DNA from: Pedobacter roseus
Lineage (GTDB): Bacteria > Bacteroidota > Bacteroidia > Sphingobacteriales > Sphingobacteriaceae
Length of the DNA: 64,000 bases
Assembly: GCF_014395225.1 (NCBI RefSeq)
Contig: NZ_CP060723.1
Span: forward strand, 5,332,001 to 5,396,000
Direction: 5' to 3'
Positions 1 to 64,000 of this stretch are shown here, one piece after another. The notes under the pieces were generated by a model. It was not told where the DNA came from, did not search any database, and saw only the letters and a program-made list of their open reading frames with translations. The position numbers and the translations under genes are program-made. Position 1 is the first letter of the stretch. The number at the start of each line of letters is the position of its first letter.

Positions 1-258
1 AGTGAATAGCAGGAACAAACTTTAATCATTACCACAGGCTTTGCTTTCCAAAAAAGCAACTTTTTTCCTTAACCATTACACCTTCTGTATGGCAATTTCT
101 TTAATTTACGCAGTGGTTTGTGGAGACACAAACCACGGGAATCAGTGGATAGCAGGAACAAACTTTAATCATTACCACAGGCTTTGCTTTCCAAAAAAAG
201 GAACTTTTTCCCTTATCCATTACACCTTCTGTATGGCAATTTCTTTAATTTATGCAGT
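1..258. repeat. Two-copy direct repeat, period 143 bp
   Basis: Positions 1-114 and 144-258 are near-identical copies (a few substitutions and one length change in an A run). The first copy is cut by the window edge, so more copies may lie to the left. The copies are separated by a short spacer holding a perfect hairpin. Translations of the block show no protein-like character. It lies downstream of the minus-strand mscS gene. Confidence 0.85.
113..136. other. Perfect 10-bp hairpin with a GAGA loop
   Basis: GTGGTTTGTG at 113-122 pairs perfectly with CACAAACCAC at 127-136 around a GAGA loop, which is a GNRA-type tetraloop if read as plus-strand RNA. No T-run follows on either strand, so a classic intrinsic terminator is not supported. 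It sits in the spacer between the two copies of the 143-bp repeat. Confidence 0.6.
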
Positions 259-268
259 AGGAATCTAT

Positions 269-1443
269 TTAATCAGTAGCATCATTACCCACTTCTTTTT
301 CTGTGGCATTGCCAAGCGGCCTGTCGCTGATTAAACGTTGTGTTGGGTAAGCAAAATCCGATTTATTACGGATCACGATATCCATAATCTCCAGGTTGAT
401 TTCCTGTCTGATTTTAAGAAATTCGGTATAATTAAGTACCGTTACAAAATAATTAACCTCAACATTCAAACCCGAATCGCCAAAGCTTTTGAAAGAGGCG
501 TTTCCATCATCGCTCGTACCTTCGTGATTATTGATGTAACTTTCAATTTCGGTAATAATTTTTCTTAACGAATCTGAACTGGTTTCATAAGTAAGTCCGA
601 TCACAAAAGATACTTTACGCGAATTTCTCAAGGAAAGATTTTCTAAAACTCCGTCTATCATGCCCCTGTTGGGTAGGGTAGCCATGGTTTTTTCAGATGT
701 TCTGATCCTGGTGCTTCTAAAACCAACCTTTTCTACTGTTCCCTCTACACCATCAACCTTTACCAGATCGCCAACCGTAAAAGGCTTATCTAAAAAGATG
801 GTGAATGATCCGATCAGGTTTTCTAAACTCTCCTTAGCTGCCAAAGCAATGGCAATACCACCAATACCCAAACCGGTGATGAGTGTTAGCACATTCACCT
901 CGAAAACGAAGCCTAAAAGCGTAAAAAAGCCTATAAAAATGACAATGGTTTTAAACAGTTCCTTTAAAAAAGGCACCAATTGATCATCGGCCTTATTTTC
1001 GGTAAGGGAAGCTTTATACAATAACACATGACTAATGAAATCGATTATCCTTAATATAATCCAGAAAAAGGATAGGATAATCATAAACAGGAATATCCTG
1101 TCTACACAATCGCCAATGGTTACGGGGATTAATTCCTTTGTTTTACCGATTAATTTACTGTAATGGAATACAGCAACCTCTAAAGGGTGTTTTAATTGGT
1201 TAATGGAAAGATAAAGGGTAGAAAGGAGGATAAAAATCTCAATCGGTTTTACCAGCAAAGCTACAAAGGCATCGTTATGCGATTGGTTGGAGAAACTTCT
1301 GAAAAGCCTAAACAATAACCTGCTTAATAACTTAGAAAAAATATTTTTAAATACCAGGCCTAACAATAGTATCCCCCGAAAAGGAAATAGGCTTTTACAG
1401 TGTTGCCCCAAAAAACTTGGTCGAAAAAAGCAGAATCTAACAT
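269..1443 (-). CDS. MscS-family mechanosensitive channel, apparently frameshifted near its N-terminus
   Basis: Small-conductance mechanosensitive ion channel that would release solutes on hypo-osmotic shock at the inner membrane. Hydrophobic helices fill the first half. The pore-lining helix is rich in Gly and Ala (GLGIGGIAIALAAKE), followed by the beta domain (FTVGDLVKVDGVEGTVEKVG) and the C-terminal alpha/beta domain. The main frame is open up to 1474, but its first residues are unlike the family. A second frame starts at ATG 1443 with MLDSAFFDQVFWGNTVKAY and runs into the main frame (GILLLGLVFKN) if one base is added at the C5/G5 run 1373-1377. A -7 promoter element lies just before 1443, which supports that start. 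It may be a real frameshift, a phase-variable tract or a sequencing error. Confidence 0.75.
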
Positions 1444-1447
1444 TTAA

Positions 1448-1455
1448 CAAAGGTA
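1448..1455 (-). promoter_or_regulatory. -7 promoter element of mscS
   Basis: On the minus strand TACCTTTG matches the Bacteroidota -7 consensus TAnnTTTG. It is followed by 4 nt and then ATG at 1443, so the transcript would have almost no leader. No convincing -33 element was found. Confidence 0.5.
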
Positions 1456-1460
1456 TAAAC

Positions 1461-1491
1461 AAAAAAACCTCCACGAAATTAATCGTGAAGG
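1461..1491 (-). terminator. Intrinsic terminator of rplS
   Basis: Read on the minus strand, a 9-bp stem (CCTTCACGA with TCGTGGAGG, one G-T pair) is followed by seven T. It lies 23 nt past the rplS stop and just upstream of the mscS promoter. Confidence 0.8.
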
Positions 1492-1513
1492 CTATATCGT
1501 ATAATAAAGAATA

Positions 1514-1861
1514 TTATTTTCTCAATGATTTGATACGAGCAGCTTTACCAGTTAAAGCACGTAAATAGAACAATTTCGCTCTACGAACTTTACCATAGCT
1601 ATTCACTTCTACTTTCTCAATGTTTGGAGAATTGATAGGGAAAATACGTTCAACACCAATACTGTTGCTCATTTTACGTACGGTGAAGGTTTCGTTAGCA
1701 CCAGCACTGTTACGTTGTATTACAACACCTTGGTAAATTTGGATACGTTCCTTATTACCTTCGCGAATTTTATAGTGCACGCTCACTGTATCGCCAGACT
1801 TGAACGCAGGAAAATCTTTTTTCGCGATGGCCTGCTCTTCAACAAATTTTACTAAATCCAT
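1514..1861 (-). CDS. rplS: 50S ribosomal protein L19
   Basis: Component of the large ribosomal subunit, at the interface with the 30S subunit. The 115-aa product has the usual length and the family pattern: an N-terminal helix, [26 protein letters not shown], then the conserved core with [17 protein letters not shown] and a basic C-terminus (RRAKLFYLR). It is the last gene of the rpsP-rimM-trmD-rplS order known from many bacteria, here interrupted by a lipoprotein gene and by gaps with their own terminator or promoter. An intrinsic terminator follows. Confidence 0.97.
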
Positions 1862-1999
1862 GATTTTAAGCTATTAAATCGATATTTCATCCCGTGAAAA
1901 TCGGATTGCAATATTAGGGATTATTTTTGAGAAAAAAAAACCTATTTTAATTTTTTCCACATTCTTTATGAATTCCACATTTGATTGCGTTAAATGCTT

Positions 2000-2674
2000 C
2001 TATTCCAAAAGGTCAGGACGACGGGTTTTAGTCCGCTCTAAGGCCTGTTCGTGCCTCCATTCGTTCACTTTTGCCTCGTGGCCACTTAATAATACATCAG
2101 GCACTTTATGTCCTCGCCAATCTGCCGGCCGGGTATAAACCGGTGCATCAAGCAGCTCTCCCTGAAAACTATCGGATAGGGCAGAAGTCTCATCATTTAA
2201 AACACCGGGGATTAAACGCACTACAGCATCTACCACAATCGCAGCAGGAAGCTCTCCGCCGCTTAAAACATAATCACCTACCGATATCTCCCTGGTTACA
2301 AAGATATCGCGTATGCGTTGATCTATGCCCTTATAATGGCCACACAAAATAATAATGTTCTTTTTAATGGAAAGTTCGTTGGCTGTACTTTGGTTTAGCG
2401 TAACACCATCGGGACTCATGAAAATAATTTCATCGTATTCGCGCTCAGCCTGAAGTTTTTCGATACATGCCGCAAAGGGTTCAATACTCATTACCATGCC
2501 GCTGCCGCCGCCATATTGATAATCGTCTACACTTTTTTGTTTATTGGTGGCATAATCGCGCAGGTTATGTACCACGATTTCGGCAATCCCCTTTTTTTGG
2601 GCCCGCTGCAAAATAGAATGAGCAAATGGACTTTCTAATAAACCGGGCAAAACTGTTATGATATCGAAACGCAT
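2000..2674 (-). CDS. trmD: tRNA (guanine37-N1)-methyltransferase
   Basis: Methylates G37 next to the anticodon of tRNAs that read CNN codons, preventing +1 frameshifts. The product (224 aa) shows the SPOUT trefoil-knot signatures: [21 protein letters not shown] and [14 protein letters not shown] chose the ATG at 2674 ([10 protein letters not shown]) rather than the upstream ATG because family members start here and a -7 element ends 4 nt before it, so a longer start would lie outside the transcript. It belongs to the rpsP-rimM-trmD-rplS neighbourhood but probably has its own promoter. Confidence 0.96.
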
Positions 2675-2678
2675 GCTG

Positions 2679-2686
2679 CAAAGGTA
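2679..2686 (-). promoter_or_regulatory. -7 promoter element of trmD
   Basis: TACCTTTG on the minus strand, 4 nt (CAGC) before the trmD ATG, fits TAnnTTTG and predicts a leaderless or nearly leaderless message. No clear -33 element was seen. Confidence 0.5.
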
Positions 2687-2733
2687 AGTCAACTTTATCT
2701 TATTAATAAATTATTTGCGTTTGCTTCAAGAAT

Positions 2734-3345
2734 TTATGTAGTCCATTGATCGTGGATTACCGCAACAAGGTAATAGGCGTCACCATTTTTTTTAAAAACA
2801 AACCTCAAACTGGTCCAGTCCAGTCCTTTATATTTTTCGTCGAAACCTTTAAAATAATATTCGGTATAATGGAGCTGAGGATAACTTTCTTGTAAGTTAT
2901 TAATGGTATTGCCCTGACCGATAAAAGCATCATAGCTCTTTTTTGGCGCATTTAGGTAATCGGCATTATAGATAAACCGCTCGATATATGGCCTCACTTT
3001 CATTTTAATCGCTTCTCCGCTTCCATCAAAATGCCCCCAGGTTAAAGTCCAGTTTTTATCTATGGCCTCTAAAAAATCTTTCGCTAAAACATGTTTATGT
3101 GTTGGATCAATAAATCCGTAAGGAGAAAACCTGACGCCATCAACAGGGTGAAAAAAGGATGCAAAGATTTTGTAATCCTTTTCTTTCAAAGCCCTTAAAG
3201 CTTTTACTGCCACCGCTTCGATGGAGTCCTTTTGCGTTCTTTTTGGCAGGATATTTTTATTCCCGCTATCATTTTCAGATTGCTTATTTTGATTACAACT
3301 TACAAATAGTGATACCGCAGCAAAAGCAATAAATAAACTCCTCAT
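2734..3345 (-). CDS. Hypothetical lipoprotein
   Basis: I do not recognise the family. The 203-aa product begins with a lipoprotein signal peptide: hydrophobic residues 4-15, lipobox FVSC, lipidated Cys17, then a polar linker rich in Asn, Ser and Lys. The mature part is soluble, with no further membrane segment and only the single N-terminal cysteine. The C-terminal half contains aromatic-rich strands (YYFKGFDEKYKGLDWTSLRF). It is inserted between rimM and trmD on the same strand and could be co-transcribed with rimM (44-bp gap). It is probably membrane-anchored; role unknown. Confidence 0.75.
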   Translation of the reverse strand: MRSLFIAFAAVSLFVSCNQNKQSENDSGNKNILPKRTQKDSIEAVAVKALRALKEKDYKIFASFFHPVDGVRFSPYGFIDPTHKHVLAKDFLEAIDKNWTLTWGHFDGSGEAIKMKVRPYIERFIYNADYLNAPKKSYDAFIGQGNTINNLQESYPQLHYTEYYFKGFDEKYKGLDWTSLRFVFKKNGDAYYLVAVIHDQWTT

Positions 3346-3388
3346 AGAAGCTTAACGATAAACCATGAAAAAAGGTTTATAAAGAAGC

Positions 3389-3916
3389 TTATTTTTCCAG
3401 ATAGACGTCCAATAAGCCCTCAGGTAAATCAAGCGTCAGGATTTTTTCTTCATCATCAATTTCCACAATAAAATCTTCGTTTAACGGAAAAAGGATTTCG
3501 GTTTCCTGATAGATCACCGTGGCTACAAACTGTTGAGGGTATTCGTTTACTTCTAATATTACGCCCAATTCGCCAAGGGTTTCATCAACGGCCATAAAAC
3601 CTTTCAGATCGGTATAGAAAAATTCAGATTCATCACGTTCAGGCATCTGCGCAATGGGCAGGTAAAGTTTCTTTTTTAATAAGGGCTGCACCTTATCGAT
3701 ATGGTCAACATCATCAAAGTTAAAATAACCCGTTTTATTGGCCTGCAATTTAGCCGAAGCCACGAAATAAGGCACCAATTTACCGTTCATATCAGCAAAA
3801 ACCACATCAAATTCGAGCTGCTCGTATTCGTCGAATTCAAAAAAGACCTGAACTTCTCCTTTTAAACCCCGTGTTTTGGTAACGTAACCTATGTAAAATG
3901 CTTCTTCGTGTTTCAT
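3389..3916 (-). CDS. rimM: 16S rRNA processing protein RimM
   Basis: Assembly factor for the head of the 30S subunit that binds ribosomal protein S19. The 175-aa product has the two expected parts: an N-terminal RimM beta-barrel (FYIGYVTKTRGLKGEVQVFFEF) and a C-terminal PRC-barrel-like half (LGELGVILEVNEYPQ, ILFPLNEDFIVEID). It lies downstream of rpsP on the same strand, but an intrinsic terminator and a palindromic repeat separate the two, so read-through or another promoter is needed for its expression. Confidence 0.93.
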   Translation of the reverse strand: MKHEEAFYIGYVTKTRGLKGEVQVFFEFDEYEQLEFDVVFADMNGKLVPYFVASAKLQANKTGYFNFDDVDHIDKVQPLLKKKLYLPIAQMPERDESEFFYTDLKGFMAVDETLGELGVILEVNEYPQQFVATVIYQETEILFPLNEDFIVEIDDEEKILTLDLPEGLLDVYLEK

Positions 3917-3926
3917 ATAATTACAT

Positions 3927-3990
3927 TGTCATCCTGAGGCACGAAGGATCTGATAGCTATGAAACAGATCCTTCGTACCTCAGGATGACA
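3927..3990. repeat. Dispersed palindromic repeat, type A
   Basis: TGTCATCCTGAGG at the left end pairs with CCTCAGGATGACA at the right end, with an inner pairing of CGAAGGATCTG and CAGATCCTTCG. The whole 64-bp unit folds into one long hairpin. Related units or half-units occur at 26596, 45494 and 54285. Confidence 0.8.
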
Positions 3991-4004
3991 TTTTTAGTTA
4001 AAAA

Positions 4005-4034
4005 AATAGCGTTCCGAATATCCGGAACGCTATT
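4005..4034 (-). terminator. Intrinsic terminator of rpsP
   Basis: A perfect 12-bp stem (AATAGCGTTCCG with CGGAACGCTATT) around a 6-nt loop is followed on the minus strand by a T-run. It lies 22 nt after the rpsP stop, between rpsP and rimM. Confidence 0.85.
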
Positions 4035-4056
4035 AATTAAAACAAAATAATTAAAA

Positions 4057-4629
4057 TTATTCTGCTCCTTCTTCTTTAGTAGCTTCTGCTGCAGGAGCTT
4101 CTTCAGTTGCCTCAGCTTCAACAGCTGGTGCTTCTTCAGTAACTTCTTCTTCAACAACCTCTTCTGCAACTGGTGCATTTTTAGCTGCGATAGCTGCTGC
4201 TCTATCTTCTTTTTTCTTAGCTTCTGCGGCTAAAGCTGCTTTACGTACATCAGCTTTAGAAGCAGCTAAACCTTCTGATTTACCAGAAATTTTACCTGAT
4301 TTAGCATCTAACCAAGCTGCAAATTTTTCATCTGCCTGTTCTTGAGTTAAAGCTCCTTTTTTAACACCACCTTCTAAGTGTTTTTTGTATAAAACACCTT
4401 TGTAAGAAAGGATAGCACGAGCAGTATCAGTTGGTTCTGCACCACTGTTAACCCAGGCTAAAGTTTTTTCGAAGTTAATTTCGATGGTTGCAGGATTGGT
4501 ATTTGGGTTATAAGAACCTAAACGCTCAATAAATTTACCATCACGTGGAGAGCGAGAATCTGCTACCACAACGTGGAAAAAAGGTTTCCCTTTTTTACCG
4601 AATCTTTGCAATCTGATTTTAGTTGCCAT
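4057..4629 (-). CDS. rpsP: 30S ribosomal protein S16 with long acidic C-terminal tail
   Basis: Small-subunit ribosomal protein needed for 30S assembly. Residues 1 to about 85 are a normal S16 ([40 protein letters not shown] is split here: it opens [14 protein letters not shown] and continues with the [16 protein letters not shown] signature). The protein is 190 aa, against roughly 80-90 in Escherichia coli. The extra part is a lysine/alanine-rich segment followed by an Ala/Glu-rich low-complexity tail with repeated EEAPA-like units. Long S16 tails occur in Bacteroidota. The tail is probably disordered and surface-exposed; its function is not evident. First gene of its unit, with a -7 element upstream and a terminator downstream. 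Confidence 0.96.
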
Positions 4630-4685
4630 TTTCTTTTGTATTTATGTATTCAACATAGTTCCCGGAGCTGCATGCTGCGGGGCTG

Positions 4686-4693
4686 CAAAGATA
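4686..4693 (-). promoter_or_regulatory. -7 promoter element of rpsP
   Basis: TATCTTTG on the minus strand, followed by CAGCCCCGC, fits the Bacteroidota -7 consensus. It predicts a leader of about 50 nt before the rpsP ATG at 4629. Confidence 0.55.
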
Positions 4694-4773
4694 ACTAAAA
4701 TACTGGAAATTAAAAACATAGTTTAATTTCTTTGTTTTCAGGATATTTGCGCCAAAATATTTGCAGCTACAAA

Positions 4774-5295
4774 ATGGAAAGAATTGCGATTGACATGGAC
4801 GAGGTGATTGCCGATGCCGTTGGAAAATTTATCAAATTATATAACCGTGATTATAATGTTCCGCTTGATTTAAAGATTGATGCCGGAAACGAAATTTATC
4901 ACCATGTGCCACAGGAGGTGAATCAAAAATGGTTCGAATACATTAATGAACCTGGTTTTTTCCGAGATCTTGAGGTTATCGACGACAGTCAGCGGGTAAT
5001 TAAAGCCCTGCAGCAAAAATATGATGTTTATATTGTTTCGGCGGCAATGGAATTCCGTAATTCGCTGGTAGATAAATACGATTGGATGGCCGAACATTTC
5101 CCTTTTATCGATTGGCAGCACATTATGTTCTGCGGAAATAAAATTGTGAACGTTGATATTATTATTGACGACCGAATCAAAAACTTTGTAAATTTTGACG
5201 GCAGGCCATTATTGTTTACCTCGCCACATAATTTACTTATAACTGAATATGAGCGTGTAAATACCTGGGAAGAGGTAGCGGGTTTGCTGCTTTAA
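4774..5295 (+). CDS. 5'(3')-deoxyribonucleotidase-like HAD phosphatase
   Basis: Likely dephosphorylates deoxynucleoside monophosphates in the cytoplasm, adjusting dNTP pools. The 173-aa product has the haloacid-dehalogenase motifs of the NT5C group: motif I as IDMDEV with nucleophile Asp7 and Asp9, motif II around VSAAMEF, and the acidic motif IIIDDRIKNF near the end. I chose ATG 4774 because the open frame upstream of it has no family character and motif I then falls at the usual position. It stands alone, divergent from rpsP. Substrate is inferred from the family. Confidence 0.85.
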   Translation: MERIAIDMDEVIADAVGKFIKLYNRDYNVPLDLKIDAGNEIYHHVPQEVNQKWFEYINEPGFFRDLEVIDDSQRVIKALQQKYDVYIVSAAMEFRNSLVDKYDWMAEHFPFIDWQHIMFCGNKIVNVDIIIDDRIKNFVNFDGRPLLFTSPHNLLITEYERVNTWEEVAGLLL

Positions 5296-5300
5296 TATTA

Positions 5301-5336
5301 ATTCATTGGGGTCGACTTAAGTCGACGCCCATGAAT
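5301..5336. terminator. Bidirectional hairpin between convergent genes
   Basis: ATTCAT and GTCGAC arms pair with GTCGAC and ATGAAT around a TTAA loop, with only a few mismatches between. It lies between the convergent stops of the nucleotidase gene and the VIT/VWA gene. No long T-run follows, so termination is likely but not certain. Confidence 0.5.
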
Positions 5337-5355
5337 ACAATTAATCATCTAATCC

Positions 5356-8300
5356 CTAAAAATTAAATTCCCCTACAAAGTTTCCGCCACCACTTCCTGC
5401 TGCAAGTGGCAATACAATTACTTTTCTTTGCTGTTTACCAGTTGCATATCGGGTGTAAATCTCAGCAGTAACCGTTGTTGGTCCGCTGATGTTGATCTGC
5501 CTATCACCGTAATAATTCACTTCTATCTTATATTTTCCTTTAATGGCTTTTTTGATCATAAACTGCTCCGGGCCGTAACCCGATGTGAAATCGTTACTGA
5601 TTCTTCCTCCGATTTTAGTTCTCGAGTTACCATAAAAGCCTTTTTCACCAGTAGGATCGGTTAGCCATAAATCGATATCGGTATCATTTTTATTCCAGTT
5701 AAGCACCACACGCACGTCTACCGGTAAAGGCTGGATCAATCGTTTATCAATTTCTTTTGTATTGACTTTGCTGCCATGTTTTGCAAGGAGGTTATTCATC
5801 TCAGAGATCACAATTTCTTCAATGCCCTGGTCTCTATCGGCAATCTGCGCGTTATAACTTTGGGTAAGCACTTTGTATAAATTATCGAGCGCAGCCTGAT
5901 ACTGCCCGTTATCGGCCAATGCCAAAGCGTAATCTCGGTAACTCTGTGCATCCATCGGGCGCCATTGCAAAACTTTTTGAGTGATAAAAAGTTCATCTTT
6001 ATAATTTCCGGTCTGTTTTAATTTATAGGCCAGGGTTTTATATAGATCAGCATTCTCCAAATCTAAATCAGCAATATTGCTCAAAATGGTTAAGGCCCTC
6101 ACACTGTCTCTTTGTTGATAAAACCAATTGGCCACATCAAAATAAAACATTGGTGTAGAAATGTATTTTGAGCGCATTTTTAAATAAGACTGGTAAGCGC
6201 TATCCGGTTTACCAACCAAATTTTTCATATAGTCCTTATCACTTTTAAATTCAGGGATAACGATACCTGGTTGTTGTTGCAATGCTGGCGGCATTCTCAT
6301 TGCATCTGCTCTTGCCTTTGCTACCTGCACTCCTGCAACCCTGCCTTCAAGTGCATTTGAAACATTCCCCCTAATGGTTGTTACCGATCCAGTTACAGAA
6401 GTTTTTCGCTGTGCGGCATAACCTACAACCACTACTCCATTTAATTGATTGGTTTCTTTATCTCTTCTGGCAGCCCCGGTAGGCGGAGCAAGCGTTACCG
6501 CTTGTGGCGTAGGTGGAACAACCATCTCAGCAGCTTTCGCAACTTCTCGTCTTGGTGCGTCACCAACTGGTTCTCGCATTACCATATCCGCCGTAGGATC
6601 TCCTTTTACATCTCTTTGTCCTGGATCAGGATAACTTTCTTTTTTCTTTTCAGGTTCTTTATAGTAAAAATCCGTATTCCACCAGGTTTTTAACTCTTTG
6701 GTCATGGCTACTGCAGCATTAATCAGGTCTTGTTTATGCTCTAAGAGATTAACCCTGCGCTGCTTTAAAACAGCATTATAAGCTTGTTGCAATTCAACAG
6801 GAGGCACAATATCATAACGCAGATAATCATCTAAATTCTCTAATACGATTAAACTGGTATTACGGGTAACGATACCGAACTGTTTGCTTAAAACACTGAT
6901 ATCATCTTTGTTTTCTTCATACTGGATATCCATTTCAGCAATTTTCTTTTGCGCCCAAACCCGGCTAACATCAATACTGCTTAAGGTGTGTTCAGTTACA
7001 TTTAAGCGTACTACCTGCTCGGCAACTACTGTATTCCCAAAGCCAAACTGTAAGGTAAATTCGGTATTAAAATCGCTCACAATACCTGCTAAAGAAAAAT
7101 GTCCATTTACATTTACCTTCATTGAAGGGTAAGTTTGCCGGATGCTATTTCCATTTTTGATTCCTAAAAACTGTAGGTTCTGTTGATTTAATTGTTTAAA
7201 AGCATCGTTAACAGTTATGGAATTGAGATTTACAAACTGTCCGCCTGTTTTTAAGGTGATGTATTTCAAGGTACTGTAATCTGCCTTTAGCGCTGTATTG
7301 ATACAATGAACAGGTTTGTTTAAAGCAACGGTATTTCTTCCGAAGGTAGATAAGCCATCAGTAAATAAAAGATACTCATCAGCCTGAATCGATTTTGCAT
7401 TTATTGCACTAAAATTTGTACCGCCATCGTAAACCAGGTTTTTCAGTTTATCTTTTAATGCCGACCAATTGCCGTTAGTAATTACAAAAGTATCTGCGTT
7501 TTTAAAACCATTGTTTACTAAACCCAATTGGATGGTTAAATTTTGTTTTTGCCTGATGATTAAATCCAGCAATTCCATTTCTTTATCAGTATTGCGTTGA
7601 AGGCCGCTTAACGATACATCCCAGATCAGGCCAATATTGTTCGCCCATTTACGCTCCATGCTCTGGGTTTTAGGAAAAACATTCACCAAAAAATAATAGC
7701 CTGATGATGCTTTTTGCATTTGTACCTCGGGCAGGTTATTTCGCTTTGGCAGATTAATAGTCAGGCCGTTTTTCGGCTGGTAATTGGTTTTATTAATTTC
7801 GCCAACATAAGTATTCCCGTTGACCTTTAAATCGAAACTGCCATCAGGCTGTTCGCCAAGTTCTGGTTTAATGATGCTTTCGAAGACAGTGGTTTTTAAA
7901 CTAAAATTTTCAATCGCCTGATTATAATCTAAGGGAAGGTGATACTTTAAAACATTTGCGTTATTAAAACTTAATTCTTCTTCGTACCCCACAATAATGG
8001 TTCTGCTGCCATTTGCAGGCAAAGGATATATCCTGGTACGGAAATTATTCCCTTCAACTTTCTCCAGCAGCCCCGGATCGACCCGACGGCGCTCAATACT
8101 TTCGAAAACCTCGGTTGCTTTTGATTTTTCTACGGGTACGGCTTCGCGCATTTTTCCATTGATATCTAAAGCATAACGGCTAATGCTCACTCCCTCCGGC
8201 ATCGGGAAAGTAAGTTCGCCTTCTAAAATGCGGTTGCTGCTATTATGAAAGGTCATTGTCATCACCGTTGTGGCAATGTTCCCCGTTATCTGTACATCGA

Positions 8301-8439
8301 TATTCAGTTTTTTTAGTTTAACGGCGTCTTTCTGTTCTGCAGTTTCGGCCTGTTGTACCTTTAACACTGGCATTTGTGCGTCAGCAAAAAAAGCAATTAA
8401 CAATAAGGGGAGGAGGAGTAAAGTTTTAGATGTGCTCAT
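5356..8439 (-). CDS. Secreted VIT/VWA protein with SusC-like segment, TPR region and DUF2135
   Basis: Multi-domain 1027-aa envelope protein of unknown role. A signal peptide covers residues 1-21. A VIT domain (about 25-155) resembles that of inter-alpha-trypsin inhibitor heavy chains. A VWA domain (about 265-420) keeps the metal-ion site: D274-S276-S278, T341 and D361. After a Pro/Lys-rich linker, residues 667-705 (GVVVVGYAAQRKTSVTGSV onward) closely resemble the TonB-box/plug start of SusC-type receptors, but no barrel follows. A helical TPR-like part (about 765-860) precedes a C-terminal DUF2135 domain (about 908-1010, NDTDIDLWLTDPTGE). It likely acts in the periplasm or at the surface as a metal-dependent binding scaffold. 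Stands alone, convergent with the gene before it. Confidence 0.88.
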   Translation of the reverse strand: MSTSKTLLLLPLLLIAFFADAQMPVLKVQQAETAEQKDAVKLKKLNIDVQITGNIATTVMTMTFHNSSNRILEGELTFPMPEGVSISRYALDINGKMREAVPVEKSKATEVFESIERRRVDPGLLEKVEGNNFRTRIYPLPANGSRTIIVGYEEELSFNNANVLKYHLPLDYNQAIENFSLKTTVFESIIKPELGEQPDGSFDLKVNGNTYVGEINKTNYQPKNGLTINLPKRNNLPEVQMQKASSGYYFLVNVFPKTQSMERKWANNIGLIWDVSLSGLQRNTDKEMELLDLIIRQKQNLTIQLGLVNNGFKNADTFVITNGNWSALKDKLKNLVYDGGTNFSAINAKSIQADEYLLFTDGLSTFGRNTVALNKPVHCINTALKADYSTLKYITLKTGGQFVNLNSITVNDAFKQLNQQNLQFLGIKNGNSIRQTYPSMKVNVNGHFSLAGIVSDFNTEFTLQFGFGNTVVAEQVVRLNVTEHTLSSIDVSRVWAQKKIAEMDIQYEENKDDISVLSKQFGIVTRNTSLIVLENLDDYLRYDIVPPVELQQAYNAVLKQRRVNLLEHKQDLINAAVAMTKELKTWWNTDFYYKEPEKKKESYPDPGQRDVKGDPTADMVMREPVGDAPRREVAKAAEMVVPPTPQAVTLAPPTGAARRDKETNQLNGVVVVGYAAQRKTSVTGSVTTIRGNVSNALEGRVAGVQVAKARADAMRMPPALQQQPGIVIPEFKSDKDYMKNLVGKPDSAYQSYLKMRSKYISTPMFYFDVANWFYQQRDSVRALTILSNIADLDLENADLYKTLAYKLKQTGNYKDELFITQKVLQWRPMDAQSYRDYALALADNGQYQAALDNLYKVLTQSYNAQIADRDQGIEEIVISEMNNLLAKHGSKVNTKEIDKRLIQPLPVDVRVVLNWNKNDTDIDLWLTDPTGEKGFYGNSRTKIGGRISNDFTSGYGPEQFMIKKAIKGKYKIEVNYYGDRQINISGPTTVTAEIYTRYATGKQQRKVIVLPLAAGSGGGNFVGEFNF

Positions 8440-8616
8440 AGCAATGATTTTTAATAGTGATGCAAAAGCATTGGCGATTTCATAAATTTATTTTTTAGAA
8501 GCGCTTAGCGCCCTTAGATTTAGCCCCACAAAACCGCTTTATAATTGCTTAAAAAAGCTTTCTGAAAAATGTAACATTTTTTAAAAATTTTGTTCTAATG
8601 ATAAAAAACTGAAACT

Positions 8617-8940
8617 ATGTTAGTAACCACAACGCCTACAGTTGAGGGCAGAAAAATTTTAAAATATATCGGTCTGGTTACCGGAGAAACGATAATTGGC
8701 GCAAATATTTTTAAAGATTTATTTGCAGGCATAACAGATATAGTAGGGGGTAGATCGAGTTCTTACGAGCGCGTTTTACGTGAAGGAAAAGATACTGCCG
8801 TAAATGAGATGCAACAATATGCCGCTGCTTTGGGCGCCAATGCAATTGTTGGTGTAGATCTAGATTACGAAACCGTAGGTAGTGGCGGCAGCATGCTCAT
8901 GGTAAGTGCCAATGGTACTGCTGTAATTTTAGAAGATTAA
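8617..8940 (+). CDS. YbjQ/UPF0145 family protein
   Basis: Small cytoplasmic protein (107 aa) of the YbjQ family, sometimes called a heavy-metal-binding domain because of its fold; the true role is unknown. Recognisable features are the opening [26 protein letters not shown], a central helix with [16 protein letters not shown], and the strand [17 protein letters not shown]. Length is that of the family. It is flanked by a 177-bp gap to the divergent VIT/VWA gene and by a strong hairpin terminator, so it is transcribed alone. Confidence 0.9.
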
Positions 8941-8976
8941 GAAATTGCTTATTGCGAAAACTAAGCAAAAACAAGA

Positions 8977-9010
8977 AAGTCTTTCCGGTGCGGGAAAGAC
9001 TTTTCTTTTT
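8977..9010. terminator. Bidirectional intrinsic terminator
   Basis: AAGTCTTTCC pairs with GGAAAGACTT around a short loop. A T-rich stretch follows on plus (TTTTCTTTTT), and a T-rich stretch also follows on minus. It lies between the convergent YbjQ-family gene and pfkA. Confidence 0.8.
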
Positions 9011-9025
9011 ACATCATGTTTCGTT

Positions 9026-10009
9026 TTAAAACGAAAGTATATCGATGAGTTTTAGCCATTTGGCACTCACTTTTTCGGCATTAATGTGTTTAATGGCATG
9101 ATCGAAGGGAGTAAAAATAATTTCGCGGTTTACTTGTCCCGCCATTACACCACTTTCGCCACTAATTAAACCCTCTACAGCAGCAACACCTAAGCGGCTC
9201 GCCAATACACGATCCATACAGGTTGGCTTACCTCCACGTTGAATGTGGCCTAAAACCGAAACCTTTGTATCATAGTGTGGGTATTTTTCCTGCAAAATTT
9301 CGCCAACTTTAAATGCACCTCCTGTATCATCACCTTCGGCAACAATAATAATTTTTGAAGCCTTATCTTTACGGCTATGTTCTAATTTATGTAAAATATC
9401 ATCGGCGTTCATGTTTGCCTCTGGAATCATGATCGCCTCTGCACCCACGCCAATTCCACTTCTTAAAGCAATTAATCCGGAGTCACGACCCATCACTTCC
9501 ACAATAAAAAGCCTGTCGTGTGATTCGGCCGTATCCCTGATCCTGTCTACCGCATCAATAACTGTATTGATCGCAGAATCGTAACCGATGGTAAAATCGG
9601 TACCTGCCAAATCGTTATCAATTGTTCCTGGTAAACCTACAATCGGGAAATCGAACTCTTTAGAAAAAATATTAGCACCCGTAAATGTTCCGTCTCCACC
9701 AATTACCACTAAAGCATCAATGCCCTTTGCTTTCAGGTTTTCATAAGCTTGTTTTCTACCTTCAACGGTTCTAAAAGCTTCACTGCGTGCTGTTTTTAAA
9801 ATGGTACCGCCGCGTTGGATGATATTGGCAACAGATTTTCGATCCATAGGGATAAAATCATTGTTGATCAGCCCTTCGTAGCCACGGATGTACCCGGTTA
9901 CTTCAATGTCATAATAAATAGAGCCTCTAACTACGGCCCTAATTGCAGCGTTCATGCCTGGCGAATCGCCGCCAGAGGTTAAAACGCCAATATTCTTAAT
10001 CTTATTCAT
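9026..10009 (-). CDS. pfkA: 6-phosphofructokinase, ATP-dependent
   Basis: Phosphorylates fructose 6-phosphate to the 1,6-bisphosphate in glycolysis. The 327-aa product has the family signatures: GGDSPGMNAAIR (residues 13-24), GGDG at 104-107, and the catalytic loop PGTIDND with Asp131. Gly at the position before TIDND, where pyrophosphate-dependent enzymes usually have Lys, points to ATP. MGRDSG and the C-terminal GHIQRGG segment are intact. I chose ATG 10009: its sequence ATGAATAA overlaps the dsbD stop, typical of translational coupling. Last gene of birA-dsbDalpha-dsbD-pfkA. Confidence 0.96.
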   Translation of the reverse strand: MNKIKNIGVLTSGGDSPGMNAAIRAVVRGSIYYDIEVTGYIRGYEGLINNDFIPMDRKSVANIIQRGGTILKTARSEAFRTVEGRKQAYENLKAKGIDALVVIGGDGTFTGANIFSKEFDFPIVGLPGTIDNDLAGTDFTIGYDSAINTVIDAVDRIRDTAESHDRLFIVEVMGRDSGLIALRSGIGVGAEAIMIPEANMNADDILHKLEHSRKDKASKIIIVAEGDDTGGAFKVGEILQEKYPHYDTKVSVLGHIQRGGKPTCMDRVLASRLGVAAVEGLISGESGVMAGQVNREIIFTPFDHAIKHINAEKVSAKWLKLIDILSF

Positions 10010-11696
10010 TTGTTTGTTTCTTGGCAAATTCTGATAATCCTTTGTCCAGATATTGCAAATATTTATCTATATTAAATTCTACTCCGATAGGAGGGGAAAC
10101 TAATTCTTTTTCATCGGTACCCAAAAGTACATAATATGGCTGCGAAATGGTGTTAAATCTTTCAGCCTGCAAATGTTTAAACTTTTTACCAACTGTGTTT
10201 ACTTTTGTACCTAAAATTTTCGAGTCAAACTGTTCCGCTTCCGGAAGATCTGTTTTGTCATCGGTATAAAGCGATACCACAATGTAATCTTCTTTTAACT
10301 TTTTAAGCACCCTCGGGTCAGACCAAACACGGGCTTCCATTTCGCGGCAATTTACACAACCATGTCCGGTAAAATCGAGAAATAACGGTTTTTTTACTTC
10401 TTTGGCATAAGCCAATGCTTCCTGATAATCAAAAAAACCATCAATATTATGCGGAATGTGCAAGAATTCAGCATATTTACGTTTAGCGTGGTTAGGTGAT
10501 GCAGTTTGGCTTGATCCACCACCACTATCCTGTCCGATTACAAAATCCTGGGTAGAGAGCGGGGGTACCAATGCACTTACGGCTTTTAAAGGAGCACCCC
10601 ATAAACCTGGGATTAGATAAATGGCAAATACAAAAGTTGCCGTTGCAATAAACAACCTCGGCACCGAAACGTAAGGAAGGTCGCTATCGTGAGAGAATTT
10701 GATTTTTCCCAATAAATAAACGCCCAAAATTAAGGCTAGTACAATCCAGATGGCCAGGAATATCTCACGGTCTAATATTCCCCAGTGATAAGCCAGATCT
10801 GCTGTTGATAGGAATTTTAATGATAAACCAAGCTCTAAGAAACCCAGAAAAACTTTAATGGAGTTTAACCAACCACCTGATTTTGGTAAACCCGTCATTA
10901 AACTTGGGAAAATGGCAAACATGGTAAAAATTAACGCCAATGACAGCGAAAAGCCGAACATGACGATAACAGGTGTTAACAGATCGGTATTAATGGCCAC
11001 CAAAGATGTTCCAATTAGCGGCCCGGTACAAGAAAAAGAAACAACCGCTAAGGTTGCAGCCATAAAAAAGATTCCGCTTAAACCTTTAGCGTCCGATTTT
11101 GCATCGAGTTTATTTACAAATGAACTTGGCAGGGTAATTTCGAACGCACCTAAAAAAGATACTCCGAAAACAATCAGTATAAGGAAGATGAAAATATTAA
11201 AAAATCCATCGGTCGATATTTCATTTAATGCACTCGCGCCCCAGATTAAGGTAATAATTACGCCTAAACCAACATAAATTACAATGATGGATAAACCATA
11301 AATAATGGCACTTCTGATTCCTTTTGCCCTGCTTTCGGCCCTTTTGGTAAAAAAACCAACAGTAAGCGGAACCATCGGAAAAATACATGGAAGAAAAAAA
11401 GCGGCAATACCAGCCAACAGGCCTAAGCCAAAAGTTACCCAAAGTGATTGTTTTGGAGCATCTTTACCAGCTACAGTAGCCTTTTCTACTTTGGCTGTAT
11501 CTTTTTTAATGGTGTCTTTTTCCGTTTTTACCTGGCTATTGGCTGCACTATCCTGTGCAGAACCCACTTCGGTAAAAACAATATCATCGGGAGGAGCGGT
11601 TGCTGTAGTATCTTGCGTTACGATAGCGTAACTTTTAACAGCCGGCAATGCGATAAACATGCTGGCCATTAGTAACAATAATAAAACCTTTTTCAT
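10002..11696 (-). CDS. DsbD-like thiol:disulfide interchange protein (membrane plus thioredoxin domains)
   Basis: Moves reducing equivalents from cytoplasmic thioredoxin across the inner membrane to periplasmic partners such as cytochrome c maturation proteins. A signal peptide and a linker (to about residue 85) precede the transmembrane beta domain, whose redox cysteines are C104 (FLPCIFPMVP) and C223 (FSCTGPLIG). The C-terminal periplasmic thioredoxin-like domain carries CVNC at 447-450. The N-terminal alpha domain of classical DsbD is missing; it is encoded by the gene at 11842-12291. The stop overlaps the pfkA start by 8 nt. Confidence 0.93.
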   Translation of the reverse strand: MKKVLLLLLMASMFIALPAVKSYAIVTQDTTATAPPDDIVFTEVGSAQDSAANSQVKTEKDTIKKDTAKVEKATVAGKDAPKQSLWVTFGLGLLAGIAAFFLPCIFPMVPLTVGFFTKRAESRAKGIRSAIIYGLSIIVIYVGLGVIITLIWGASALNEISTDGFFNIFIFLILIVFGVSFLGAFEITLPSSFVNKLDAKSDAKGLSGIFFMAATLAVVSFSCTGPLIGTSLVAINTDLLTPVIVMFGFSLSLALIFTMFAIFPSLMTGLPKSGGWLNSIKVFLGFLELGLSLKFLSTADLAYHWGILDREIFLAIWIVLALILGVYLLGKIKFSHDSDLPYVSVPRLFIATATFVFAIYLIPGLWGAPLKAVSALVPPLSTQDFVIGQDSGGGSSQTASPNHAKRKYAEFLHIPHNIDGFFDYQEALAYAKEVKKPLFLDFTGHGCVNCREMEARVWSDPRVLKKLKEDYIVVSLYTDDKTDLPEAEQFDSKILGTKVNTVGKKFKHLQAERFNTISQPYYVLLGTDEKELVSPPIGVEFNIDKYLQYLDKGLSEFAKKQTNE

Positions 11697-11794
11697 TTGT
11701 GTGTTATGTGTGTGTTTGAACCCGTGAAATTAAGCATAATTTTATAAACAGCTCTTTATAAACCTATATACGGGATAGATTTTACTTTAAAAAG

Positions 11795-11822
11795 AAACAG
11801 TCCCGAAAATTCGGGACTGTTT
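11795..11822 (-). terminator. Hairpin terminator after the DsbD-alpha gene
   Basis: A perfect 12-bp stem (AAACAGTCCCGA with TCGGGACTGTTT) with a 4-nt loop is followed on the minus strand by CTTTTTAAAG. It lies 20 nt after the DsbD-alpha stop and before dsbD, so it would reduce but may not abolish read-through. Confidence 0.8.
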
Positions 11823-11841
11823 GTAAATATTTTGAAGTTAA

Positions 11842-12291
11842 CTATTTAACAGGTACGCTAAATTCTACTTCTTCCGGCGGAAGACATTGTTTATCGTTAC
11901 AAACCATAAATTCTACCTTACCTTTAACAACCGTAGTGCCTTTGTTTAATTTTATTTTTTGTTGAAAGATAACCGCTTTTTCAAAATAGCTTACGTTCAT
12001 TTTAAAAGTGCTTTCATATTTAACGATAGCCTTAGGCTCGATGGTTTTACCAACAAGGCTAAAATCTTTAGAAGGGGCAAAAGTAAATGTGGTTTTTACT
12101 GGTCCGCCATCTTTAACATTTTGCGAATAGATATGCCACCTATCATCTATCGTTGCTTTTAAATAGATTATAGCTTCTGTTTTACTTGTTTTTTTTGCTG
12201 AGTAAGCCCATGTTACCGGCTTTTCGATCTGAGCAAATGCACCGGCAATGGTAAAAAATACCATCGAAAGCACTAAGCTGATTTTTTTCAT
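11842..12291 (-). CDS. Stand-alone DsbD alpha-domain protein
   Basis: Periplasmic thiol donor corresponding to the N-terminal immunoglobulin-like domain of DsbD (DsbD_N/DsbC family). The 149-aa product has a signal peptide (cut after about residue 20, AFAQ), beta-strand-rich sequence with WHIYSQNVKDGGP, and the redox pair C131 and C136 in FMVCNDKQCLPP. It presumably receives electrons from the DsbD-like membrane protein encoded next to it, so the pair forms a split DsbD. Seven nucleotides separate it from the birA stop upstream. Confidence 0.9.
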   Translation of the reverse strand: MKKISLVLSMVFFTIAGAFAQIEKPVTWAYSAKKTSKTEAIIYLKATIDDRWHIYSQNVKDGGPVKTTFTFAPSKDFSLVGKTIEPKAIVKYESTFKMNVSYFEKAVIFQQKIKLNKGTTVVKGKVEFMVCNDKQCLPPEEVEFSVPVK

Positions 12292-12298
12292 TGTGTGT

Positions 12299-13075
12299 TT
12301 ATTTTGTGTGTGTGAATTCTATTTCTTTAAAGTTAAAGCTTTTCAAGCCATCTTTTGTATCAACAGCTAACCTACCGCCATCTTCAACTCCTTTAATTAT
12401 CCCTTCAAAAATCTCTCCGTTATGTTTATATAACGCAGAAACCTGGTAGTTATATAGCTTTGCAAGGTAATCATTTTGTAAAATACTGTATTTCCCTGCT
12501 CTCAAAATTAAGTAGTATTTTTCCATAAATATGAATATTTTCTCCATAATATCCATCAAAGGAACATTTCTTTGTAAAATTTGGATGACCGAAGTGGCAC
12601 GGTCACTGATACTTTCAGAAAATTCTGATTGATTTACATTTAAGCCAATGCCAATTACCGATGATTTGATAGCAGCACCTGTCAGTGTGTTTTCAATCAG
12701 AATGCCCCCCAGTTTCTTGTTCAGGTAGTACATATCGTTTGGCCATTTTACCTTTATCCCCTCTGGTATAAAAAAGGTTAAAGCATCACTAACAGCTAAA
12801 CTAACGGCCATATTAAGGTAAAACTGTTTATTTAAAGGCAGAAATGATGGCTTTAAATAAATACTGGTACTGATATTTTTACCTGCCTGTGTTTGCCAAA
12901 CACTCTCTTGCTGCCCTCTGCCCGCAAACTGATTATCTGCCATAATTACAGTCCCTTCGGCTAATGGCTCGGATTTTGACACCAAATCTTTCAAAAAGTT
13001 ATTAGTAGAATCAACTTCTTTTAATTTGATTAAATTTTGACCAACAAATAGTGTCGAAAAAGTGTTATTTTGCAA
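12299..13075 (-). CDS. birA: Biotin-[acetyl-CoA-carboxylase] ligase without DNA-binding domain
   Basis: Attaches biotin to the carrier protein of biotin-dependent carboxylases through biotinyl-AMP. The 258-aa product holds the catalytic LPL/BPL domain: EVDSTN, the biotin-binding loop FAGRGQQ and KWPNDMYY, plus LGGILIE and a small C-terminal domain. The N-terminal helix-turn-helix of Escherichia coli BirA is absent, so it should be an enzyme only, not a repressor. The start is TTG; no in-frame ATG lies before the conserved region. Divergent from rsfS. Confidence 0.92.
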   Translation of the reverse strand: MQNNTFSTLFVGQNLIKLKEVDSTNNFLKDLVSKSEPLAEGTVIMADNQFAGRGQQESVWQTQAGKNISTSIYLKPSFLPLNKQFYLNMAVSLAVSDALTFFIPEGIKVKWPNDMYYLNKKLGGILIENTLTGAAIKSSVIGIGLNVNQSEFSESISDRATSVIQILQRNVPLMDIMEKIFIFMEKYYLILRAGKYSILQNDYLAKLYNYQVSALYKHNGEIFEGIIKGVEDGGRLAVDTKDGLKSFNFKEIEFTHTK

Positions 13076-13119
13076 GTGTTGAATTTATATTATTGTAATT
13101 CCAAAATTAAAGCATTTTA

Positions 13120-13494
13120 ATGGTAAAAAAGAAAATAGTAGCCCTTTCTACATACCTTTCTGAGTTAGCTGTACTAGGCATCCAGGAAAAAAAAGGAGAA
13201 GATATAGTGCGGTTAGATCTAAGAAATATTCATACTTCAGTAGCGGATTACTTTATTATTGCGAGCGCAAACTCTGCTACGCAGGTAAAAGCTATTGCCG
13301 ATAGTGTAGAAAAAGAAATATATAAAGCCACACAGGCCGATCCACGCCATAAAGAAGGTTTCGAATCTGCGGATTGGATTATTCTTGATTATTTTGATGT
13401 GGTTGTGCACATTTTTAAAACCGAAAAGCGCCACTTTTATGGCATAGAAGAACTTTGGGGGGATGCTGAAAGCACAAATTATCAAAGCGCATAA
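13120..13494 (+). CDS. rsfS: Ribosome silencing factor RsfS
   Basis: Binds ribosomal protein L14 and blocks joining of the 30S and 50S subunits when nutrients are short. The 124-aa product shows the family core: GEDIVRLDLRNIHTSVADYFIIASANS, a helix with AIADSVEKEI, and the end motif SADWIILDYFDVVVHIF followed by FYGIEELWGDA. Length is normal. It is followed after 27 nt by ftsH on the same strand, so the two are probably one unit. Confidence 0.95.
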   Translation: MVKKKIVALSTYLSELAVLGIQEKKGEDIVRLDLRNIHTSVADYFIIASANSATQVKAIADSVEKEIYKATQADPRHKEGFESADWIILDYFDVVVHIFKTEKRHFYGIEELWGDAESTNYQSA

Positions 13495-13521
13495 CCCTTA
13501 GAACCATTTTGACAAAGACAA

Positions 13522-15531
13522 ATGAACGACAATCCAAATACCGAAAAACAAGGGAAAAGAATACCCAACATCCCGAAAAAACCACAAAAAGGATCAAAAT
13601 TTAATATTTTCTGGGTTTATGCTGCCATCATCATTGCTATTATAGCTGCGCAGTTTTTATTTACAGGCGATAGTGGTAAAGAAGTAAAATACGATACTTT
13701 CGAAAGCAAAATGTTGTTAACAGGAGATGTTGACAGGATTGTAGCTTACCAAACCGAAGATTTAGTAAAAGCCGAGGTATACATTAAAAAAGATAGTTTA
13801 AACAAACCTCAGTATAAAGCATTCAAAAGCACCAGTTCTTTTAATGTATCAAACGGACCGACTGTTTTTTTCACTTACGGTGGAAAATTTGCTGATTTAA
13901 GGGCTGCTTTGGCCGAATCGCAAAAAGCATTACCTGCTGGCAGAAAACCAATTTCATTTCAATCAGAAAACAGAAGCAATCCATTAGCAAGCTGGTTTTT
14001 AAGTATCATCTTACCGGTATTGCTTTTAATCGGTTTCTGGATCTTTATGATGCGCAGAATGGGCGGTGGTGCCGGCGGTGGCGGTCAGATTTTCAGCATT
14101 GGAAAATCAAAAGCTACTTTATTTGACAAAGAAAGCCAGGTGAACATTACTTTTAATGATGTTGCCGGTTTAGAAGAAGCCAAAACAGAGGTAATGGAAA
14201 TTGTAGATTTCCTTAAAAACCCTAAGAAATATACCGATTTGGGTGGAAAAATCCCGAAAGGCGCTTTATTGGTAGGTTCGCCGGGTACGGGTAAAACTTT
14301 ATTGGCCAAAGCCGTTGCCGGTGAGGCCCAGGTTCCTTTCTTCTCTTTATCAGGTTCTGATTTTGTAGAGATGTTTGTTGGGGTAGGAGCATCACGTGTG
14401 CGCGACCTGTTTAAACAAGCAAAAGATAAATCACCATGTATCATCTTTATTGATGAGATTGATGCCATTGGCCGTGCCCGTGGTAAAAACGGTGTAATGG
14501 GCGGAAATGATGAGCGTGAAAATACTTTAAACCAACTTTTGGTTGAAATGGATGGTTTCGGAACCAATACACATGTTATCATTTTGGCTGCAACCAACCG
14601 TGCTGATGTTTTAGATAAAGCCTTATTAAGAGCTGGCAGGTTCGACAGACAGATTTATGTTGATTTACCGGATGTTATCGAACGTAAACAGATTTTTGAA
14701 GTACATATTACCCCACTTAAAAAATCAGAAGAGTTAGACACTGAATTTTTAGCAAAACAAACTCCGGGTTTCTCTGGAGCAGATATTGCCAACGTATGTA
14801 ACGAGGCCGCTCTAATTGCAGCCCGAAAAAATAAATCAGCAGTTGATAAACAAGATTTCTTAGATGCTGTAGATCGTATTGTTGGTGGTTTAGAAAAGAA
14901 AAACAAAATCATCACACCAAGCGAAAAACGAGCTATTGCTATTCACGAGGCTGGTCACGCTACGGTAAGCTGGTTATTAGAACACGCAGCCCCACTGGTT
15001 AAAGTTACCATCGTGCCACGCGGACAAAGTTTAGGTGCAGCCTGGTATTTACCAGAAGAACGGTTAATTGTTCGTCCTCATCAGATGCTTGATGAAATGT
15101 GTGCAACAATGGGTGGTAGGGCAGCTGAAAAAGTAATGTTCGATACCATTTCTACAGGCGCCTTGAGCGATTTAGAAAAAGTAAATAAACAGGCCAGGGC
15201 AATGGTTACTATTTACGGCTTGAACGAGAAATTAGGAAACATTACTTATTATGATTCTTCAGGTCAGAACGAGTATAATTTCTCTAAACCTTATTCAGAA
15301 GATACCGCTTTAACCATCGATAAAGAGATTTCAGCATTAATTGAAGGCCAATACCAAAGAGCCATCCAGTTATTGGAAGAAAACAAAGATAAATTGATCC
15401 AGTTGGCTGATATTCTAATCGAAAAAGAAGTTTTATTTAAAGACGATTTAGAAGTGATTTTCGGTAAACGTTTATTCGAAAATCAAGGCGAAAGCGGAAC
15501 ACCTGGACATATTACTCCGGTTGAGGCTTAA
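13522..15531 (+). CDS. ftsH: ATP-dependent zinc metalloprotease FtsH
   Basis: Membrane-anchored AAA+ protease that degrades damaged membrane proteins and short-lived regulators. The 669-aa product has a transmembrane helix at about 28-47, a periplasmic segment, a second helix at about 156-178, then the AAA module with Walker A GSPGTGKT (252-259), Walker B ending in D311-E312 and the second-region-of-homology arginines (RAGRFDRQ). The M41 protease domain has the zinc site H475-E476-A-G-H479. Downstream of rsfS; a strong terminator ends the unit. Confidence 0.98.
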
Positions 15532-15556
15532 ATAAATAATTTCTATTATTACATTT

Positions 15557-15593
15557 GCTACCCTGGTTTAATCATTAGGGTAGCTTTTTTTTT
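15557..15593 (+). terminator. Intrinsic terminator of rsfS-ftsH
   Basis: GCTACCCT at 15557 pairs with AGGGTAGC at 15577, followed directly by nine T. It lies 26 nt after the ftsH stop. Confidence 0.9.
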
Positions 15594-15595
15594 AT

Positions 15596-16240
15596 ATGAA
15601 GGATAATACGACAGCGAAAGAACAAATACTAAAAAAGATAAGGAAAGCACTACTTGAGAAGCGCGAAAACCCTTATCCCAACTTAGAAGAAAGTGCATTG
15701 TATAAAAAAAATACAGATGAGCTAGAGGTATTATTTGCCGAACAGCTTACTGCCATATCAGGCAATTTCATTTTCTGTGAGGATGGTATCGATTTTTTTG
15801 AAAACATGCTGCAGCTTGCCGATAAATATAAATGGCGTAAAATATATTGCTGGGAGCCCGAGCTCCAACAGTTTTTAAGCAAATACGAATTTCCTTTTTA
15901 CCAAACAGATAAAGATTTTGAGCAGGCAGAGGTAGGCATTACCCTTTGCGAAGCATTGGTTGCCCGTAACGGAAGTGTAATGGTAAGTAATAGTGGTGCT
16001 GCAGGCAGAAGGTTAAGCATTTTCCCACACCACCACATTGTGATTGCAAAAACAAGCCAATTGGTTTTGGATCTTAAGGATGCTTTTCAATTATTAAAAA
16101 ATAAATACGGCAATCAGATTCCATCCATGATCAGCAACATTACCGGCCCGAGCAGGACCGCCGATATCGAAAAAACATTGGTTTTAGGAGCTCACGGACC
16201 TAAAGAGCTGTTTGTATTTTTGATTGACGATTTTAGTTAG
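15596..16240 (+). CDS. LUD-domain protein (LutC/YkgG family)
   Basis: A 214-aa cytoplasmic protein of the LUD family, whose members include LutC of the lactate-utilisation complex LutABC. The core shows EVGITLCEALVARNGSVMVSN, a glycine-rich turn (GAAGRRLSIFPHHHIVIAK), and the C-terminal ISNITGPSRTADIEKTLVLGAHGPKE, the typical ligand-binding end. No lutA or lutB homologue is nearby, so lactate oxidation cannot be assigned from context. The start ATG lies only 3 nt after the T-run of the ftsH terminator, so a separate promoter is expected within ftsH or the terminator region. Confidence 0.85.
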   Translation: MKDNTTAKEQILKKIRKALLEKRENPYPNLEESALYKKNTDELEVLFAEQLTAISGNFIFCEDGIDFFENMLQLADKYKWRKIYCWEPELQQFLSKYEFPFYQTDKDFEQAEVGITLCEALVARNGSVMVSNSGAAGRRLSIFPHHHIVIAKTSQLVLDLKDAFQLLKNKYGNQIPSMISNITGPSRTADIEKTLVLGAHGPKELFVFLIDDFS

Positions 16241-16496
16241 AGCATTGCTGTTTTTACCTAAAAATTAAAGCCTCTCACCGCTTTTCTCATTAAATTGTCC
16301 AAAAATTATTTATAGCTTTAACACTGTTGATTTGCCCCGGAAAAGTAGGAAACGGTTGCTTAATGTAAATGGAAAAACAGGATCATTAAAATTTGAAATT
16401 GAAAATATACTTCGTTAAAAATAAGTTTATTTTCGATTATCGAATATAATTGATATTTTTATACTACATACCGTTTTAGTATGCGGTATTATAATT

Positions 16497-17573
16497 ATGA
16501 GCAAAGTGATAAATACGGTAATTGCCGGTACAGGAAGTTACATTCCAAAGAATATTATTTCCGGTAACGAATTTTTGAATTCTACATTTTTTGAGAATGG
16601 AACCCAATTGGAAAAAGAGAACTCAGAGATTATTCATAAATTCTCTGAAATTACCGAAATTGTAGAAAGGCGTTATGCTTGCCCTGAGCAATTAAGTAAC
16701 CATATTGGTGCTAAGGCTGCTGAAAAAGCCATAGAAAATGCAGGTATTGATAAAGAAACTTTAGATTACATTATCTTCTGCCATAACTTCGGCGATATTC
16801 CCTTAAACAGTAACCGAAGTGATATTTTACCATCACTGGCCTCAAAAGTTAAGCAACAACTGGGTATCGATAATCCTGATTGTGTAGCTTACGACCTTAT
16901 TTTCGGTTGTCCGGGATGGGTTCAGGGTGCCATACAAGCCGATTATTATATTAAAAGTGGCGATGCCAAACGGGTAATGGTAATTGGTGCTGAAACCCTG
17001 AGCCGTATTATTGATCCTCACGACAGAGATAGTATGATTTTCTCTGATGGAGCAGGAGCAGTGATTTTCGAAGCAGAGGAATCAGCAGAGAAAAAAGGAA
17101 TATTGGCCCATAAAACAGAAACGCATGCTGTAAACTATGGCAATCTTTTAACCATGGGCAGGAGTTCTCATCCAGATGAAAACAATGGAAACCTCTACTT
17201 AAAAATGAACGGACGTAAACTTTATGAGTTTGCAGTAGTTCAGGTACCTCAGGTAATTAAAAAAGCCATTGATAAAGCTGGGCTGAGTGTAGAAGACATC
17301 AATATTGTATTTGTACACCAGGCCAATGGTAAAATGGATACAGCCATCATGAAACGCTTATTTAAGCTTTATGGTAAAGATACTGTACCAGAGAATTTAG
17401 TACCCATGACCATTTCATGGTTAGGGAACAGTTCGGTTGCCACCGTACCAACCTTATTAGACCTTGTTTTAAAAGAGCAGGTTGAAGGTTATAAAGTTAA
17501 GGCCGGCGATGTAGCTGTTTTTGCTTCAGTAGGAGCAGGAATGCACATTAACGCTTTTATACACCGCTTCTAA
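16497..17573 (+). CDS. FabH-like 3-oxoacyl-ACP synthase III
   Basis: Thiolase-fold condensing enzyme. FabH itself joins acetyl-CoA to malonyl-ACP to start fatty acid synthesis. The 358-aa product carries a complete Cys-His-Asn triad: C138 in FGCPGW, H274 in VHQAN and N311 in WLGNSS. It has the family start (GTGSYIPKN) and end (VAVFASVGAGMHINAFIHRF). It is not in a fatty-acid gene cluster, and the insert near residues 25-45 differs from typical FabH, so it may be a paralogue with another acyl substrate. Its stop overlaps the stop of the convergent TPR gene by 4 nt. Confidence 0.88.
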   Translation: MSKVINTVIAGTGSYIPKNIISGNEFLNSTFFENGTQLEKENSEIIHKFSEITEIVERRYACPEQLSNHIGAKAAEKAIENAGIDKETLDYIIFCHNFGDIPLNSNRSDILPSLASKVKQQLGIDNPDCVAYDLIFGCPGWVQGAIQADYYIKSGDAKRVMVIGAETLSRIIDPHDRDSMIFSDGAGAVIFEAEESAEKKGILAHKTETHAVNYGNLLTMGRSSHPDENNGNLYLKMNGRKLYEFAVVQVPQVIKKAIDKAGLSVEDINIVFVHQANGKMDTAIMKRLFKLYGKDTVPENLVPMTISWLGNSSVATVPTLLDLVLKEQVEGYKVKAGDVAVFASVGAGMHINAFIHRF

Positions 17574-19057
17574 TTGGCTAGCCGTTTTAAACCGGCCTTA
17601 GCCTGGCTTTCAATACTACTTTCAAATTCATGATTTTTCATGGCAATGGCAGTATTGAAAGCCTCTTTTGCTTTCACAATATTTTTCCTTCTTTCATAAA
17701 CCTTACCCATTTGCACCGCAGCATTTGCAGCAAAATAATATTTTAGGTTTTTACCTTCATTTACGGTCTGCTGATAAGCTGCTAATGCCTGATCATCTTT
17801 TCCTAAATCATCATAAATTCTACCCAAGCGGTAATTTAGCTCTGTTTTGTCTTTACTGTTAGTGTAATCTGTTTCTTTCTTATCATCAAGTATCTGCAAG
17901 GCCCTGCTTAAATAGCCACCATCAAACAGTAACCGGGATTTTAACAGGTCAATTGTTGGCGTTCCTGAAGCAGCTTCGGATTTCGCCTGCTTATCTTTTT
18001 CCATATAGGTATACCCGTTATTAACTGCTTTAGCTGCAAATGCCGTATAACCAGCTTTATCTCCTTTCAACAGTGAGATCCAGCCCAAATGGAGATAAGC
18101 GTCCTTTACAAAATTTACACCTTTTGTAGCCTGTAAAAACCGGTTAAAATAAGTGCCGGCATTAAGGTCGAGTTTATTTAGGTGTGCAATTCCTTCCAGG
18201 TAATCCAGGTAAGGAAAAGGCTGATAAACGCCTCCTTCCGGGCGCTTGGCTAAAATGGCTATGGCTTCATCGCTATGCGAATTTTTAATGCACACATAAC
18301 TTTGCAGGTAACTTTTAAGCAAACTCGTATCTGCAATCCTTTCGGTATATTTCATTGTTTTGGCATACGCCAAAGGACTATGTGCAACATCGGTTAATAC
18401 ATAAGCATAATAAAACACCACTTCCTCGTAAAAAGGCTCATAAGATGACTTTGGCAGGTTATCGGCCAGTTTTTCGAACATGTTTAATCCGCTTTGCAGA
18501 TTCCCTTTAATGCCAAAGGTTGAGAGCGCAGTTTTTAAGGCGCCATCGGGTAAATTGCCCAAAACAGCATTAATCAGTCCTAAACCTTTTAAATTAAGGT
18601 GAAAATTCGGGAACTTTTTATTATTTTCCTGTAAAAGACTATTCGCTCTTTTAACCTCCATAGCCGCGTTAAAATACTCTCCAAAACGGCCACGGATGAG
18701 CGCCCATTGTAAATTGATCTCCGCCTGGGCATACAGGTAATAAGGCGAATTTTTATCGTCATCACTGACCTGATCCAACCGGGATGATTTATTTCCTTTT
18801 AAACGGTCAAAATCAGCCTTGCTTTCTGAGGTAAGTATGGTAAAATAATCGACGTAATTTTCGAGAAGCGGAATAATAGAATTATGGGGATGCTGTTTCT
18901 TTTCGGTCGAAATATATGCCCTTGCATTACCGAGTTTTAGTTCGAAAATGCTTTTATAAGCATTTAGGCAATTGTTGTTAAAATCGAAGTTTGCAAGTGA
19001 AAACAAAGGGGAGAGGAGCAGGGCAGAGGTTACAAAAAAACGGAAGCTTTTATTCAT
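17570..19057 (-). CDS. Exported tetratricopeptide-repeat protein
   Basis: A 495-aa protein with a signal peptide (hydrophobic residues 7-21, ending SLANFDF) and an almost all-helical mature part. TPR units are clearest in the C-terminal third: LLFDGGYLSRALQIL, LNYRLGRIYDDLGKDDQALAAYQ and YFAANAAVQMGKVYERRKN. It probably acts as a periplasmic scaffold; no enzymatic motif is visible. I chose ATG 19057 because it gives a clean signal peptide; the 19 residues upstream are not signal-like. The stop codon overlaps the stop of the ketoacyl-synthase gene on the other strand. Confidence 0.82.
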   Translation of the reverse strand: MNKSFRFFVTSALLLSPLFSLANFDFNNNCLNAYKSIFELKLGNARAYISTEKKQHPHNSIIPLLENYVDYFTILTSESKADFDRLKGNKSSRLDQVSDDDKNSPYYLYAQAEINLQWALIRGRFGEYFNAAMEVKRANSLLQENNKKFPNFHLNLKGLGLINAVLGNLPDGALKTALSTFGIKGNLQSGLNMFEKLADNLPKSSYEPFYEEVVFYYAYVLTDVAHSPLAYAKTMKYTERIADTSLLKSYLQSYVCIKNSHSDEAIAILAKRPEGGVYQPFPYLDYLEGIAHLNKLDLNAGTYFNRFLQATKGVNFVKDAYLHLGWISLLKGDKAGYTAFAAKAVNNGYTYMEKDKQAKSEAASGTPTIDLLKSRLLFDGGYLSRALQILDDKKETDYTNSKDKTELNYRLGRIYDDLGKDDQALAAYQQTVNEGKNLKYYFAANAAVQMGKVYERRKNIVKAKEAFNTAIAMKNHEFESSIESQAKAGLKRLAN

Positions 19058-19180
19058 TAGGGATTCTATTTCGGTTTGGTTCTGTGCTGCCGCAACAGCT
19101 TCACATGTTAACAAATATCTACATTAAACGCTAAAAAGTTATTCTTGTTTTGTGTGAGCAAAAAACAAGCCTAAACAAAA

Positions 19181-19205
19181 AGCGTCCCGATTTGATCGGG
19201 ACGCT
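19181..19205. terminator. Terminator of the Nif3/zinc-ribbon unit
   Basis: AGCGTCCCGA pairs perfectly with TCGGGACGCT around a 5-nt loop; TTTTGTTTAG follows on the minus strand. It lies 22 nt after the stop of the zinc-ribbon gene at 19227. Confidence 0.85.
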
Positions 19206-19226
19206 TCATTATTTTTTCGTGATGGA

Positions 19227-19970
19227 TTAACCTTCGGCTACTTCGTGGGTTAAAGCCTCATCAACCAAAATACGACCACAGTGTTCGCAAACGATAATTT
19301 TTTTACGTTGACGGATATCTAACTGACGTTGAGGTGGAATCTGGTTAAAACAACCTGAGCATGAATCGCGATCGATGGTTACTACCGCTAAACCATTTAC
19401 CGCATTTTTGCGTAAACGTTTGTAAGCAACCAATAAACGCTCTTCGATCTGAGGCTCAGCTTTATCAGCTTTCTTTTGTAAATCCTGCTCTTCTTTTTCA
19501 GTTTCTGCAGTAATTACATCCAATTCGCCTTTTTTAATTTCTAAATCTTTCTTTCTGCCATCTAATTCAGCTTTTGCAGCTTCATAAATTTCAGTTTTAG
19601 AAGTGATTTCGAAACCGTGTTCTTTAATTTTCTTTTCAGAAACCTGAATATCTAAACCTTGAATCTCAATTTCTTTAGTTAAAGCATCGTATTCACGGTT
19701 GTTTTTAACTTCTTTTAATTGAGTATCGTATCTTTTGATGGCAGCTTGCGCATCTTTAATTGTATTTTTACGGGTTACGATTGAATCCTCAAGATCATCA
19801 AGTTCACCTTTGATTTTTGCAATTCTAGTTTCTAATCCTAAAACGTCATCCTCAAGATCGGCAACTTCCATTGGTAATTCACCACGTACCTGGCGGATCT
19901 TATCAATTTTTGTGTGGATATTTTGTAATTCGTATAAAGCCTTTAGCTTTTGTTCTACGGTTTGTTCCAT
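19227..19970 (-). CDS. Coiled-coil zinc-ribbon protein (CT398/DUF164 type)
   Basis: A 247-aa protein with a long antiparallel coiled coil (about residues 10-185) and a C-terminal C4 zinc ribbon made by C204, C207, C228 and C231 (CSGC and CEHC). The segment NREYDALTKEIE in the hairpin is characteristic of the family, which was linked in Chlamydia to sigma-54 and export components. The function here is unknown; nucleic-acid or protein bridging is plausible. Its ATG overlaps the stop of the Nif3-family gene (TAATG), so the two are translationally coupled. Confidence 0.9.
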   Translation of the reverse strand: MEQTVEQKLKALYELQNIHTKIDKIRQVRGELPMEVADLEDDVLGLETRIAKIKGELDDLEDSIVTRKNTIKDAQAAIKRYDTQLKEVKNNREYDALTKEIEIQGLDIQVSEKKIKEHGFEITSKTEIYEAAKAELDGRKKDLEIKKGELDVITAETEKEEQDLQKKADKAEPQIEERLLVAYKRLRKNAVNGLAVVTIDRDSCSGCFNQIPPQRQLDIRQRKKIIVCEHCGRILVDEALTHEVAEG

Positions 19971-21067
19971 TAAAACAAGTAATTTATGGGGTTTGTATTT
20001 TGCTCCGTTAAACGGATTGCAAAGTTAGTAAATTTTTTCTGAATAATTTCAAGCAATAAATTTGAGGTAAATTGTTCAGTTTCAAAGTGTCCGATGTCGG
20101 CAATGATCAATTTTTCCTCTGCATCAAAAAACTCGTGATATTTGAAATCTGCAGTAATAAAAGCATCCGCACCAGCAGCAATGGCCTCTTTTAAAAGGAA
20201 ACTTCCCGAACCCCCACAAACCGCAACTTTTTTAATCCTTTTGCCAATTACGTCGGTATGCCGAACCACTTTAGCCTGCATCCTGTCTTTTACCAGATGT
20301 AAGAAGTCGTAACCATCCATATCATATTCCAGCCAGCCCACCATGCCCGAACCAACCAGCTGGTGTTTGTTTTCGAGTTTATAAATATCGTAAGCTACTT
20401 CTTCATAAGGGTGGTTTTCGAACAGAGCAACCAAAATTTTGCGCTCGGCCTGGGTAGGGTACACCATTTCGATCCGTACTTCGCTTTCACGATGACGGAT
20501 ACCTTTTTCACCCACAAAAGGGTCTGAATCTTCATTACCCTTAAATGTGCCAAAACCGTCGGCATTGAAACTGCATTCGCTATAATTGCCAATATTCCCC
20601 GCTCCGGCGTAAAACAATGCCGACCGCAATTGCTCGGCCTGTGCCTGCGGACAATAAGTAACCAGTTTTTTTAACAGTCCGGCTTTTGGCGAAAGCACTT
20701 TGGTACCTGTTAAACCCAAACGTTCACAGATCCTCGCATTTACTCCCGTATGGATGCTGTCTAAATTGGTATGAATGGCATAAAGTGCGATGTTGTTTTT
20801 AATGGCTTTTAACACTACACGCTCCACATAATTCTTGCCGTTCAGCTTTTTTAGTCCTTTAAAAACAATAGGATGATGGGTAATAATAAGGTTACAGCCC
20901 GTAGAAATGGCTTCATCTACAATTTTCTCCACGCAATCTAAAGCCACCAGAGCAGCACGGATTTCCATATTCGGATCGCCCACAATTAAACCCGAGTTAT
21001 CATAATCTTCCTGGTAATTAAGTGGTGCAATGCTTTCTAAATAATTGGTAATTTCAGCTAATTTCAT
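19970..21067 (-). CDS. Nif3-like dinuclear metal centre protein
   Basis: Member of the Nif3/YbgI family (GTP cyclohydrolase I type 2 homologues), hexameric proteins with a two-metal site and no firmly established reaction. The 365-aa form has the N-terminal half with DNSGLIVGD and the metal-binding THHP motif, an inserted domain in the middle (about 130-230, typical of the longer family form), and the C-terminal VCGGSGSFL with a metal-ligand region near ADIGHFETEQ. It is the first gene of a two-gene unit with the zinc-ribbon protein, a pairing known from other bacteria. Confidence 0.9.
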   Translation of the reverse strand: MKLAEITNYLESIAPLNYQEDYDNSGLIVGDPNMEIRAALVALDCVEKIVDEAISTGCNLIITHHPIVFKGLKKLNGKNYVERVVLKAIKNNIALYAIHTNLDSIHTGVNARICERLGLTGTKVLSPKAGLLKKLVTYCPQAQAEQLRSALFYAGAGNIGNYSECSFNADGFGTFKGNEDSDPFVGEKGIRHRESEVRIEMVYPTQAERKILVALFENHPYEEVAYDIYKLENKHQLVGSGMVGWLEYDMDGYDFLHLVKDRMQAKVVRHTDVIGKRIKKVAVCGGSGSFLLKEAIAAGADAFITADFKYHEFFDAEEKLIIADIGHFETEQFTSNLLLEIIQKKFTNFAIRLTEQNTNPINYLF

Positions 21068-21146
21068 TTATAAAGATAATTATTGAAATGAAGTTTTAAT
21101 GTGGGCAATATTATTTATGTTTATTTAAATTTATAACCCTCTCTTT

Positions 21147-21689
21147 ATGCTTTTAAATTTTAGCAAAAACTTTTATAGAAAAGTGTTCCTTATTGTACCG
21201 TTTATTTTACTCTTATCATATCATTTAAAAGGGCAAATAAAGTATAGTGCAAAATTAGAAGCCTGTCATTTGTATTATGGCTCTCAATTAATAAGATACG
21301 AAAGAACAGAAAATTATCCTGGAGATTTTTTGGTGAAACAACGAGATGGAAATGAAATTAATCTGGTTAATGGTATTGCCTTTAATAAATTTTTATTTGC
21401 CGGTATAGGTATCAGTTACCTCAATTTAAGCGGTACTAAAGGTTTTACAACAAGTTTAGATGCTGAACTTTTGGTAAGTCGAAAAAAATTAAGTCCGCTC
21501 TTTAATTTTAAGATTGGTCAAAGTTTTTTAAAAAATCAGATAGGAAGAAACAAGAGTTCAACATTTGGAGAATTCGACTTCGGTGTGAAATATCGTTTTA
21601 TTCCAGATCTCAGTACTTATATTAAATTAGGGATTCAAATTACACAAAACACGAGTTTTCTTGCTGTTAGAGGCGGCATAAGGTTTTAG
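21147..21689 (+). CDS. Predicted outer-membrane beta-barrel protein
   Basis: I do not recognise a specific family. The 180-aa product starts with a hydrophobic signal (residues about 12-25, ending LKGQIKYS) and continues with alternating short beta strands (FLFAGIGISYLNLSG, FGEFDFGVKYRFIP) and a C-terminal strand ending in Arg-Phe (VRGGIRF), as expected for a small outer-membrane barrel inserted by the Bam machinery. It stands alone between divergent and convergent genes. Confidence 0.65.
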   Translation: MLLNFSKNFYRKVFLIVPFILLLSYHLKGQIKYSAKLEACHLYYGSQLIRYERTENYPGDFLVKQRDGNEINLVNGIAFNKFLFAGIGISYLNLSGTKGFTTSLDAELLVSRKKLSPLFNFKIGQSFLKNQIGRNKSSTFGEFDFGVKYRFIPDLSTYIKLGIQITQNTSFLAVRGGIRF

Positions 21690-21842
21690 CACGAAAAGAA
21701 GTTGCCTAAACCCGACAGAAACAGAAAGCCCGCAAGCCTGATTGTTCATCAGGTGCGGACTTGTCGTGTATGGCGGGACGAACATTAAAAGCTGTTCTGT
21801 CTTTGCTTTCCAAAAAACATTAATCTTATTAAAATGAACGGT

Positions 21843-22211
21843 TTATTGAAAACCACCCATTCTTACCATCTGTAAGCTTTCGAAAACCATTTTCTGGTTG
21901 TGCTCAAAAGCAAGTGTTTTGTGGTTTACTACATCGATAATCGATCCGATAAAACATAAACCAGCAGTTAAAAGGTATAAAATACCCATGCCAATCTGGC
22001 CAATGATAAACCTTTGCAAGCCTGGAACAGCAAACAGTCCGATTAAGCAGAAAATCAACATATCTGACGGGTTTTTCCTTTTACTGCTGTAAACCATCAA
22101 GAAATTACGCAACTGCTCTTCAGTTAAACCGGTTGTTGCTTGTTGTAAATATGAGTATTCCTCTGGTGTTATACCTGGTAACGACATTAGAGGTGATTGA
22201 AATATATCCAT
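21843..22211 (-). CDS. TM2-domain membrane protein
   Basis: A 122-aa inner-membrane protein with a soluble N-terminal part of about 50 residues (GLTEEQLRNFL) followed by a TM2 domain: two membrane helices joined by a short turn, with GLQRFIIGQIGMGILYLLTAG in the first part and a Gly-Ser-Ile-Asp turn before VVNH. TM2 proteins are widespread and mostly uncharacterised. It begins 5 nt after the DUF2752 stop, so the two membrane proteins are probably co-expressed. Confidence 0.85.
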   Translation of the reverse strand: MDIFQSPLMSLPGITPEEYSYLQQATTGLTEEQLRNFLMVYSSKRKNPSDMLIFCLIGLFAVPGLQRFIIGQIGMGILYLLTAGLCFIGSIIDVVNHKTLAFEHNQKMVFESLQMVRMGGFQ

Positions 22212-22216
22212 GGTTT

Positions 22217-22519
22217 CTATGTATTAGTGGTTGAAATTTTAAATCTTTTTTTATTTTTTATCAATATATAAATTCTATAAACGATGATTAAAAGTGCCGG
22301 AAACCCAAACCAATGTTCGGAAAAGCTTTCGGTAAACTCGCCATGTAAAATATGACTGATCGACCTGCCTATACCACATCCCGGACACCAATCCTTAAAA
22401 CCCAAATTGGCTAAAGGACAAAGTGTAAAATGATGCTCGTGGCCATTCGCTGTTGCCAGTAATATTAAAGCTGTTAACCAGAAAAAAAGTTCTAGTGGAA
22501 AGCTTTTAATGTACTTCAT
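22217..22519 (-). CDS. DUF2752 family membrane protein
   Basis: A 100-aa membrane protein with the DUF2752 signature: CPLANLGFKDWCPGCGIGRS between two hydrophobic segments (about 8-24 and 70-90). The conserved cysteines suggest metal or redox chemistry, but no function is known for the family. It is encoded upstream of the TM2 gene, with 5 nt between them. Confidence 0.85.
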   Translation of the reverse strand: MKYIKSFPLELFFWLTALILLATANGHEHHFTLCPLANLGFKDWCPGCGIGRSISHILHGEFTESFSEHWFGFPALLIIVYRIYILIKNKKRFKISTTNT

Positions 22520-22737
22520 TGTTTCACTTTTTATACAATTTAGAGGCTATAGAACTACCTTTGTTACACCGATTTGCCCTTAATCGACGAAAGGGGAATA
22601 TATTTCGACCAAATGAACGATACCATCTAAGAATAAGTTTTCGTTTTTTCCCAAATCTGATTTCCATATCACAACCCAGCCAAAAATAGTTAAAAAAACC
22701 TTTACACAAATTGCGGGTTAATATTAAAAGATAAGCT

Positions 22738-22745
22738 TATTTTTG
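22738..22745 (+). promoter_or_regulatory. -7 promoter element of mfd
   Basis: TATTTTTG matches TAnnTTTG and ends 4 nt before the TTG start at 22750, predicting a leaderless or nearly leaderless message. A TTG at 22711 could be a -33 element, with a slightly long spacer (24 nt). Confidence 0.5.
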
Positions 22746-22749
22746 TGCC

Positions 22750-25700
22750 TTGAACATTCGAGATTTAATAAACAGATACAAAACCGACGATAGGGTAACC
22801 CAATTTACCAAAGCGTTGAATGCAACCAGAAACCCAAAGATACAATTAAAGGGATTGGTGGGCTCAGCCGATGCTATTGTTGCCCTTTCTTCTTATTTTC
22901 TATTACACAAACCCATCATGTTCGTTTTGCCGGACAGGGAAGAGGCTGCCTATTTCCAGTCGGACCTGGAAAGTGTGCTCGATAAACAGGTTTTACTGTT
23001 CCCTTCTTCTTACCGCAAATCTTTCGATTTTACCCAGGTAGATACAGCCAATGTATTGGCCCGCGCGGAGGTATTGAACGAACTGAACCACGATTCGGAA
23101 TACGGAAAAATTGTAGTTTCTTACCCTGAAGCCATTGCCGAAAAGGTGATTGACCGCTCAGCGCTGGAAAAAAACACGTTGGAAATCAGTCTTGGAGCTA
23201 AGTTGGGTATCGATTTTATCAATGAGTTTTTAATTGATTATGATTTCGACCGTAGGGATTTTGTTTACGAGCCCGGCCAGTTTTCCATCCGCGGTGGTAT
23301 TGTAGATATATTTTCATTCTCCTCTGACCTGCCTTTCCGTATAGAATTTTTTGGCGATGAGGTAGAAAGCATCAGAAGTTTTGAGATCGAAAGTCAGCTT
23401 TCGGTGACCGATGTTAAATCTTTAACCATTGTACCTAATGTGCAGGCCAAGTTTTTAACGGAAAGCAATATCAGTATTCTTGATTACATTGATCAGGATA
23501 CCCAGCTTTGGTTTAAAGACGTAGAGTTTACTTTAGACATTGTTAAAGCAGGATATAAAAAAGCTGTCGAACTTTGGAAAGCTTTGCCAGCGGCAGATAA
23601 AACCCAAAACCCAGAGTGGATCGACCCTAAGTTTGCTTTTAGCGACGAGAAATTATTGGGCGATCACCTTCAGGATTTCCCATTAGTAGAATTCGGCAAA
23701 CAGTTTTTTTATAAAACTGATAATCGTTTCGAGTTTGAAACCAAACCCCAGCCATCCTTCAATAAAGATTTCAACCTGCTCATTCATAACCTAAAGGAGA
23801 ATGAAAAAGCGGGGATTATCAATTTTATTTTTACCGATTCGCCAAAGCAGATCGAACGTTTATATGCCATTTTAGAGGATATTGATAAAACGGCCAAGTT
23901 TACACCAATCAATAGCATGCTGCGCGAGGGATTTGTTGATCCGCAGATCCAGACGGCATTTTACACCGATCACCAGATTTTCGACCGATATTATAAATAC
24001 AAGCTAAAAAAAGGCTACCAGAAAAGTCAGGCCATTACTTTAAAAGATTTAAGGGAGCTTAAATCCGGCGATTATGTTACCCATATTGATCACGGAATCG
24101 GCAAATACGCAGGGCTCGAAAAGGTTGAGGTAAATGGCAAAACTCAGGAAATGATCCGCTTAATTTATGCCGATAACGACCTGCTTTATGTAAACATCAA
24201 CTCCTTAAACCGCATTGCCAAATACAGCGGCAAGGAAAGCGGTGTACCCAAAATGAATAAACTGGGTACGGATGCCTGGGACAAGCTAAAAAAAACTACT
24301 AAAAAAAAAGTTAAAGATATCGCCCGGGATTTGATTAAGCTTTACGCTTTGCGCAAAACCCAGGCCGGAACGGCATTTTCTCCGGATAGCTATTTACAAA
24401 CTGAACTGGAAGCTTCTTTTATTTACGAAGATACCCCCGATCAGTTAAAGGCAACTCAGGATGTGAAAAAAGACATGGAATCGCCACATCCAATGGACCG
24501 TTTGGTTTGCGGTGATGTAGGCTTCGGAAAAACGGAGATCGCCGTACGCGCAGCATTTAAAGCGGTAGCAGAGGGCAAACAGGCAGCGATATTGGTGCCG
24601 ACTACCATTTTAGCCCTACAGCATTTTAAAACCTTTTCTTCACGTTTAAAAGATTTTCCGGTTACGGTTGATTACATTAACCGCTTCAAAACCAGTAAAC
24701 AGATTAAAGATACTTTGGCTGAAGCAGCAGCAGGTAAAGTTGATATTTTAATCGGAACACATCGTTTACTGAGCAAGGATGTAAAGTTTAAAGATCTCGG
24801 CATCATGATTATTGATGAAGAGCAAAAATTTGGCGTTACAGCAAAAGAGCGTTTAAAAGCAGTACGTGTAAATGTTGATACCTTAACACTAACCGCAACA
24901 CCGATTCCGAGGACATTGCATTTCTCTTTGATGGGGGCAAGGGATTTATCGATCATCAGCACACCGCCACCAAATAGGCAACCAGTAAGTACCGAATTGC
25001 ATGTTTTTAATGATAAATTGATCCAGGAGGCTGTTCAGTTCGAATTAGACCGTGGCGGACAGGTATTTTTTATCCATAACCGGGTAAACGACCTGATGCA
25101 GTTGGGTGGAATGATTCAAAAACTGGTTCCAAAAGCAAGGATCGGTATCGCGCACGGGCAGTTAGACGGCGATCAACTGGAAGATGTAATGCTCGATTTC
25201 ATCAATGGAGAAAAAGATGTTTTAGTAGCCACAACTATTATAGAAGCAGGTTTAGATATTCCGAACGCCAATACCATCATCATTAACCATGCGCACATGT
25301 TTGGTTTAAGCGATCTGCACCAGATGCGTGGCAGGGTTGGCCGAAGCAATAAAAAAGCTTTCTGTTATTTACTCTCACCACCTTTATCTACTTTAACCTC
25401 CGAAGCCCGTAAGCGTTTAAGCGCTATCGAAGAGTTTTCTGATCTTGGCAGTGGTTTTAATGTGGCCATGCGCGATTTAGATATCCGTGGAAGTGGTAAT
25501 TTACTGGGTGCAGAGCAAAGTGGTTTCATTGCCGAAATCGGTTTTGAAATGTATCATAAAATATTAGACGAAGCCATTCAGGAGTTAAAAGAGGCTGAGT
25601 TTAAAGGGCTCTTCGAAAACGAACCAGCCCGTCCGTTTGTGGGCTTTACGCAGGTAGATACCGATCTGGAATTATATATTCCGGATGCTTACATTACCAA

Positions 25701-26088
25701 TATTACTGAGCGTTACAATTTATATACCGAGCTCTCTAAACTCGATAACGAAGGCGAATTGGCCATTTTTGAAAAACACCTTGCCGATCGTTTCGGACCG
25801 GTTCCTCCACAGGTAAAAACCATGCTCAGCGTGGTGCGTTTACAATGGCTGGGCAAAAAATTAGGTTTTGAGAAAATTAGCTTTAAGAAAAACAGTTTAC
25901 GAGGATATTTCTTAAGCGATAAACAATCGGCATATTTCGATTCGAATACCTTTACCAAGATTTTAACTTTTGCGCAGAACCACCCACGTATGTGTAATTT
26001 AAAAGAGATAAAAAATACCTTAAGGATTGCTTTTGACAATGTAAAAACCGTTGAGGAAGCAATAGAAACTTTAGAATTAATTGATTAA
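22750..26088 (+). CDS. mfd: Transcription-repair coupling factor
   Basis: Removes RNA polymerase stalled at DNA lesions and recruits UvrA for repair. The 1112-aa protein has the full order: UvrB-like N-terminal part, RNA-polymerase-interacting domain (DYVTHIDHGIGKYAGLEKVE), superfamily-2 translocase with motif I GDVGFGKTEIA, motif II DEEQKFGV, motif III TATPIPRTL and motif VI QMRGRVGRS, and the C-terminal TRCF domain. The start codon is TTG; the next in-frame ATG would remove conserved sequence. Transcribed alone, with a tandem hairpin after the stop. Confidence 0.97.
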   Translation: MNIRDLINRYKTDDRVTQFTKALNATRNPKIQLKGLVGSADAIVALSSYFLLHKPIMFVLPDREEAAYFQSDLESVLDKQVLLFPSSYRKSFDFTQVDTANVLARAEVLNELNHDSEYGKIVVSYPEAIAEKVIDRSALEKNTLEISLGAKLGIDFINEFLIDYDFDRRDFVYEPGQFSIRGGIVDIFSFSSDLPFRIEFFGDEVESIRSFEIESQLSVTDVKSLTIVPNVQAKFLTESNISILDYIDQDTQLWFKDVEFTLDIVKAGYKKAVELWKALPAADKTQNPEWIDPKFAFSDEKLLGDHLQDFPLVEFGKQFFYKTDNRFEFETKPQPSFNKDFNLLIHNLKENEKAGIINFIFTDSPKQIERLYAILEDIDKTAKFTPINSMLREGFVDPQIQTAFYTDHQIFDRYYKYKLKKGYQKSQAITLKDLRELKSGDYVTHIDHGIGKYAGLEKVEVNGKTQEMIRLIYADNDLLYVNINSLNRIAKYSGKESGVPKMNKLGTDAWDKLKKTTKKKVKDIARDLIKLYALRKTQAGTAFSPDSYLQTELEASFIYEDTPDQLKATQDVKKDMESPHPMDRLVCGDVGFGKTEIAVRAAFKAVAEGKQAAILVPTTILALQHFKTFSSRLKDFPVTVDYINRFKTSKQIKDTLAEAAAGKVDILIGTHRLLSKDVKFKDLGIMIIDEEQKFGVTAKERLKAVRVNVDTLTLTATPIPRTLHFSLMGARDLSIISTPPPNRQPVSTELHVFNDKLIQEAVQFELDRGGQVFFIHNRVNDLMQLGGMIQKLVPKARIGIAHGQLDGDQLEDVMLDFINGEKDVLVATTIIEAGLDIPNANTIIINHAHMFGLSDLHQMRGRVGRSNKKAFCYLLSPPLSTLTSEARKRLSAIEEFSDLGSGFNVAMRDLDIRGSGNLLGAEQSGFIAEIGFEMYHKILDEAIQELKEAEFKGLFENEPARPFVGFTQVDTDLELYIPDAYITNITERYNLYTELSKLDNEGELAIFEKHLADRFGPVPPQVKTMLSVVRLQWLGKKLGFEKISFKKNSLRGYFLSDKQSAYFDSNTFTKILTFAQNHPRMCNLKEIKNTLRIAFDNVKTVEEAIETLELID

Positions 26089-26089
26089 A

Positions 26090-26160
26090 AACGTTAATTC
26101 AGTCAACGGACTGACTCAATTAACGTTAATTCGGTCAATGAACTGACTGAATTAATGTTT
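26090..26160 (+). terminator. Tandemly duplicated hairpin after mfd
   Basis: Two 32-nt copies (26090-26121 and 26122-26153) each fold into a hairpin, and the outer arms can also pair with each other across the whole element. Differences between copies keep base pairing through G-T pairs. The element starts 2 nt after the mfd stop and ends in a short T-run, so it can serve as terminator. Confidence 0.7.
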
Positions 26161-26191
26161 TTCAAATTATCAGCACTACCTTAAAATAAAA

Positions 26192-26413
26192 ATGTTAGAC
26201 CCAACCTTATTACTCGATTTAGTGAAAATGCAAATGCCTTATGGAAAGTATAAAGGTTACCTGATCTGCAATATCCCTGAAAGTTATTTGCTGTGGTATA
26301 AGGATAAGGGTTTCCCAAAGGGTAAATTGGGCGATTTAATGGCTACTATGTTCGAAATTCGGGTGAATGGTTTGGAGTATTTATTAACTCCGTTGAAGAA
26401 TCAAAATCGGTAG
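26192..26413 (+). CDS. DUF3820 family protein
   Basis: A 73-aa cytoplasmic protein of the DUF3820 family (annotated elsewhere as putative quorum-sensing-regulated virulence factor, without firm support). Signature: MPYGKYKGYLICNIPESYLLWYKDKGFPKG is split across the core; MPYGKYKG and LLWYKDKGFP are the conserved parts. Such small basic-aromatic domains resemble those attached to exonucleases. It follows mfd but is separated from it by the tandem hairpin. Confidence 0.85.
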   Translation: MLDPTLLLDLVKMQMPYGKYKGYLICNIPESYLLWYKDKGFPKGKLGDLMATMFEIRVNGLEYLLTPLKNQNR

Positions 26414-26495
26414 TTAAGCCGATAGGTTAATGCGGGCATTTATTCCAGGCCATTGTAATCCTGAGTAAAAAGTGATGGTGCAGGTATAGGCGAAT

Positions 26496-26578
26496 CGTCA
26501 TTCCCAACTTGATTGGGAATCGTAATGCATTATTAGGACAGCTGGTTGATTAAGATTCCCGCCTGCGCGGGAATGACG
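26496..26578. repeat. Three-arm palindrome
   Basis: Outer arms CGTCATTCCC and GGGAATGACG are perfect complements. Inside lie two further hairpins, TTCCCA/TGGGAA near 26501-26519 and ATTCCCGC/GCGGGAAT near 26555-26574. The unit could form a cruciform-like fold. Confidence 0.7.
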
Positions 26579-26682
26579 ACCGTATTTAGAATCTTTCATC
26601 CTGAGCGTAGTCGAAGGACCTAATGTGCATTGATTTCTTTCAATAGATGCTGAAATAAATGTAGCAAGACGAATCCTTATCT

Positions 26683-26740
26683 CCCGCAGATCAAAAAGAT
26701 TTTCGCAGAAAAATCTGCGAAAATCAGCATAATCTGCGGG
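26683..26740. repeat. Long interrupted hairpin
   Basis: CCCGCAGAT pairs with ATCTGCGGG at the ends, and ATTTTCGCAGA with TCTGCGAAAAT in the centre; short unpaired stretches lie between the two stems. It sits 55 nt downstream of the FrnE-like gene (minus) and may limit its transcript. Confidence 0.75.
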
Positions 26741-26795
26741 AAACAAACCTATATCTCACAACCATTCTCATCACAAACCGCATCATTATTTTTAT

Positions 26796-27464
26796 TTAAT
26801 GAGGTAAGTGTGGTTTAGGCTGAGTTTCTTTCCACTCGGCAAAACTTTGGGTAAGCGCATCTGTGAAAGCCTGAACTGGCTGAGCGCCCGAAACGCCATA
26901 TTTGCGGTCCATTACAAAATAAGGTACGCCACGGATGCCTAAATTCTGGCTTTCATAAATATCGTAGCGCACGGCTTCAGCAAATTGATCACTATTTAAA
27001 ACTGCTACAGCTTCATCCTTATCCAAGCCAATTTCAACTGCAAGATCAACTAAGACATCCGTTTCGCCAATATTTTTACTATTAACAAAATGGGCTTCAA
27101 ATAATTTTTCTTCGGCTAAATCCTGAAGATTATGTTTGGCAGCTAAATGGATTAAACGGTGTGCGTTAAAAGTATTAGCAGGGATATTGGTATCGAAATC
27201 GATGCTTAAGCCTGCATTCGCCGCCATATCAACCACCTGCTTTGTCATCTGTTTGGCTTGCTCAACCGGCATTCCTTTACTTCTCGAAAGGTAATCGTAT
27301 ACTGTTTCATTATTGGTATTGTGATACTCCGGATTGAGCTGAAAACTCTTCCAATCTATTTCAATTTCATTTTTGAAGGGCAATTTTTCAATTGCCTGCT
27401 CAAAATGTCTTTTCCCGATATAGCAAAACGGACACATTACGTCCGACCAGATTTCTACTTTCAT
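26796..27464 (-). CDS. FrnE-like DsbA-family oxidoreductase
   Basis: Thioredoxin-fold protein (222 aa) of the FrnE/2-hydroxychromene-2-carboxylate isomerase group. The active site is C11-P-F-C14 right after the first strand (MKVEIWSDVMCPFCYIGKR), then an all-helical insert and the cis-Pro region GIRGVPYFVMDRKYGVSGAQP. It has no signal peptide, so it should act in the cytoplasm, perhaps in disulfide handling under oxidative stress. A -7 element ends 4 nt before the ATG. Confidence 0.92.
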   Translation of the reverse strand: MKVEIWSDVMCPFCYIGKRHFEQAIEKLPFKNEIEIDWKSFQLNPEYHNTNNETVYDYLSRSKGMPVEQAKQMTKQVVDMAANAGLSIDFDTNIPANTFNAHRLIHLAAKHNLQDLAEEKLFEAHFVNSKNIGETDVLVDLAVEIGLDKDEAVAVLNSDQFAEAVRYDIYESQNLGIRGVPYFVMDRKYGVSGAQPVQAFTDALTQSFAEWKETQPKPHLPH

Positions 27465-27468
27465 AATA

Positions 27469-27476
27469 CAAAATTA
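27469..27476 (-). promoter_or_regulatory. -7 promoter element of the FrnE-like gene
   Basis: TAATTTTG on the minus strand fits TAnnTTTG and is followed by TATT and the ATG at 27464. The transcript would be leaderless or nearly so. Confidence 0.45.
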
Positions 27477-27510
27477 AGCGGATTATAATTGGCTATAGTA
27501 AGGCAAAAGT

Positions 27511-27540
27511 AAAAAGCCACTATCGTTTAGGATAGTGGTT
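27511..27540 (-). terminator. Hairpin terminator downstream of the M14 peptidase gene
   Basis: On the minus strand CCACTATC pairs with GATAGTGG, followed by CTTTTTAC. It lies about 215 nt after the peptidase stop, beyond a dispersed repeat, and shortly before the FrnE promoter. Confidence 0.7.
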
Positions 27541-27572
27541 ATCATGTCTCAATAGAATTTATATCTAGATAT

Positions 27573-27654
27573 CGTCATTTCGACCGCAGTGGAGAAATCT
27601 TTGAACTATGTTAAAAGATTTCTCCATTTCGCTACGCTTCAGTCGAAATGACGA
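27573..27654. repeat. Dispersed palindromic repeat, type B
   Basis: CGTCATTTCGAC at the left pairs with GTCGAAATGACG at the right; inside, GGAGAAATCTTT pairs with AAAGATTTCTCC. Related units are at 50466-50549, a half-unit at 38618-38656 and a decayed unit near 56719-56810. Confidence 0.8.
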
Positions 27655-27754
27655 CCTTTGTATTAAATTTGTCAATGGTAGTTTGCTGAAGAAACAGCAT
27701 AAATGCAATTTATGCATTTCGATAAGCTCAATATGACCAAAAACTCAATTATAA

Positions 27755-30451
27755 TTATTTATACAACTGGTTAAATATCAGCTTAAAAGTACCATGCGTT
27801 TGTGCCCTGAAAGCAATTTCCGGACCGAATGCTAGCAGTTTTCCTTTGCCAACTTTTGCTTCAAAAGCCGTTACACCATCTTGAAGATAGGCTTGCCCCC
27901 AGGCCCAGCCACTGCGCAGTGGCGTAGCTGTTTCGAACCACATTAAAGGTTTAATCTTTCCGGAAGCAATGGCATCGCCAGTGAGTTTAAAAACCGGACT
28001 ATTATCAAAATATACATCGGCTTCCTTTTCCATTCCCCAATTGGTGGGTAAAGAGGTATCTACGCCAACATTTAACACACTTCCAGGAACATAGTATTTT
28101 TCAGCTGGTAACCTTTTTTCTTCTCCGTTTACAATTTCTACCATCGCATTGCGTACCGGAAGATTTAAGTGATAAGCCAGGTTGGTACTGCTGCCAATGG
28201 TTACAATATTGCCACCAGCCTCTAAGAATTTCTTTAACTCAGGGATTGATTTATCAGCGTTAATCCTGCCTAAACGGTTTCTAAATTCCTGTGGAATTTC
28301 ATCTGCCTTTGGTCCGAAAGATCTGTTTCCATTGGCGCCGCCCTGAACCGATGGAACTGCACCACCTACAAAAATGATCACATCGTATTTAGATTTTAAG
28401 TTTCCGGCATCAATATCCTGAGGATAGATTACTGTGGCGTTGTAATGATACTGTTCCATTAAAAACCGCACCCAACCCGAGGCCATTGAACCACCGTAGG
28501 TATCCCAAAGTGCAATTCTGGCTGTCGAAACTTTAATTTTATTTTTAGGGGCAGCAGCCGTTTTTAGTTTAATGTTTGCTTTTTCCAATACCGGTTTTCC
28601 TGCCGATGAAACATAAAAATCTCCATTTTCAGAAGAGCGGTAAACCTCAACTTTGTTTTTCAATAAATCATTAACTGCGGAATAAGAATCATTTTGTGCT
28701 GCACTTAATACATATTCTGATCCATTTGGCAGTTTATTCTCTGGTTTTAAAAGTTCCCCATAAGGATTTTTTTCAAAGGGACCTGAAAAGTCGTCCAGAA
28801 TACGGTCGAATTTAACATCCATTAAATAAGCCAAAGTCCATCCGGCAGCATCATAAGGTGGAATTGGCGCACCTCCTTCGTATTTAAAATCGTTTGGATG
28901 ATCCTGAGGCTCAAACATATCCAACACATGTGGACGGAAAGCCTGATCAGTTTTTACCACGTAGCTTCCCGCAGGATAATTTTTACCTGCAACTGCAAAT
29001 GAAGCGGTTGCTTTTTGTACCACAATTCCCGTTCTGATCAATGCATTTAAAAACTTAATGGCAGAGTTAAAATCGGGCTGATCTGCAGATAAAATATAAC
29101 CCCGTGGATCACGGTTTGCAGGAGCTTTCATTACCGTATCAAAAGCTTTCATACTGATCTGTCTCCTTGGTCCAAAATCAGCATCTCCACCAGCAATGGG
29201 GGCACCTTTTTCGCCCTTTGCAGCATTATTAATGGCCTCAATTTTCTTTGGAGAGAAAGACCATGTATCTTTTTTGCCTCTTTCGATCGAATTTCTGCCC
29301 ATTTGATAAATGTTGTACAATAATTCGTCGCGGTAACGCTGTGCATAACCTAAAACCGCATAGTTTAAAGAAACTGAATAATCGATTGAGTTTTTAAAAT
29401 ACCATTTTCTAGGCGTAATTGGATTTGGCGAATCACCGCTTGGCAGTAAACGCGACGGAACCAATGGAATTTCAGAAGGGGTAGGGTTCCCGATAATTTC
29501 TGTTAAAAGCCCAACCATATTGTGGAAATAGGTTGTAGTTCTTAATCCACCATTGTACCAGGTAGAATAAACCGAGCCGCCACGCTGCGTATAACCAGGC
29601 TTGTTTTCTACATTCATCCTGTTGTGCATCGCCGCTCCCACAGCATCTAAACTGGTTAATATCGTAGGGTCGAAAACATAATTAAAAGGATCACGATAAG
29701 GCGGACCAGCAACAACTGTTCCCGCAGGACCAGCCTGATGGTGGTTATACATAATCTGAGGGATCCACTCTACAAAAAGCTGACGGCCGATATTTTGTGT
29801 TTCTTTAAGGTTTAACATAAAGAAGTCGCGGTTATTATCATGTCCCGCATATTTCTCATACAAAACAGGCAGTCCGGAGGTTGTTCGTTTTTTTGGATCC
29901 TTATCCCTCATGTACCAATTGCTCACCAATTCCTGCCCATCGGGGTTGGCATGTGTAAACAAGATGATTACATTATCTAAAATACGTAAGGTCTCAGCAT
30001 CAGTTCTGGAAGCAAATTCATATACTGTTTCGATCAATTGATGGGCACCAACTACCTCGTTTGCATGAAGGCCTCCATCTATCCAAACTACTGCTTTTCC
30101 TTCCTGTGCCAATGCTTTGGCCTGCTCAGGCGTAATTTCGGCATGGGCCAGTTGTTGTGAAATTTCTTTATAACGATCTAATTTCTTTAGGTTTTCAGGT
30201 GAAGAAACAATCAGCATATATTGACTTCTTCCTTCTTCGGTTTTCCCGATATCAACCAGTTTAACACGGTTAGAAGTTGCTGCAAGCTTTTTAAAGTACG
30301 CTTCTGTTTGGGTATAATTGGCCAATTGATAATCGTCGCCGATATCAAAACCGAAATGAGATTTTGGCGTTGGTACCTCCTGCGCCAGCACTGCATAGCT
30401 GTTTACCATTAAAAAAGCAATGCAAAGCCCTTTAAAGTAGTTTTTTATCAT
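27755..30451 (-). CDS. Secreted M14-family zinc carboxypeptidase
   Basis: Large exported metallopeptidase (898 aa). A signal peptide (residues 1-23, ending VLAQ) precedes the M14 catalytic domain, with zinc ligands H129 and E132 in GGLHANE and a later histidine in MYNHHQ (237/238), and substrate-binding NNRD around 206-209. The C-terminal 400 residues form extra domains, one with a class I glutamine-amidotransferase-like pattern (VRFLMEQYHYNATVIYPQDID), often seen in Bacteroidota M14 proteins. It probably degrades peptides outside the cytoplasm. Transcribed alone. Confidence 0.9.
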   Translation of the reverse strand: MIKNYFKGLCIAFLMVNSYAVLAQEVPTPKSHFGFDIGDDYQLANYTQTEAYFKKLAATSNRVKLVDIGKTEEGRSQYMLIVSSPENLKKLDRYKEISQQLAHAEITPEQAKALAQEGKAVVWIDGGLHANEVVGAHQLIETVYEFASRTDAETLRILDNVIILFTHANPDGQELVSNWYMRDKDPKKRTTSGLPVLYEKYAGHDNNRDFFMLNLKETQNIGRQLFVEWIPQIMYNHHQAGPAGTVVAGPPYRDPFNYVFDPTILTSLDAVGAAMHNRMNVENKPGYTQRGGSVYSTWYNGGLRTTTYFHNMVGLLTEIIGNPTPSEIPLVPSRLLPSGDSPNPITPRKWYFKNSIDYSVSLNYAVLGYAQRYRDELLYNIYQMGRNSIERGKKDTWSFSPKKIEAINNAAKGEKGAPIAGGDADFGPRRQISMKAFDTVMKAPANRDPRGYILSADQPDFNSAIKFLNALIRTGIVVQKATASFAVAGKNYPAGSYVVKTDQAFRPHVLDMFEPQDHPNDFKYEGGAPIPPYDAAGWTLAYLMDVKFDRILDDFSGPFEKNPYGELLKPENKLPNGSEYVLSAAQNDSYSAVNDLLKNKVEVYRSSENGDFYVSSAGKPVLEKANIKLKTAAAPKNKIKVSTARIALWDTYGGSMASGWVRFLMEQYHYNATVIYPQDIDAGNLKSKYDVIIFVGGAVPSVQGGANGNRSFGPKADEIPQEFRNRLGRINADKSIPELKKFLEAGGNIVTIGSSTNLAYHLNLPVRNAMVEIVNGEEKRLPAEKYYVPGSVLNVGVDTSLPTNWGMEKEADVYFDNSPVFKLTGDAIASGKIKPLMWFETATPLRSGWAWGQAYLQDGVTAFEAKVGKGKLLAFGPEIAFRAQTHGTFKLIFNQLYK

Positions 30452-30475
30452 AATAAGGGTGTTTAGTTAGGTAAC

Positions 30476-30483
30476 CAAATATA
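30476..30483 (-). promoter_or_regulatory. Possible -7 promoter element of the M14 peptidase gene
   Basis: TATATTTG on the minus strand fits TAnnTTTG. A TTTTTG lies 15 nt further upstream as a possible -33 element, a rather short spacing. It predicts a leader of about 20 nt. Confidence 0.4.
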
Positions 30484-31031
30484 ATAGAGAATCAGCACCA
30501 AAAACGGCTTGCTGTAAATTTGTTACAAGTGATTCCATGAGCACACTATTAACCACAGATAAAAAGGATGCACACAGATATAAGTGTTTATGCCCGTTCA
30601 CCTAATTTATTATGTAACGCGTCGTTGAAATTTTTTAAGGCACTATGTTGGCTTGCTTTGAAAAAACGAACAGGTTATACCGAAGAACGTCGTCAATCCC
30701 AAGAGCGGGAAATCAAAAAAACAGATGCAGGACAGAACCCCTTAGCACAATCAAACCTTAACGCAGTGGTTTTGTGTTCAGATTTGCAAAAACATTCAAT
30801 TAGCATCAACGAACAAAACAAAGTGCCGTTGTTTTTGATGAGGGAGAGGTCGTGTGGAGGCTCCTTGTTGGATTGACAAAGCGCTTTGGGTACTTTGGCG
30901 CTCCAAAGTACCATGCCTCCGCGGCATAGAGCGAAAAAATATTTACTATATATGTCCACATAGTCTCTAACTGATGAGAGGTGGTAAAATCAACGCTTAC
31001 AAAAATACCTTAATCTTTAAATCCTAATCCA
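30484..31031. other. Long intergenic region with a double hairpin
   Basis: No convincing gene. The open frames here have no ribosome-binding signal, unusual residue composition and overlap each other on opposite strands. The stretch contains CACAGATAAAAAGGATGCAC, a type of sequence also echoed near 61470, and two adjacent perfect hairpins at 30889-30927. The right end leads into the metE promoter. Confidence 0.7.
30889..30927. repeat. Two adjacent perfect hairpins
   Basis: GGTACTTTGG pairs with CCAAAGTACC (30889-30912, 4-nt loop), immediately followed by ATGCC/GGCAT (30913-30927, 5-nt loop). There is no T-run. It looks like part of a mobile or dispersed intergenic element. Confidence 0.7.
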
Positions 31032-31039
31032 TACATTTG
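31032..31039 (+). promoter_or_regulatory. -7 promoter element of the metE transcript
   Basis: TACATTTG fits TAnnTTTG. Transcription would begin near 31045, just ahead of the riboswitch, giving a leader of about 420 nt before metE. Confidence 0.5.
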
Positions 31040-31074
31040 TACTGATGTAAGTTCTTAACTTTATTTTTCATCAA

Positions 31075-31262
31075 CCGATACAGGTTCCCGGAATTATACC
31101 CGGGATTAATAGGGAATCGTGTGCAAATCACGAGCTGTCGCGCAACTGTAAATTCTGTCTTTTAGTAAAAAGACAACGGTCTTATCATTCATGCCACTGT
31201 GCCGTTTTACCGGGATGGGAAGGCGATAAGATCGGGAATAAGTCAGGAGACCTGCCTATATT
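31075..31262 (+). promoter_or_regulatory. Cobalamin riboswitch
   Basis: Senses adenosylcobalamin or a related cobalamin and controls the downstream gene. Conserved pieces are in the right order: CACGAGCTGTCGCGCAACTG near 31129, GCCACTGTGCC near 31193, GGGAAGGCGATAAG near 31217 and the B12 box AAGTCAGGAGACCTGCC at 31240-31256. The next gene is metE, the cobalamin-independent methionine synthase, so cobalamin should turn metE off. I could not define the expression platform in the 200 nt that follow; an AT-rich hairpin near 31317 is one candidate. Confidence 0.92.
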
Positions 31263-31468
31263 GAATTGACGGTACTTTCGCGTTATAAAGTAATTGGTCA
31301 GGTCTGATTGCACACAATAAAATTAAAATTTTATATGCTTGCTTTAAGCTTTTTTGCTGATAAGTGGGCAGGCTGTGCCATAACCTTTCCTTTTTATTTT
31401 GAACAGAAATTATTAAAAAATACGGTTTTGAGCTTTTAAACGATTTATTTACTTAATCTTTAAAAGAG

Positions 31469-33802
31469 ATGCTAACGCAAAATCTGGGCTACCCGCGAAT
31501 AGGTAGTCAAAGGGAATTAAAGAAAATCTGCGAAAATTACTGGGCAGATAAAACTGGGTACAAAAATGTACTTCAGGTGGGCAAAAACATTCGCCACGAA
31601 AATTGGAAACTTCAAAAAGAAGCAGGCATTGATGTGATTCCATCAAACGATTTTTCTTTTTACGATCATGTACTCGATCATTCCTTAACTTTTGGGGCAA
31701 TCCCGAAAAGGTATAACGAGGTAATCCTGAAAAAAGGGAATGAAGAACTTGATCTTTATTTCGCCATGGCAAGAGGTTACCAAAAAGAAGGATTGGATGT
31801 AGTAGCGATGGAAATGACCAAATGGTTCGATACCAATTACCACTACATTGTGCCAGAGTTTTACAAAGACCAGCCTTTTAAACTTTTCTCAACTAAAATC
31901 ATCGATGAGTTTTACGAGGCCAAACAATTGGGTATTACCACCAAACCGGTTCTAATCGGCCCGGTTTCCTATCTTTTATTGGGCAAGGAAAAAGAAGCCG
32001 GATTTGAAAAAATAGACCTGATCAAAAACCTGCTTCCGGTTTATATCGAGATTTTATCTCGTTTAGATGCTTTGAATGTAGAACATGTACAGTTTGATGA
32101 ACCATTTTTGACTTTAGATTTAACCGAAAAAGACAAAAAAGCTTACGAATATGTTTATAAGGAAATTAGAAAAGCTTTCCCAAGGTTAAAGATCGTTTTA
32201 GCAACTTATTTCGAGGGTTTAGGTAACAATCTTGCCTTAACTACTTCATTGCCGGTAAATGTTTTACATATCGATCTGGTACGTGCTGAAGATCAGTTAA
32301 ACAACGTTTTAGCTTTGTTAAAAGAGGATACCACCCTTTCTTTAGGTTTGGTAGACGGAAGGAACATCTGGAAGAATGATTTTGAAAAATCTGTTTCTAT
32401 CATTAATCAGGCGGTTGAAAAAAGAGGCTTAGATAAAGTATGGATTGCACCATCCTGTTCATTAATCCACTCACCGGTTGATCTGGACAATGAAACCAAC
32501 GAAAAAAATTTATCGGCAGAAATTAAACAATGGCTGGCCTATGCAAAGCAAAAAATTGCTGAGCTGGCTACCTTAAAAAAACTCATTACGAACGAAAGCC
32601 CTGCATCTACCCTGCAAAAGCTGGAGGAAAACAAAATTGCAATCGCTAACCGTAAAGTTTCAAAGATCATCCATAATCCGGCAGTAAAAGAACGTGTTTC
32701 GGCCTTAAAAGAGCAGGATGTCGAACGTCTGAGTCCATTTTCGGCAAGAAAAATCAAACAACAGGAGCTTAATCTACCCATTTATGCTACCACCACCATC
32801 GGATCTTTCCCTCAAACAGCAGAAGTAAGAAGCTGGCGGGCCAAGCTTAAAAACGCAACTTTTACTGTTGAAGAATATGATAATCTAATTGAGCTGGAAA
32901 CCGAAAAAGCAGTAAGATGGCAGGAAGAAATCGACCTGGATGTACTCGTACATGGGGAATTTGAACGTAACGACATGGTTGAATACTTCGGTGAGCAATT
33001 AGATGGTTTCGCTTTCTCTAAAAACGGATGGGTACAAAGCTATGGCTCGCGCTGTGTAAAACCACCAATCATTTTTGGTGATGTTTCGCGACCAGAACCT
33101 ATGACAGTGAAGTGGACCGCTTATGCGCAATCGCTTACTTCGAAATACATGAAAGGTATGTTAACTGGTCCGGTTACCATTTTACAATGGTCGTTTGTAC
33201 GTAATGATCAGCCACGATCAGAAACCTGTACACAAATTGCTTTAGCCATCCGAGATGAAGTTTGCGACCTGGAGAATGCAGGTATTAAAATCATTCAGAT
33301 TGATGAACCCGCCATTAGAGAGGGTTTACCTTTGCGCAAGGCAGATTGGCAAAATTACCTGAACTGGGCGGTTAAAGCCTTTAAAATTTCGGCTAGTGGC
33401 GTAAAAGACGATACACAGATTCATACGCACATGTGTTATTCTGAATTTAACGATATCATCCAGAACATTGCCGATATGGACGCTGACGTGATCACGATTG
33501 AAACTTCACGTTCGCAGATGGAACTATTAGACGCTTTTGCCGATTTTAAATATCCAAACGAAATTGGTCCGGGTGTATACGATATCCACTCCCCAAGGGT
33601 TCCGAGGCGGGAAGAAATGGTTCAATTATTGAAAAAAGCAAAATCCGTTATTCCTTCAGCGCAACTGTGGGTAAACCCTGATTGTGGCTTAAAAACCCGC
33701 GGATGGGACGAAACCAAAAAAGCATTGATCGAAATGGTTGAAGCGGCAAAAGAGATGCGTAAAACGGAAGAAGTACTATCAGCAGATCTTCAGGCAAATT
33801 AA
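31469..33802 (+). CDS. metE: Cobalamin-independent methionine synthase
   Basis: Transfers a methyl group from 5-methyltetrahydrofolate polyglutamate to homocysteine, the last step of methionine synthesis, without B12. The 777-aa protein has both halves: an N-terminal folate-binding barrel (GYPRIGSQRELKK) and a C-terminal barrel with the zinc-binding residues H654 and C656 (HTHMCYSEF) and C739 (NPDCGLKTRGW). ATTIGSFPQT marks the start of the catalytic half. A cobalamin riboswitch precedes it and a strong terminator follows. Confidence 0.97.
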   Translation: MLTQNLGYPRIGSQRELKKICENYWADKTGYKNVLQVGKNIRHENWKLQKEAGIDVIPSNDFSFYDHVLDHSLTFGAIPKRYNEVILKKGNEELDLYFAMARGYQKEGLDVVAMEMTKWFDTNYHYIVPEFYKDQPFKLFSTKIIDEFYEAKQLGITTKPVLIGPVSYLLLGKEKEAGFEKIDLIKNLLPVYIEILSRLDALNVEHVQFDEPFLTLDLTEKDKKAYEYVYKEIRKAFPRLKIVLATYFEGLGNNLALTTSLPVNVLHIDLVRAEDQLNNVLALLKEDTTLSLGLVDGRNIWKNDFEKSVSIINQAVEKRGLDKVWIAPSCSLIHSPVDLDNETNEKNLSAEIKQWLAYAKQKIAELATLKKLITNESPASTLQKLEENKIAIANRKVSKIIHNPAVKERVSALKEQDVERLSPFSARKIKQQELNLPIYATTTIGSFPQTAEVRSWRAKLKNATFTVEEYDNLIELETEKAVRWQEEIDLDVLVHGEFERNDMVEYFGEQLDGFAFSKNGWVQSYGSRCVKPPIIFGDVSRPEPMTVKWTAYAQSLTSKYMKGMLTGPVTILQWSFVRNDQPRSETCTQIALAIRDEVCDLENAGIKIIQIDEPAIREGLPLRKADWQNYLNWAVKAFKISASGVKDDTQIHTHMCYSEFNDIIQNIADMDADVITIETSRSQMELLDAFADFKYPNEIGPGVYDIHSPRVPRREEMVQLLKKAKSVIPSAQLWVNPDCGLKTRGWDETKKALIEMVEAAKEMRKTEEVLSADLQAN

Positions 33803-33856
33803 TTGCCTCAATTGTTACCCCAGAGAGACGACAGTTTTCTCTGAAGCAAGCCCTTA

Positions 33857-33897
33857 CTTTGACAACTTTCTAATCAGAAAGTTGTCAAAGCTTTTTA
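33857..33897 (+). terminator. Intrinsic terminator of metE
   Basis: A perfect 15-bp stem (CTTTGACAACTTTCT with AGAAAGTTGTCAAAG, 4-nt loop) followed by CTTTTTAC, about 55 nt after the metE stop. Confidence 0.9.
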
Positions 33898-33917
33898 CTC
33901 ATCATATATTTACCCTC

Positions 33918-34304
33918 ATGACCTTAGAAGAAAGAATAGAAAACTCAAAAACCAGTATTTTTAAAGCCGTTTTCCCAAATACAACCAACCATTACGATAC
34001 GCTTTTTGGCGGCACCGCCATGCATTTAATGGACGAAGTTGCTTTTATTACCGCCACACGTTTTAGCCGCCAGATTATGGTAACGGTAAGCAGCGATCGG
34101 ATAGATTTTAAAAAACCAATCCCAGCGGGTACCATCATAGAGCTTATTGGTAAAGTAAGCCATGTTGGGAATACCAGTTTAAAGGTTAATGTAGAAATTT
34201 ACATTGAGCAGATGTATGCCGAAGGAAGGGAACTGGCCGTACATGGCGATTTTACTTTTGTAGCCATCGATGAAAACAAAAAACCGGTACAGGTAATCAA
34301 ATAA
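33918..34304 (+). CDS. Acyl-CoA thioesterase (hotdog fold)
   Basis: Hydrolyses acyl-CoA esters to free acid and CoA. The 128-aa product is a single hotdog domain of the YciA/BFIT type: NTTNHYDTLFGGTAMHLMDEVA contains the helix with the catalytic acid, followed by DRIDFKKPIPAGTIIELIGKV and VGNTSLKVNVEIY. I chose ATG 33918; the open frame upstream runs through the metE terminator and cannot be coding. It is close behind that terminator, so it needs its own promoter or read-through. Confidence 0.88.
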   Translation: MTLEERIENSKTSIFKAVFPNTTNHYDTLFGGTAMHLMDEVAFITATRFSRQIMVTVSSDRIDFKKPIPAGTIIELIGKVSHVGNTSLKVNVEIYIEQMYAEGRELAVHGDFTFVAIDENKKPVQVIK

Positions 34305-34354
34305 TGTTATAAGTTTTAGCTAAGATGGTATAAAAATCATCAGGTTTAAATCTT

Positions 34355-34362
34355 TAAATTTG
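34355..34362 (+). promoter_or_regulatory. -7 promoter element of the methyltransferase gene
   Basis: TAAATTTG fits TAnnTTTG and ends 3 nt before the ATG at 34366. It predicts a leaderless message and argues against the alternative TTG start at 34360. Confidence 0.4.
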
Positions 34363-34365
34363 ATT

Positions 34366-35034
34366 ATGGAGCATCAACATTCTGAAGAAGATTTAAAAAA
34401 TATTGCGAAGCAATTGGGCTGTCCTGAAGGCGAACATGGCATTAAAACAGGCGAGATGATGCACGCCAGTAATCTTGGAATGACCAGCTCGGCCATTGTT
34501 GCATTAAACCTACAAAACAATAATACCATTTTAGAAATCGGCCATGGAAATGGTGGGCATATTGCTCAATTATTATCAAAAGCGGAAAATTTAAAGTATT
34601 ATGGAGCTGATATTTCAGAAACAATTATTGCCGAAGCAGAAAAAATCAATCAGGATTTTGTTGATAAAGGTATTGTCCATTTTGAGCTAACGGATGGAGC
34701 TACGCTACCCTTTGAAAATAATCAGTTCGATAAAATTTTTACCGTCAATACCATTTATTTCTGGAGCAATCCAAGTAAATACCTTAATGAAATTAAGCGC
34801 ACTTTAAAACCAAACGGCATCCTTGCCTTATGCTTTGCAGATAAAAATTTTATGCAAAATCTTCCTTTTACTGCTTATGGTTTTACGCTTTATGAGGTAG
34901 AAAAAGTACAGGAGTTATTGGCAAGTGCTGGCTTCCAAATTAAAAATACCCTTAAAAAATTAGAACAGGTACAGAGTAAAACAGGTGAGCAGGTAGAAAG
35001 AGAATATTATGTTGTGGTTGCTTCCACTAAATAA
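34366..35034 (+). CDS. Class I SAM-dependent methyltransferase
   Basis: Transfers a methyl group from S-adenosylmethionine to an unknown substrate. The 222-aa protein has the Rossmann-like methyltransferase domain: motif I ILEIGHGNGGHIAQLL (residues about 51-66), the acidic residue after strand 2 (YYGADISE), motif DKIFTVNTIYFW and the LKPNGILALCF strand. The N-terminal 40 residues (PEGEHGIKTGEMMHASN) resemble ubiE-like small methyltransferases. Stands alone. Confidence 0.85.
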   Translation: MEHQHSEEDLKNIAKQLGCPEGEHGIKTGEMMHASNLGMTSSAIVALNLQNNNTILEIGHGNGGHIAQLLSKAENLKYYGADISETIIAEAEKINQDFVDKGIVHFELTDGATLPFENNQFDKIFTVNTIYFWSNPSKYLNEIKRTLKPNGILALCFADKNFMQNLPFTAYGFTLYEVEKVQELLASAGFQIKNTLKKLEQVQSKTGEQVEREYYVVVASTK

Positions 35035-35159
35035 ATCTATAGAAAAATCATAGTCCTCGTTTGTAACGAGGATTAGCGAGAATAGCGATTGCATCGCTAA
35101 TAACAAACTACATTAATATGAACCTCATTTATTTGTGCTTTCGTGTCTTTGTGGTTAAT

Positions 35160-35969
35160 CTAATACAAAATCAAATACAAATAGGCATAAACCACCGGTG
35201 CAGCCAACAACAACCCATCAAAACGATCTAGCAAACCGCCATGTCCTGGTAATAATCCGCCACTGTCTTTTGTATCCAAGCTGCGTTTAAGCATCGATTC
35301 TACCAGATCACCCAGTGTACCAAAATTTGCAATTAATAAGGCCATACCAGCCCATACCCATGCCGGACTTTCTGTAAACCAGAACGACAGGCCAAAAGCA
35401 ACCAGCACGCTGGTAAACATCCCTCCAAAAAAACCTTCCCAGCTTTTCTTTGGCGAATGGCGTTCGAACAGTTTTCGTTTACCGTATTTTACACCAAAAA
35501 GATAGGCCCCGGTATCATTTGCCCAAAGCATTAATAAAAAGGCCAGTGGAAGATGAAAGTTATATTCGTTCCAGTTTTTTAAGAAGCCGAGTGCGTGAAA
35601 AAAACAAAAAGGAATCGTTACGTAAACAAAACCAACAAAAGTGTAAGAAATATTGGCGAACGGAATTTTGTTTTTCTTATACAACTCGGTAATAAAAACC
35701 GAGAAAATTAAAGGAATACAAAGCAACAGGTATTTCACATCATATTTTAAGTAATGTAAACCTGCTGCCATTAAAAATATCAAAGATCCGGCAACCAAAC
35801 CAATATTCCGGTGTGGCCTGATGCCTGAATTTTTAATCAACTTATAAAATTCGAATAAAGATAAAACGCTTAAAATTAGGTAAAATGCAGTAAATGCATA
35901 ACTCCCCAAAAGGATCGAGCCAAGCATTACAATGGTAAAAAAGAAAGCGGTTATTGCCCTGGTTTTCAT
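35160..35969 (-). CDS. cdsA: Phosphatidate cytidylyltransferase
   Basis: Makes CDP-diacylglycerol from CTP and phosphatidic acid, the branch point of phospholipid synthesis in the inner membrane. The 269-aa protein has seven or eight hydrophobic segments and the full family signature near the C-terminus, SMLKRSLDTKDSGG followed by LLPGHGGLLDRFDG, whose acidic residues bind metal. It follows the CPBP and DUF2007 genes on the same strand with a 47-bp gap and may share their transcript. Confidence 0.95.
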   Translation of the reverse strand: MKTRAITAFFFTIVMLGSILLGSYAFTAFYLILSVLSLFEFYKLIKNSGIRPHRNIGLVAGSLIFLMAAGLHYLKYDVKYLLLCIPLIFSVFITELYKKNKIPFANISYTFVGFVYVTIPFCFFHALGFLKNWNEYNFHLPLAFLLMLWANDTGAYLFGVKYGKRKLFERHSPKKSWEGFFGGMFTSVLVAFGLSFWFTESPAWVWAGMALLIANFGTLGDLVESMLKRSLDTKDSGGLLPGHGGLLDRFDGLLLAAPVVYAYLYLILY

Positions 35970-36016
35970 GCTAAAAAGGTAAGATGGGGAATGTAAAATG
36001 GACGGTGTTTAACATG

Positions 36017-36223
36017 TTATTCTATTTCGTTTTCAACAATGTATTCTATGGCCTTATCGAAATCGACCTTATTCACCAAAACATTTATTTCGCCAATATT
36101 ATATGCCGAGAGCTGTTTATTTATCGTTACCGCTGGTATGCCGGCTTCTGTTAATCCCTGTTTTAATACCTCGGCCGCAAAGGCATTGCTGGTGGTATAT
36201 ACTTTAACCCAATTTTCGCTCAC
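36017..36223 (-). CDS. DUF2007 family small protein
   Basis: A 68-aa protein of the DUF2007 group (putative signal-transducing proteins related to the PII-like fold). Pattern: WVKVYTTSNAFAAEVLKQGLTEAGIPAVTINK, then VLVNKVDFDKAIEYI; the first part is given here in two conserved blocks, VYTTSN and AEVLKQGLTEAGIPAV. No transmembrane segment is present. Its start overlaps the end of the CPBP gene by 20 nt, indicating translational coupling. Function unknown. Confidence 0.85.
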   Translation of the reverse strand: MSENWVKVYTTSNAFAAEVLKQGLTEAGIPAVTINKQLSAYNIGEINVLVNKVDFDKAIEYIVENEIE

Positions 36224-37130
36224 GTGTTGCGCTATCTTTAAAAAATTTAAACAAAGCTATGGTAATTATTGCACTAATTAAATAGCCATACCACGGAAAA
36301 CCGATCGGTTCATCAGCTTTATCAAGTGGCATATTATGCTTTTGCATATAAAAAGCAGCACAAACCGCATAAGCATTGTTTAAAAAATGCGCCAGCATGG
36401 CATACCAGATACTTTCGCTGTAATAATACAGGTAGCCAAAGCCTGCGCCCAGCAACATGCGTGGCAAAAATCCATAAAACTGGAAATGGATCGCACTAAA
36501 AATAATAGCTGCGCTCCAAATGGCAATGTGATGATTACCCAACATTTTTTGTAACGAGCCTTGCAGCCCAGCTCTGAAAAAGAGCTCTTCGCCAATAGCA
36601 GGCAATACCGCAATCATCACCAGGTTAACCACAAAATCCCAGTTATTCCTCACCGTAATCAGTTGAATGGTCATTTTCATGGCTTCCTGTTCCTTCATTT
36701 TCATCCAGTTTTCCAGTCCCTTTAAAAACTCAGGTAGTACCATTTTTTGATTGACAACCGCTACCCATTCCATAACAGGCATACTCACCACCATTATGGC
36801 AAAAACCAAAACAAAAGGAAGAAAATTAGGCTTGTTAAATCTGTAAAAAGTATTCGGTTTTTGTCCTTCTGTATACGCTAAAACGATAGGAGGTAAAATA
36901 AACATTCCTATAGAACTAGAAATCTGGATTATTTTTAAGGCTGTGATAAATTTAGGGTCGCCACTCATAATGGCACCAAATTCGCCAAATATAGAGGTGC
37001 CATAAACAATTGCAACTGCTATAAAGCCTAATAATGTGCATATTACCGCACCAACGGCCCAGTAAACGCAAAGTAAAAATATCTGTAAAAGTGGGTGGCT
37101 GCCTTTGCGGATGGGTGTTACAAAATTCAT
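36204..37130 (-). CDS. CPBP-family intramembrane metalloprotease
   Basis: Predicted intramembrane protease of the CAAX-prenyl-protease-2/bacteriocin-processing (CPBP, Abi) family. The 308-aa protein has several membrane helices and all conserved motifs: E181-E182-xxx-R186 in GEELFFRAG, H215 in FSAIHF, and H248 with N251 in LAHFLNNA. Substrate is unknown. It begins 43 nt from the divergent dusB gene and is followed by the overlapping DUF2007 gene and by cdsA. Confidence 0.93.
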   Translation of the reverse strand: MNFVTPIRKGSHPLLQIFLLCVYWAVGAVICTLLGFIAVAIVYGTSIFGEFGAIMSGDPKFITALKIIQISSSIGMFILPPIVLAYTEGQKPNTFYRFNKPNFLPFVLVFAIMVVSMPVMEWVAVVNQKMVLPEFLKGLENWMKMKEQEAMKMTIQLITVRNNWDFVVNLVMIAVLPAIGEELFFRAGLQGSLQKMLGNHHIAIWSAAIIFSAIHFQFYGFLPRMLLGAGFGYLYYYSESIWYAMLAHFLNNAYAVCAAFYMQKHNMPLDKADEPIGFPWYGYLISAIITIALFKFFKDSATRERKLG

Positions 37131-37136
37131 TATTTG

Positions 37137-37144
37137 TACCTTTG
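37137..37144 (+). promoter_or_regulatory. Possible -7 promoter element of dusB
   Basis: TACCTTTG fits TAnnTTTG, 29 nt before the dusB ATG. A clear -33 element at normal spacing was not found. Confidence 0.4.
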
Positions 37145-37173
37145 TATGTTTTATTAATCGTTGAAGATAGAAA

Positions 37174-38181
37174 ATGTCTGTTAAGATAGGAAATATTGAT
37201 TTAGGTGAGTTCCCTTTATTGCTCGCTCCAATGGAGGATGTAAGCGATCCGCCTTTCCGTTACGTATGCAAAAAAAACGGGGCTGATATGATGTATACCG
37301 AGTTTATTTCTTCGGAAGGCTTGATTCGGGATGCAGCGAAGAGCATACAAAAACTTGATATTTTCGAATATGAAAGACCCATCGGTATCCAGATTTTTGG
37401 TGGCGATATTGAACACATGCGCGAAGCTTCCGAAATTGCTTCGGCCGCCGGACCAGATTTAGTCGACATTAATTACGGCTGCCCCGTAAAAAATGTAGTT
37501 TGTAAAGGTGCGGGCTCTAGTCTGCTTCAGGATATTGATAAAATGGTAAAAATGACAGATGCTGTAGTTAAAGCTTCGCATTTACCCGTTACCGTTAAAA
37601 CCCGCTTAGGCTGGGACGATAACACTAAAAATGTTTACGAAGTTGCCGAGCGACTACAGGATGTGGGCATCCAGGCACTTACCATCCATGGCCGTACAAG
37701 GGCACAATTATATAAAGGCGAAGCAGATTGGGCGCTTATCCGCGAAATTAAGCGCAATCCACGCATCAAAATCCCGATTTTTGGCAATGGTGATGTAGAT
37801 AGTCCTGAAAAAGCGGCCAACTGGCGCATGGAATATGAGGTAGATGGCATTATGATCGGCCGGGCAGCTATTGGTTACCCATGGATTTTCCGCGAGGTAA
37901 AACACTTCTTCAAAACCGGCGAACACCTTGCCGGACCAACCATTGAAGAACGCATTGAAGTTTGCCGTACCCATTTGGATAAATCACTGGAATGGAAAGG
38001 TCCTAAAACCGGAATTTTCGAAATGCGCCGCCATTATGCCAATTATTTTAAAGGTCTGCCCGATTTTAAACCATACCGCATGCGTTTAGTGGCCGAGCCC
38101 GATATCAATAACATTTACAGCATTTTAGAAGAAGTGGCAGAAAAATTTGCCAACTACGATGCTACTAAGGTACTGGCTTGA
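37174..38181 (+). CDS. dusB: tRNA-dihydrouridine synthase (DusB type)
   Basis: Reduces specific uridines in the tRNA D-loop to dihydrouridine with FMN and NADPH. The 335-aa product has the TIM barrel start LLLAPMEDVSDPPFR, the catalytic cysteine in YGCPVKNVV (C103), TIHGRTRAQ, and the FMN-phosphate site GNGDV with DGIMIGRAAIG. The helical C-terminal domain has the DusB-like RRHYANYFKG. It is followed closely by apaG, with 35 nt between them, so they are probably co-transcribed. Confidence 0.94.
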   Translation: MSVKIGNIDLGEFPLLLAPMEDVSDPPFRYVCKKNGADMMYTEFISSEGLIRDAAKSIQKLDIFEYERPIGIQIFGGDIEHMREASEIASAAGPDLVDINYGCPVKNVVCKGAGSSLLQDIDKMVKMTDAVVKASHLPVTVKTRLGWDDNTKNVYEVAERLQDVGIQALTIHGRTRAQLYKGEADWALIREIKRNPRIKIPIFGNGDVDSPEKAANWRMEYEVDGIMIGRAAIGYPWIFREVKHFFKTGEHLAGPTIEERIEVCRTHLDKSLEWKGPKTGIFEMRRHYANYFKGLPDFKPYRMRLVAEPDINNIYSILEEVAEKFANYDATKVLA

Positions 38182-38216
38182 TTTTTGAAAGCTTTTTTCA
38201 TACATTCGTTATTATC

Positions 38217-38603
38217 ATGGTTACAGCTATTACAGATGGGGTTAAAGTTTCAGTTGAAACAGTTTACCAGCCAGAATATTCAAATCCGGCCAACGAACAT
38301 TTTATGTTCGCTTATCGCGTAGAAATTTCTAATCTTTCTGATTATGCTGTACAGTTAATGCGCCGCCAGTGGTTAATTTTCGATTCTAACTCCAGTCGTA
38401 GGGAAGTAGAAGGTGAAGGTGTTGTTGGTTTACAACCTATTATCCAACCCGGCGAAACCCATGTGTACGTTTCGGGTTGTAACCTAAAAACCGATATGGG
38501 CAGCATGAAGGGCACTTACCTGATGAAACGCGATATTGATGGTTCAGAATTCGATGTCGATATACCCGAATTTCAATTAGTAGCCCCTTATAAATTAAAT
38601 TAA
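38217..38603 (+). CDS. apaG: ApaG-domain protein
   Basis: A 128-aa single-domain protein with the fibronectin-like ApaG fold; loss of the Salmonella homologue (CorD) affects cobalt and magnesium tolerance, but the molecular role is unknown. Conserved parts are AYRVEISNLSDYAVQLMRRQWLI (in blocks AYRVEI and RRQWLI), EGEGVVGLQPIIQPGETHVY and GSMKGTYLM. I chose ATG 38217; the upstream TTG at 38178 overlaps the dusB stop and adds non-family sequence. Confidence 0.92.
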   Translation: MVTAITDGVKVSVETVYQPEYSNPANEHFMFAYRVEISNLSDYAVQLMRRQWLIFDSNSSRREVEGEGVVGLQPIIQPGETHVYVSGCNLKTDMGSMKGTYLMKRDIDGSEFDVDIPEFQLVAPYKLN

Positions 38604-39045
38604 TCCTTCGAAGAACCGTCATTTCGACTGAAGCGCAGCGAAAGGGAGAAATCTATACAGTTAATATGATTACTTAGGTTAGAAAAGCAATTTCAGCATT
38701 CCAATTTAATGTTAGTCCTACTTTTCATTTCAAGTCCTCGCTTCGCTCCGGGCTTTTCACGTCAATCAGGTTTAAATTGCAGTGTTTCTGCTAATATTAA
38801 AGGTTTAACAGCATGGCGTAAAATCTTCTTCCCCCAACCCTGCAACCCAAATAGTATAACCTACCGTGCCACCTAAACCTGATCGAAGTGGTTCCGGTTT
38901 AAGCACTTGTTCTTACTTTTTTATTTTGTGCTTGCTTGTTTCACAGGTTTTGTCGGAAAGAACGTAGAGCTGGACAGAAGCTTTCCTATTTCCACCGAAA
39001 ACTGCTTTCCAAAAAAACTTCATTAAAATATCATCAAACCAAAAA
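38604..39045. other. Intergenic region between apaG and the metallopeptidase gene
   Basis: No gene is supported. It starts with a type B half-repeat (38618-38656), then a stretch with CCTCGCTTCGCTCCGGGCTT near 38735, and a copy of GCTTTCCAAAAAA at 39004, a motif that also occurs in the repeats at 41-60 and 181-200 and near 21803. Confidence 0.75.
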
Positions 39046-39069
39046 CGGCCAGGATTATGATCCCGGCCG
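39046..39069 (-). terminator. Terminator of the zinc metallopeptidase gene
   Basis: On the minus strand CGGCC and GGAT arms pair with AATCC and GGCCG around a short loop, with a T-rich tail (GTTTTTGG). It lies 28 nt after the gene's stop. Confidence 0.75.
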
Positions 39070-39097
39070 AGTTGTATTTTTCATAATTGGATATCCT

Positions 39098-39793
39098 TTA
39101 ATCCCTGCTTCTTCCAAAAAGCATTGATGCATAGTAGAGTAAGTTAGCAAGCGCACCCACAGCAGCTACCACATAAGTCATGGCGGCCCACCAAAGTGCA
39201 TCCTTAGCCTGTGCATTTTCTTCCTGTGTTTGCATTACGCCGCTGTTATTTTTTAACCAGGCCAAAGCCCGGTTACTGGCATCAAATTCAACCGGTAAAG
39301 TAATAATGCTAAATACCGTTACCAATGCCAATCCTACCACTCCAATAGCCAAAACAACTGGTGTTACTGAGAAAGCCAGTAACATTACACCAAGCAATAA
39401 TACCCATTGTAAAAGATTGGATGATATGCTTACCACCGGAACCATTGTGCTCCTTAAGTTAAGCCAGCTGTACGATTTTGCATGTTGTACAGCATGCCCA
39501 CATTCGTGAGCCGCCACTGCAGCTGCAGCCACGCTTCGGCTGTAATAAACATCTGTACTTAAATTAACGGTTTTATCTGTTGGATTGTAATGATCTGTTA
39601 ATTGCCCTTCGGTACTCATCACTTTCACGTCGTATATCCCATTATCATGCAGCATTCTTTCTGCTACCTCCTTGCCCGATAAACCTGAGCTTAATTGCAT
39701 TTCGGCGTACATAGAAAACTTGTTTCTAAAACGCCATTGTACAAACATGCTCAACAATAATACCGGGATGATTAATATTAAATAAACTCCCAT
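39098..39793 (-). CDS. YugP-like neutral zinc metallopeptidase
   Basis: Membrane-associated zinc peptidase of the YugP-type family. After an N-terminal membrane helix comes a soluble segment with GLSGKEVAERMLHDNGIYDV, then the zinc site HECGH (AAHECGHAVQHA), several hydrophobic helices and LPVEFDASNRALAWL, all characteristic. Substrate is unknown. Start uncertain: ATG 39793 (MGVYLILIIP) puts the membrane helix at the very N-terminus as usual, but in-frame ATGs at 39814 and 39841 are also possible. Confidence 0.9.
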   Translation of the reverse strand: MGVYLILIIPVLLLSMFVQWRFRNKFSMYAEMQLSSGLSGKEVAERMLHDNGIYDVKVMSTEGQLTDHYNPTDKTVNLSTDVYYSRSVAAAAVAAHECGHAVQHAKSYSWLNLRSTMVPVVSISSNLLQWVLLLGVMLLAFSVTPVVLAIGVVGLALVTVFSIITLPVEFDASNRALAWLKNNSGVMQTQEENAQAKDALWWAAMTYVVAAVGALANLLYYASMLFGRSRD

Positions 39794-39876
39794 TTTCTTA
39801 TGTATGTTTTTCATCCGGCATATATCAAAAAGCGTTCCCATATTATTTTGGTGTTAAAAAACAGTACATTTATGCT

Positions 39877-41016
39877 ATGCCAACCGAGCTTTCATACTGG
39901 GAAAAAGAATCATTTTTTTGTAATTATGATGCCATTGTTATTGGTAGCGGTATTGTTGGATTAAACGCAGCCATCCACCTCAAAAAAACAGCTCCTTCCT
40001 TAAAAATAGCAATCCTCGAAAGGGGATTTTTACCTACAGGCGCAAGTACAAAAAATGCCGGTTTTGCCTGTTTTGGGAGCATTTCTGAACTGATTGAACA
40101 GGAAGAAATGATTGGTGTCGATCAACTTTCAGCGCTCATTGAAAAACGTTGGAAAGGCCTGCTCAAACTACGCAATTTACTGGGCGATAATGCCATAGAT
40201 TACCAATGTTTAGGTGGATACGAATTATTTAAAAACGGAGATAATTTTTTGGTTGAAACAGGTGTATCCAAAATTGAACATTTTAACCGTCTTGTTAACG
40301 ATGTTGTTGGATCCAATGCTTTTGGTTTAAGCAATAAAAAGATCAGTTCCTTTGGTTTCGAAGGTGTAAGTACTTTAATCGAAAACCGTTATGAAGCTCA
40401 GATTGATAGTGGTAAAATGATGTTTGCTTTAATCCGATATGCACAGCAGCTGGGCATTAGCATTTTTAATAATTGTAGGGTAGATCAAATTGAGGAAGAA
40501 TCAAAAGGTTCCTGCCTGATCACCAAAAACGGAAACTTTTGCTGTAAACGGTTGATTGTTACAACCAATGCCTTTATAAAAGATCTTTTTCCTGGTATTG
40601 AGATTAACCCGGGCCGCGGTCAGGTTTTAATTACCAAACCCATTAAAGATTTAAAAGTAGCAGGCACGTTCCATTATGATAAAGGTTTTTATTATTTCAG
40701 AAATATAAATGGTCGGATTTTATTGGGCGGTGGAAGAAACATTGATTTCGAGGCTGAAGAAACCACCACATTCGGACAAACCGAACGGATTCAGCTGGCA
40801 CTGGAAGATTTACTCAAAAATGTAATTTTGCCAAAAACAGATTTTGAAATTGACTATCGCTGGAGTGGCATTATGGCCTTTGGTAAAATACTGGAACCTT
40901 TTATAGCAGAAATCCGTCCGAATGTATTTTGCGCAACGAGGTGTAACGGTATGGGCATTGCCATAGGCTCACAAACAGGAGAAGATGTGGCAAATTTGCT
41001 CTTAGCTAATTTATAA
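39877..41016 (+). CDS. FAD-dependent amino-acid oxidase-like oxidoreductase
   Basis: DAO-superfamily flavoprotein (379 aa). The dinucleotide-binding motif is IVIGSGIVGLNAAIHL (G23, G25, G28) with the acidic end of strand 2 in ILERG, and PTGASTKNAGFACFG matches enzymes that oxidise amino acids or amines such as glycine oxidase. The C-terminal FAD contact is CNGMGIAIGS. No pathway partner lies next to it, so the substrate is open. The residues before the FAD motif (to about 18) are somewhat long. Confidence 0.87.
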   Translation: MPTELSYWEKESFFCNYDAIVIGSGIVGLNAAIHLKKTAPSLKIAILERGFLPTGASTKNAGFACFGSISELIEQEEMIGVDQLSALIEKRWKGLLKLRNLLGDNAIDYQCLGGYELFKNGDNFLVETGVSKIEHFNRLVNDVVGSNAFGLSNKKISSFGFEGVSTLIENRYEAQIDSGKMMFALIRYAQQLGISIFNNCRVDQIEEESKGSCLITKNGNFCCKRLIVTTNAFIKDLFPGIEINPGRGQVLITKPIKDLKVAGTFHYDKGFYYFRNINGRILLGGGRNIDFEAEETTTFGQTERIQLALEDLLKNVILPKTDFEIDYRWSGIMAFGKILEPFIAEIRPNVFCATRCNGMGIAIGSQTGEDVANLLLANL

Positions 41017-41197
41017 CGTTTTTTAACCGCAAAGGAAGCAGAGTGAGGCGCAAAGTTAATTTTTTCACCTTTAGAATGAATAAATGTTATCCTTCTACTC
41101 CGCTCAGGATAACCAATCGAGATTAATATTCCGTGTTTCTGAGTTTCCGTGGCATAAAAACGTGAAATCAATTCCATCATCCATTTTACATTTTACA

Positions 41198-42037
41198 TCA
41201 TTTAAACACCACCGTTTTATTCCCACTCACAAAAATGCGGTCTTCAAAAATAAGTTCCAATGCTTCTAATAATACTTTTTTCTCAATTTCTTTCCCGGCC
41301 CTTACCATTTCTTTCACGCCAAAATTATGGTCAACGTGATTGGTGTGCTGGGTAATAATCGGGCCTTCATCCAGGTTATCGGTAACAAAATGGGCTGTTG
41401 CACCAATAATTTTTACACCACGCTCAAAAGCCTGTTTATAGGGGTTGGCACCAATAAAAGCAGGTAAAAAAGAATGATGTATATTGATGATTTTACCCGC
41501 ATAATCTTTTACAAAATCAGCCGATAAAATCCGCATAAACTTGGCCAGTACCAGGTAATCTACCTCAAATTGATTAATGATTTCTTTTATTTCAGCTTCG
41601 AATACACTTTTAGCCTTGTTTGCATGATCTACATAAAAATAAGGAATACCCAGTTTTTCCGTAAAATCCCTTAAACTTTCATAATTGCCTATTACACATT
41701 GAACATTCGCCCCTAAAGTTTTAAATTGGTTTTTGATCAGTATTTCTGCCAAACAGTGATACTCTTTGGTTACCAAAACAGCAATCTGCTTCTCCTGTTC
41801 CGTAATTAAATTTACCTCGGCAGCATTAGGGAGATTTTCTAAAAGTTTTTCCTTCAATTTCTCTGCATCCTCCAGATTTCCGGTACAGGCAATCCTTGTA
41901 AAAAAGGTTTTATTGGCTTCATCAACAAACTCGCGCATGGCGATAATATTGAGTTGATGCGCAGCCAGTACACGGGTAATGTTTGTAACCAAACCCACCT
42001 GATCAGGGCAGGAAATAAGGACTGTTAATGCATTCAT
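41198..42037 (-). CDS. purU: Formyltetrahydrofolate deformylase
   Basis: Hydrolyses 10-formyltetrahydrofolate to formate and tetrahydrofolate, balancing one-carbon units. The 279-aa product has an N-terminal ACT domain (residues about 4-75, LISCPDQVGLVTNITRVLA) and the formyltransferase domain with catalytic N185-I-H187 in INIHHSFLP and D223 in NLDEGPII. A regulatory effect of glycine or methionine on the ACT domain is known from the Escherichia coli enzyme; here it is inference. Confidence 0.96.
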   Translation of the reverse strand: MNALTVLISCPDQVGLVTNITRVLAAHQLNIIAMREFVDEANKTFFTRIACTGNLEDAEKLKEKLLENLPNAAEVNLITEQEKQIAVLVTKEYHCLAEILIKNQFKTLGANVQCVIGNYESLRDFTEKLGIPYFYVDHANKAKSVFEAEIKEIINQFEVDYLVLAKFMRILSADFVKDYAGKIINIHHSFLPAFIGANPYKQAFERGVKIIGATAHFVTDNLDEGPIITQHTNHVDHNFGVKEMVRAGKEIEKKVLLEALELIFEDRIFVSGNKTVVFK

Positions 42038-42155
42038 TTATAAAATAGTAATGCCCAATTATAATTAATTTTTACGGTTTTATCCTGTTCAAACTGACTA
42101 ATTTTTTTTGGTATATCTATTTTAAATCTCCATTTTTGCTAAAATTTTTATCATT

Positions 42156-43541
42156 ATGGATATTGTCGGCATTGCTTTACTAATTGTTATTTTAATTGTC
42201 CTGGTCATTTTATTGCTAAAGAAACCTCAGGCTGCGTTATCTATTGTATCTGTAGAAGAATTTGAGCGGATAAAAAGCGAAAATGAAATTTTAAAAATCA
42301 GTTTAGCCAAAGCCGACGAACGCGTTTCTAACTTATCAGTAGAAAAAGAACATATCACCATACTCCTTAAACAAGAGCAGCAACGTTTGATTGATGAATT
42401 ACAAGCCGAACGCGACCGCCTGGCAGATGCCAACCGCGAGCTTGAAAGTACAAGATCGTTCTACCTGGCCGAAAAAGAAAAACTGGCCGAACAAAAGGTA
42501 AGTTACGAGCAATCACAACAAAACCTAAATAAAGATTTCGAATTGATTGCCAATAAAATACTGGAAGAAAAATCTACGAAATTTATTGAGCAAAACCGCA
42601 CCAACCTGGATATTATCCTTAATCCTCTGAAAGAAAATATCAAAGCATTTGAAGATAAGGTAGAAAAGGTTTACAAAGCCGAATCAGACGAAAGGAATAT
42701 TTTAAAGGGCGTAATTTCCGAATTACAGATTCAAAGCAAACTCATCCAGGAAGATGCCAATAATTTAACCAAAGCTTTAAAAGGCGACAGTAAAAAGCAG
42801 GGAAACTGGGGAGAGATTATTCTGGAAAAGGTGCTGGAACGCTCTGGTTTAGTTAGGGATCAAGAATACCGCATTCAAGCCTCACATACTTCCGCAGAAG
42901 GTAGCCGCTACCAGCCCGATGTAGTAATCGACCTCCCGGATGACAAACATCTTGTGGTTGATGCTAAGGTAAGTTTGGTTGCTTATGAACGTTCCGTATC
43001 AGCAGACACCGAAGAAGAGCGTGAAGGCTATGTAAAACAGCATTTAGCCTCTATTAAGAATCACATCCAGGAGCTATCATCAAAAAGTTATCAGGATTTA
43101 TATAAAATCAACTCTCCGGATTTTGTTTTATTGTTTGTTCCCATCGAATCATCTTTCAGCATTGCAGTGCAAAAAGATGCAGAACTTTTCAATTTTGCAT
43201 GGGACAGGAGAGTGGTGATTGTAAGTCCGTCAACTTTGCTTGCAACTTTGCGCACCATTGCCAGCATGTGGAAACAGGAACGCCAAAACCGTAACGTAAT
43301 GGAAATTGCCCGTTTAAGCGGCAGCATGTACGATAAGTTTGTGGGTTTTGTAGCCGATATGGAAAATATTGGCAAATACATTAAAAACGGACAGGATGCT
43401 TACGATAAAGCCATTAATAAATTATCAGTTGGTGCCGGGAATTTAACCAATACCTCAGAAAAGATTAAGAAACTTGGTGCTAAGGCTACAAAACAGATTG
43501 ATACGAAGTACCTGGATTTAAATGAAACACAAGATTTATAG
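42156..43541 (+). CDS. rmuC: DNA recombination protein RmuC
   Basis: Limits DNA inversions at repeats; thought to be a nuclease-like, membrane-anchored protein. The 461-aa product has an N-terminal membrane helix (residues about 4-23), a long coiled coil (about 45-190, rich in Glu and Lys) and the RmuC domain with GNWGEIILEKVLERSGL, DKHLVVDAKVSL and DFVLLFVPIE. Length is normal for the family. Stands alone between purU and a convergent barrel gene. Confidence 0.94.
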   Translation: MDIVGIALLIVILIVLVILLLKKPQAALSIVSVEEFERIKSENEILKISLAKADERVSNLSVEKEHITILLKQEQQRLIDELQAERDRLADANRELESTRSFYLAEKEKLAEQKVSYEQSQQNLNKDFELIANKILEEKSTKFIEQNRTNLDIILNPLKENIKAFEDKVEKVYKAESDERNILKGVISELQIQSKLIQEDANNLTKALKGDSKKQGNWGEIILEKVLERSGLVRDQEYRIQASHTSAEGSRYQPDVVIDLPDDKHLVVDAKVSLVAYERSVSADTEEEREGYVKQHLASIKNHIQELSSKSYQDLYKINSPDFVLLFVPIESSFSIAVQKDAELFNFAWDRRVVIVSPSTLLATLRTIASMWKQERQNRNVMEIARLSGSMYDKFVGFVADMENIGKYIKNGQDAYDKAINKLSVGAGNLTNTSEKIKKLGAKATKQIDTKYLDLNETQDL

Positions 43542-43651
43542 CTACCTTAAATTATAAGCCAAAACTTGCAAATCTAGCTATTTTTTCTGACATCCCCAGG
43601 ACGATTTTTTATATATTTTATTACTTGAATAAAGTACTGATTTTTAAATAC

Positions 43652-44290
43652 TTAGCACTTTGTGATAAATGTGTATCTAACTGAAATAGCGGGGTTATCA
43701 GTATATCTCCCTTTTGGAGATAACGAAACTTTAACCACAAAAGCTGCTGTTAAATTCTCAACTATCCTATATTGTAAACCAGGCCTAAACAAAAAATGTA
43801 TTTCCGATATATCAATGCCTACAGGCTGATTTTCTACCTGAATATCATTGGTATTAACGTAGCGCTCAAATTGATTTAATGTTGATTTAAAATACTGTAA
43901 TCCGGCACCTAAATTAATTCGTAATCTTTTTTCCTCTTTCCTAAAAAGATAATTAACAGAAATAGGTACCTGAAAACCTTTTAGCTTATAGGTTCTTTCG
44001 TAACTATTAATTTTATAAATTAAATCAGCGCCTTTGAAATTAGAAAATCCCAATTCGACAAATAAGCTGGAATTAATGGATTTTGATAAACCCAGTTCAA
44101 TTCCCTCTCCAACAAAAGTATTTCCGCTTGAAAAACTGTAACCAAATAGATTTAAAGTTGGAGAATTAGCCTCTTTAACAACCACATTTGTGGAGCCATA
44201 TCCAAATTTTACAGATACGATTTCCTTATTACTTTGAGCATTAGAAGCAAGTGTAAAGAAAATAAATAAGAGCGTTATTATTTTTTTCAT
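43652..44290 (-). CDS. Predicted outer-membrane beta-barrel protein
   Basis: A 212-aa exported protein of the OmpA-like/porin-type small barrel group. The signal peptide ends at SNAQSN (residue about 19). Alternating strands such as SLFVELGFSNFKG, LRINLGAGLQYFK and HFLFRPGLQYRI are followed by a last strand with the pattern SVRYTFI; the usual terminal aromatic residue is displaced by three residues (TKC). No catalytic motif. Alone, downstream of thiL by 75 bp. Confidence 0.7.
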   Translation of the reverse strand: MKKIITLLFIFFTLASNAQSNKEIVSVKFGYGSTNVVVKEANSPTLNLFGYSFSSGNTFVGEGIELGLSKSINSSLFVELGFSNFKGADLIYKINSYERTYKLKGFQVPISVNYLFRKEEKRLRINLGAGLQYFKSTLNQFERYVNTNDIQVENQPVGIDISEIHFLFRPGLQYRIVENLTAAFVVKVSLSPKGRYTDNPAISVRYTFITKC

Positions 44291-44365
44291 GAAGCGTTAA
44301 AAATGAGAGGGAAAAGGGTTGTCAACTTTTTTGCCAGCGGCGTTAAAAATAAACAACCCTTTATT

Positions 44366-45406
44366 TTATTTATTAAAAGCGTTCCAGCCCTGGGCTTTTA
44401 GCTCATGTACTTTTTCTGATTTAGAAACCATTTTACAGCCCGAATTTTTATCGGTAACATGACCAATCACAGTGATATCTACATCATGTTTCAGCTTTTT
44501 ATAATCTTCCTGACTGATGGTAAACAACAATTCATAATCTTCGCCACCACTTAAGGCACAAACCGTTGGATCTAAACCTAGCTCACGGGCTGTTTCATAA
44601 GTCATTGGATCTAAAGGAATTTTCTCTTCATAAATAGTCATTCCTTTATCAGACTGTTCTGCCAGATGCAGAATCTCTGAAGCTAAACCATCTGAAACAT
44701 CTATCATTGAAGTTGGTTTGATGTTCAGGTCATCCAAAAGTGCAACAATATCCATCCGGGCCTCAGGTTTCAACTGCCTTTCTATGATGTAATCTTTTCC
44801 TTCCAGATCTGGTTGGATCTGAGGATTTTCCAGGTAGATTAATTTCTCCCTTTCCAGAATCTGCAGGCCTAAATAAGCGCCGCCCAAATCACCTGAAACA
44901 CAAAGTAAATCATGTTCCTGTGCACCATTTCTGTATACTACTTTATCAGCGTCTGCATAACCAATACTGGTAATACTGATCACTAAACCTTGTTTACTTG
45001 AAGAAGTATCGCCACCAATTAAATCAATATTGTATTTGTTACAAGCCAGCTCAATACCTTTATAAATTTCTTCAACAGCCTCTAATGGAAATTTACTTGA
45101 TAAACCCAGCGAAACCGTAATCTGACTGGCTTTTCCATTCATCGCATAAATATCACTCAGGTTTACCTGTACTGCTTTGTAACCCAGGTGCATTAAGGGC
45201 ACATAAGCTAAATCGAAGTGGATTCCCTCCAATAACAAATCAGTCGAAATTAAGGTCTGTTTTCCTTTGGCATCCAAAACGGCTGCATCATCGCCCACAC
45301 CTTTTACCGAATAATCGTTTTTAATTTTAAAATTAGTAGTTAGGTGTTTAATTAACCCAAACTCACCTAATTCATTAATATCTGTACGCTCTTTATTTTC
45401 AAACAT
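44366..45406 (-). CDS. thiL: Thiamine-monophosphate kinase
   Basis: Phosphorylates thiamine monophosphate to the active cofactor thiamine pyrophosphate. The 346-aa product is an AIR-synthase-like kinase: GVGDDAAVLD near the start, STDLLLEGIHFDL, the metal-binding NLSDIYAMNG, GGDTSSSKQGLVIS and the C-terminal SGGEDYELLFT. The start is set to the ATG at 45406, the second of two close ATGs; the first is at 45412. No other thiamine gene is in the window. Confidence 0.95.
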   Translation of the reverse strand: MFENKERTDINELGEFGLIKHLTTNFKIKNDYSVKGVGDDAAVLDAKGKQTLISTDLLLEGIHFDLAYVPLMHLGYKAVQVNLSDIYAMNGKASQITVSLGLSSKFPLEAVEEIYKGIELACNKYNIDLIGGDTSSSKQGLVISITSIGYADADKVVYRNGAQEHDLLCVSGDLGGAYLGLQILEREKLIYLENPQIQPDLEGKDYIIERQLKPEARMDIVALLDDLNIKPTSMIDVSDGLASEILHLAEQSDKGMTIYEEKIPLDPMTYETARELGLDPTVCALSGGEDYELLFTISQEDYKKLKHDVDITVIGHVTDKNSGCKMVSKSEKVHELKAQGWNAFNK

Positions 45407-45493
45407 ATTCACCCCAAACCCCTTAAGGGGCTTTTATTAATAATTATACATTTCTAAAGGGCAAAGCCCTTATTTTTTATTTTTAAAATTATT

Positions 45494-45579
45494 TGTCATG
45501 CTGAGTATAGCGAAGAATCATTGCCCGACTTCAAGCCATTGCTTCTTAGCAAACAGATCCTTTCTTCGTCAGGATGACA
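45494..45579. repeat. Dispersed palindromic repeat, type A, overlapping a gene end
   Basis: TGTCATGCTGAG at the left pairs with TCAGGATGACA at the right with one mismatch, and the centre contains further complementary pieces. The right arm lies inside the end of the symporter gene: the stop TGA (45571-45569) and the last codons of that gene are part of the repeat. Confidence 0.75.
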
Positions 45580-46807
45580 AATCCTTACTTTCCATCCAAT
45601 TTTTACCCTCGGTAAATCTGGCAATCAACATGGCCGCAACATTATCACCGGTGGCATTTAACAAAGTAGCCATTGGATCGACCAATGTTCCTATAATCAT
45701 GGCAGGTGGTAAAGCTTCTGGTGGCAGTTGGTAAGCCGAAATCATTAATAGTTCGCCAATATATCCTCCGTTTGGTATTCCACCCTCTACTATACTCACC
45801 AAAACCGTAATGCCCAAGGCTAAAATAATGGTATCAACATGTACCAAATCTTTACCAAAAATGGCAAAAACAACGGCTATTTTTATAATGGAACTAATGC
45901 TCGAACCATCTTTATGCAATGTCGATCCTAAAGGAATCGTTACATTGGTGATGTAAGCCGGTACTCCCATTTTTGTAGTCCCTTCCAAATTTGCAGGAAT
46001 AGTGGCAATGCTACTACAGGTTCCGATAGAAGTTAAAGAAGGTACAATATTATTTTTCCAGAATACTTTTATGGCTTTAAATCCACCAGCTACAAAAGCA
46101 TATAAAGTGAAAAAAACAATAAAATAAAATGCCCCAACACCATAATACAAACCTAAAGCTTTTGCATAAGTACCAAAAAGCTGTGGACCAAATACCCCAA
46201 CCTGATAGGCAAAATAGGCACCTAAACCTATCGGACCCAGTTTCATGATCAAAATGATGAGTTTTTTCATCACTTCGTTACCAGAAACGAGAAATTTTTT
46301 AAATCCATCACCCTCTTTTTCTGCATATAGTGTAGAAAATCCCACTAAAACTGAAAAAATAATCAGTGCCAGCATATTTTTCCTGCTACCGATCTCAAAA
46401 AATTCTCCAACGGTTAAAAGTTGGGTCATTTGTTCTCCAAATGATTGAATTTTTTCTGGTTCTAACGGTATTGTTGCATTTCCCAATTGTTGATGTATCG
46501 GAAAAATCCAAGTGGCTACCAATGTCAAAACTGCAGAAATTAATATGGTGGCCAGGAAAACTAAAACCATCACGGTTAATAATCTCCCGAGTTTTTTACT
46601 TCGATCGATATTTGCAATGGCAGATGAAACTGCAAAAAACACCAAGGGAACAACGGCAGTAAACAACAGGTTCAAAAATATATCACCCAGGGGTTTTATA
46701 CTTTCAACACTTTTCCCAAAAATTAACCCCACTATGCTCCCTACAGTAATACCTGCCAAAAGCCATAATAAGCCTGAATAATTTTTAAGGATGTTGTTTT
46801 TTTCCAT
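45569..46807 (-). CDS. Dicarboxylate/amino acid:cation symporter (DAACS family)
   Basis: Sodium- or proton-coupled transporter for acidic amino acids or dicarboxylates in the inner membrane. The 412-aa protein has about eight membrane segments and the conserved re-entrant loops: serine-rich GTCSSIATIPANLEG, PLGSTLHKDGSSISS where most glutamate transporters have a NMDGT-type sequence, and LNATGDNVAAMLIARF near the end. The His-Lys-Asp loop suggests an altered substrate or ion dependence. The final residues (DLSS) and stop lie in a dispersed repeat. Confidence 0.9.
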   Translation of the reverse strand: MEKNNILKNYSGLLWLLAGITVGSIVGLIFGKSVESIKPLGDIFLNLLFTAVVPLVFFAVSSAIANIDRSKKLGRLLTVMVLVFLATILISAVLTLVATWIFPIHQQLGNATIPLEPEKIQSFGEQMTQLLTVGEFFEIGSRKNMLALIIFSVLVGFSTLYAEKEGDGFKKFLVSGNEVMKKLIILIMKLGPIGLGAYFAYQVGVFGPQLFGTYAKALGLYYGVGAFYFIVFFTLYAFVAGGFKAIKVFWKNNIVPSLTSIGTCSSIATIPANLEGTTKMGVPAYITNVTIPLGSTLHKDGSSISSIIKIAVVFAIFGKDLVHVDTIILALGITVLVSIVEGGIPNGGYIGELLMISAYQLPPEALPPAMIIGTLVDPMATLLNATGDNVAAMLIARFTEGKNWMESKDLSS

Positions 46808-46843
46808 TAATAATTTAAATAAACCTTTAAGGTTTGATAGATT

Positions 46844-47842
46844 TTACAACCCCAGTTCAGCAGAAATATCAAGCATTCTTTGAATCGGTTTACGCGCCTG
46901 TTCAATAATATGCTCAGGAACAGTTACCTCAGGCAAACCATTTTTAATACATAAATATAGTTTTTCTAAAGTATTTCTTTTCATATACGGACAATCGTTA
47001 CAAGCACAGCTGTTATTAGGTGGTGCTGGTATAAACGTTTTTGTCGGATTTGCTTTTTCCATCTGGTGAATAATCCCACTTTCGGTAGCCACAATAAATT
47101 CTGTAGCCGGATTGGTGATGGTATATTTTAACAAACCGGTGGTAGAACCAATGTAATCAGCCATTTTCAAAACCACTTCTTCACATTCCGGGTGCGCAAT
47201 AAATTTGGCATTTGGGTGGCGTTCTTTCAGTTTTGTAATTTTTTCCTGCGAAAAAATTTCATGAACCATGCAGGCACCATTCCACAATACCAAATCCCTA
47301 CCTGTTTTTTTCGCTACGTAAGCACCTAAGTTACGATCCGGACCAAAAATGATTTTTTGATCTTTAGGTAAACTCTCTACAATCTGCACCGCATTGGTAC
47401 TTGTACAAACAATATCACTTAAAGCTTTTAATTCGGCTGTGCAGTTTACGTAGGTGATTACCAGGTGATCCGGATATTTTTCCTTAAATTTTCTAAATAA
47501 ATGCGGTGGGCAACTATCTGCTAATGAGCATCCTGCTTTTACATCAGGCAATAAAACCGTTTTATTGGGCGATAAAATCTTTGCCGTTTCGGCCATAAAA
47601 TGCACGCCAGCAAACACAATTACATCAGCATCCGTTTTTGCAGCTTCCTGCGATAACCCCAAACTATCACCTATATAATCCGCAATATCCTGTATATCAG
47701 GTTCTTGGTAATAATGAGCCAGGATAATGGCATTCTTTTCCTTTTTTAATTTCTCAATCTCTGCAAAAAGATCGAGTGTAGGATCAATTTCTTCTTCTGC
47801 GAAACCTTTTTTGTTGATTTCTTCTAAGACATCTATGTTCAT
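46844..47842 (-). CDS. nadA: Quinolinate synthase A
   Basis: Condenses iminoaspartate with dihydroxyacetone phosphate to quinolinate, using a [4Fe-4S] cluster, in NAD synthesis. The 332-aa product has [20 protein letters not shown] near the N-terminus and cysteines at 105 and 111 (AGCSLADSC), 191 (NGACMVHE) and 281/284 (CNDCPYM), which include the three cluster ligands. I chose ATG 47842, preceded by AAGGAAAATTTTAAA; the upstream ATG would start inside the promoter. Divergent from nadB, the enzyme before it in the pathway. Confidence 0.96.
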
Positions 47843-47877
47843 TTTAAAATTTTCCTTTTTTGAATTTTGACGTTGGT

Positions 47878-47885
47878 CAAAGATA
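47878..47885 (-). promoter_or_regulatory. -7 promoter element of nadA
   Basis: TATCTTTG on the minus strand fits TAnnTTTG and gives a leader of about 35 nt before ATG 47842. A TTG lies 15 nt further upstream. Confidence 0.45.
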
Positions 47886-48280
47886 AAGCTTTCCACGTCT
47901 CAATAATTAATAAGTTATTTTAAATAAATAAATCTTGTTTGTTTATTAGTGTGTTAATAATGTTGGCAAGTTCAGAAAATTCTTTCTTTTATATAAGTTG
48001 TTAATCGTTTACTAACATTTAGATTACATTTTTGTAATATCATAAGTTTGATTTTCAGGGTTATCGAAAATCGGTTCAATTTTTATCAATACTGGAATGT
48101 TAATTGTTTATAAGTGGGTAAAAAGTTAATTACTTGTATAAAGCTGCTTAAAAATTGCGCAAAAGATTGTGGCAAATTGTGTTTTTAGAGTAGCTTTAAA
48201 CATTCAAATTTATTTGTTAGGATAATTTAGACATGGAGTTAACATTTATTAACTAGTTGTTAACATCGTGGATAAAGTAA
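47886..48280. other. Divergent nadA-nadB control region
   Basis: About 400 bp of very AT-rich sequence between divergent genes of the same pathway. Shortly before nadB it holds GTTAAC (48238), AACTAGTT (48251) and GTTAAC (48259), three adjacent small palindromes that could bind a regulator. No open frame has coding character. Confidence 0.6.
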
Positions 48281-49879
48281 ATGATTTTATTAATGAGGAA
48301 AGTAGATTTTCTGGTAATCGGCTCAGGTATAGCGGGTTTGAGTTTTGCACTTAAAGCTGCAAAGTTTGGTAAGGTTTTAATTGTTACGAAGTCTAACGAA
48401 GACGAATCGAATACAAAATACGCCCAGGGTGGTGTTGCAGTTGTGGTGGATAAAGGTGATTCTTTTGAAAAACATATCGAAGATACACTGATTGCCGGTG
48501 ATGGATTATGCGACGAAAAAATTGTGGAAATAGTTGTAAAAGAGGGACCTCAGCGTATCCAGGAGATCATTGACTATGGTATAAATTTCGATAAGGATAA
48601 CTCTGGTTTTTATGATCTGGCTAAGGAGGGTGGTCACTCTGAACACCGTGTTTTACACTATAAAGATATCACCGGATATGAGATAGAGCGGGTGTTGCTA
48701 AATGAAATACATGAGAATAGCAACATAGAGATATTAACACATTACTTTGCGTTGGAGTTAATTACCCAGCATCATCTGGGTGAATTTGTTGATAAACGTA
48801 CCGAAGATATTAACTGTTATGGGATATATGCCTTTAACACAGAGCTTAACGATGTGGAAAAGATTGTGGCAAATGTTACTGTGATGGCATCGGGTGGTGC
48901 CGGACATGTGTATTCGGCCACAACAAATCCGGTTATTGCAACAGGTGACGGTATGGCAATGGTTTACCGTGCTAAAGGAAAAGTGAGGAATATGGAGTTT
49001 ATACAGTTCCATCCAACGGCTTTATATCATCCCGGAGAGTATCCATCGTTTTTAATTTCCGAAGCGGTTAGGGGTTTTGGTGGCGTTTTAAGGCGTAAAA
49101 ATGGTGAAGAATTTATGCAAGAGTACGATGAGCGTAAATCCTTGGCGCCGCGTGATATTGTGGCTCGTGCAGTAGATAATGAAATGAAAAAATCTGGTGA
49201 TGAATTTGTGTATCTGGACATTACCATGCGTAGTAAAGCAGATATATTAAAGCATTTCCCCAATATATACGCGAAATGTTTGTCAATTGGGATCGATATG
49301 ACAAAAGATTATATCCCGGTTACACCAGCATCGCATTATATGTGTGGTGGTATCCTGGTTGATGAATATGGTCGTTCTTCCATAAAAAATTTATATGCCT
49401 GTGGAGAATGTTCTTCAACTGGTTTACATGGTGCTAACCGTTTGGCTTCCAATTCGTTACTGGAAGCTACCGTTTTTGCTCACCGCATTTATCAGGATGC
49501 TATCGAGAACTTTAAAAATAATGTAATTCCCGATCATATTCCGGAGTGGGACTCCAAAGGCGTTACCCAAAGTAATGAAGATGTATTGGTAACACATAAC
49601 CTGCGAGAGCTGCAAAAGGTTATGGGAGATTATGTAGGCATTGTACGCTCTGATTTTCGTTTAGAAAGGGCACATCGCCGTTTATTTTTAATTTACCAGG
49701 AAACAGAAGAATTTTATAAAAAAAATAAGGTTTCGGTTAAACTTTGCGAACTACGGAACGTCATTCAAACGGCTTATCTGGTGATTAAGTCGGCGATGCA
49801 AAGGAAAGAGAGTAGGGGATTACATTATACTACCGATTATCCGGAACATGCTAAAGAACTGGTAGATACTGTTTTTTAA
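48281..49879 (+). CDS. nadB: L-aspartate oxidase
   Basis: Oxidises L-aspartate to iminoaspartate with FAD, first step of de novo NAD synthesis, passing the unstable product to NadA. The 532-aa protein has the FAD motif IGSGIAGLSFALKAA, TKYAQGGVAVV, the substrate region HSEHRVLHYKDITG, GTP-like PASHYMCGGI, and the flavin-binding end GLHGANRLASNSLLEA. The helical C-terminal domain is present (LRNVIQTAYLVI). Start could also be the ATG at 48293 (MRKVDFLVIG), which matches family starts slightly better. Confidence 0.96.
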   Translation: MILLMRKVDFLVIGSGIAGLSFALKAAKFGKVLIVTKSNEDESNTKYAQGGVAVVVDKGDSFEKHIEDTLIAGDGLCDEKIVEIVVKEGPQRIQEIIDYGINFDKDNSGFYDLAKEGGHSEHRVLHYKDITGYEIERVLLNEIHENSNIEILTHYFALELITQHHLGEFVDKRTEDINCYGIYAFNTELNDVEKIVANVTVMASGGAGHVYSATTNPVIATGDGMAMVYRAKGKVRNMEFIQFHPTALYHPGEYPSFLISEAVRGFGGVLRRKNGEEFMQEYDERKSLAPRDIVARAVDNEMKKSGDEFVYLDITMRSKADILKHFPNIYAKCLSIGIDMTKDYIPVTPASHYMCGGILVDEYGRSSIKNLYACGECSSTGLHGANRLASNSLLEATVFAHRIYQDAIENFKNNVIPDHIPEWDSKGVTQSNEDVLVTHNLRELQKVMGDYVGIVRSDFRLERAHRRLFLIYQETEEFYKKNKVSVKLCELRNVIQTAYLVIKSAMQRKESRGLHYTTDYPEHAKELVDTVF

Positions 49880-49949
49880 CCCAACGTTAAATCCCCTTAA
49901 GGGGACTTTTACACATCGTCCATTCCATCAAACCCTCTTACATTATATT

Positions 49950-50462
49950 ATGCCTTTAATACTGCCCGTAAAAAATAAATATCCTGAAATAGGAAAAGAT
50001 AATTTCATTGCCGAAAATGCCACCATTGTTGGTGATGTGGTGATTGGTGATAAATGTTCAGTGTGGTTTAATGCCGTGATTAGAGGCGATGTAAACGCCA
50101 TTACGATCGGAAATGAATCGAACATCCAGGATGGTGCGGTAATTCATGCTACGTACTTAAAAGCCTCAACACACATCGGTAATCGCGTATCTTTAGGGCA
50201 CAATGCTATTGTACATGGTTGTACCGTACAGGATAACGTTTTAATAGGGATGGGGGCTATAGTAATGGATCATGCCATTATTGAAGAATATTGTATTATA
50301 GCTGCTGGATCTGTGGTTTTGGAGAATACGATATGCGAAACTGGTTATTTATATGCGGGTACACCTGCAAAAAAAATAAAGCCCATTACTGAAGAGCAAA
50401 GGGCTTTATTAAATAAATTACCTGACAATTATATTATGTATTCGGGTTGGTTTACTACTTAG
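49950..50462 (+). CDS. Gamma-carbonic-anhydrase-like left-handed beta-helix protein
   Basis: Trimeric hexapeptide-repeat protein of the gamma-carbonic anhydrase/YrdA group (170 aa). Repeats such as ATIVGDVVIGDKCSVWF and NRVSLGHNAIVHGCTVQDNVLIG build the left-handed helix; histidines in IHATY, SLGHNAIVHG form the zinc site at subunit interfaces. True carbonic anhydrase activity is not certain for this subgroup. It follows nadB after 70 bp, possibly in one transcript. Confidence 0.9.
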   Translation: MPLILPVKNKYPEIGKDNFIAENATIVGDVVIGDKCSVWFNAVIRGDVNAITIGNESNIQDGAVIHATYLKASTHIGNRVSLGHNAIVHGCTVQDNVLIGMGAIVMDHAIIEEYCIIAAGSVVLENTICETGYLYAGTPAKKIKPITEEQRALLNKLPDNYIMYSGWFTT

Positions 50463-50465
50463 GTG

Positions 50466-50549
50466 GTCATTTCGACTGAAGTAAAACGGAATGGAGAAAT
50501 CTGTTTTGAGATAGATCTCTCCATTTTACTGCGTTCCAGTCGGGATGAT
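50466..50549. repeat. Dispersed palindromic repeat, type B
   Basis: GTCATTTCGACTGAA at the left is complementary to the right-end TTCCAGTCGGGATGA with mismatches, and GGAGAAATCT pairs with AGATCTCTCC inside. It separates the convergent carbonic-anhydrase-like and lipoprotein genes and could act as a terminator for both. Confidence 0.75.
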
Positions 50550-50557
50550 GGATTTTT

Positions 50558-52198
50558 CTAAGGAGTTGGCGGTGGTATCACCAATGGATCTTCCCGCTCC
50601 CAGTTCGGTTTTAAATCCATTAAAGCTTTTAAATACCAAACTTTTTCGGGCTGGTAACCACCTTTAACACTTCCAGTATCCCATATTCCGTTTTTATTAT
50701 CGTCGTAAACTACCCTGAGCATGTATTTTCCGGCAGGGTATTTAGAAAATAGAATCTTTGAATTTTTGCTTATTGGATACGATTTAATAACATCTTTTTT
50801 CTCGTTAAGAAATTGTACAATATAGTTTTTTGCGGTATCTGGTACAGTAACATTTAAGGCCAGTGTAGTATAGGCATCTGAATTCTCAAGTGTAAATTTC
50901 TTGGGTACATCTTTATTTTTCGCGTTAAATATAGCTGTAAATGCACCTGCACCTAATTTTAGGTCGTAAGTTCTTTTGGTTTTCCAGGGATATTTGATGT
51001 AGTATTTCTGTTGATCTACACTGTCTTTTATCAGTTCGAAATTGGTACGTTTTACGGAATCTTCTAATAGCGTGATCTTGGAAGGATCTGCACCAGTCAT
51101 TGGAAATGGGAAAGTCAGGGTTAATTGCTGAAACGGATTTAACTTACCTCCAGAGAGGTTATCTGCTATAGTTACATCACGGGTATAGGTATCTTTTTTA
51201 CCACGGGTAAAATTTAAAGTCTGCAATACTTTACCCTGATCCTGAACCGCCACTTTAACCGAATCAAAACTCAGGTCTTTCAACCATATTTTGGCAGTAT
51301 CATTATTCTTGGTGTAGTGTACATACTTTCCAACGTCAACTGCCGGTGGATCCATAACCGTAATTTTAGGGCTTTTAAGCTGCTGATTGAAAATAATTGA
51401 TATACTTCCATCATTGTTCAGTTTTCGATCAACCACGCGAAATTCTGGGGCTAATTCCTTAAAAATTTGAAGGTTAATGTTATCCAGGTTTTTATCGATC
51501 ACCACAGGCTCTTTAATGAAACCTACTTCATCCGAAATCTGCTGATAAATTTTATCACCACCGCCGCTACTTTCCTTAATGGCGTAAACTTTATAGGTAC
51601 CTTTTCTTAAGTTGTTTAATTTATAGGTTCCCGCGCTATCTGTAGTAGTGTATATTGATGGACGTCTCTTTCCAAAAATAGTATCTCTTTCTAATGGAAG
51701 AATAAATACGGTTGCATCTTTTTCTGGTTCGTCGCTCAGCGAATTAATGACCTTGCCACTGATGGATAAAGAATCTATATCCGGACCAGTTGAGAAAACA
51801 TAAGATAAATTTTTAACCACATTACCTTCGTTTACATCGGCTATTGATTTTCCAAAGTTTAAAGTATAGGTAGTATTTTTTTCCAAAGAATCCTGAAGTA
51901 CAATTTCCAGTTTTTTTTGACGCTTCTTTAAAACCGGAAGTTTTTCCTGATCAGGAGAAATCGAAAATTCTTTAAACTCATCTTTGATATTAAAATATTC
52001 ATCAAACTCGATCGTGATTTTTTTGGCGTTAAAATTCCTCGTTTGATTTTTTGGCGTCATACTTAAAACTTTTGGTGGCTTCGTATCTTTTGGTCCACCT
52101 TGTGGGGTTTGGATACTCGCACAACCATAAAATAGGAGCGTGGTTACTAGAACCGCTAAATTTTTTAAGTTAAAATACTGATCTTTCAAATTTGGCAT
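50558..52198 (-). CDS. Lipoprotein with Ig-like (Big_5) domain
   Basis: A 546-aa surface or periplasmic lipoprotein common in Bacteroidota. Lipobox LFYGC with Cys26 is followed by SIQTPQGGPKDTKPPKVLSM (the typical start of this family) and an Ig-like Big_5 domain (about 40-140, ITIEFDEYFNIKDEF). Then comes a carboxypeptidase-regulatory-like beta domain (SISGKVINSLSDEPEKDATV, GTYKLNNLRKGTYKVYAIKE). The C-terminus ends with KGGYQPEKVWY and a proline tail. No enzymatic motif; a structural or binding role is inferred. Confidence 0.88.
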   Translation of the reverse strand: MPNLKDQYFNLKNLAVLVTTLLFYGCASIQTPQGGPKDTKPPKVLSMTPKNQTRNFNAKKITIEFDEYFNIKDEFKEFSISPDQEKLPVLKKRQKKLEIVLQDSLEKNTTYTLNFGKSIADVNEGNVVKNLSYVFSTGPDIDSLSISGKVINSLSDEPEKDATVFILPLERDTIFGKRRPSIYTTTDSAGTYKLNNLRKGTYKVYAIKESSGGGDKIYQQISDEVGFIKEPVVIDKNLDNINLQIFKELAPEFRVVDRKLNNDGSISIIFNQQLKSPKITVMDPPAVDVGKYVHYTKNNDTAKIWLKDLSFDSVKVAVQDQGKVLQTLNFTRGKKDTYTRDVTIADNLSGGKLNPFQQLTLTFPFPMTGADPSKITLLEDSVKRTNFELIKDSVDQQKYYIKYPWKTKRTYDLKLGAGAFTAIFNAKNKDVPKKFTLENSDAYTTLALNVTVPDTAKNYIVQFLNEKKDVIKSYPISKNSKILFSKYPAGKYMLRVVYDDNKNGIWDTGSVKGGYQPEKVWYLKALMDLKPNWEREDPLVIPPPTP

Positions 52199-52319
52199 AT
52201 TTTAAACGTTCTGACGAATTTGTACACTTTTTGGAACTCTAACATTAAAAAATCTTTTTATTGCTTTATATCGATTTATTTAAAGTCTAATTTTATTTTG
52301 TTAAAATACTGATAATCAG

Positions 52320-54182
52320 TTACTTATTGATGTAAACCATCAAAACTGATATATCTGAAGGTGAGACACCTGAAATCCTTGATGCTTGCCCTAAAGTACG
52401 TGGTTTGATCTTAAATAATTTTTCACGTGCCTCTTTTGAAATGGAAACAATTTTATTGTAATCAAAATCTGGTTTGATTTCTTTGTCTTCCATTTTCAGC
52501 ATTTTTGCTACAATCTCATTTTCTTTCTCAAAATAACTTTCGTATTTAATTTTGATTTCAGCCTGCTCGATGGTTTCATTATCTAAATCTTTGGTCGCTT
52601 CAGCAAGAGGTTTACTCACTTTAATCAGATCTTGCAAACCAACGTGAGGTCTTCCTACTAAGCTATGGATTTTTACGTTTTGATTTAAAGCGCTTGATCT
52701 TAAACTTTCAAGCATTGGATTTGCATCTGCCATTTCTATACCCTGATTCCTGGTGAATTTCACCAATGCTTCAGCATTTGCAATTTTTTGATTTACCTTT
52801 TCTAAACGTTCATCAGATATTAATCCTAATTCATGACCAATAGGGGAGAGACGGATATCAGCATTATCTTGTCTTAATAATAAACGATGTTCTGCTCGTG
52901 AGGTAAACATGCGGTATGGTTCTTCGGTTCCTTTGGTAACCAGGTCGTCTATCAAAACACCAATATAACTATCAGATCTTTTCATGATCAACTCATGTTT
53001 ATCATGAATTTTTTGGTGCGCATTTATACCAGCCATGAAACCTTGACAAGCTGCTTCTTCATAACCAGTAGTTCCATTAATCTGTCCTGCTAAAAATAAA
53101 TTACTGATCAATTTAGTTTCTAGCGTTAAAGATAATTGGGTAGGTGGAAAGAAATCGTATTCAATGGCATAACCTGGTCTGAACATTTTCGCTTGCTCAA
53201 AACCTGGTATTAATCTAAGCGCTTTAAATTGTACATCCTCAGGAAGCGAAGTAGAAAATCCATTTACATAAATTTCGCAGGTGTTCCATCCTTCTGGTTC
53301 AACAAAAATCTGGTGCCTGTCACGTTCTGCAAAACGGTTAATTTTATCTTCAATAGAAGGACAATATCTCGGACCTAAACCTTTAATACGACCAGTAAAC
53401 ATTGGCGATTTTTCGAATCCTTCTTTCAAAGTTTCATGTACTTCGCTATTTGTATACGTAATCCAGCAACAACGTTGATCGGTTGTAACAGGAGTGTCGG
53501 TGAACGAAAATTTGCTTCTATCTTCATCACCCCATTGCTCTTCCATTTTAGAATAATCCAAACTTCTTCCATCAACACGTGGGGGAGTACCTGTTTTCAT
53601 TCTACCGGCTTCCATACCTAGTTCTACCAATTGCTCGGTAATTCCCGTTGAAGAGCGCTCTGCAGTTCTACCTCCACCGAATTTCTTTTCTCCGATATGG
53701 ATAATTCCATTAAGGAAAGTTCCATTAGTTAGTACTACTGCTGTGCTTTCGATCTCTATTCCTAAAGATGTTTTTACGCCATATACGGTATTATCTTTAA
53801 CTAATAAACTCACTACACTGTCTTGCCAAATATCTACATTAGGCGTGTTTTCTAATGCTAATCTCCATTCTTCAGCAAAGCGCATCCGATCTATCTGAGC
53901 CCTTGGACTCCACATAGCAGGACCTTTTGATTTATTAAGCATCCTGAACTGGATGGTGGATTTATCTGATATAATACCCGAATATCCACCCAGGGCATCA
54001 ACCTCCCGAACAATTTGTCCTTTAGCTACACCGCCCATAGCAGGGTTACAACTCATTTGGGCAATAGTGCCCATATTCATTGTGATAAGTAAAACAGATG
54101 ATCCTAAGTTAGCAGCAGCAGCAGCAGCTTCACAGCCTGCATGACCTGCGCCAACAACAATCAAATCGTATTTTGAAAACAT
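52320..54182 (-). CDS. mnmG: tRNA uridine-5-carboxymethylaminomethyl synthesis enzyme MnmG
   Basis: With MnmE, adds the carboxymethylaminomethyl group to U34 of certain tRNAs using FAD. The 620-aa product has the FAD motif [26 protein letters not shown], the family signature [16 protein letters not shown] and [16 protein letters not shown], and the helical C-terminus ([19 protein letters not shown]). The region upstream contains two parS-type sites. In many bacteria mnmG lies near the origin and the parAB genes; those are not in this window. Confidence 0.97.
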
Positions 54183-54200
54183 TTTATTATATTTCTTTAA

Positions 54201-54216
54201 TGTTCCACGTGGAACA
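54201..54216. promoter_or_regulatory. parS site (ParB binding), perfect palindrome
   Basis: TGTTCCACGTGGAACA, a perfect 16-bp palindrome, differs from the consensus TGTTNCACGTGAAACA at one position. It lies 18 bp upstream of the mnmG start. Confidence 0.8.
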
Positions 54217-54331
54217 ATTTTATTAATTAGCGCATTATGGTCAACAGGATCATAATAAGACGCTCTACTTTAATATTATCTATTAGCTCTTCGACTACGT
54301 TCAGGATGATAATCAATTTATAATTAACTTA

Positions 54332-54347
54332 TGTTCCACGTGAAACA
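54332..54347. promoter_or_regulatory. parS site (ParB binding), exact consensus
   Basis: TGTTCCACGTGAAACA matches the parS consensus TGTTNCACGTGAAACA exactly. It is 131 bp from the first site and 34 bp after the stop of the ABC-F gene, so both sites are in the intergenic gap. Confidence 0.88.
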
Positions 54348-54381
54348 TAACGTGAAAAACAGGATAGAATTGCTTTGTATT

Positions 54382-56244
54382 CTATTCTGAAAGCTCTAGC
54401 CAACGCATGGTATATTCATCCAACTTAGCTTGTAATTTTTCAATATCACTTGAAATTTCCTGAATTTTAACATAGTCAGTCGCATCAACTTTAATCAAAC
54501 TTTCATTCAATAAAGCTATTTTAGCTTCTGTCTCTTCCATTGCTTTTTCACTATGATCAAGTTCTTTTTGTTCCTTGAAACTTAACTTTTTTGCAATTTT
54601 AACTGGCGCTTGTTCTACAACTGGAGTAGGGGTTTTCCTGGTTTCTGGTTTAGTTTTTGGCTGATCTAAACTTAAACGGTATTCTGAATAATTCCCGTTG
54701 TAAATTTTAACTACACCTTCGCCTTCCATGATAAATAACTGATCGCTCATTTTGTCGAGCAGGTACCTGTCGTGAGAAACCAGCATTAATATGCCCGGGA
54801 AGTTTTCTAAAAATTCTTCCAATACATTTAGTGTATCAATATCCAAATCGTTTGTTGGCTCATCCAGTATTAAGAAGTTTGGATTTTGCATCAACACCTT
54901 CATCAGGTTTAAACGTTTCTTTTCGCCACCGCTTAATTTCTCAACCATGCCATGTTGTTTCTTTGGTGGGAAGAGAAATAAGGTTAATAGGGCAGAGGCA
55001 GTGATCACTGAACCATCTGCCATTTTAATATATTCGGCATCTGATTTTACAATATCAATTACCCTTTCTTTTGGATCGAAAGTTAAACCGCCTTGTTTAT
55101 AATAACCAAAAACTGTTGTTTCACCAGTATCAACTGTTCCTGCATCTGGTTTAAGTTGACTGGTGATGATATTTAAAAGAGTGGATTTTCCTGTTCCATT
55201 TTTTCCTGCCAAACCAATACGGTCCCCTTTTTTAAAAGTATAACTAAAATCGTTAATGATAGGGCGGCCATCAAATGCTTTTGCAATATGTTCTACTTCA
55301 ATAATTTTCCCGCCCTGACGAGACATCTTCATTTGAAGGCTAATGCTCTGATTGTCAGACTTTTTCTTTGTTTTTTCTTCTAAATCATAGAAAGCATTGA
55401 TTCTAGCGTTAGATTTAGTTCCACGAGCCTGTGGCATTCGCCTCATCCACTCCAATTCTTTCTTCAGTAGCTGCTGGTTCTTATGCTGAACTGTGGCGTC
55501 TAACGCTTCTCTTTCTGATTTCTTTTCTAAGTAATAAGCATAGTTTCCATTATAATTGAAAATTTTGCCTCTGTCCAGTTCCACAATGGTATTACACACG
55601 TTATCTAAAAAGTACCTGTCGTGAGTAACCAATAGAATAGTTTTTTGCCCGGTGGTTAATAATTTTTCGAGCCATTCAATGGTATCAATATCTAAATGGT
55701 TGGTAGGCTCATCAAGTACTAAAATCTCTGGATCTTCAATTAAAAGTTTGGCCAGGGCTAAACGTTTTTTTTGTCCGCCAGATAGAGTAGCAATTTTCTG
55801 CTGAAGATGAGTGATGCCCATTCTATTTAAAATGGTCTTGATCTCATGCTCATATTCCCATGCATTATGTTCGCTTAACTCTTCATACAAACGGTTAAGC
55901 GTTTTCTCATCCGGATTTGGATCTTCAATTAACTCCTCATATTCCTTAATCAACTGTTGTTGTTTATTTTCCAGAGAAAAAATATGATCACTAATGGAAT
56001 AACCTTCGGTAAACTGGGGTTCCTGATCTAAAAAGCCAATTTTAACAGCTTTATTTTTTACAATTTTACCTTCAAGCGGAGGGAACCTTTCTGCTAGTAA
56101 TTTCAAAAGTGTACTCTTACCCGCACCATTAATACCAACCAACGCTACGCGCTGACCAGAGTTAATGCCTAAGGTTAAATTCTTAAATAGCCATTCGTCA
56201 TGATAACCATGTCCCAAGCCTTCTGCCGCAATTAGTGTGCTCAA
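54382..56244 (-). CDS. ABC-F family ATPase (Uup-like)
   Basis: Cytoplasmic tandem ATPase without membrane domains, probably acting on the ribosome. The 620-aa protein has two nucleotide-binding domains: first Walker A GINGAGKSTLL (about 37-47), signature LSGGQKKRLALAKLL and Walker B LVLDEPTNHLD; second Walker A GKNGTGKSTLLN, signature LSGGEKKRLNLMKVL and LILDEPTNDLD. The linker between them (LKKELEWMRRMPQARGTKSNAR region) and the C-terminal coiled coil match the Uup branch. Transcribed toward the parS sites. Confidence 0.94.
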   Translation of the reverse strand: MSTLIAAEGLGHGYHDEWLFKNLTLGINSGQRVALVGINGAGKSTLLKLLAERFPPLEGKIVKNKAVKIGFLDQEPQFTEGYSISDHIFSLENKQQQLIKEYEELIEDPNPDEKTLNRLYEELSEHNAWEYEHEIKTILNRMGITHLQQKIATLSGGQKKRLALAKLLIEDPEILVLDEPTNHLDIDTIEWLEKLLTTGQKTILLVTHDRYFLDNVCNTIVELDRGKIFNYNGNYAYYLEKKSEREALDATVQHKNQQLLKKELEWMRRMPQARGTKSNARINAFYDLEEKTKKKSDNQSISLQMKMSRQGGKIIEVEHIAKAFDGRPIINDFSYTFKKGDRIGLAGKNGTGKSTLLNIITSQLKPDAGTVDTGETTVFGYYKQGGLTFDPKERVIDIVKSDAEYIKMADGSVITASALLTLFLFPPKKQHGMVEKLSGGEKKRLNLMKVLMQNPNFLILDEPTNDLDIDTLNVLEEFLENFPGILMLVSHDRYLLDKMSDQLFIMEGEGVVKIYNGNYSEYRLSLDQPKTKPETRKTPTPVVEQAPVKIAKKLSFKEQKELDHSEKAMEETEAKIALLNESLIKVDATDYVKIQEISSDIEKLQAKLDEYTMRWLELSE

Positions 56245-56281
56245 TTTTTTTGTATTTCGGATTTATAAAGGAAAATTAGTG

Positions 56282-56289
56282 CAAAGGTA
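56282..56289 (-). promoter_or_regulatory. Possible -7 promoter element of the ABC-F gene
   Basis: TACCTTTG on the minus strand fits TAnnTTTG, 37 nt before the ATG. A TTG is 15 nt further upstream. Confidence 0.45.
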
Positions 56290-56833
56290 AGGATAAAATA
56301 CTTGCAACGGCATATTCAAATTGCAAAGGACTTCTGTATCAGGTAAAAATGGCAGAAACTTGATCGATAATGGCCACGGAGGCGCAGATTAGCACGGAAT
56401 AGTCTTCTATTTGTTTTTTATCCTGGAGCGGAGTCGAATGTAAAAACAAAACAGCGGTTGGACTCGCTCCACCGCTGCTTCAATCATTAACTAAAACTAA
56501 ACTTTTATCTTGTATAATGGCTAGAATACGAATTCAAGCTCATTATGTAATTGTTGTTTTTTGAATATAAGACTGCAGAAGGCAAGAAAAGTTGCAATAA
56601 GATTTGGTGTATTATACCAGTAGAGCTTAATTGTCGACGAACACCAGTAACCACTAGACGAACACCAAAAAATAAATAGAAGATAAGAAGTTATTTTGCT
56701 TTTGTTGAGGGAGTTATGGTAATCGGGATGTCATGAAGGCGTGTAGCGGAATGGAGAGATCTGTTTAATAGATTTTTCGACTGTGATGCACTTCGCTTGA
56801 AATGGTAATCTGAAATGGGATAATAAAAGAGTA
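56290..56833. other. Intergenic region with 21-bp-spaced direct repeat
   Basis: No gene is supported. It contains a hairpin CAGCGGT/ACCGCTG near 56451-56477, two copies of GACGAACACCA at 56636 and 56657 (21 bp apart), and a decayed type B palindrome (about 56719-56810). The direct repeat has the spacing of LytTR-type regulator sites, but no gene lies directly downstream on plus. Confidence 0.7.
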
Positions 56834-57271
56834 TTAAGCTAATCCAAATTCATTTCTATATCCTAAATGTTCATCTTCTTTTTGGGTCATAAGGGTTTTA
56901 GCGGCTTTTCCTTTGTCTTTATAGCCCAATAGGTGTAGGGTTCCGTGGATCATGATGCGGCAAACCTCATCAAATTCTGAAGTTTTAAAGGTTTTGGCGT
57001 TTTCTTTTACGCGTTCAATGCTGATGAATATATCGCTCACAATATGTTTTTCTTCTTCAGAATTATCGAAAGTGATGATGTCAGTGTAAGTATCGTGATT
57101 TAAGTACTGCTGGTTAATACCGAGTAGATATTCGTCACTACAGAAAATGAAATTTAGTTCCTGCAATTTAAAGCCTTCTTTCTCGATGGTTGCTTTAATC
57201 CACTTTTTGACTTTAAGTTTTTGAGGAAGATTATAGCTAATTGATTCGGTGAAAAAGGAAATTGCAGGCAT
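56834..57271 (-). CDS. ybeY: Endoribonuclease/rRNA maturation factor YbeY
   Basis: Metal-dependent RNase-like protein for 16S rRNA 3'-end maturation and quality control. The 145-aa product has YLNHDTYTDIITFD and the signature H109-GTLH113-LLGYKD. The third metal ligand, usually His in GYDH, is Asp119 here. The rest (TLMTQKEDEHL) fits the family, and similar changes are, to my knowledge, common in Bacteroidota. It lies downstream of the toxin-antitoxin genes and has its own -7 element. Confidence 0.93.
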   Translation of the reverse strand: MPAISFFTESISYNLPQKLKVKKWIKATIEKEGFKLQELNFIFCSDEYLLGINQQYLNHDTYTDIITFDNSEEEKHIVSDIFISIERVKENAKTFKTSEFDEVCRIMIHGTLHLLGYKDKGKAAKTLMTQKEDEHLGYRNEFGLA

Positions 57272-57290
57272 ATTGTGGAGTTTGTGGCTG

Positions 57291-57298
57291 CAAATTTA
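57291..57298 (-). promoter_or_regulatory. -7 promoter element of ybeY
   Basis: TAAATTTG on the minus strand, followed by CAGCC, fits TAnnTTTG and gives a 19-nt gap to the ybeY ATG. Confidence 0.45.
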
Positions 57299-57326
57299 AG
57301 AAAATATTACTCTACAGATTAAGAGA

Positions 57327-57617
57327 TTATTTCTTGAATTTAAGTTTAGGGTTTCTTGCGGTGTGAAAAACAGCAAAAATTACTATTTCATCCTCTAGGA
57401 TTTCGAATATTAAAACGTATGGAAACTTATTTAAAACTAAATGACGATAGTTCTTTTTTAGTTTTTGATAGTGGAGGGGATTCTTTTCTATTTTATTGAA
57501 ACATCTTCCTAGTTCTGCTAAAAATAGATCGCCCAAGCCTGTTTTTTGTTCTTCATACCAATCATAAGCATCTTTTGCCATCAAAAGGGCTGCAGGCTTT
57601 ATTTGTAGGGTATACAT
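57327..57617 (-). CDS. RelE/ParE-family toxin
   Basis: Second gene of a type II toxin-antitoxin pair. The 96-aa basic product has the ParE/RelE fold pattern: KPAALLMAKDAYDWYEEQKTGLGDLFL, NPLHYQKLKKNYRHLVLNKFPYVLIFEI and a closing strand FAVFHTARNP (quoted in conserved blocks). It could inhibit gyrase (ParE) or cleave mRNA (RelE); the sequence does not decide. Its ATG directly follows the antitoxin stop (TAAATG), indicating coupled translation. Confidence 0.88.
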   Translation of the reverse strand: MYTLQIKPAALLMAKDAYDWYEEQKTGLGDLFLAELGRCFNKIEKNPLHYQKLKKNYRHLVLNKFPYVLIFEILEDEIVIFAVFHTARNPKLKFKK

Positions 57618-57857
57618 TTATAATTTTTTAAGCCCCTTGATAATATCGAGAGAATCTTCCTTATTATAAGAATTTGTTTCTCCACTTAAATGAAGTTGCC
57701 TTTCTCTATCAAGAATTTCCAAATGTTCTACAGACAGACTAAAAGATTGTTCGTCCTCAATTTCCCTCTCTAGGAGTGTATAAATAGCTTTTATCTTATT
57801 CTCTTCTGCATCAGATAAATAGGTAATTAATCGCTGTCTTATTGCTGTGCTTGTCAT
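57618..57857 (-). CDS. Antitoxin of the RelE/ParE pair
   Basis: A 79-aa acidic protein with two likely helical parts (AIRQRLITYLSDAEENKIKAIYTLLERE is the N-terminal helix region) and a C-terminus with SLDIIKGLKKL. It lacks a recognisable ribbon-helix-helix but resembles addiction-module components of the family found upstream of ParE-like toxins. The gene directly precedes the toxin with no gap, which is the best evidence. A -7 element ends 5 nt before the ATG. Confidence 0.75.
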   Translation of the reverse strand: MTSTAIRQRLITYLSDAEENKIKAIYTLLEREIEDEQSFSLSVEHLEILDRERQLHLSGETNSYNKEDSLDIIKGLKKL

Positions 57858-57862
57858 AATAT

Positions 57863-57870
57863 CAAATATA
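57863..57870 (-). promoter_or_regulatory. -7 promoter element of the toxin-antitoxin pair
   Basis: TATATTTG on the minus strand fits TAnnTTTG and ends 5 nt before the antitoxin ATG, predicting a very short leader. No inverted repeat for autoregulation is obvious. Confidence 0.4.
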
Positions 57871-57888
57871 ATAAAAAAAGTACATGGC

Positions 57889-60800
57889 TTATCGCACCAT
57901 ATTCAACGATTTTAGATACTCAGCAATTTTATTTTTATAGTAATAATTTAAGCTAGGAGGCAGTTTTTGTAGCATATCGTTGCCATTTTGTTGCTGTTTT
58001 TTAAACTGATCGACCATTTTCTGGTAGGATGGAGGGAACTCCTTAGCGGCTTTACTTTCACGTTTTGAATCTTCCTCCTGATCGCGTTCTGCTTTTTCTG
58101 CTTCTAACAATTTGGTTAACAGGTCTTTCTGTCTGTTTAAGGTTTCCTGTTGTAAACGCTTGTTAACCAGGTCGGTCTCCGTCTGTTTCATTTCTTTAAT
58201 GGCTTCGTTCAGGTTACCCATTTTACCGGTTCCATCTTTATTTTCTTCACGGTTGATTTTTTCCAGTGCCTGACGAATCATTTGTTGTTGCTGGGCCATT
58301 TTACCAAACTCCTGGCTCATTTGCCCTTTACCAACGGTACCTTGATTGCCTCCTGATTTTTGCATCTGTTCTCTGGCCTTTTGCATGCTTTTATTCAGTT
58401 GATCCTGCATTTGCGAAAGCTGTTTCATACCTTGCTTTTGTTTCTTTCCGCTACCACCTTTACCGTTTTTCTGCATGTTTTGCAGCTGGCTTAAGGCTTC
58501 ACTTAGCATCAGCGTGAGGTTATTGATAGAAGTCATGGTAAACTGCTGAAAACGGTTGGCTTCTGGAGTTCTTCTATCACCTAAACTTTCCAAACTTTTA
58601 TCGAGGTTGAAATTAATTTTATTCATTTCCTCATTAACTGTCGATTCTATCTGTGGAACACGTTTACTTAAACTGTACAAACTATCAGCAATGGTTTTAA
58701 GGTTATCTTTAATGCTGCGTTGCTTTTGGACATTGCTGATATATGATGGATCGGTAGCATTCATTCTTTTTAAAGCCAACATTACTTTTTCCTGGTCGAA
58801 TGAGGTAGTTAACAGGTTTTCTAATAAACGACGTAACTCTTTGGCATTCAGGTTGTTTTCCATTTCTTCACCCTGTTGTTGCATTTCGCTCATTTTTTTT
58901 GATAACTTTTCCATCTGATCGGCGGCCTTTTGCTGTTTCTGACTCGCATTTTTAGAATCTTTTTTATCTAAAGCATCTTTACTGTCTTGTTGTTCTTTTT
59001 GTATATCCTGAACATCTTTTTCAGGGTTTTCGAAAGGGTTTGGTCTTTCTAATGACTTGTTTTTTTCCTCCAGTTTTTTAAGATCATCTTTTAGGTCTTT
59101 CATCTCTTTGTTAAGCGCATCCTGTTTTTGCTTTAGAGATTCGTTGTCCTGTTTTTTATCTTTTGTTTGTTCTGCAAGCTCTTTTTGTTCTTTGGCAAGT
59201 TCATTTAATCGATCGATATCCGTTTGAAGATTTTGTTCAAATTCTAACTGTTTATAGAGTTCTAAAATCCTGTCGAGTTCATTTTTAAGGGTTTTATTGT
59301 CTAATTGCATTTTGGAAAGCTCATTCTGTGTTTGATCCTTATTTTTCTCATTCATCAGGTTCTGCAACTTTTGCAATAGCTCTTTTGTTTTTTCATCAAG
59401 AACGTTATCAAAAAGGTCTTTAATCTGCTTTTGTTTTTCTAAAAGCTCCTCGGTTTGTTTTTGATCTTCCTGTTGCTGAATGTTTTTATCATTTTGCTCT
59501 TTAATTTCTTTTACGGCTTCATCAAGCTGTTTTTGTTTATCCAAAAGGGCTTCAATCTGCTTTTTATCTTCGAAAGAGATCTGTTTTTTATCAATCAGGC
59601 TTTCAGCTACCTTTTTACTTTCTTTTTCGATGGTATTGGCCAAACGGATAGCCGACTGTACTTTCTGTTTTAAAGCCTGGTTACTGACATTTACCTGTTC
59701 TGCAGTTTCTTTTTTAGTAGGTTGTTTAAAGGTTTTAATCTCCGATCGCGTAACTTTTGCACCATTAACCCCATCATTATCGGCTACTTCGAAGTAATAT
59801 TCAATTTCCTGTCCAGGTTTGGCTAAAGCCGTTTTTAAATCCCAGTAATAGAAGAAAGTATTCTCTGTGACATTACTTTTGATGGCGATATTTTTGGTAA
59901 ATGAACCGATAGTCCTGTTATTTTCTTTGATGTTATATTTAAAACTTAAGCGGCTAAACCCATAATCATCAGTAACCTGACCACTAAAATACATTGCTTT
60001 GTTACTTATTGAATCTGGCTTTTCATCTACAGTAATGCCTGGAGCCTGATCTTTAACCACCGTGATTTGGTGTGATAGAGAATCCCGAAGCGTAACGTAT
60101 TCATTTTTAGGAGTGATGCTGTATTTAGAGTTATTTTTGATGGTGGCATTGAAAGCAGATTCATTGTCTTCCACTTTTAAATCGTTTTCGGTACCATTCA
60201 GAACAAATAAAATTGAATTGCTTTTTCCGGTTTTAAAGTTCCAGGTAACCCTGGTGCCTTCCGGTAGGAGCATATCACCTGCGTTTGCGATCTGTTCGGT
60301 TTTTTTGCCGAGGTAAGCGGGAAAATTTAAGGTTGCTGTTGCATTCAACAGTTCCGGGCGGGGTTTAACAGTAATAGTAAAAACGGAAGAACTGAAGCCA
60401 CCTCCTTTAAAAACCAGTTTTTTATCGTTTTGAATGTTTTTTATGTTGTAGTTAAACTTGCTGATGTTCTCTTTTTGCAGTTTATAAGTGTTTTTTCCGT
60501 CTTCTACATAAATTTCGGCAGGAAGTTCATCACCTGATAGTTTTAGGTTTATGGTTACATCATCACCCTGTGTAACCGTTAAACTTTTATTTAAAACCGT
60601 AAAACTGAAGGGAGCCTTTGGTGCAATATATTCATCGTATTTGAAAAAACTATTGGTACCCTCGCGTAAAATAGCAGGTGCGATAATGGCAATCAATAAA
60701 ATGATAGAAAGGGGTATAAAAAGGTATTTTAAATACTTTCTGTTATCGTTAATGCTTACAGCGGTATAAAAAGGAACAGGTTTAAGTTCGAGGATTTTTT

Positions 60801-61206
60801 GATCGATACTGGCAATAATGAGCTGATTGTTATTGGGCTGGTTTTCTGATAAGCGGTGAAGCTGCAGGGTGTTGAGCAGTTTATCCTTAATATCGGAAAA
60901 GTGATTTCCGATGATAACCGATGCTTCGTCGAAAGTAAGGTGTTTGCTCAATTTCAACATGGATAGCATCGGTTTTACAATCAGAAAGCCAACTAACAAT
61001 GCTCCGATGAGCAGGTAAGCAAAAAATACAAAGGTTTTAAAACCTGCAGTTGGATTGAGGTAATAAAGGCTTAAAAAAACGAGGAGATAGAGCGCTAAAA
61101 GTACTGCGGCGGCATAAATACTGCCCCGCAAAATTTTATTGAGGTAAAATTTGCGGATAAACTCATCGATCTTCCGTAATAATTCGTTGTAGTTATTGCT
61201 CACCAT
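57889..61206 (-). CDS. Large DUF4175-family membrane protein
   Basis: A 1105-aa protein typical of Bacteroidota, function unknown. Near the N-terminus are two or three membrane helices (about 26-45, 52-72 and 155-175), then beta-rich domains with Ig-like sequence (TVTQGDDVTINLKLSGDELP, WNFKTGKSNSILFVLNG), and a C-terminal half of Lys/Gln/Glu-rich coiled coil with many KQ repeats (about 550-1080). The start is ATG 61206 (MVSNNYNELLRKIDEF); the open frame upstream to 61470 lacks family character. The domain order suggests an envelope-spanning scaffold. Confidence 0.85.
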   Translation of the reverse strand: MVSNNYNELLRKIDEFIRKFYLNKILRGSIYAAAVLLALYLLVFLSLYYLNPTAGFKTFVFFAYLLIGALLVGFLIVKPMLSMLKLSKHLTFDEASVIIGNHFSDIKDKLLNTLQLHRLSENQPNNNQLIIASIDQKILELKPVPFYTAVSINDNRKYLKYLFIPLSIILLIAIIAPAILREGTNSFFKYDEYIAPKAPFSFTVLNKSLTVTQGDDVTINLKLSGDELPAEIYVEDGKNTYKLQKENISKFNYNIKNIQNDKKLVFKGGGFSSSVFTITVKPRPELLNATATLNFPAYLGKKTEQIANAGDMLLPEGTRVTWNFKTGKSNSILFVLNGTENDLKVEDNESAFNATIKNNSKYSITPKNEYVTLRDSLSHQITVVKDQAPGITVDEKPDSISNKAMYFSGQVTDDYGFSRLSFKYNIKENNRTIGSFTKNIAIKSNVTENTFFYYWDLKTALAKPGQEIEYYFEVADNDGVNGAKVTRSEIKTFKQPTKKETAEQVNVSNQALKQKVQSAIRLANTIEKESKKVAESLIDKKQISFEDKKQIEALLDKQKQLDEAVKEIKEQNDKNIQQQEDQKQTEELLEKQKQIKDLFDNVLDEKTKELLQKLQNLMNEKNKDQTQNELSKMQLDNKTLKNELDRILELYKQLEFEQNLQTDIDRLNELAKEQKELAEQTKDKKQDNESLKQKQDALNKEMKDLKDDLKKLEEKNKSLERPNPFENPEKDVQDIQKEQQDSKDALDKKDSKNASQKQQKAADQMEKLSKKMSEMQQQGEEMENNLNAKELRRLLENLLTTSFDQEKVMLALKRMNATDPSYISNVQKQRSIKDNLKTIADSLYSLSKRVPQIESTVNEEMNKINFNLDKSLESLGDRRTPEANRFQQFTMTSINNLTLMLSEALSQLQNMQKNGKGGSGKKQKQGMKQLSQMQDQLNKSMQKAREQMQKSGGNQGTVGKGQMSQEFGKMAQQQQMIRQALEKINREENKDGTGKMGNLNEAIKEMKQTETDLVNKRLQQETLNRQKDLLTKLLEAEKAERDQEEDSKRESKAAKEFPPSYQKMVDQFKKQQQNGNDMLQKLPPSLNYYYKNKIAEYLKSLNMVR

Positions 61207-61590
61207 ATCACTGTAAATGTAAAAATTGTTCCAGTCAATTGAAAGGAAAGTATATTTAGGTAACGCGTTTATTTCAAATAGTTTATCGTTTGGTAGGTAA
61301 TTGTGATGGGTTCGAGAAATTGTTTTGTTGATTTGGAAAACGACGATAGTGTTTCTTGGCAGGTTCCAGTCCCGCTTTTTGCTGCAACAAAAGCAGAAAA
61401 AACTTTTGGTTTCCGCTTCAATCGGGTTTATTTGATAAAGTATAAATAAATCCAATGGCCAGATGCACACTGATAAACACGGTTTTATCTGTGTGCATTT
61501 ATGGTTAAAAATATTAATTTAAAAATCTTTATCTTGTTTTTATTAATACAAAGGTTACATAGATTTTAAATGAGTGTTCTCATAATAATC
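61207..61590. other. Intergenic region between DUF4175 and GDPD-GH16 genes
   Basis: No gene is supported; an open minus-strand frame continues from the DUF4175 gene but its residues look non-coding. Near 61466-61498 there is GCACAC paired with GTGTGC around an AT-rich loop. Divergent promoters are expected here. Confidence 0.65.
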
Positions 61591-61598
61591 TACTTTTG
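61591..61598 (+). promoter_or_regulatory. Possible -7 promoter element of the GDPD-GH16 gene
   Basis: TACTTTTG fits TAnnTTTG and ends 25 nt before the ATG. No convincing -33 element was found. Confidence 0.4.
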
Positions 61599-61623
61599 AA
61601 TTTTTGTATAATCATACCAAAAC

Positions 61624-63129
61624 ATGAAACGAGTACTTATATCTGCACTGATGTTGTTCATTTTTACTGCTTCTTTTGCCCAAAAATTTAACTGGAACAA
61701 AAACCAGGTGATCGCGCACCGTGGCGCCTGGAAGAAAAATAATTTTCCTCAAAATTCCATCGCTTCTCTAAATGAAGCTGTAAAGCTAGGTTGTTATGGC
61801 TCAGAGTTCGACGTATGGATGACAGCAGACGGTGTTTTGGTGATTAACCACGATCCGGAATTTCAGGGTTTAACCATCGAGAAAGTCAGTTATAAAGAAT
61901 TATTGACTAAAACCATGAGCAATGGGGAGAAAATCCCAACTTTAGAGGCTTATTTGCTTGAAGGGAAAAAACAGAAAAGTACAAAACTGATCTTAGAGAT
62001 CAAACCATCACTCATCAGTAAAGAGCGCGGTATCGATGTTACCAATAAATCTGTAGAAATGGTACAGAAGTTAAAAGTAACCGATTGGGTAGAATACATC
62101 AGTTTTGATTACGATTACTGCAAGCGTGTTTTAGCTTTATTGCCAAAAGCAAAAGTGGCTTATTTAAGGGGCGAAATCAGCGCTGAGCAAATGAAAGCCG
62201 ATAAATTAACGGGTGTTGACTATCATTATAGTGTTTACCAGAAAGACAACTGGATCGAAAACGCGCAAAAACTGGGTTTAACTGTAAATGCATGGACGGT
62301 AAATACAGCACCTGAGATGCAGTGGCTTTTAGCCCACAAGGTAGATTACATTACCACTAACGAGCCTGAATTGCTTTTCGAAGAAATTAAAGAAACGCCG
62401 GTTGCGCAAGGGTGGAAATTAAAATGGGCAGATGAATTTGATGATGCCGGATTGCCTTTAGCCAAAAATTGGAGCTATGACGTGGGCGGAAAAGGCTGGG
62501 GAAATAACGAGCTTCAATATTACACTGATGCCGATAGTGCAAACGCTGTGGTAAAAAAAGGAAACCTGAATATTACTGCTATAAAGGCTGATAAAGATGC
62601 CAGCCATTATACCTCGGCCAGGCTGGTAACCAAAAACAAATTCGATTTTAAGTATGGCAGGGTAGAAGTGCGCGCCATGTTACCAAAGGGCAGGGGTTTG
62701 TGGCCTGCAATATGGGCTTTGCCAACCGATTGGAAATATGGCAACTGGCCAAAAAGCGGCGAAATTGATATTATGGAACATGTAGGCTACGATCCTGACA
62801 GTGTGCATGGAACCGTGCATACCGAAAAATTTAATCACGTCATCAAAACGCAGGTAGGTAAAGCGTTAAAAGTAAATAACCCTTATACCGAATACCATGT
62901 TTATGCCATAGAGTGGTTTGCCGATCGTATCGATTTCTTTATCGACGATCAAAAATTCCTCACTTTTAACAATACCAAAAAAGGATCGGGTGATTGGCCT
63001 TTCGATCAGAATTTCCACTTGATTTTAAATGTAGCTGTAGGTGGCGGCTGGGGCGGAAAAAAAGGGGTTGATGATGCTATTTTTCCGGCAACCATGAAAG
63101 TTGATTATGTAAGGGTGTTTCAGAAGTGA
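61624..63129 (+). CDS. Fusion of glycerophosphodiester phosphodiesterase and GH16 glucanase
   Basis: Secreted 501-aa protein with two enzyme domains. After a signal peptide (residues 1-20) the GDPD domain (about 28-255) has H32-R33, E61 and D63 (GSEFDVWMT) and H76 (INHDPE), the metal and catalytic residues that split glycerophosphodiesters. The glycoside hydrolase 16 domain (about 263-501) has catalytic E380-I-D382-I-M-E385 (SGEIDIMEH), the pattern of laminarinases and related beta-glucanases. Both active sites appear intact. Next to it lies a phospholipase C gene. Substrate of GH16 (laminarin or similar) is inferred from the family. Confidence 0.9.
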   Translation: MKRVLISALMLFIFTASFAQKFNWNKNQVIAHRGAWKKNNFPQNSIASLNEAVKLGCYGSEFDVWMTADGVLVINHDPEFQGLTIEKVSYKELLTKTMSNGEKIPTLEAYLLEGKKQKSTKLILEIKPSLISKERGIDVTNKSVEMVQKLKVTDWVEYISFDYDYCKRVLALLPKAKVAYLRGEISAEQMKADKLTGVDYHYSVYQKDNWIENAQKLGLTVNAWTVNTAPEMQWLLAHKVDYITTNEPELLFEEIKETPVAQGWKLKWADEFDDAGLPLAKNWSYDVGGKGWGNNELQYYTDADSANAVVKKGNLNITAIKADKDASHYTSARLVTKNKFDFKYGRVEVRAMLPKGRGLWPAIWALPTDWKYGNWPKSGEIDIMEHVGYDPDSVHGTVHTEKFNHVIKTQVGKALKVNNPYTEYHVYAIEWFADRIDFFIDDQKFLTFNNTKKGSGDWPFDQNFHLILNVAVGGGWGGKKGVDDAIFPATMKVDYVRVFQK

Positions 63130-63380
63130 TGGAAGATGTGAGATGGATGAGGGAAAATGGTTTACAGATCGATAGTTCATTGTAAAGGTTAACTGGTTAA
63201 TTGTTGAAACTGGTTAACTGAAAATTGTAAACTTCCAATTGAAAAGGTTTCATTGCTGGGTTGTTAAATTGTTGGAATAGCTCGTTTGGACTAAAGACCG
63301 CAGACTAAAATTTAACTGTCTACTGAAAAATGCTAACTGAAAACTATAACTTGCGGTATCTAAGCTATATTGTATAATTT

Positions 63381-64000
63381 ATGGACTCACGTAGAGAATT
63401 TTTAAAAAAGGCAGCCTTGTTTGCCGGGGCCACGGGCATGGCCAACACTTTGCCCAGTTCGGTGCTAAAAGCCATGTCGATTAACCCAGAGCCAGGCAGC
63501 ACCTTTTATGATGCAGAACACATTGTTTTTTTGATGCAGGAAAACAGGTCCTTCGACCACATGTTCGGAAAAATGAAGGGCGTTCGTGGCTTTAATGATC
63601 CGCATCCGCACATACAGCCGGATGGTAACAAAGTTTGGCTCCAAAAAGATGGTCAGGGTTATACTTATGCCCCCTTCCATGTCGACATTAACAAAACCAA
63701 AATTACCTGGCAGGGTGGTTTGCCACACTCGTGGAACGATCAGGTTGCTGCACGTAATGGCGGTCGTTATGATAAGTGGCTACCCGTAAAAACACCAATG
63801 ACAATGGCTTATTACGATCGGAATGATATTCCTTTTTATTACGCCATGGCCGATGCTTTTACGATCTGCGATCAGCATTTTTGTTCTTCGTTAACTGGAA
63901 CAACACCAAACCGCCTCTTCTTTTTTACCGGAACCATACGGGGAGAGAAAAGTGCAAACCGTGTGGCAGTAGTGAACAATGATCAGGCCGAATCGCAGAA
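63381..64000 (+). CDS. Phosphocholine-specific phospholipase C, partial (3' end outside window)
   Basis: Only the first 206 codons are visible. A Tat signal (SRREFLKKAALFAGATGMA) directs folded export. The mature part begins AEHIVFLMQENRSFDHMFG, the characteristic start of the acid-phosphatase/phospholipase C superfamily, followed by PHPHIQPDG, HSWNDQ and SSLTGTTPNR. It would cleave phospholipid head groups, complementing the GDPD domain just upstream. The gene runs past the window's right edge. Confidence 0.85.
   Translation, partial: MDSRREFLKKAALFAGATGMANTLPSSVLKAMSINPEPGSTFYDAEHIVFLMQENRSFDHMFGKMKGVRGFNDPHPHIQPDGNKVWLQKDGQGYTYAPFHVDINKTKITWQGGLPHSWNDQVAARNGGRYDKWLPVKTPMTMAYYDRNDIPFYYAMADAFTICDQHFCSSLTGTTPNRLFFFTGTIRGEKSANRVAVVNNDQAESQ

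Follow-up and report, generated by a model that had tools for sequence, protein, structure and literature searches.

The window, a stretch of 64,000 nucleotides from the soil-type bacterium Pedobacter roseus, contains an open reading frame of 501 amino acids (61624-63129 on the plus strand, ATG start) in which a GDPD domain and a laminarinase-type GH16 domain are joined in one frame. We propose, with a confidence that stops just short of even, that this fused gene encodes a secreted bifunctional enzyme which degrades a beta-1,3-type glucan bearing glycerophosphate or similar phosphodiester groups. The fusion as such is real and structurally known. What is new is its setting in relatives, together with glycerol genes, and the presence of several fused groups.

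The fused protein and its solved homologue

The protein opens with a likely secretion signal (residues 1-20, 61624-61683), recognized by eye from its basic start, its hydrophobic core and the SFAQ at its end. The GDPD domain which follows (residues 32-249, 61717-62370) matches Pfam PF03009 (7.7e-26; 92.1 bits, cut-off 23.6) over positions 1-243 of the 244 in the profile and thus as a whole domain. Beyond a short linker (about residues 250-264, 62371-62415), the GH16 domain occupies about residues 265-501 (62416-63126), of which residues 306-496 are matched by Pfam PF00722 (1.9e-24; 86.5 bits, cut-off 22); a weaker Pfam match, to SKN1/KRE6, overlaps this part of the protein. All four elements lie on the plus strand. 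Judging by eye from the N-terminus, and from the chains of a solved homologue, which begin at residue 21 or 22, the protein is probably secreted. Elsewhere in the window, a 96-amino acid ORF on the minus strand (57327-57617) looks by eye like a RelE/ParE-type toxin.

A preliminary description of this DNA had already read GDPD and GH16 in one protein with the catalytic residues of both domains kept, had proposed to look for the same architecture in other genomes, and had named a frameshift or an assembly join between separate genes as what could undo this reading. On all of these points the reading stands. Named genome contigs hold 51 distinct loci, 45 of which, 44 titled Pedobacter and one a Sphingobacteriaceae MAG, encode the full protein (residues 1-501) at 80-99% identity; the remainder are L052 (Pedobacter sp. 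BMA), with the GDPD part only, and five loci with the GH16 part only. Because of this recurrence in other genomes, and because a homologue has been solved as a single chain (7ww4, 7wwc), an assembly join or frameshift is ruled out. Full-length fusions were also found in whole genomes, in at least 27 of 201 genomes of the window's family (its genus, with 36 genomes, contributes 25 of the 27) and in three further families, namely in at least 13 of 349 genomes of f54, at least 3 of 120 of f63 and at least 19 of 150 of f68, all of these counts being of rows listed and hence lower bounds. By our guess, f54 resembles Flavobacteriaceae and f68 resembles Chitinophagaceae. Among plasmid records none had one place covering 80% of the query.

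The GDPD residues H32, R33, E61, D63, H76, E125 and K127, which we take to be catalytic by analogy with the family (a His pair and metal-binding acidic residues are among them), occur without exception in the 84 fused rows aligned, 83 of which also keep the GH16 motif E380-x-D382-x-x-E385. Three of the 84 rows are repeats (L093 is the window gene, L105 equals L007 and L106 equals L049), so that 81 are distinct. The one row lacking the GH16 motif, L187 (G1124), has a broken frame: the fused gene is split there into ORFs of 340 and 154 amino acids, and the search of the genome sample gives one internal stop. Pairwise dN/dS ratios (NG86; window gene and 45 orthologues, 1035 pairs, of which those with dS between 0.1 and 1.5 were kept) have a median of 0.038 in the GDPD domain (72 pairs) and 0.046 in the GH16 domain (158 pairs), as compared to 0.186 in the linker (428 pairs), which is looser than either domain, and 0.270 in the signal (797 pairs).

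The closest solved chains, 7ww4_A and 7wwc_A, align to residues 21-501 and 22-501, respectively, with one single-residue gap; relative to the window protein, they are without one residue in the 'HLILN' of residues 459-465. An AlphaFold2 model of the fused protein, built with eight homologues (mean pLDDT 82.5, pTM 0.60), retrieved the same two structures in Foldseek at TM-scores of 0.91 and 0.90 and 91% identity. They belong to a Pedobacter terrae protein (PDB 7WW4 and 7WWC, UniProt A0A1G7XNR7) that has the same two-domain chain and is an orthologue of the window protein rather than a protein of a different kind, and because they match as one chain the GDPD-GH16 architecture as such is already solved. 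The deposited titles read 'multidomain beta-1,3(4)-glucanase' and 'beta-1,3(4)-glucanase with Laminaritriose', the latter being the 7WWC complex. PMC12448869 gives the publication accompanying 7WWC as not available, and an example list there once attaches the code to a xylanase. Nothing on a GDPD activity of the P. terrae protein was found in the literature searched. The best match of the GDPD domain in both structure (46% identity) and sequence is a standalone Bacteroidota GDPD, BDI_0402 (PDB 3NO3), which has the same fold and, unlike the window protein, no glucanase domain. Conversely, the GH16 laminarinases of Rhodothermus (3ILN) and Flavobacterium (5WUT) and SCLam (6XOF) share the catalytic domain in a whole-domain match, whereas their chains are without a phosphodiesterase domain.

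Domain trees and the origin of the fusion

Trees of 78 GDPD and 94 GH16 domains, which are quick trees computed with no bootstrap from a sample drawn by similarity to the query (it includes 8 of the 45 Pedobacter-type rows with a name and omits repeats and L187), do not gather the fused domains into one group. AU tests rejected a single clade of fused domains for GDPD (p 0.006) as well as for GH16 (p 1e-78), and the likelihood gaps of the constrained trees are large (514 and 310). A single clade was also rejected for the window's family by itself (14 fused GDPD domains, p 1.3e-5), with L100, of the same family, counted in the other group. On the GH16 tree the fused domains separate into one group that unites f54 and f63 proteins with L190, another that unites the window's family with f68, the pair L166/L167, and L100. 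The pairing is old, and the simplest reading of the trees is that GDPD and GH16 neighbours, which are also found unfused, were joined more than once. Some of the fused groups may also stem from splits or domain swaps, and several joinings could be imitated by losses, splits or domain swaps.

Gene settings of fused and unfused GDPD

In the window's own lineage the fused gene travels with a phospholipase C. Next to the window gene, a gene for a phosphocholine-specific phospholipase C of 789 amino acids starts on the same strand (63381-63998) and continues beyond the window end; it matches TIGR03396, PF04185 and PF05506, and the whole protein, taken from the genome, scores 742.2 bits with TIGR03396 as compared to an equivalog cut-off of 580.25. 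Its N-terminus (SRREFLKK) looks by eye like a Tat signal. In 45 of 45 named loci a gene for a phosphocholine-type phospholipase C comes directly 3' of the fusion in the same orientation, with gaps of 17-582 bp. It is this gene, and no SusC-SusD pair, that stands directly beside the window gene, and none of the Pedobacter-type loci listed has a glp gene or a SusC/SusD pair directly beside the fused gene. The nearest SusC/SusD-type pair starts about 7.9 kb after the window gene (L093:10020-14608; SusD by Pfam, SusC by sequence only). Past the window end and 3' of the phospholipase C, L093:4778-14608 holds a Reg_prop/Y_Y_Y sensor kinase and a response-regulator-like gene along with that pair. The gene upstream of the fusion is presumably BatA-like; L101-L104, which are more distant loci from the same genus, share this upstream gene and have no phospholipase C following. 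On one contig of Pedobacter sp. BMA (L052/L094) the GH16 half is gone, while a GDPD of 264 amino acids (84% identical) and the phospholipase C are still in place. Because the tree places this GDPD among fused ones, the GH16 half was most likely lost in this species, whose GDPD provides a natural single-domain version of the fusion.

A different setting is found in f54 and f63. There, SusC-SusD lies directly upstream in 15 of the 16 fused loci (13 in f54 and 3 in f63), the exception being L167, in which the pair is found further up; an EEP gene follows directly downstream on the same strand, again in 15 of 16 (in L178 it is on the other strand); and a GH3 gene is among the next three genes in eight. 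A lipobox-like pattern is present in 6 of the 10 f54 and f63 proteins listed. Moreover, unfused GDPD genes occupy the same slot in f54, in the orders SusC-SusD-GDPD-GH16 (L173 and L174), SusC-SusD-GDPD-GH2-GH16-GH16-EEP (L176 and L194) and SusC-SusD-GDPD-EEP (L175). The order SusC-SusD-fusion also occurs in two other genera of the window's family (L100 and L095). In f68, SusC-SusD is directly upstream in 1 of 13 loci (L190), and a SusC gene lies three or four genes downstream in five (L096, L179, L180, L181 and L183). Neighbours were labelled by phmmer, for which each type had between one and five references, and distant members may be missed in this way. Pfam confirmed the references for GDPD, GH16, EEP, GH3, PLC, GH88, REG, GlpD, GlpK, GlpF, GH2, GH30 and GDSL as well as one of two for sulfatase and two of five for SusD; the labels for SusC, BatA, MFS and the remaining references are by phmmer reference alone.

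Laminarin-type polysaccharide utilization loci are a known kind in Bacteroidota. The present loci resemble them in SusC, SusD, GH16, GH3 and, in two loci, GH30, and differ from them in the GDPD that fills a slot and in the glp genes that accompany 10 of 19 f54 GDPD loci. The EEP protein of L098, the sole member tested, matches the mannosyl-6-phosphatase 4c1r (3.4e-44), and its other three solved matches carry no specific function name. 4C1R, which we take to be part of the yeast-mannan system of B. thetaiotaomicron, sets a precedent for the removal of sugar phosphate; its glycan differs, and the role of EEP in the present loci is one that we infer. A mannosyl-6-phosphatase-like EEP also sits in GH16 loci without GDPD (L221, L229, L169 and L171), and because of these loci EEP was dropped as a specific partner of GDPD.

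The glp genes were followed in 19 f54 loci (13 fused, 6 unfused) in which GDPD is part of a fusion, occupies the SusC/SusD slot or immediately neighbours GH16; L168 and L172, with an f54 GDPD and neither SusC/SusD nor glp, were left out. GlpD-GlpK-GlpF lies within or adjoining the locus in nine of the 19, in at least three arrangements: upstream of the GDPD locus in seven genomes (G505, G781, G709, G816, G525, G886 and G731), downstream in G649, where GlpD follows GH3 after 40 bp, and in G708 at a greater distance downstream, in the same orientation. A tenth locus, in G797, has the order GlpK-GlpF-GDPD-GH16, in which the last two genes are 12 bp apart; a sulfatase-like gene precedes it, and there is no SusC/SusD. 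In G626 the fused gene is on a contig of 7.9 kb, and glpDKF stands on another contig before two GH3-like ORFs (L242). Within the stretches read, several of which end at contig ends, no glp genes were seen in the other nine f54 loci or in any of the three f63 loci. GlpK scores above two NCBIfam cut-offs, and GlpF is a channel of the MIP type. GlpD stays below the cut-offs of the glycerol-3-phosphate dehydrogenase models that it matches and in L160 combines Pfam DAO with an alpha-glycerophosphate oxidase C-terminal domain; the divergent gene of 250 amino acids upstream is DeoR-like, below every cut-off. The nine genomes with linked GlpD-GlpK-GlpF have one glpD each at 1e-60, which is the linked one.

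No glp gene was found in 12 control GH16 loci without GDPD (L219-L230), nor in six further ones (L169, L171, L191-L193 and L195); 8 of these 18 contain a SusC-SusD pair. The extended GDPD loci exceed the control stretches (12-19 kb) in length; compared like for like in the first stretches read (8-19 kb), glp genes occur in 8 of 19 f54 GDPD loci versus 0 of 18 GH16 loci without GDPD. Standalone GDPD loci have a GlpD nearby in one of six cases, on the other strand; this locus, L235 (G906), is a SusC-SusD-537-654-GDPD cluster without GH16, the GlpD adjoining it being a second one, and is possibly another GDPD-glycerol locus. Looked at from the side of glpD, the gene has a SusC or SusD no more than five genes away in 8 of 10 f54 genomes with a GDPD locus versus 2 of 18 without (L239 and L255), a contrast whose Fisher p of 0.0005 ignores kinship and is optimistic, because related genomes are not independent. 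These 28 genomes come from 32 f54 genomes with a GlpD at least 61% identical, of which G873, G679, G899 and G869 were left out, as were G299 (60%) and all below. The idea that the GDPD locus has a GlpD clade of its own was rejected, because this GlpD lineage is also present in the 18 genomes that lack the locus. Only a few events may lie behind the glp neighbourhoods.

The target of the enzyme and competing explanations

What, then, do the two domains act on? In the mechanism that we propose, the GDPD domain would remove the phosphodiester substituents, yielding glycerol-3-phosphate or glycerol, and the GH16 domain would cut the beta-1,3(4)-glucan backbone thus exposed. In f54 and f63 the fusion would do so as part of a SusC/SusD locus, in which the EEP phosphatase could take off remaining phosphate and GH3 release glucose, with GlpF, GlpK and GlpD taking up and burning the glycerol; the activity of the GDPD domain, its substrate and the order of the steps are what we infer. 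A phosphodiester-bearing beta-glucan had been suggested before as the target, together with teichoic-like polymers and a shared extracellular nutrient role as further options. The first of these suggestions is now supported indirectly, by the SusC/SusD loci which GDPD and GH16 share with EEP and by the glp genes in about half of the f54 loci, and is set back by the window's own lineage, in which no SusC/SusD pair adjoins the fusion.

It is in this lineage that a shared nutrient role stays in play as a strong rival, because the phospholipase C follows in every named locus and one species has lost the GH16 half. The two domains may well act on different molecules of one food, such as dead fungal, oomycete, algal or plant material, with GH16 opening the wall beta-glucan, GDPD and phospholipase C harvesting phosphate, glycerol and head groups from phospholipids, and the fusion only ensuring joint secretion. 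We consider this possible, a good deal short of probable. It would account for the retention of GDPD and phospholipase C where GH16 is gone, and the glp genes would serve lipid-derived glycerol equally; alone, however, it leaves unexplained both the GDPD genes within SusC/SusD and GH16 loci of other families and the several fused groups on the two trees. For the window's lineage, then, joint scavenging is about as good a reading as a decorated glucan, owing to the phospholipase C and the GH16 loss. A bacterial glycerol-phosphate polymer with glucose, i.e. lipoteichoic or wall teichoic acid or a capsule, which GDPD would cut while the glucanase acts on beta-linked glucose parts, is quite unlikely to be the target. 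The glp genes would fit such a polymer, and GlpQ of B. subtilis with glycerol-3-phosphate (5t9b) does appear among the structural matches of the model, at rank 50; however, the GH16 half is of the laminarinase type and its 91% identical homologue was crystallised with laminaritriose, and the suggestion of teichoic-like polymers gains no specific support. Less probable still is that the GDPD domain is enzymatically dead and serves the glucanase as a spacer or glycan-binding part. The deposited titles, which speak of a (multidomain) glucanase only, would agree with this, whereas the presence of the presumed catalytic residues in every aligned row, the low dN/dS of the domain and the five loci in which GDPD is a gene of its own in the same slot all argue against it.

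On balance we favour a glycerophosphate-decorated beta-glucan as the original target. The present role of the fusion in the window's lineage may be broader, since it has no adjacent SusC/SusD setting there and travels with the phospholipase C. Phosphocholine is found on the periplasmic glucans of Bradyrhizobium, and the mycolaminarin of oomycetes is phosphorylated. Osmoregulated periplasmic glucans include cyclic beta-1,3-beta-1,6 types, and those of E. coli bear phosphoglycerol (PMC10514313). In the open-licence literature we found no paper on the use of a phosphoglycerol-substituted beta-1,3-glucan by Bacteroidota and, in the portions of sources available, no description of the GDPD part of the fusion or of its SusC/SusD locus; in PMC10710014 and PMC10433946 the relevant terms occur without relation to one another. 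As a wider proposal, offered tentatively and in our estimate somewhat more apt to be wrong than right, Bacteroidota would possess SusC/SusD loci dedicated to a beta-1,3(1,6)-glucan that bears glycerophosphate; examples would be a polymer of other bacteria that resembles periplasmic glucans, or a phosphorylated glucan from algae or oomycetes. At the cell surface this glucan would be stripped and cut by GDPD-GH16, the EEP phosphatase and GH3 would finish it and GlpF-GlpK-GlpD would burn the glycerol; selection would have joined GDPD and GH16 more than once, and the window gene would be a descendant that was later re-paired with a phospholipase C.

If this is true, bacteria would have a real source of food in a class of phosphate-decorated beta-glucans, and the loci would offer a genetic handle on those that eat them and, by extension, on those that make them. 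It would also link the use of laminarin-type carbon to that of organic phosphate and glycerol, and would provide a function for the solved structure of the two domains, of which we found no description.
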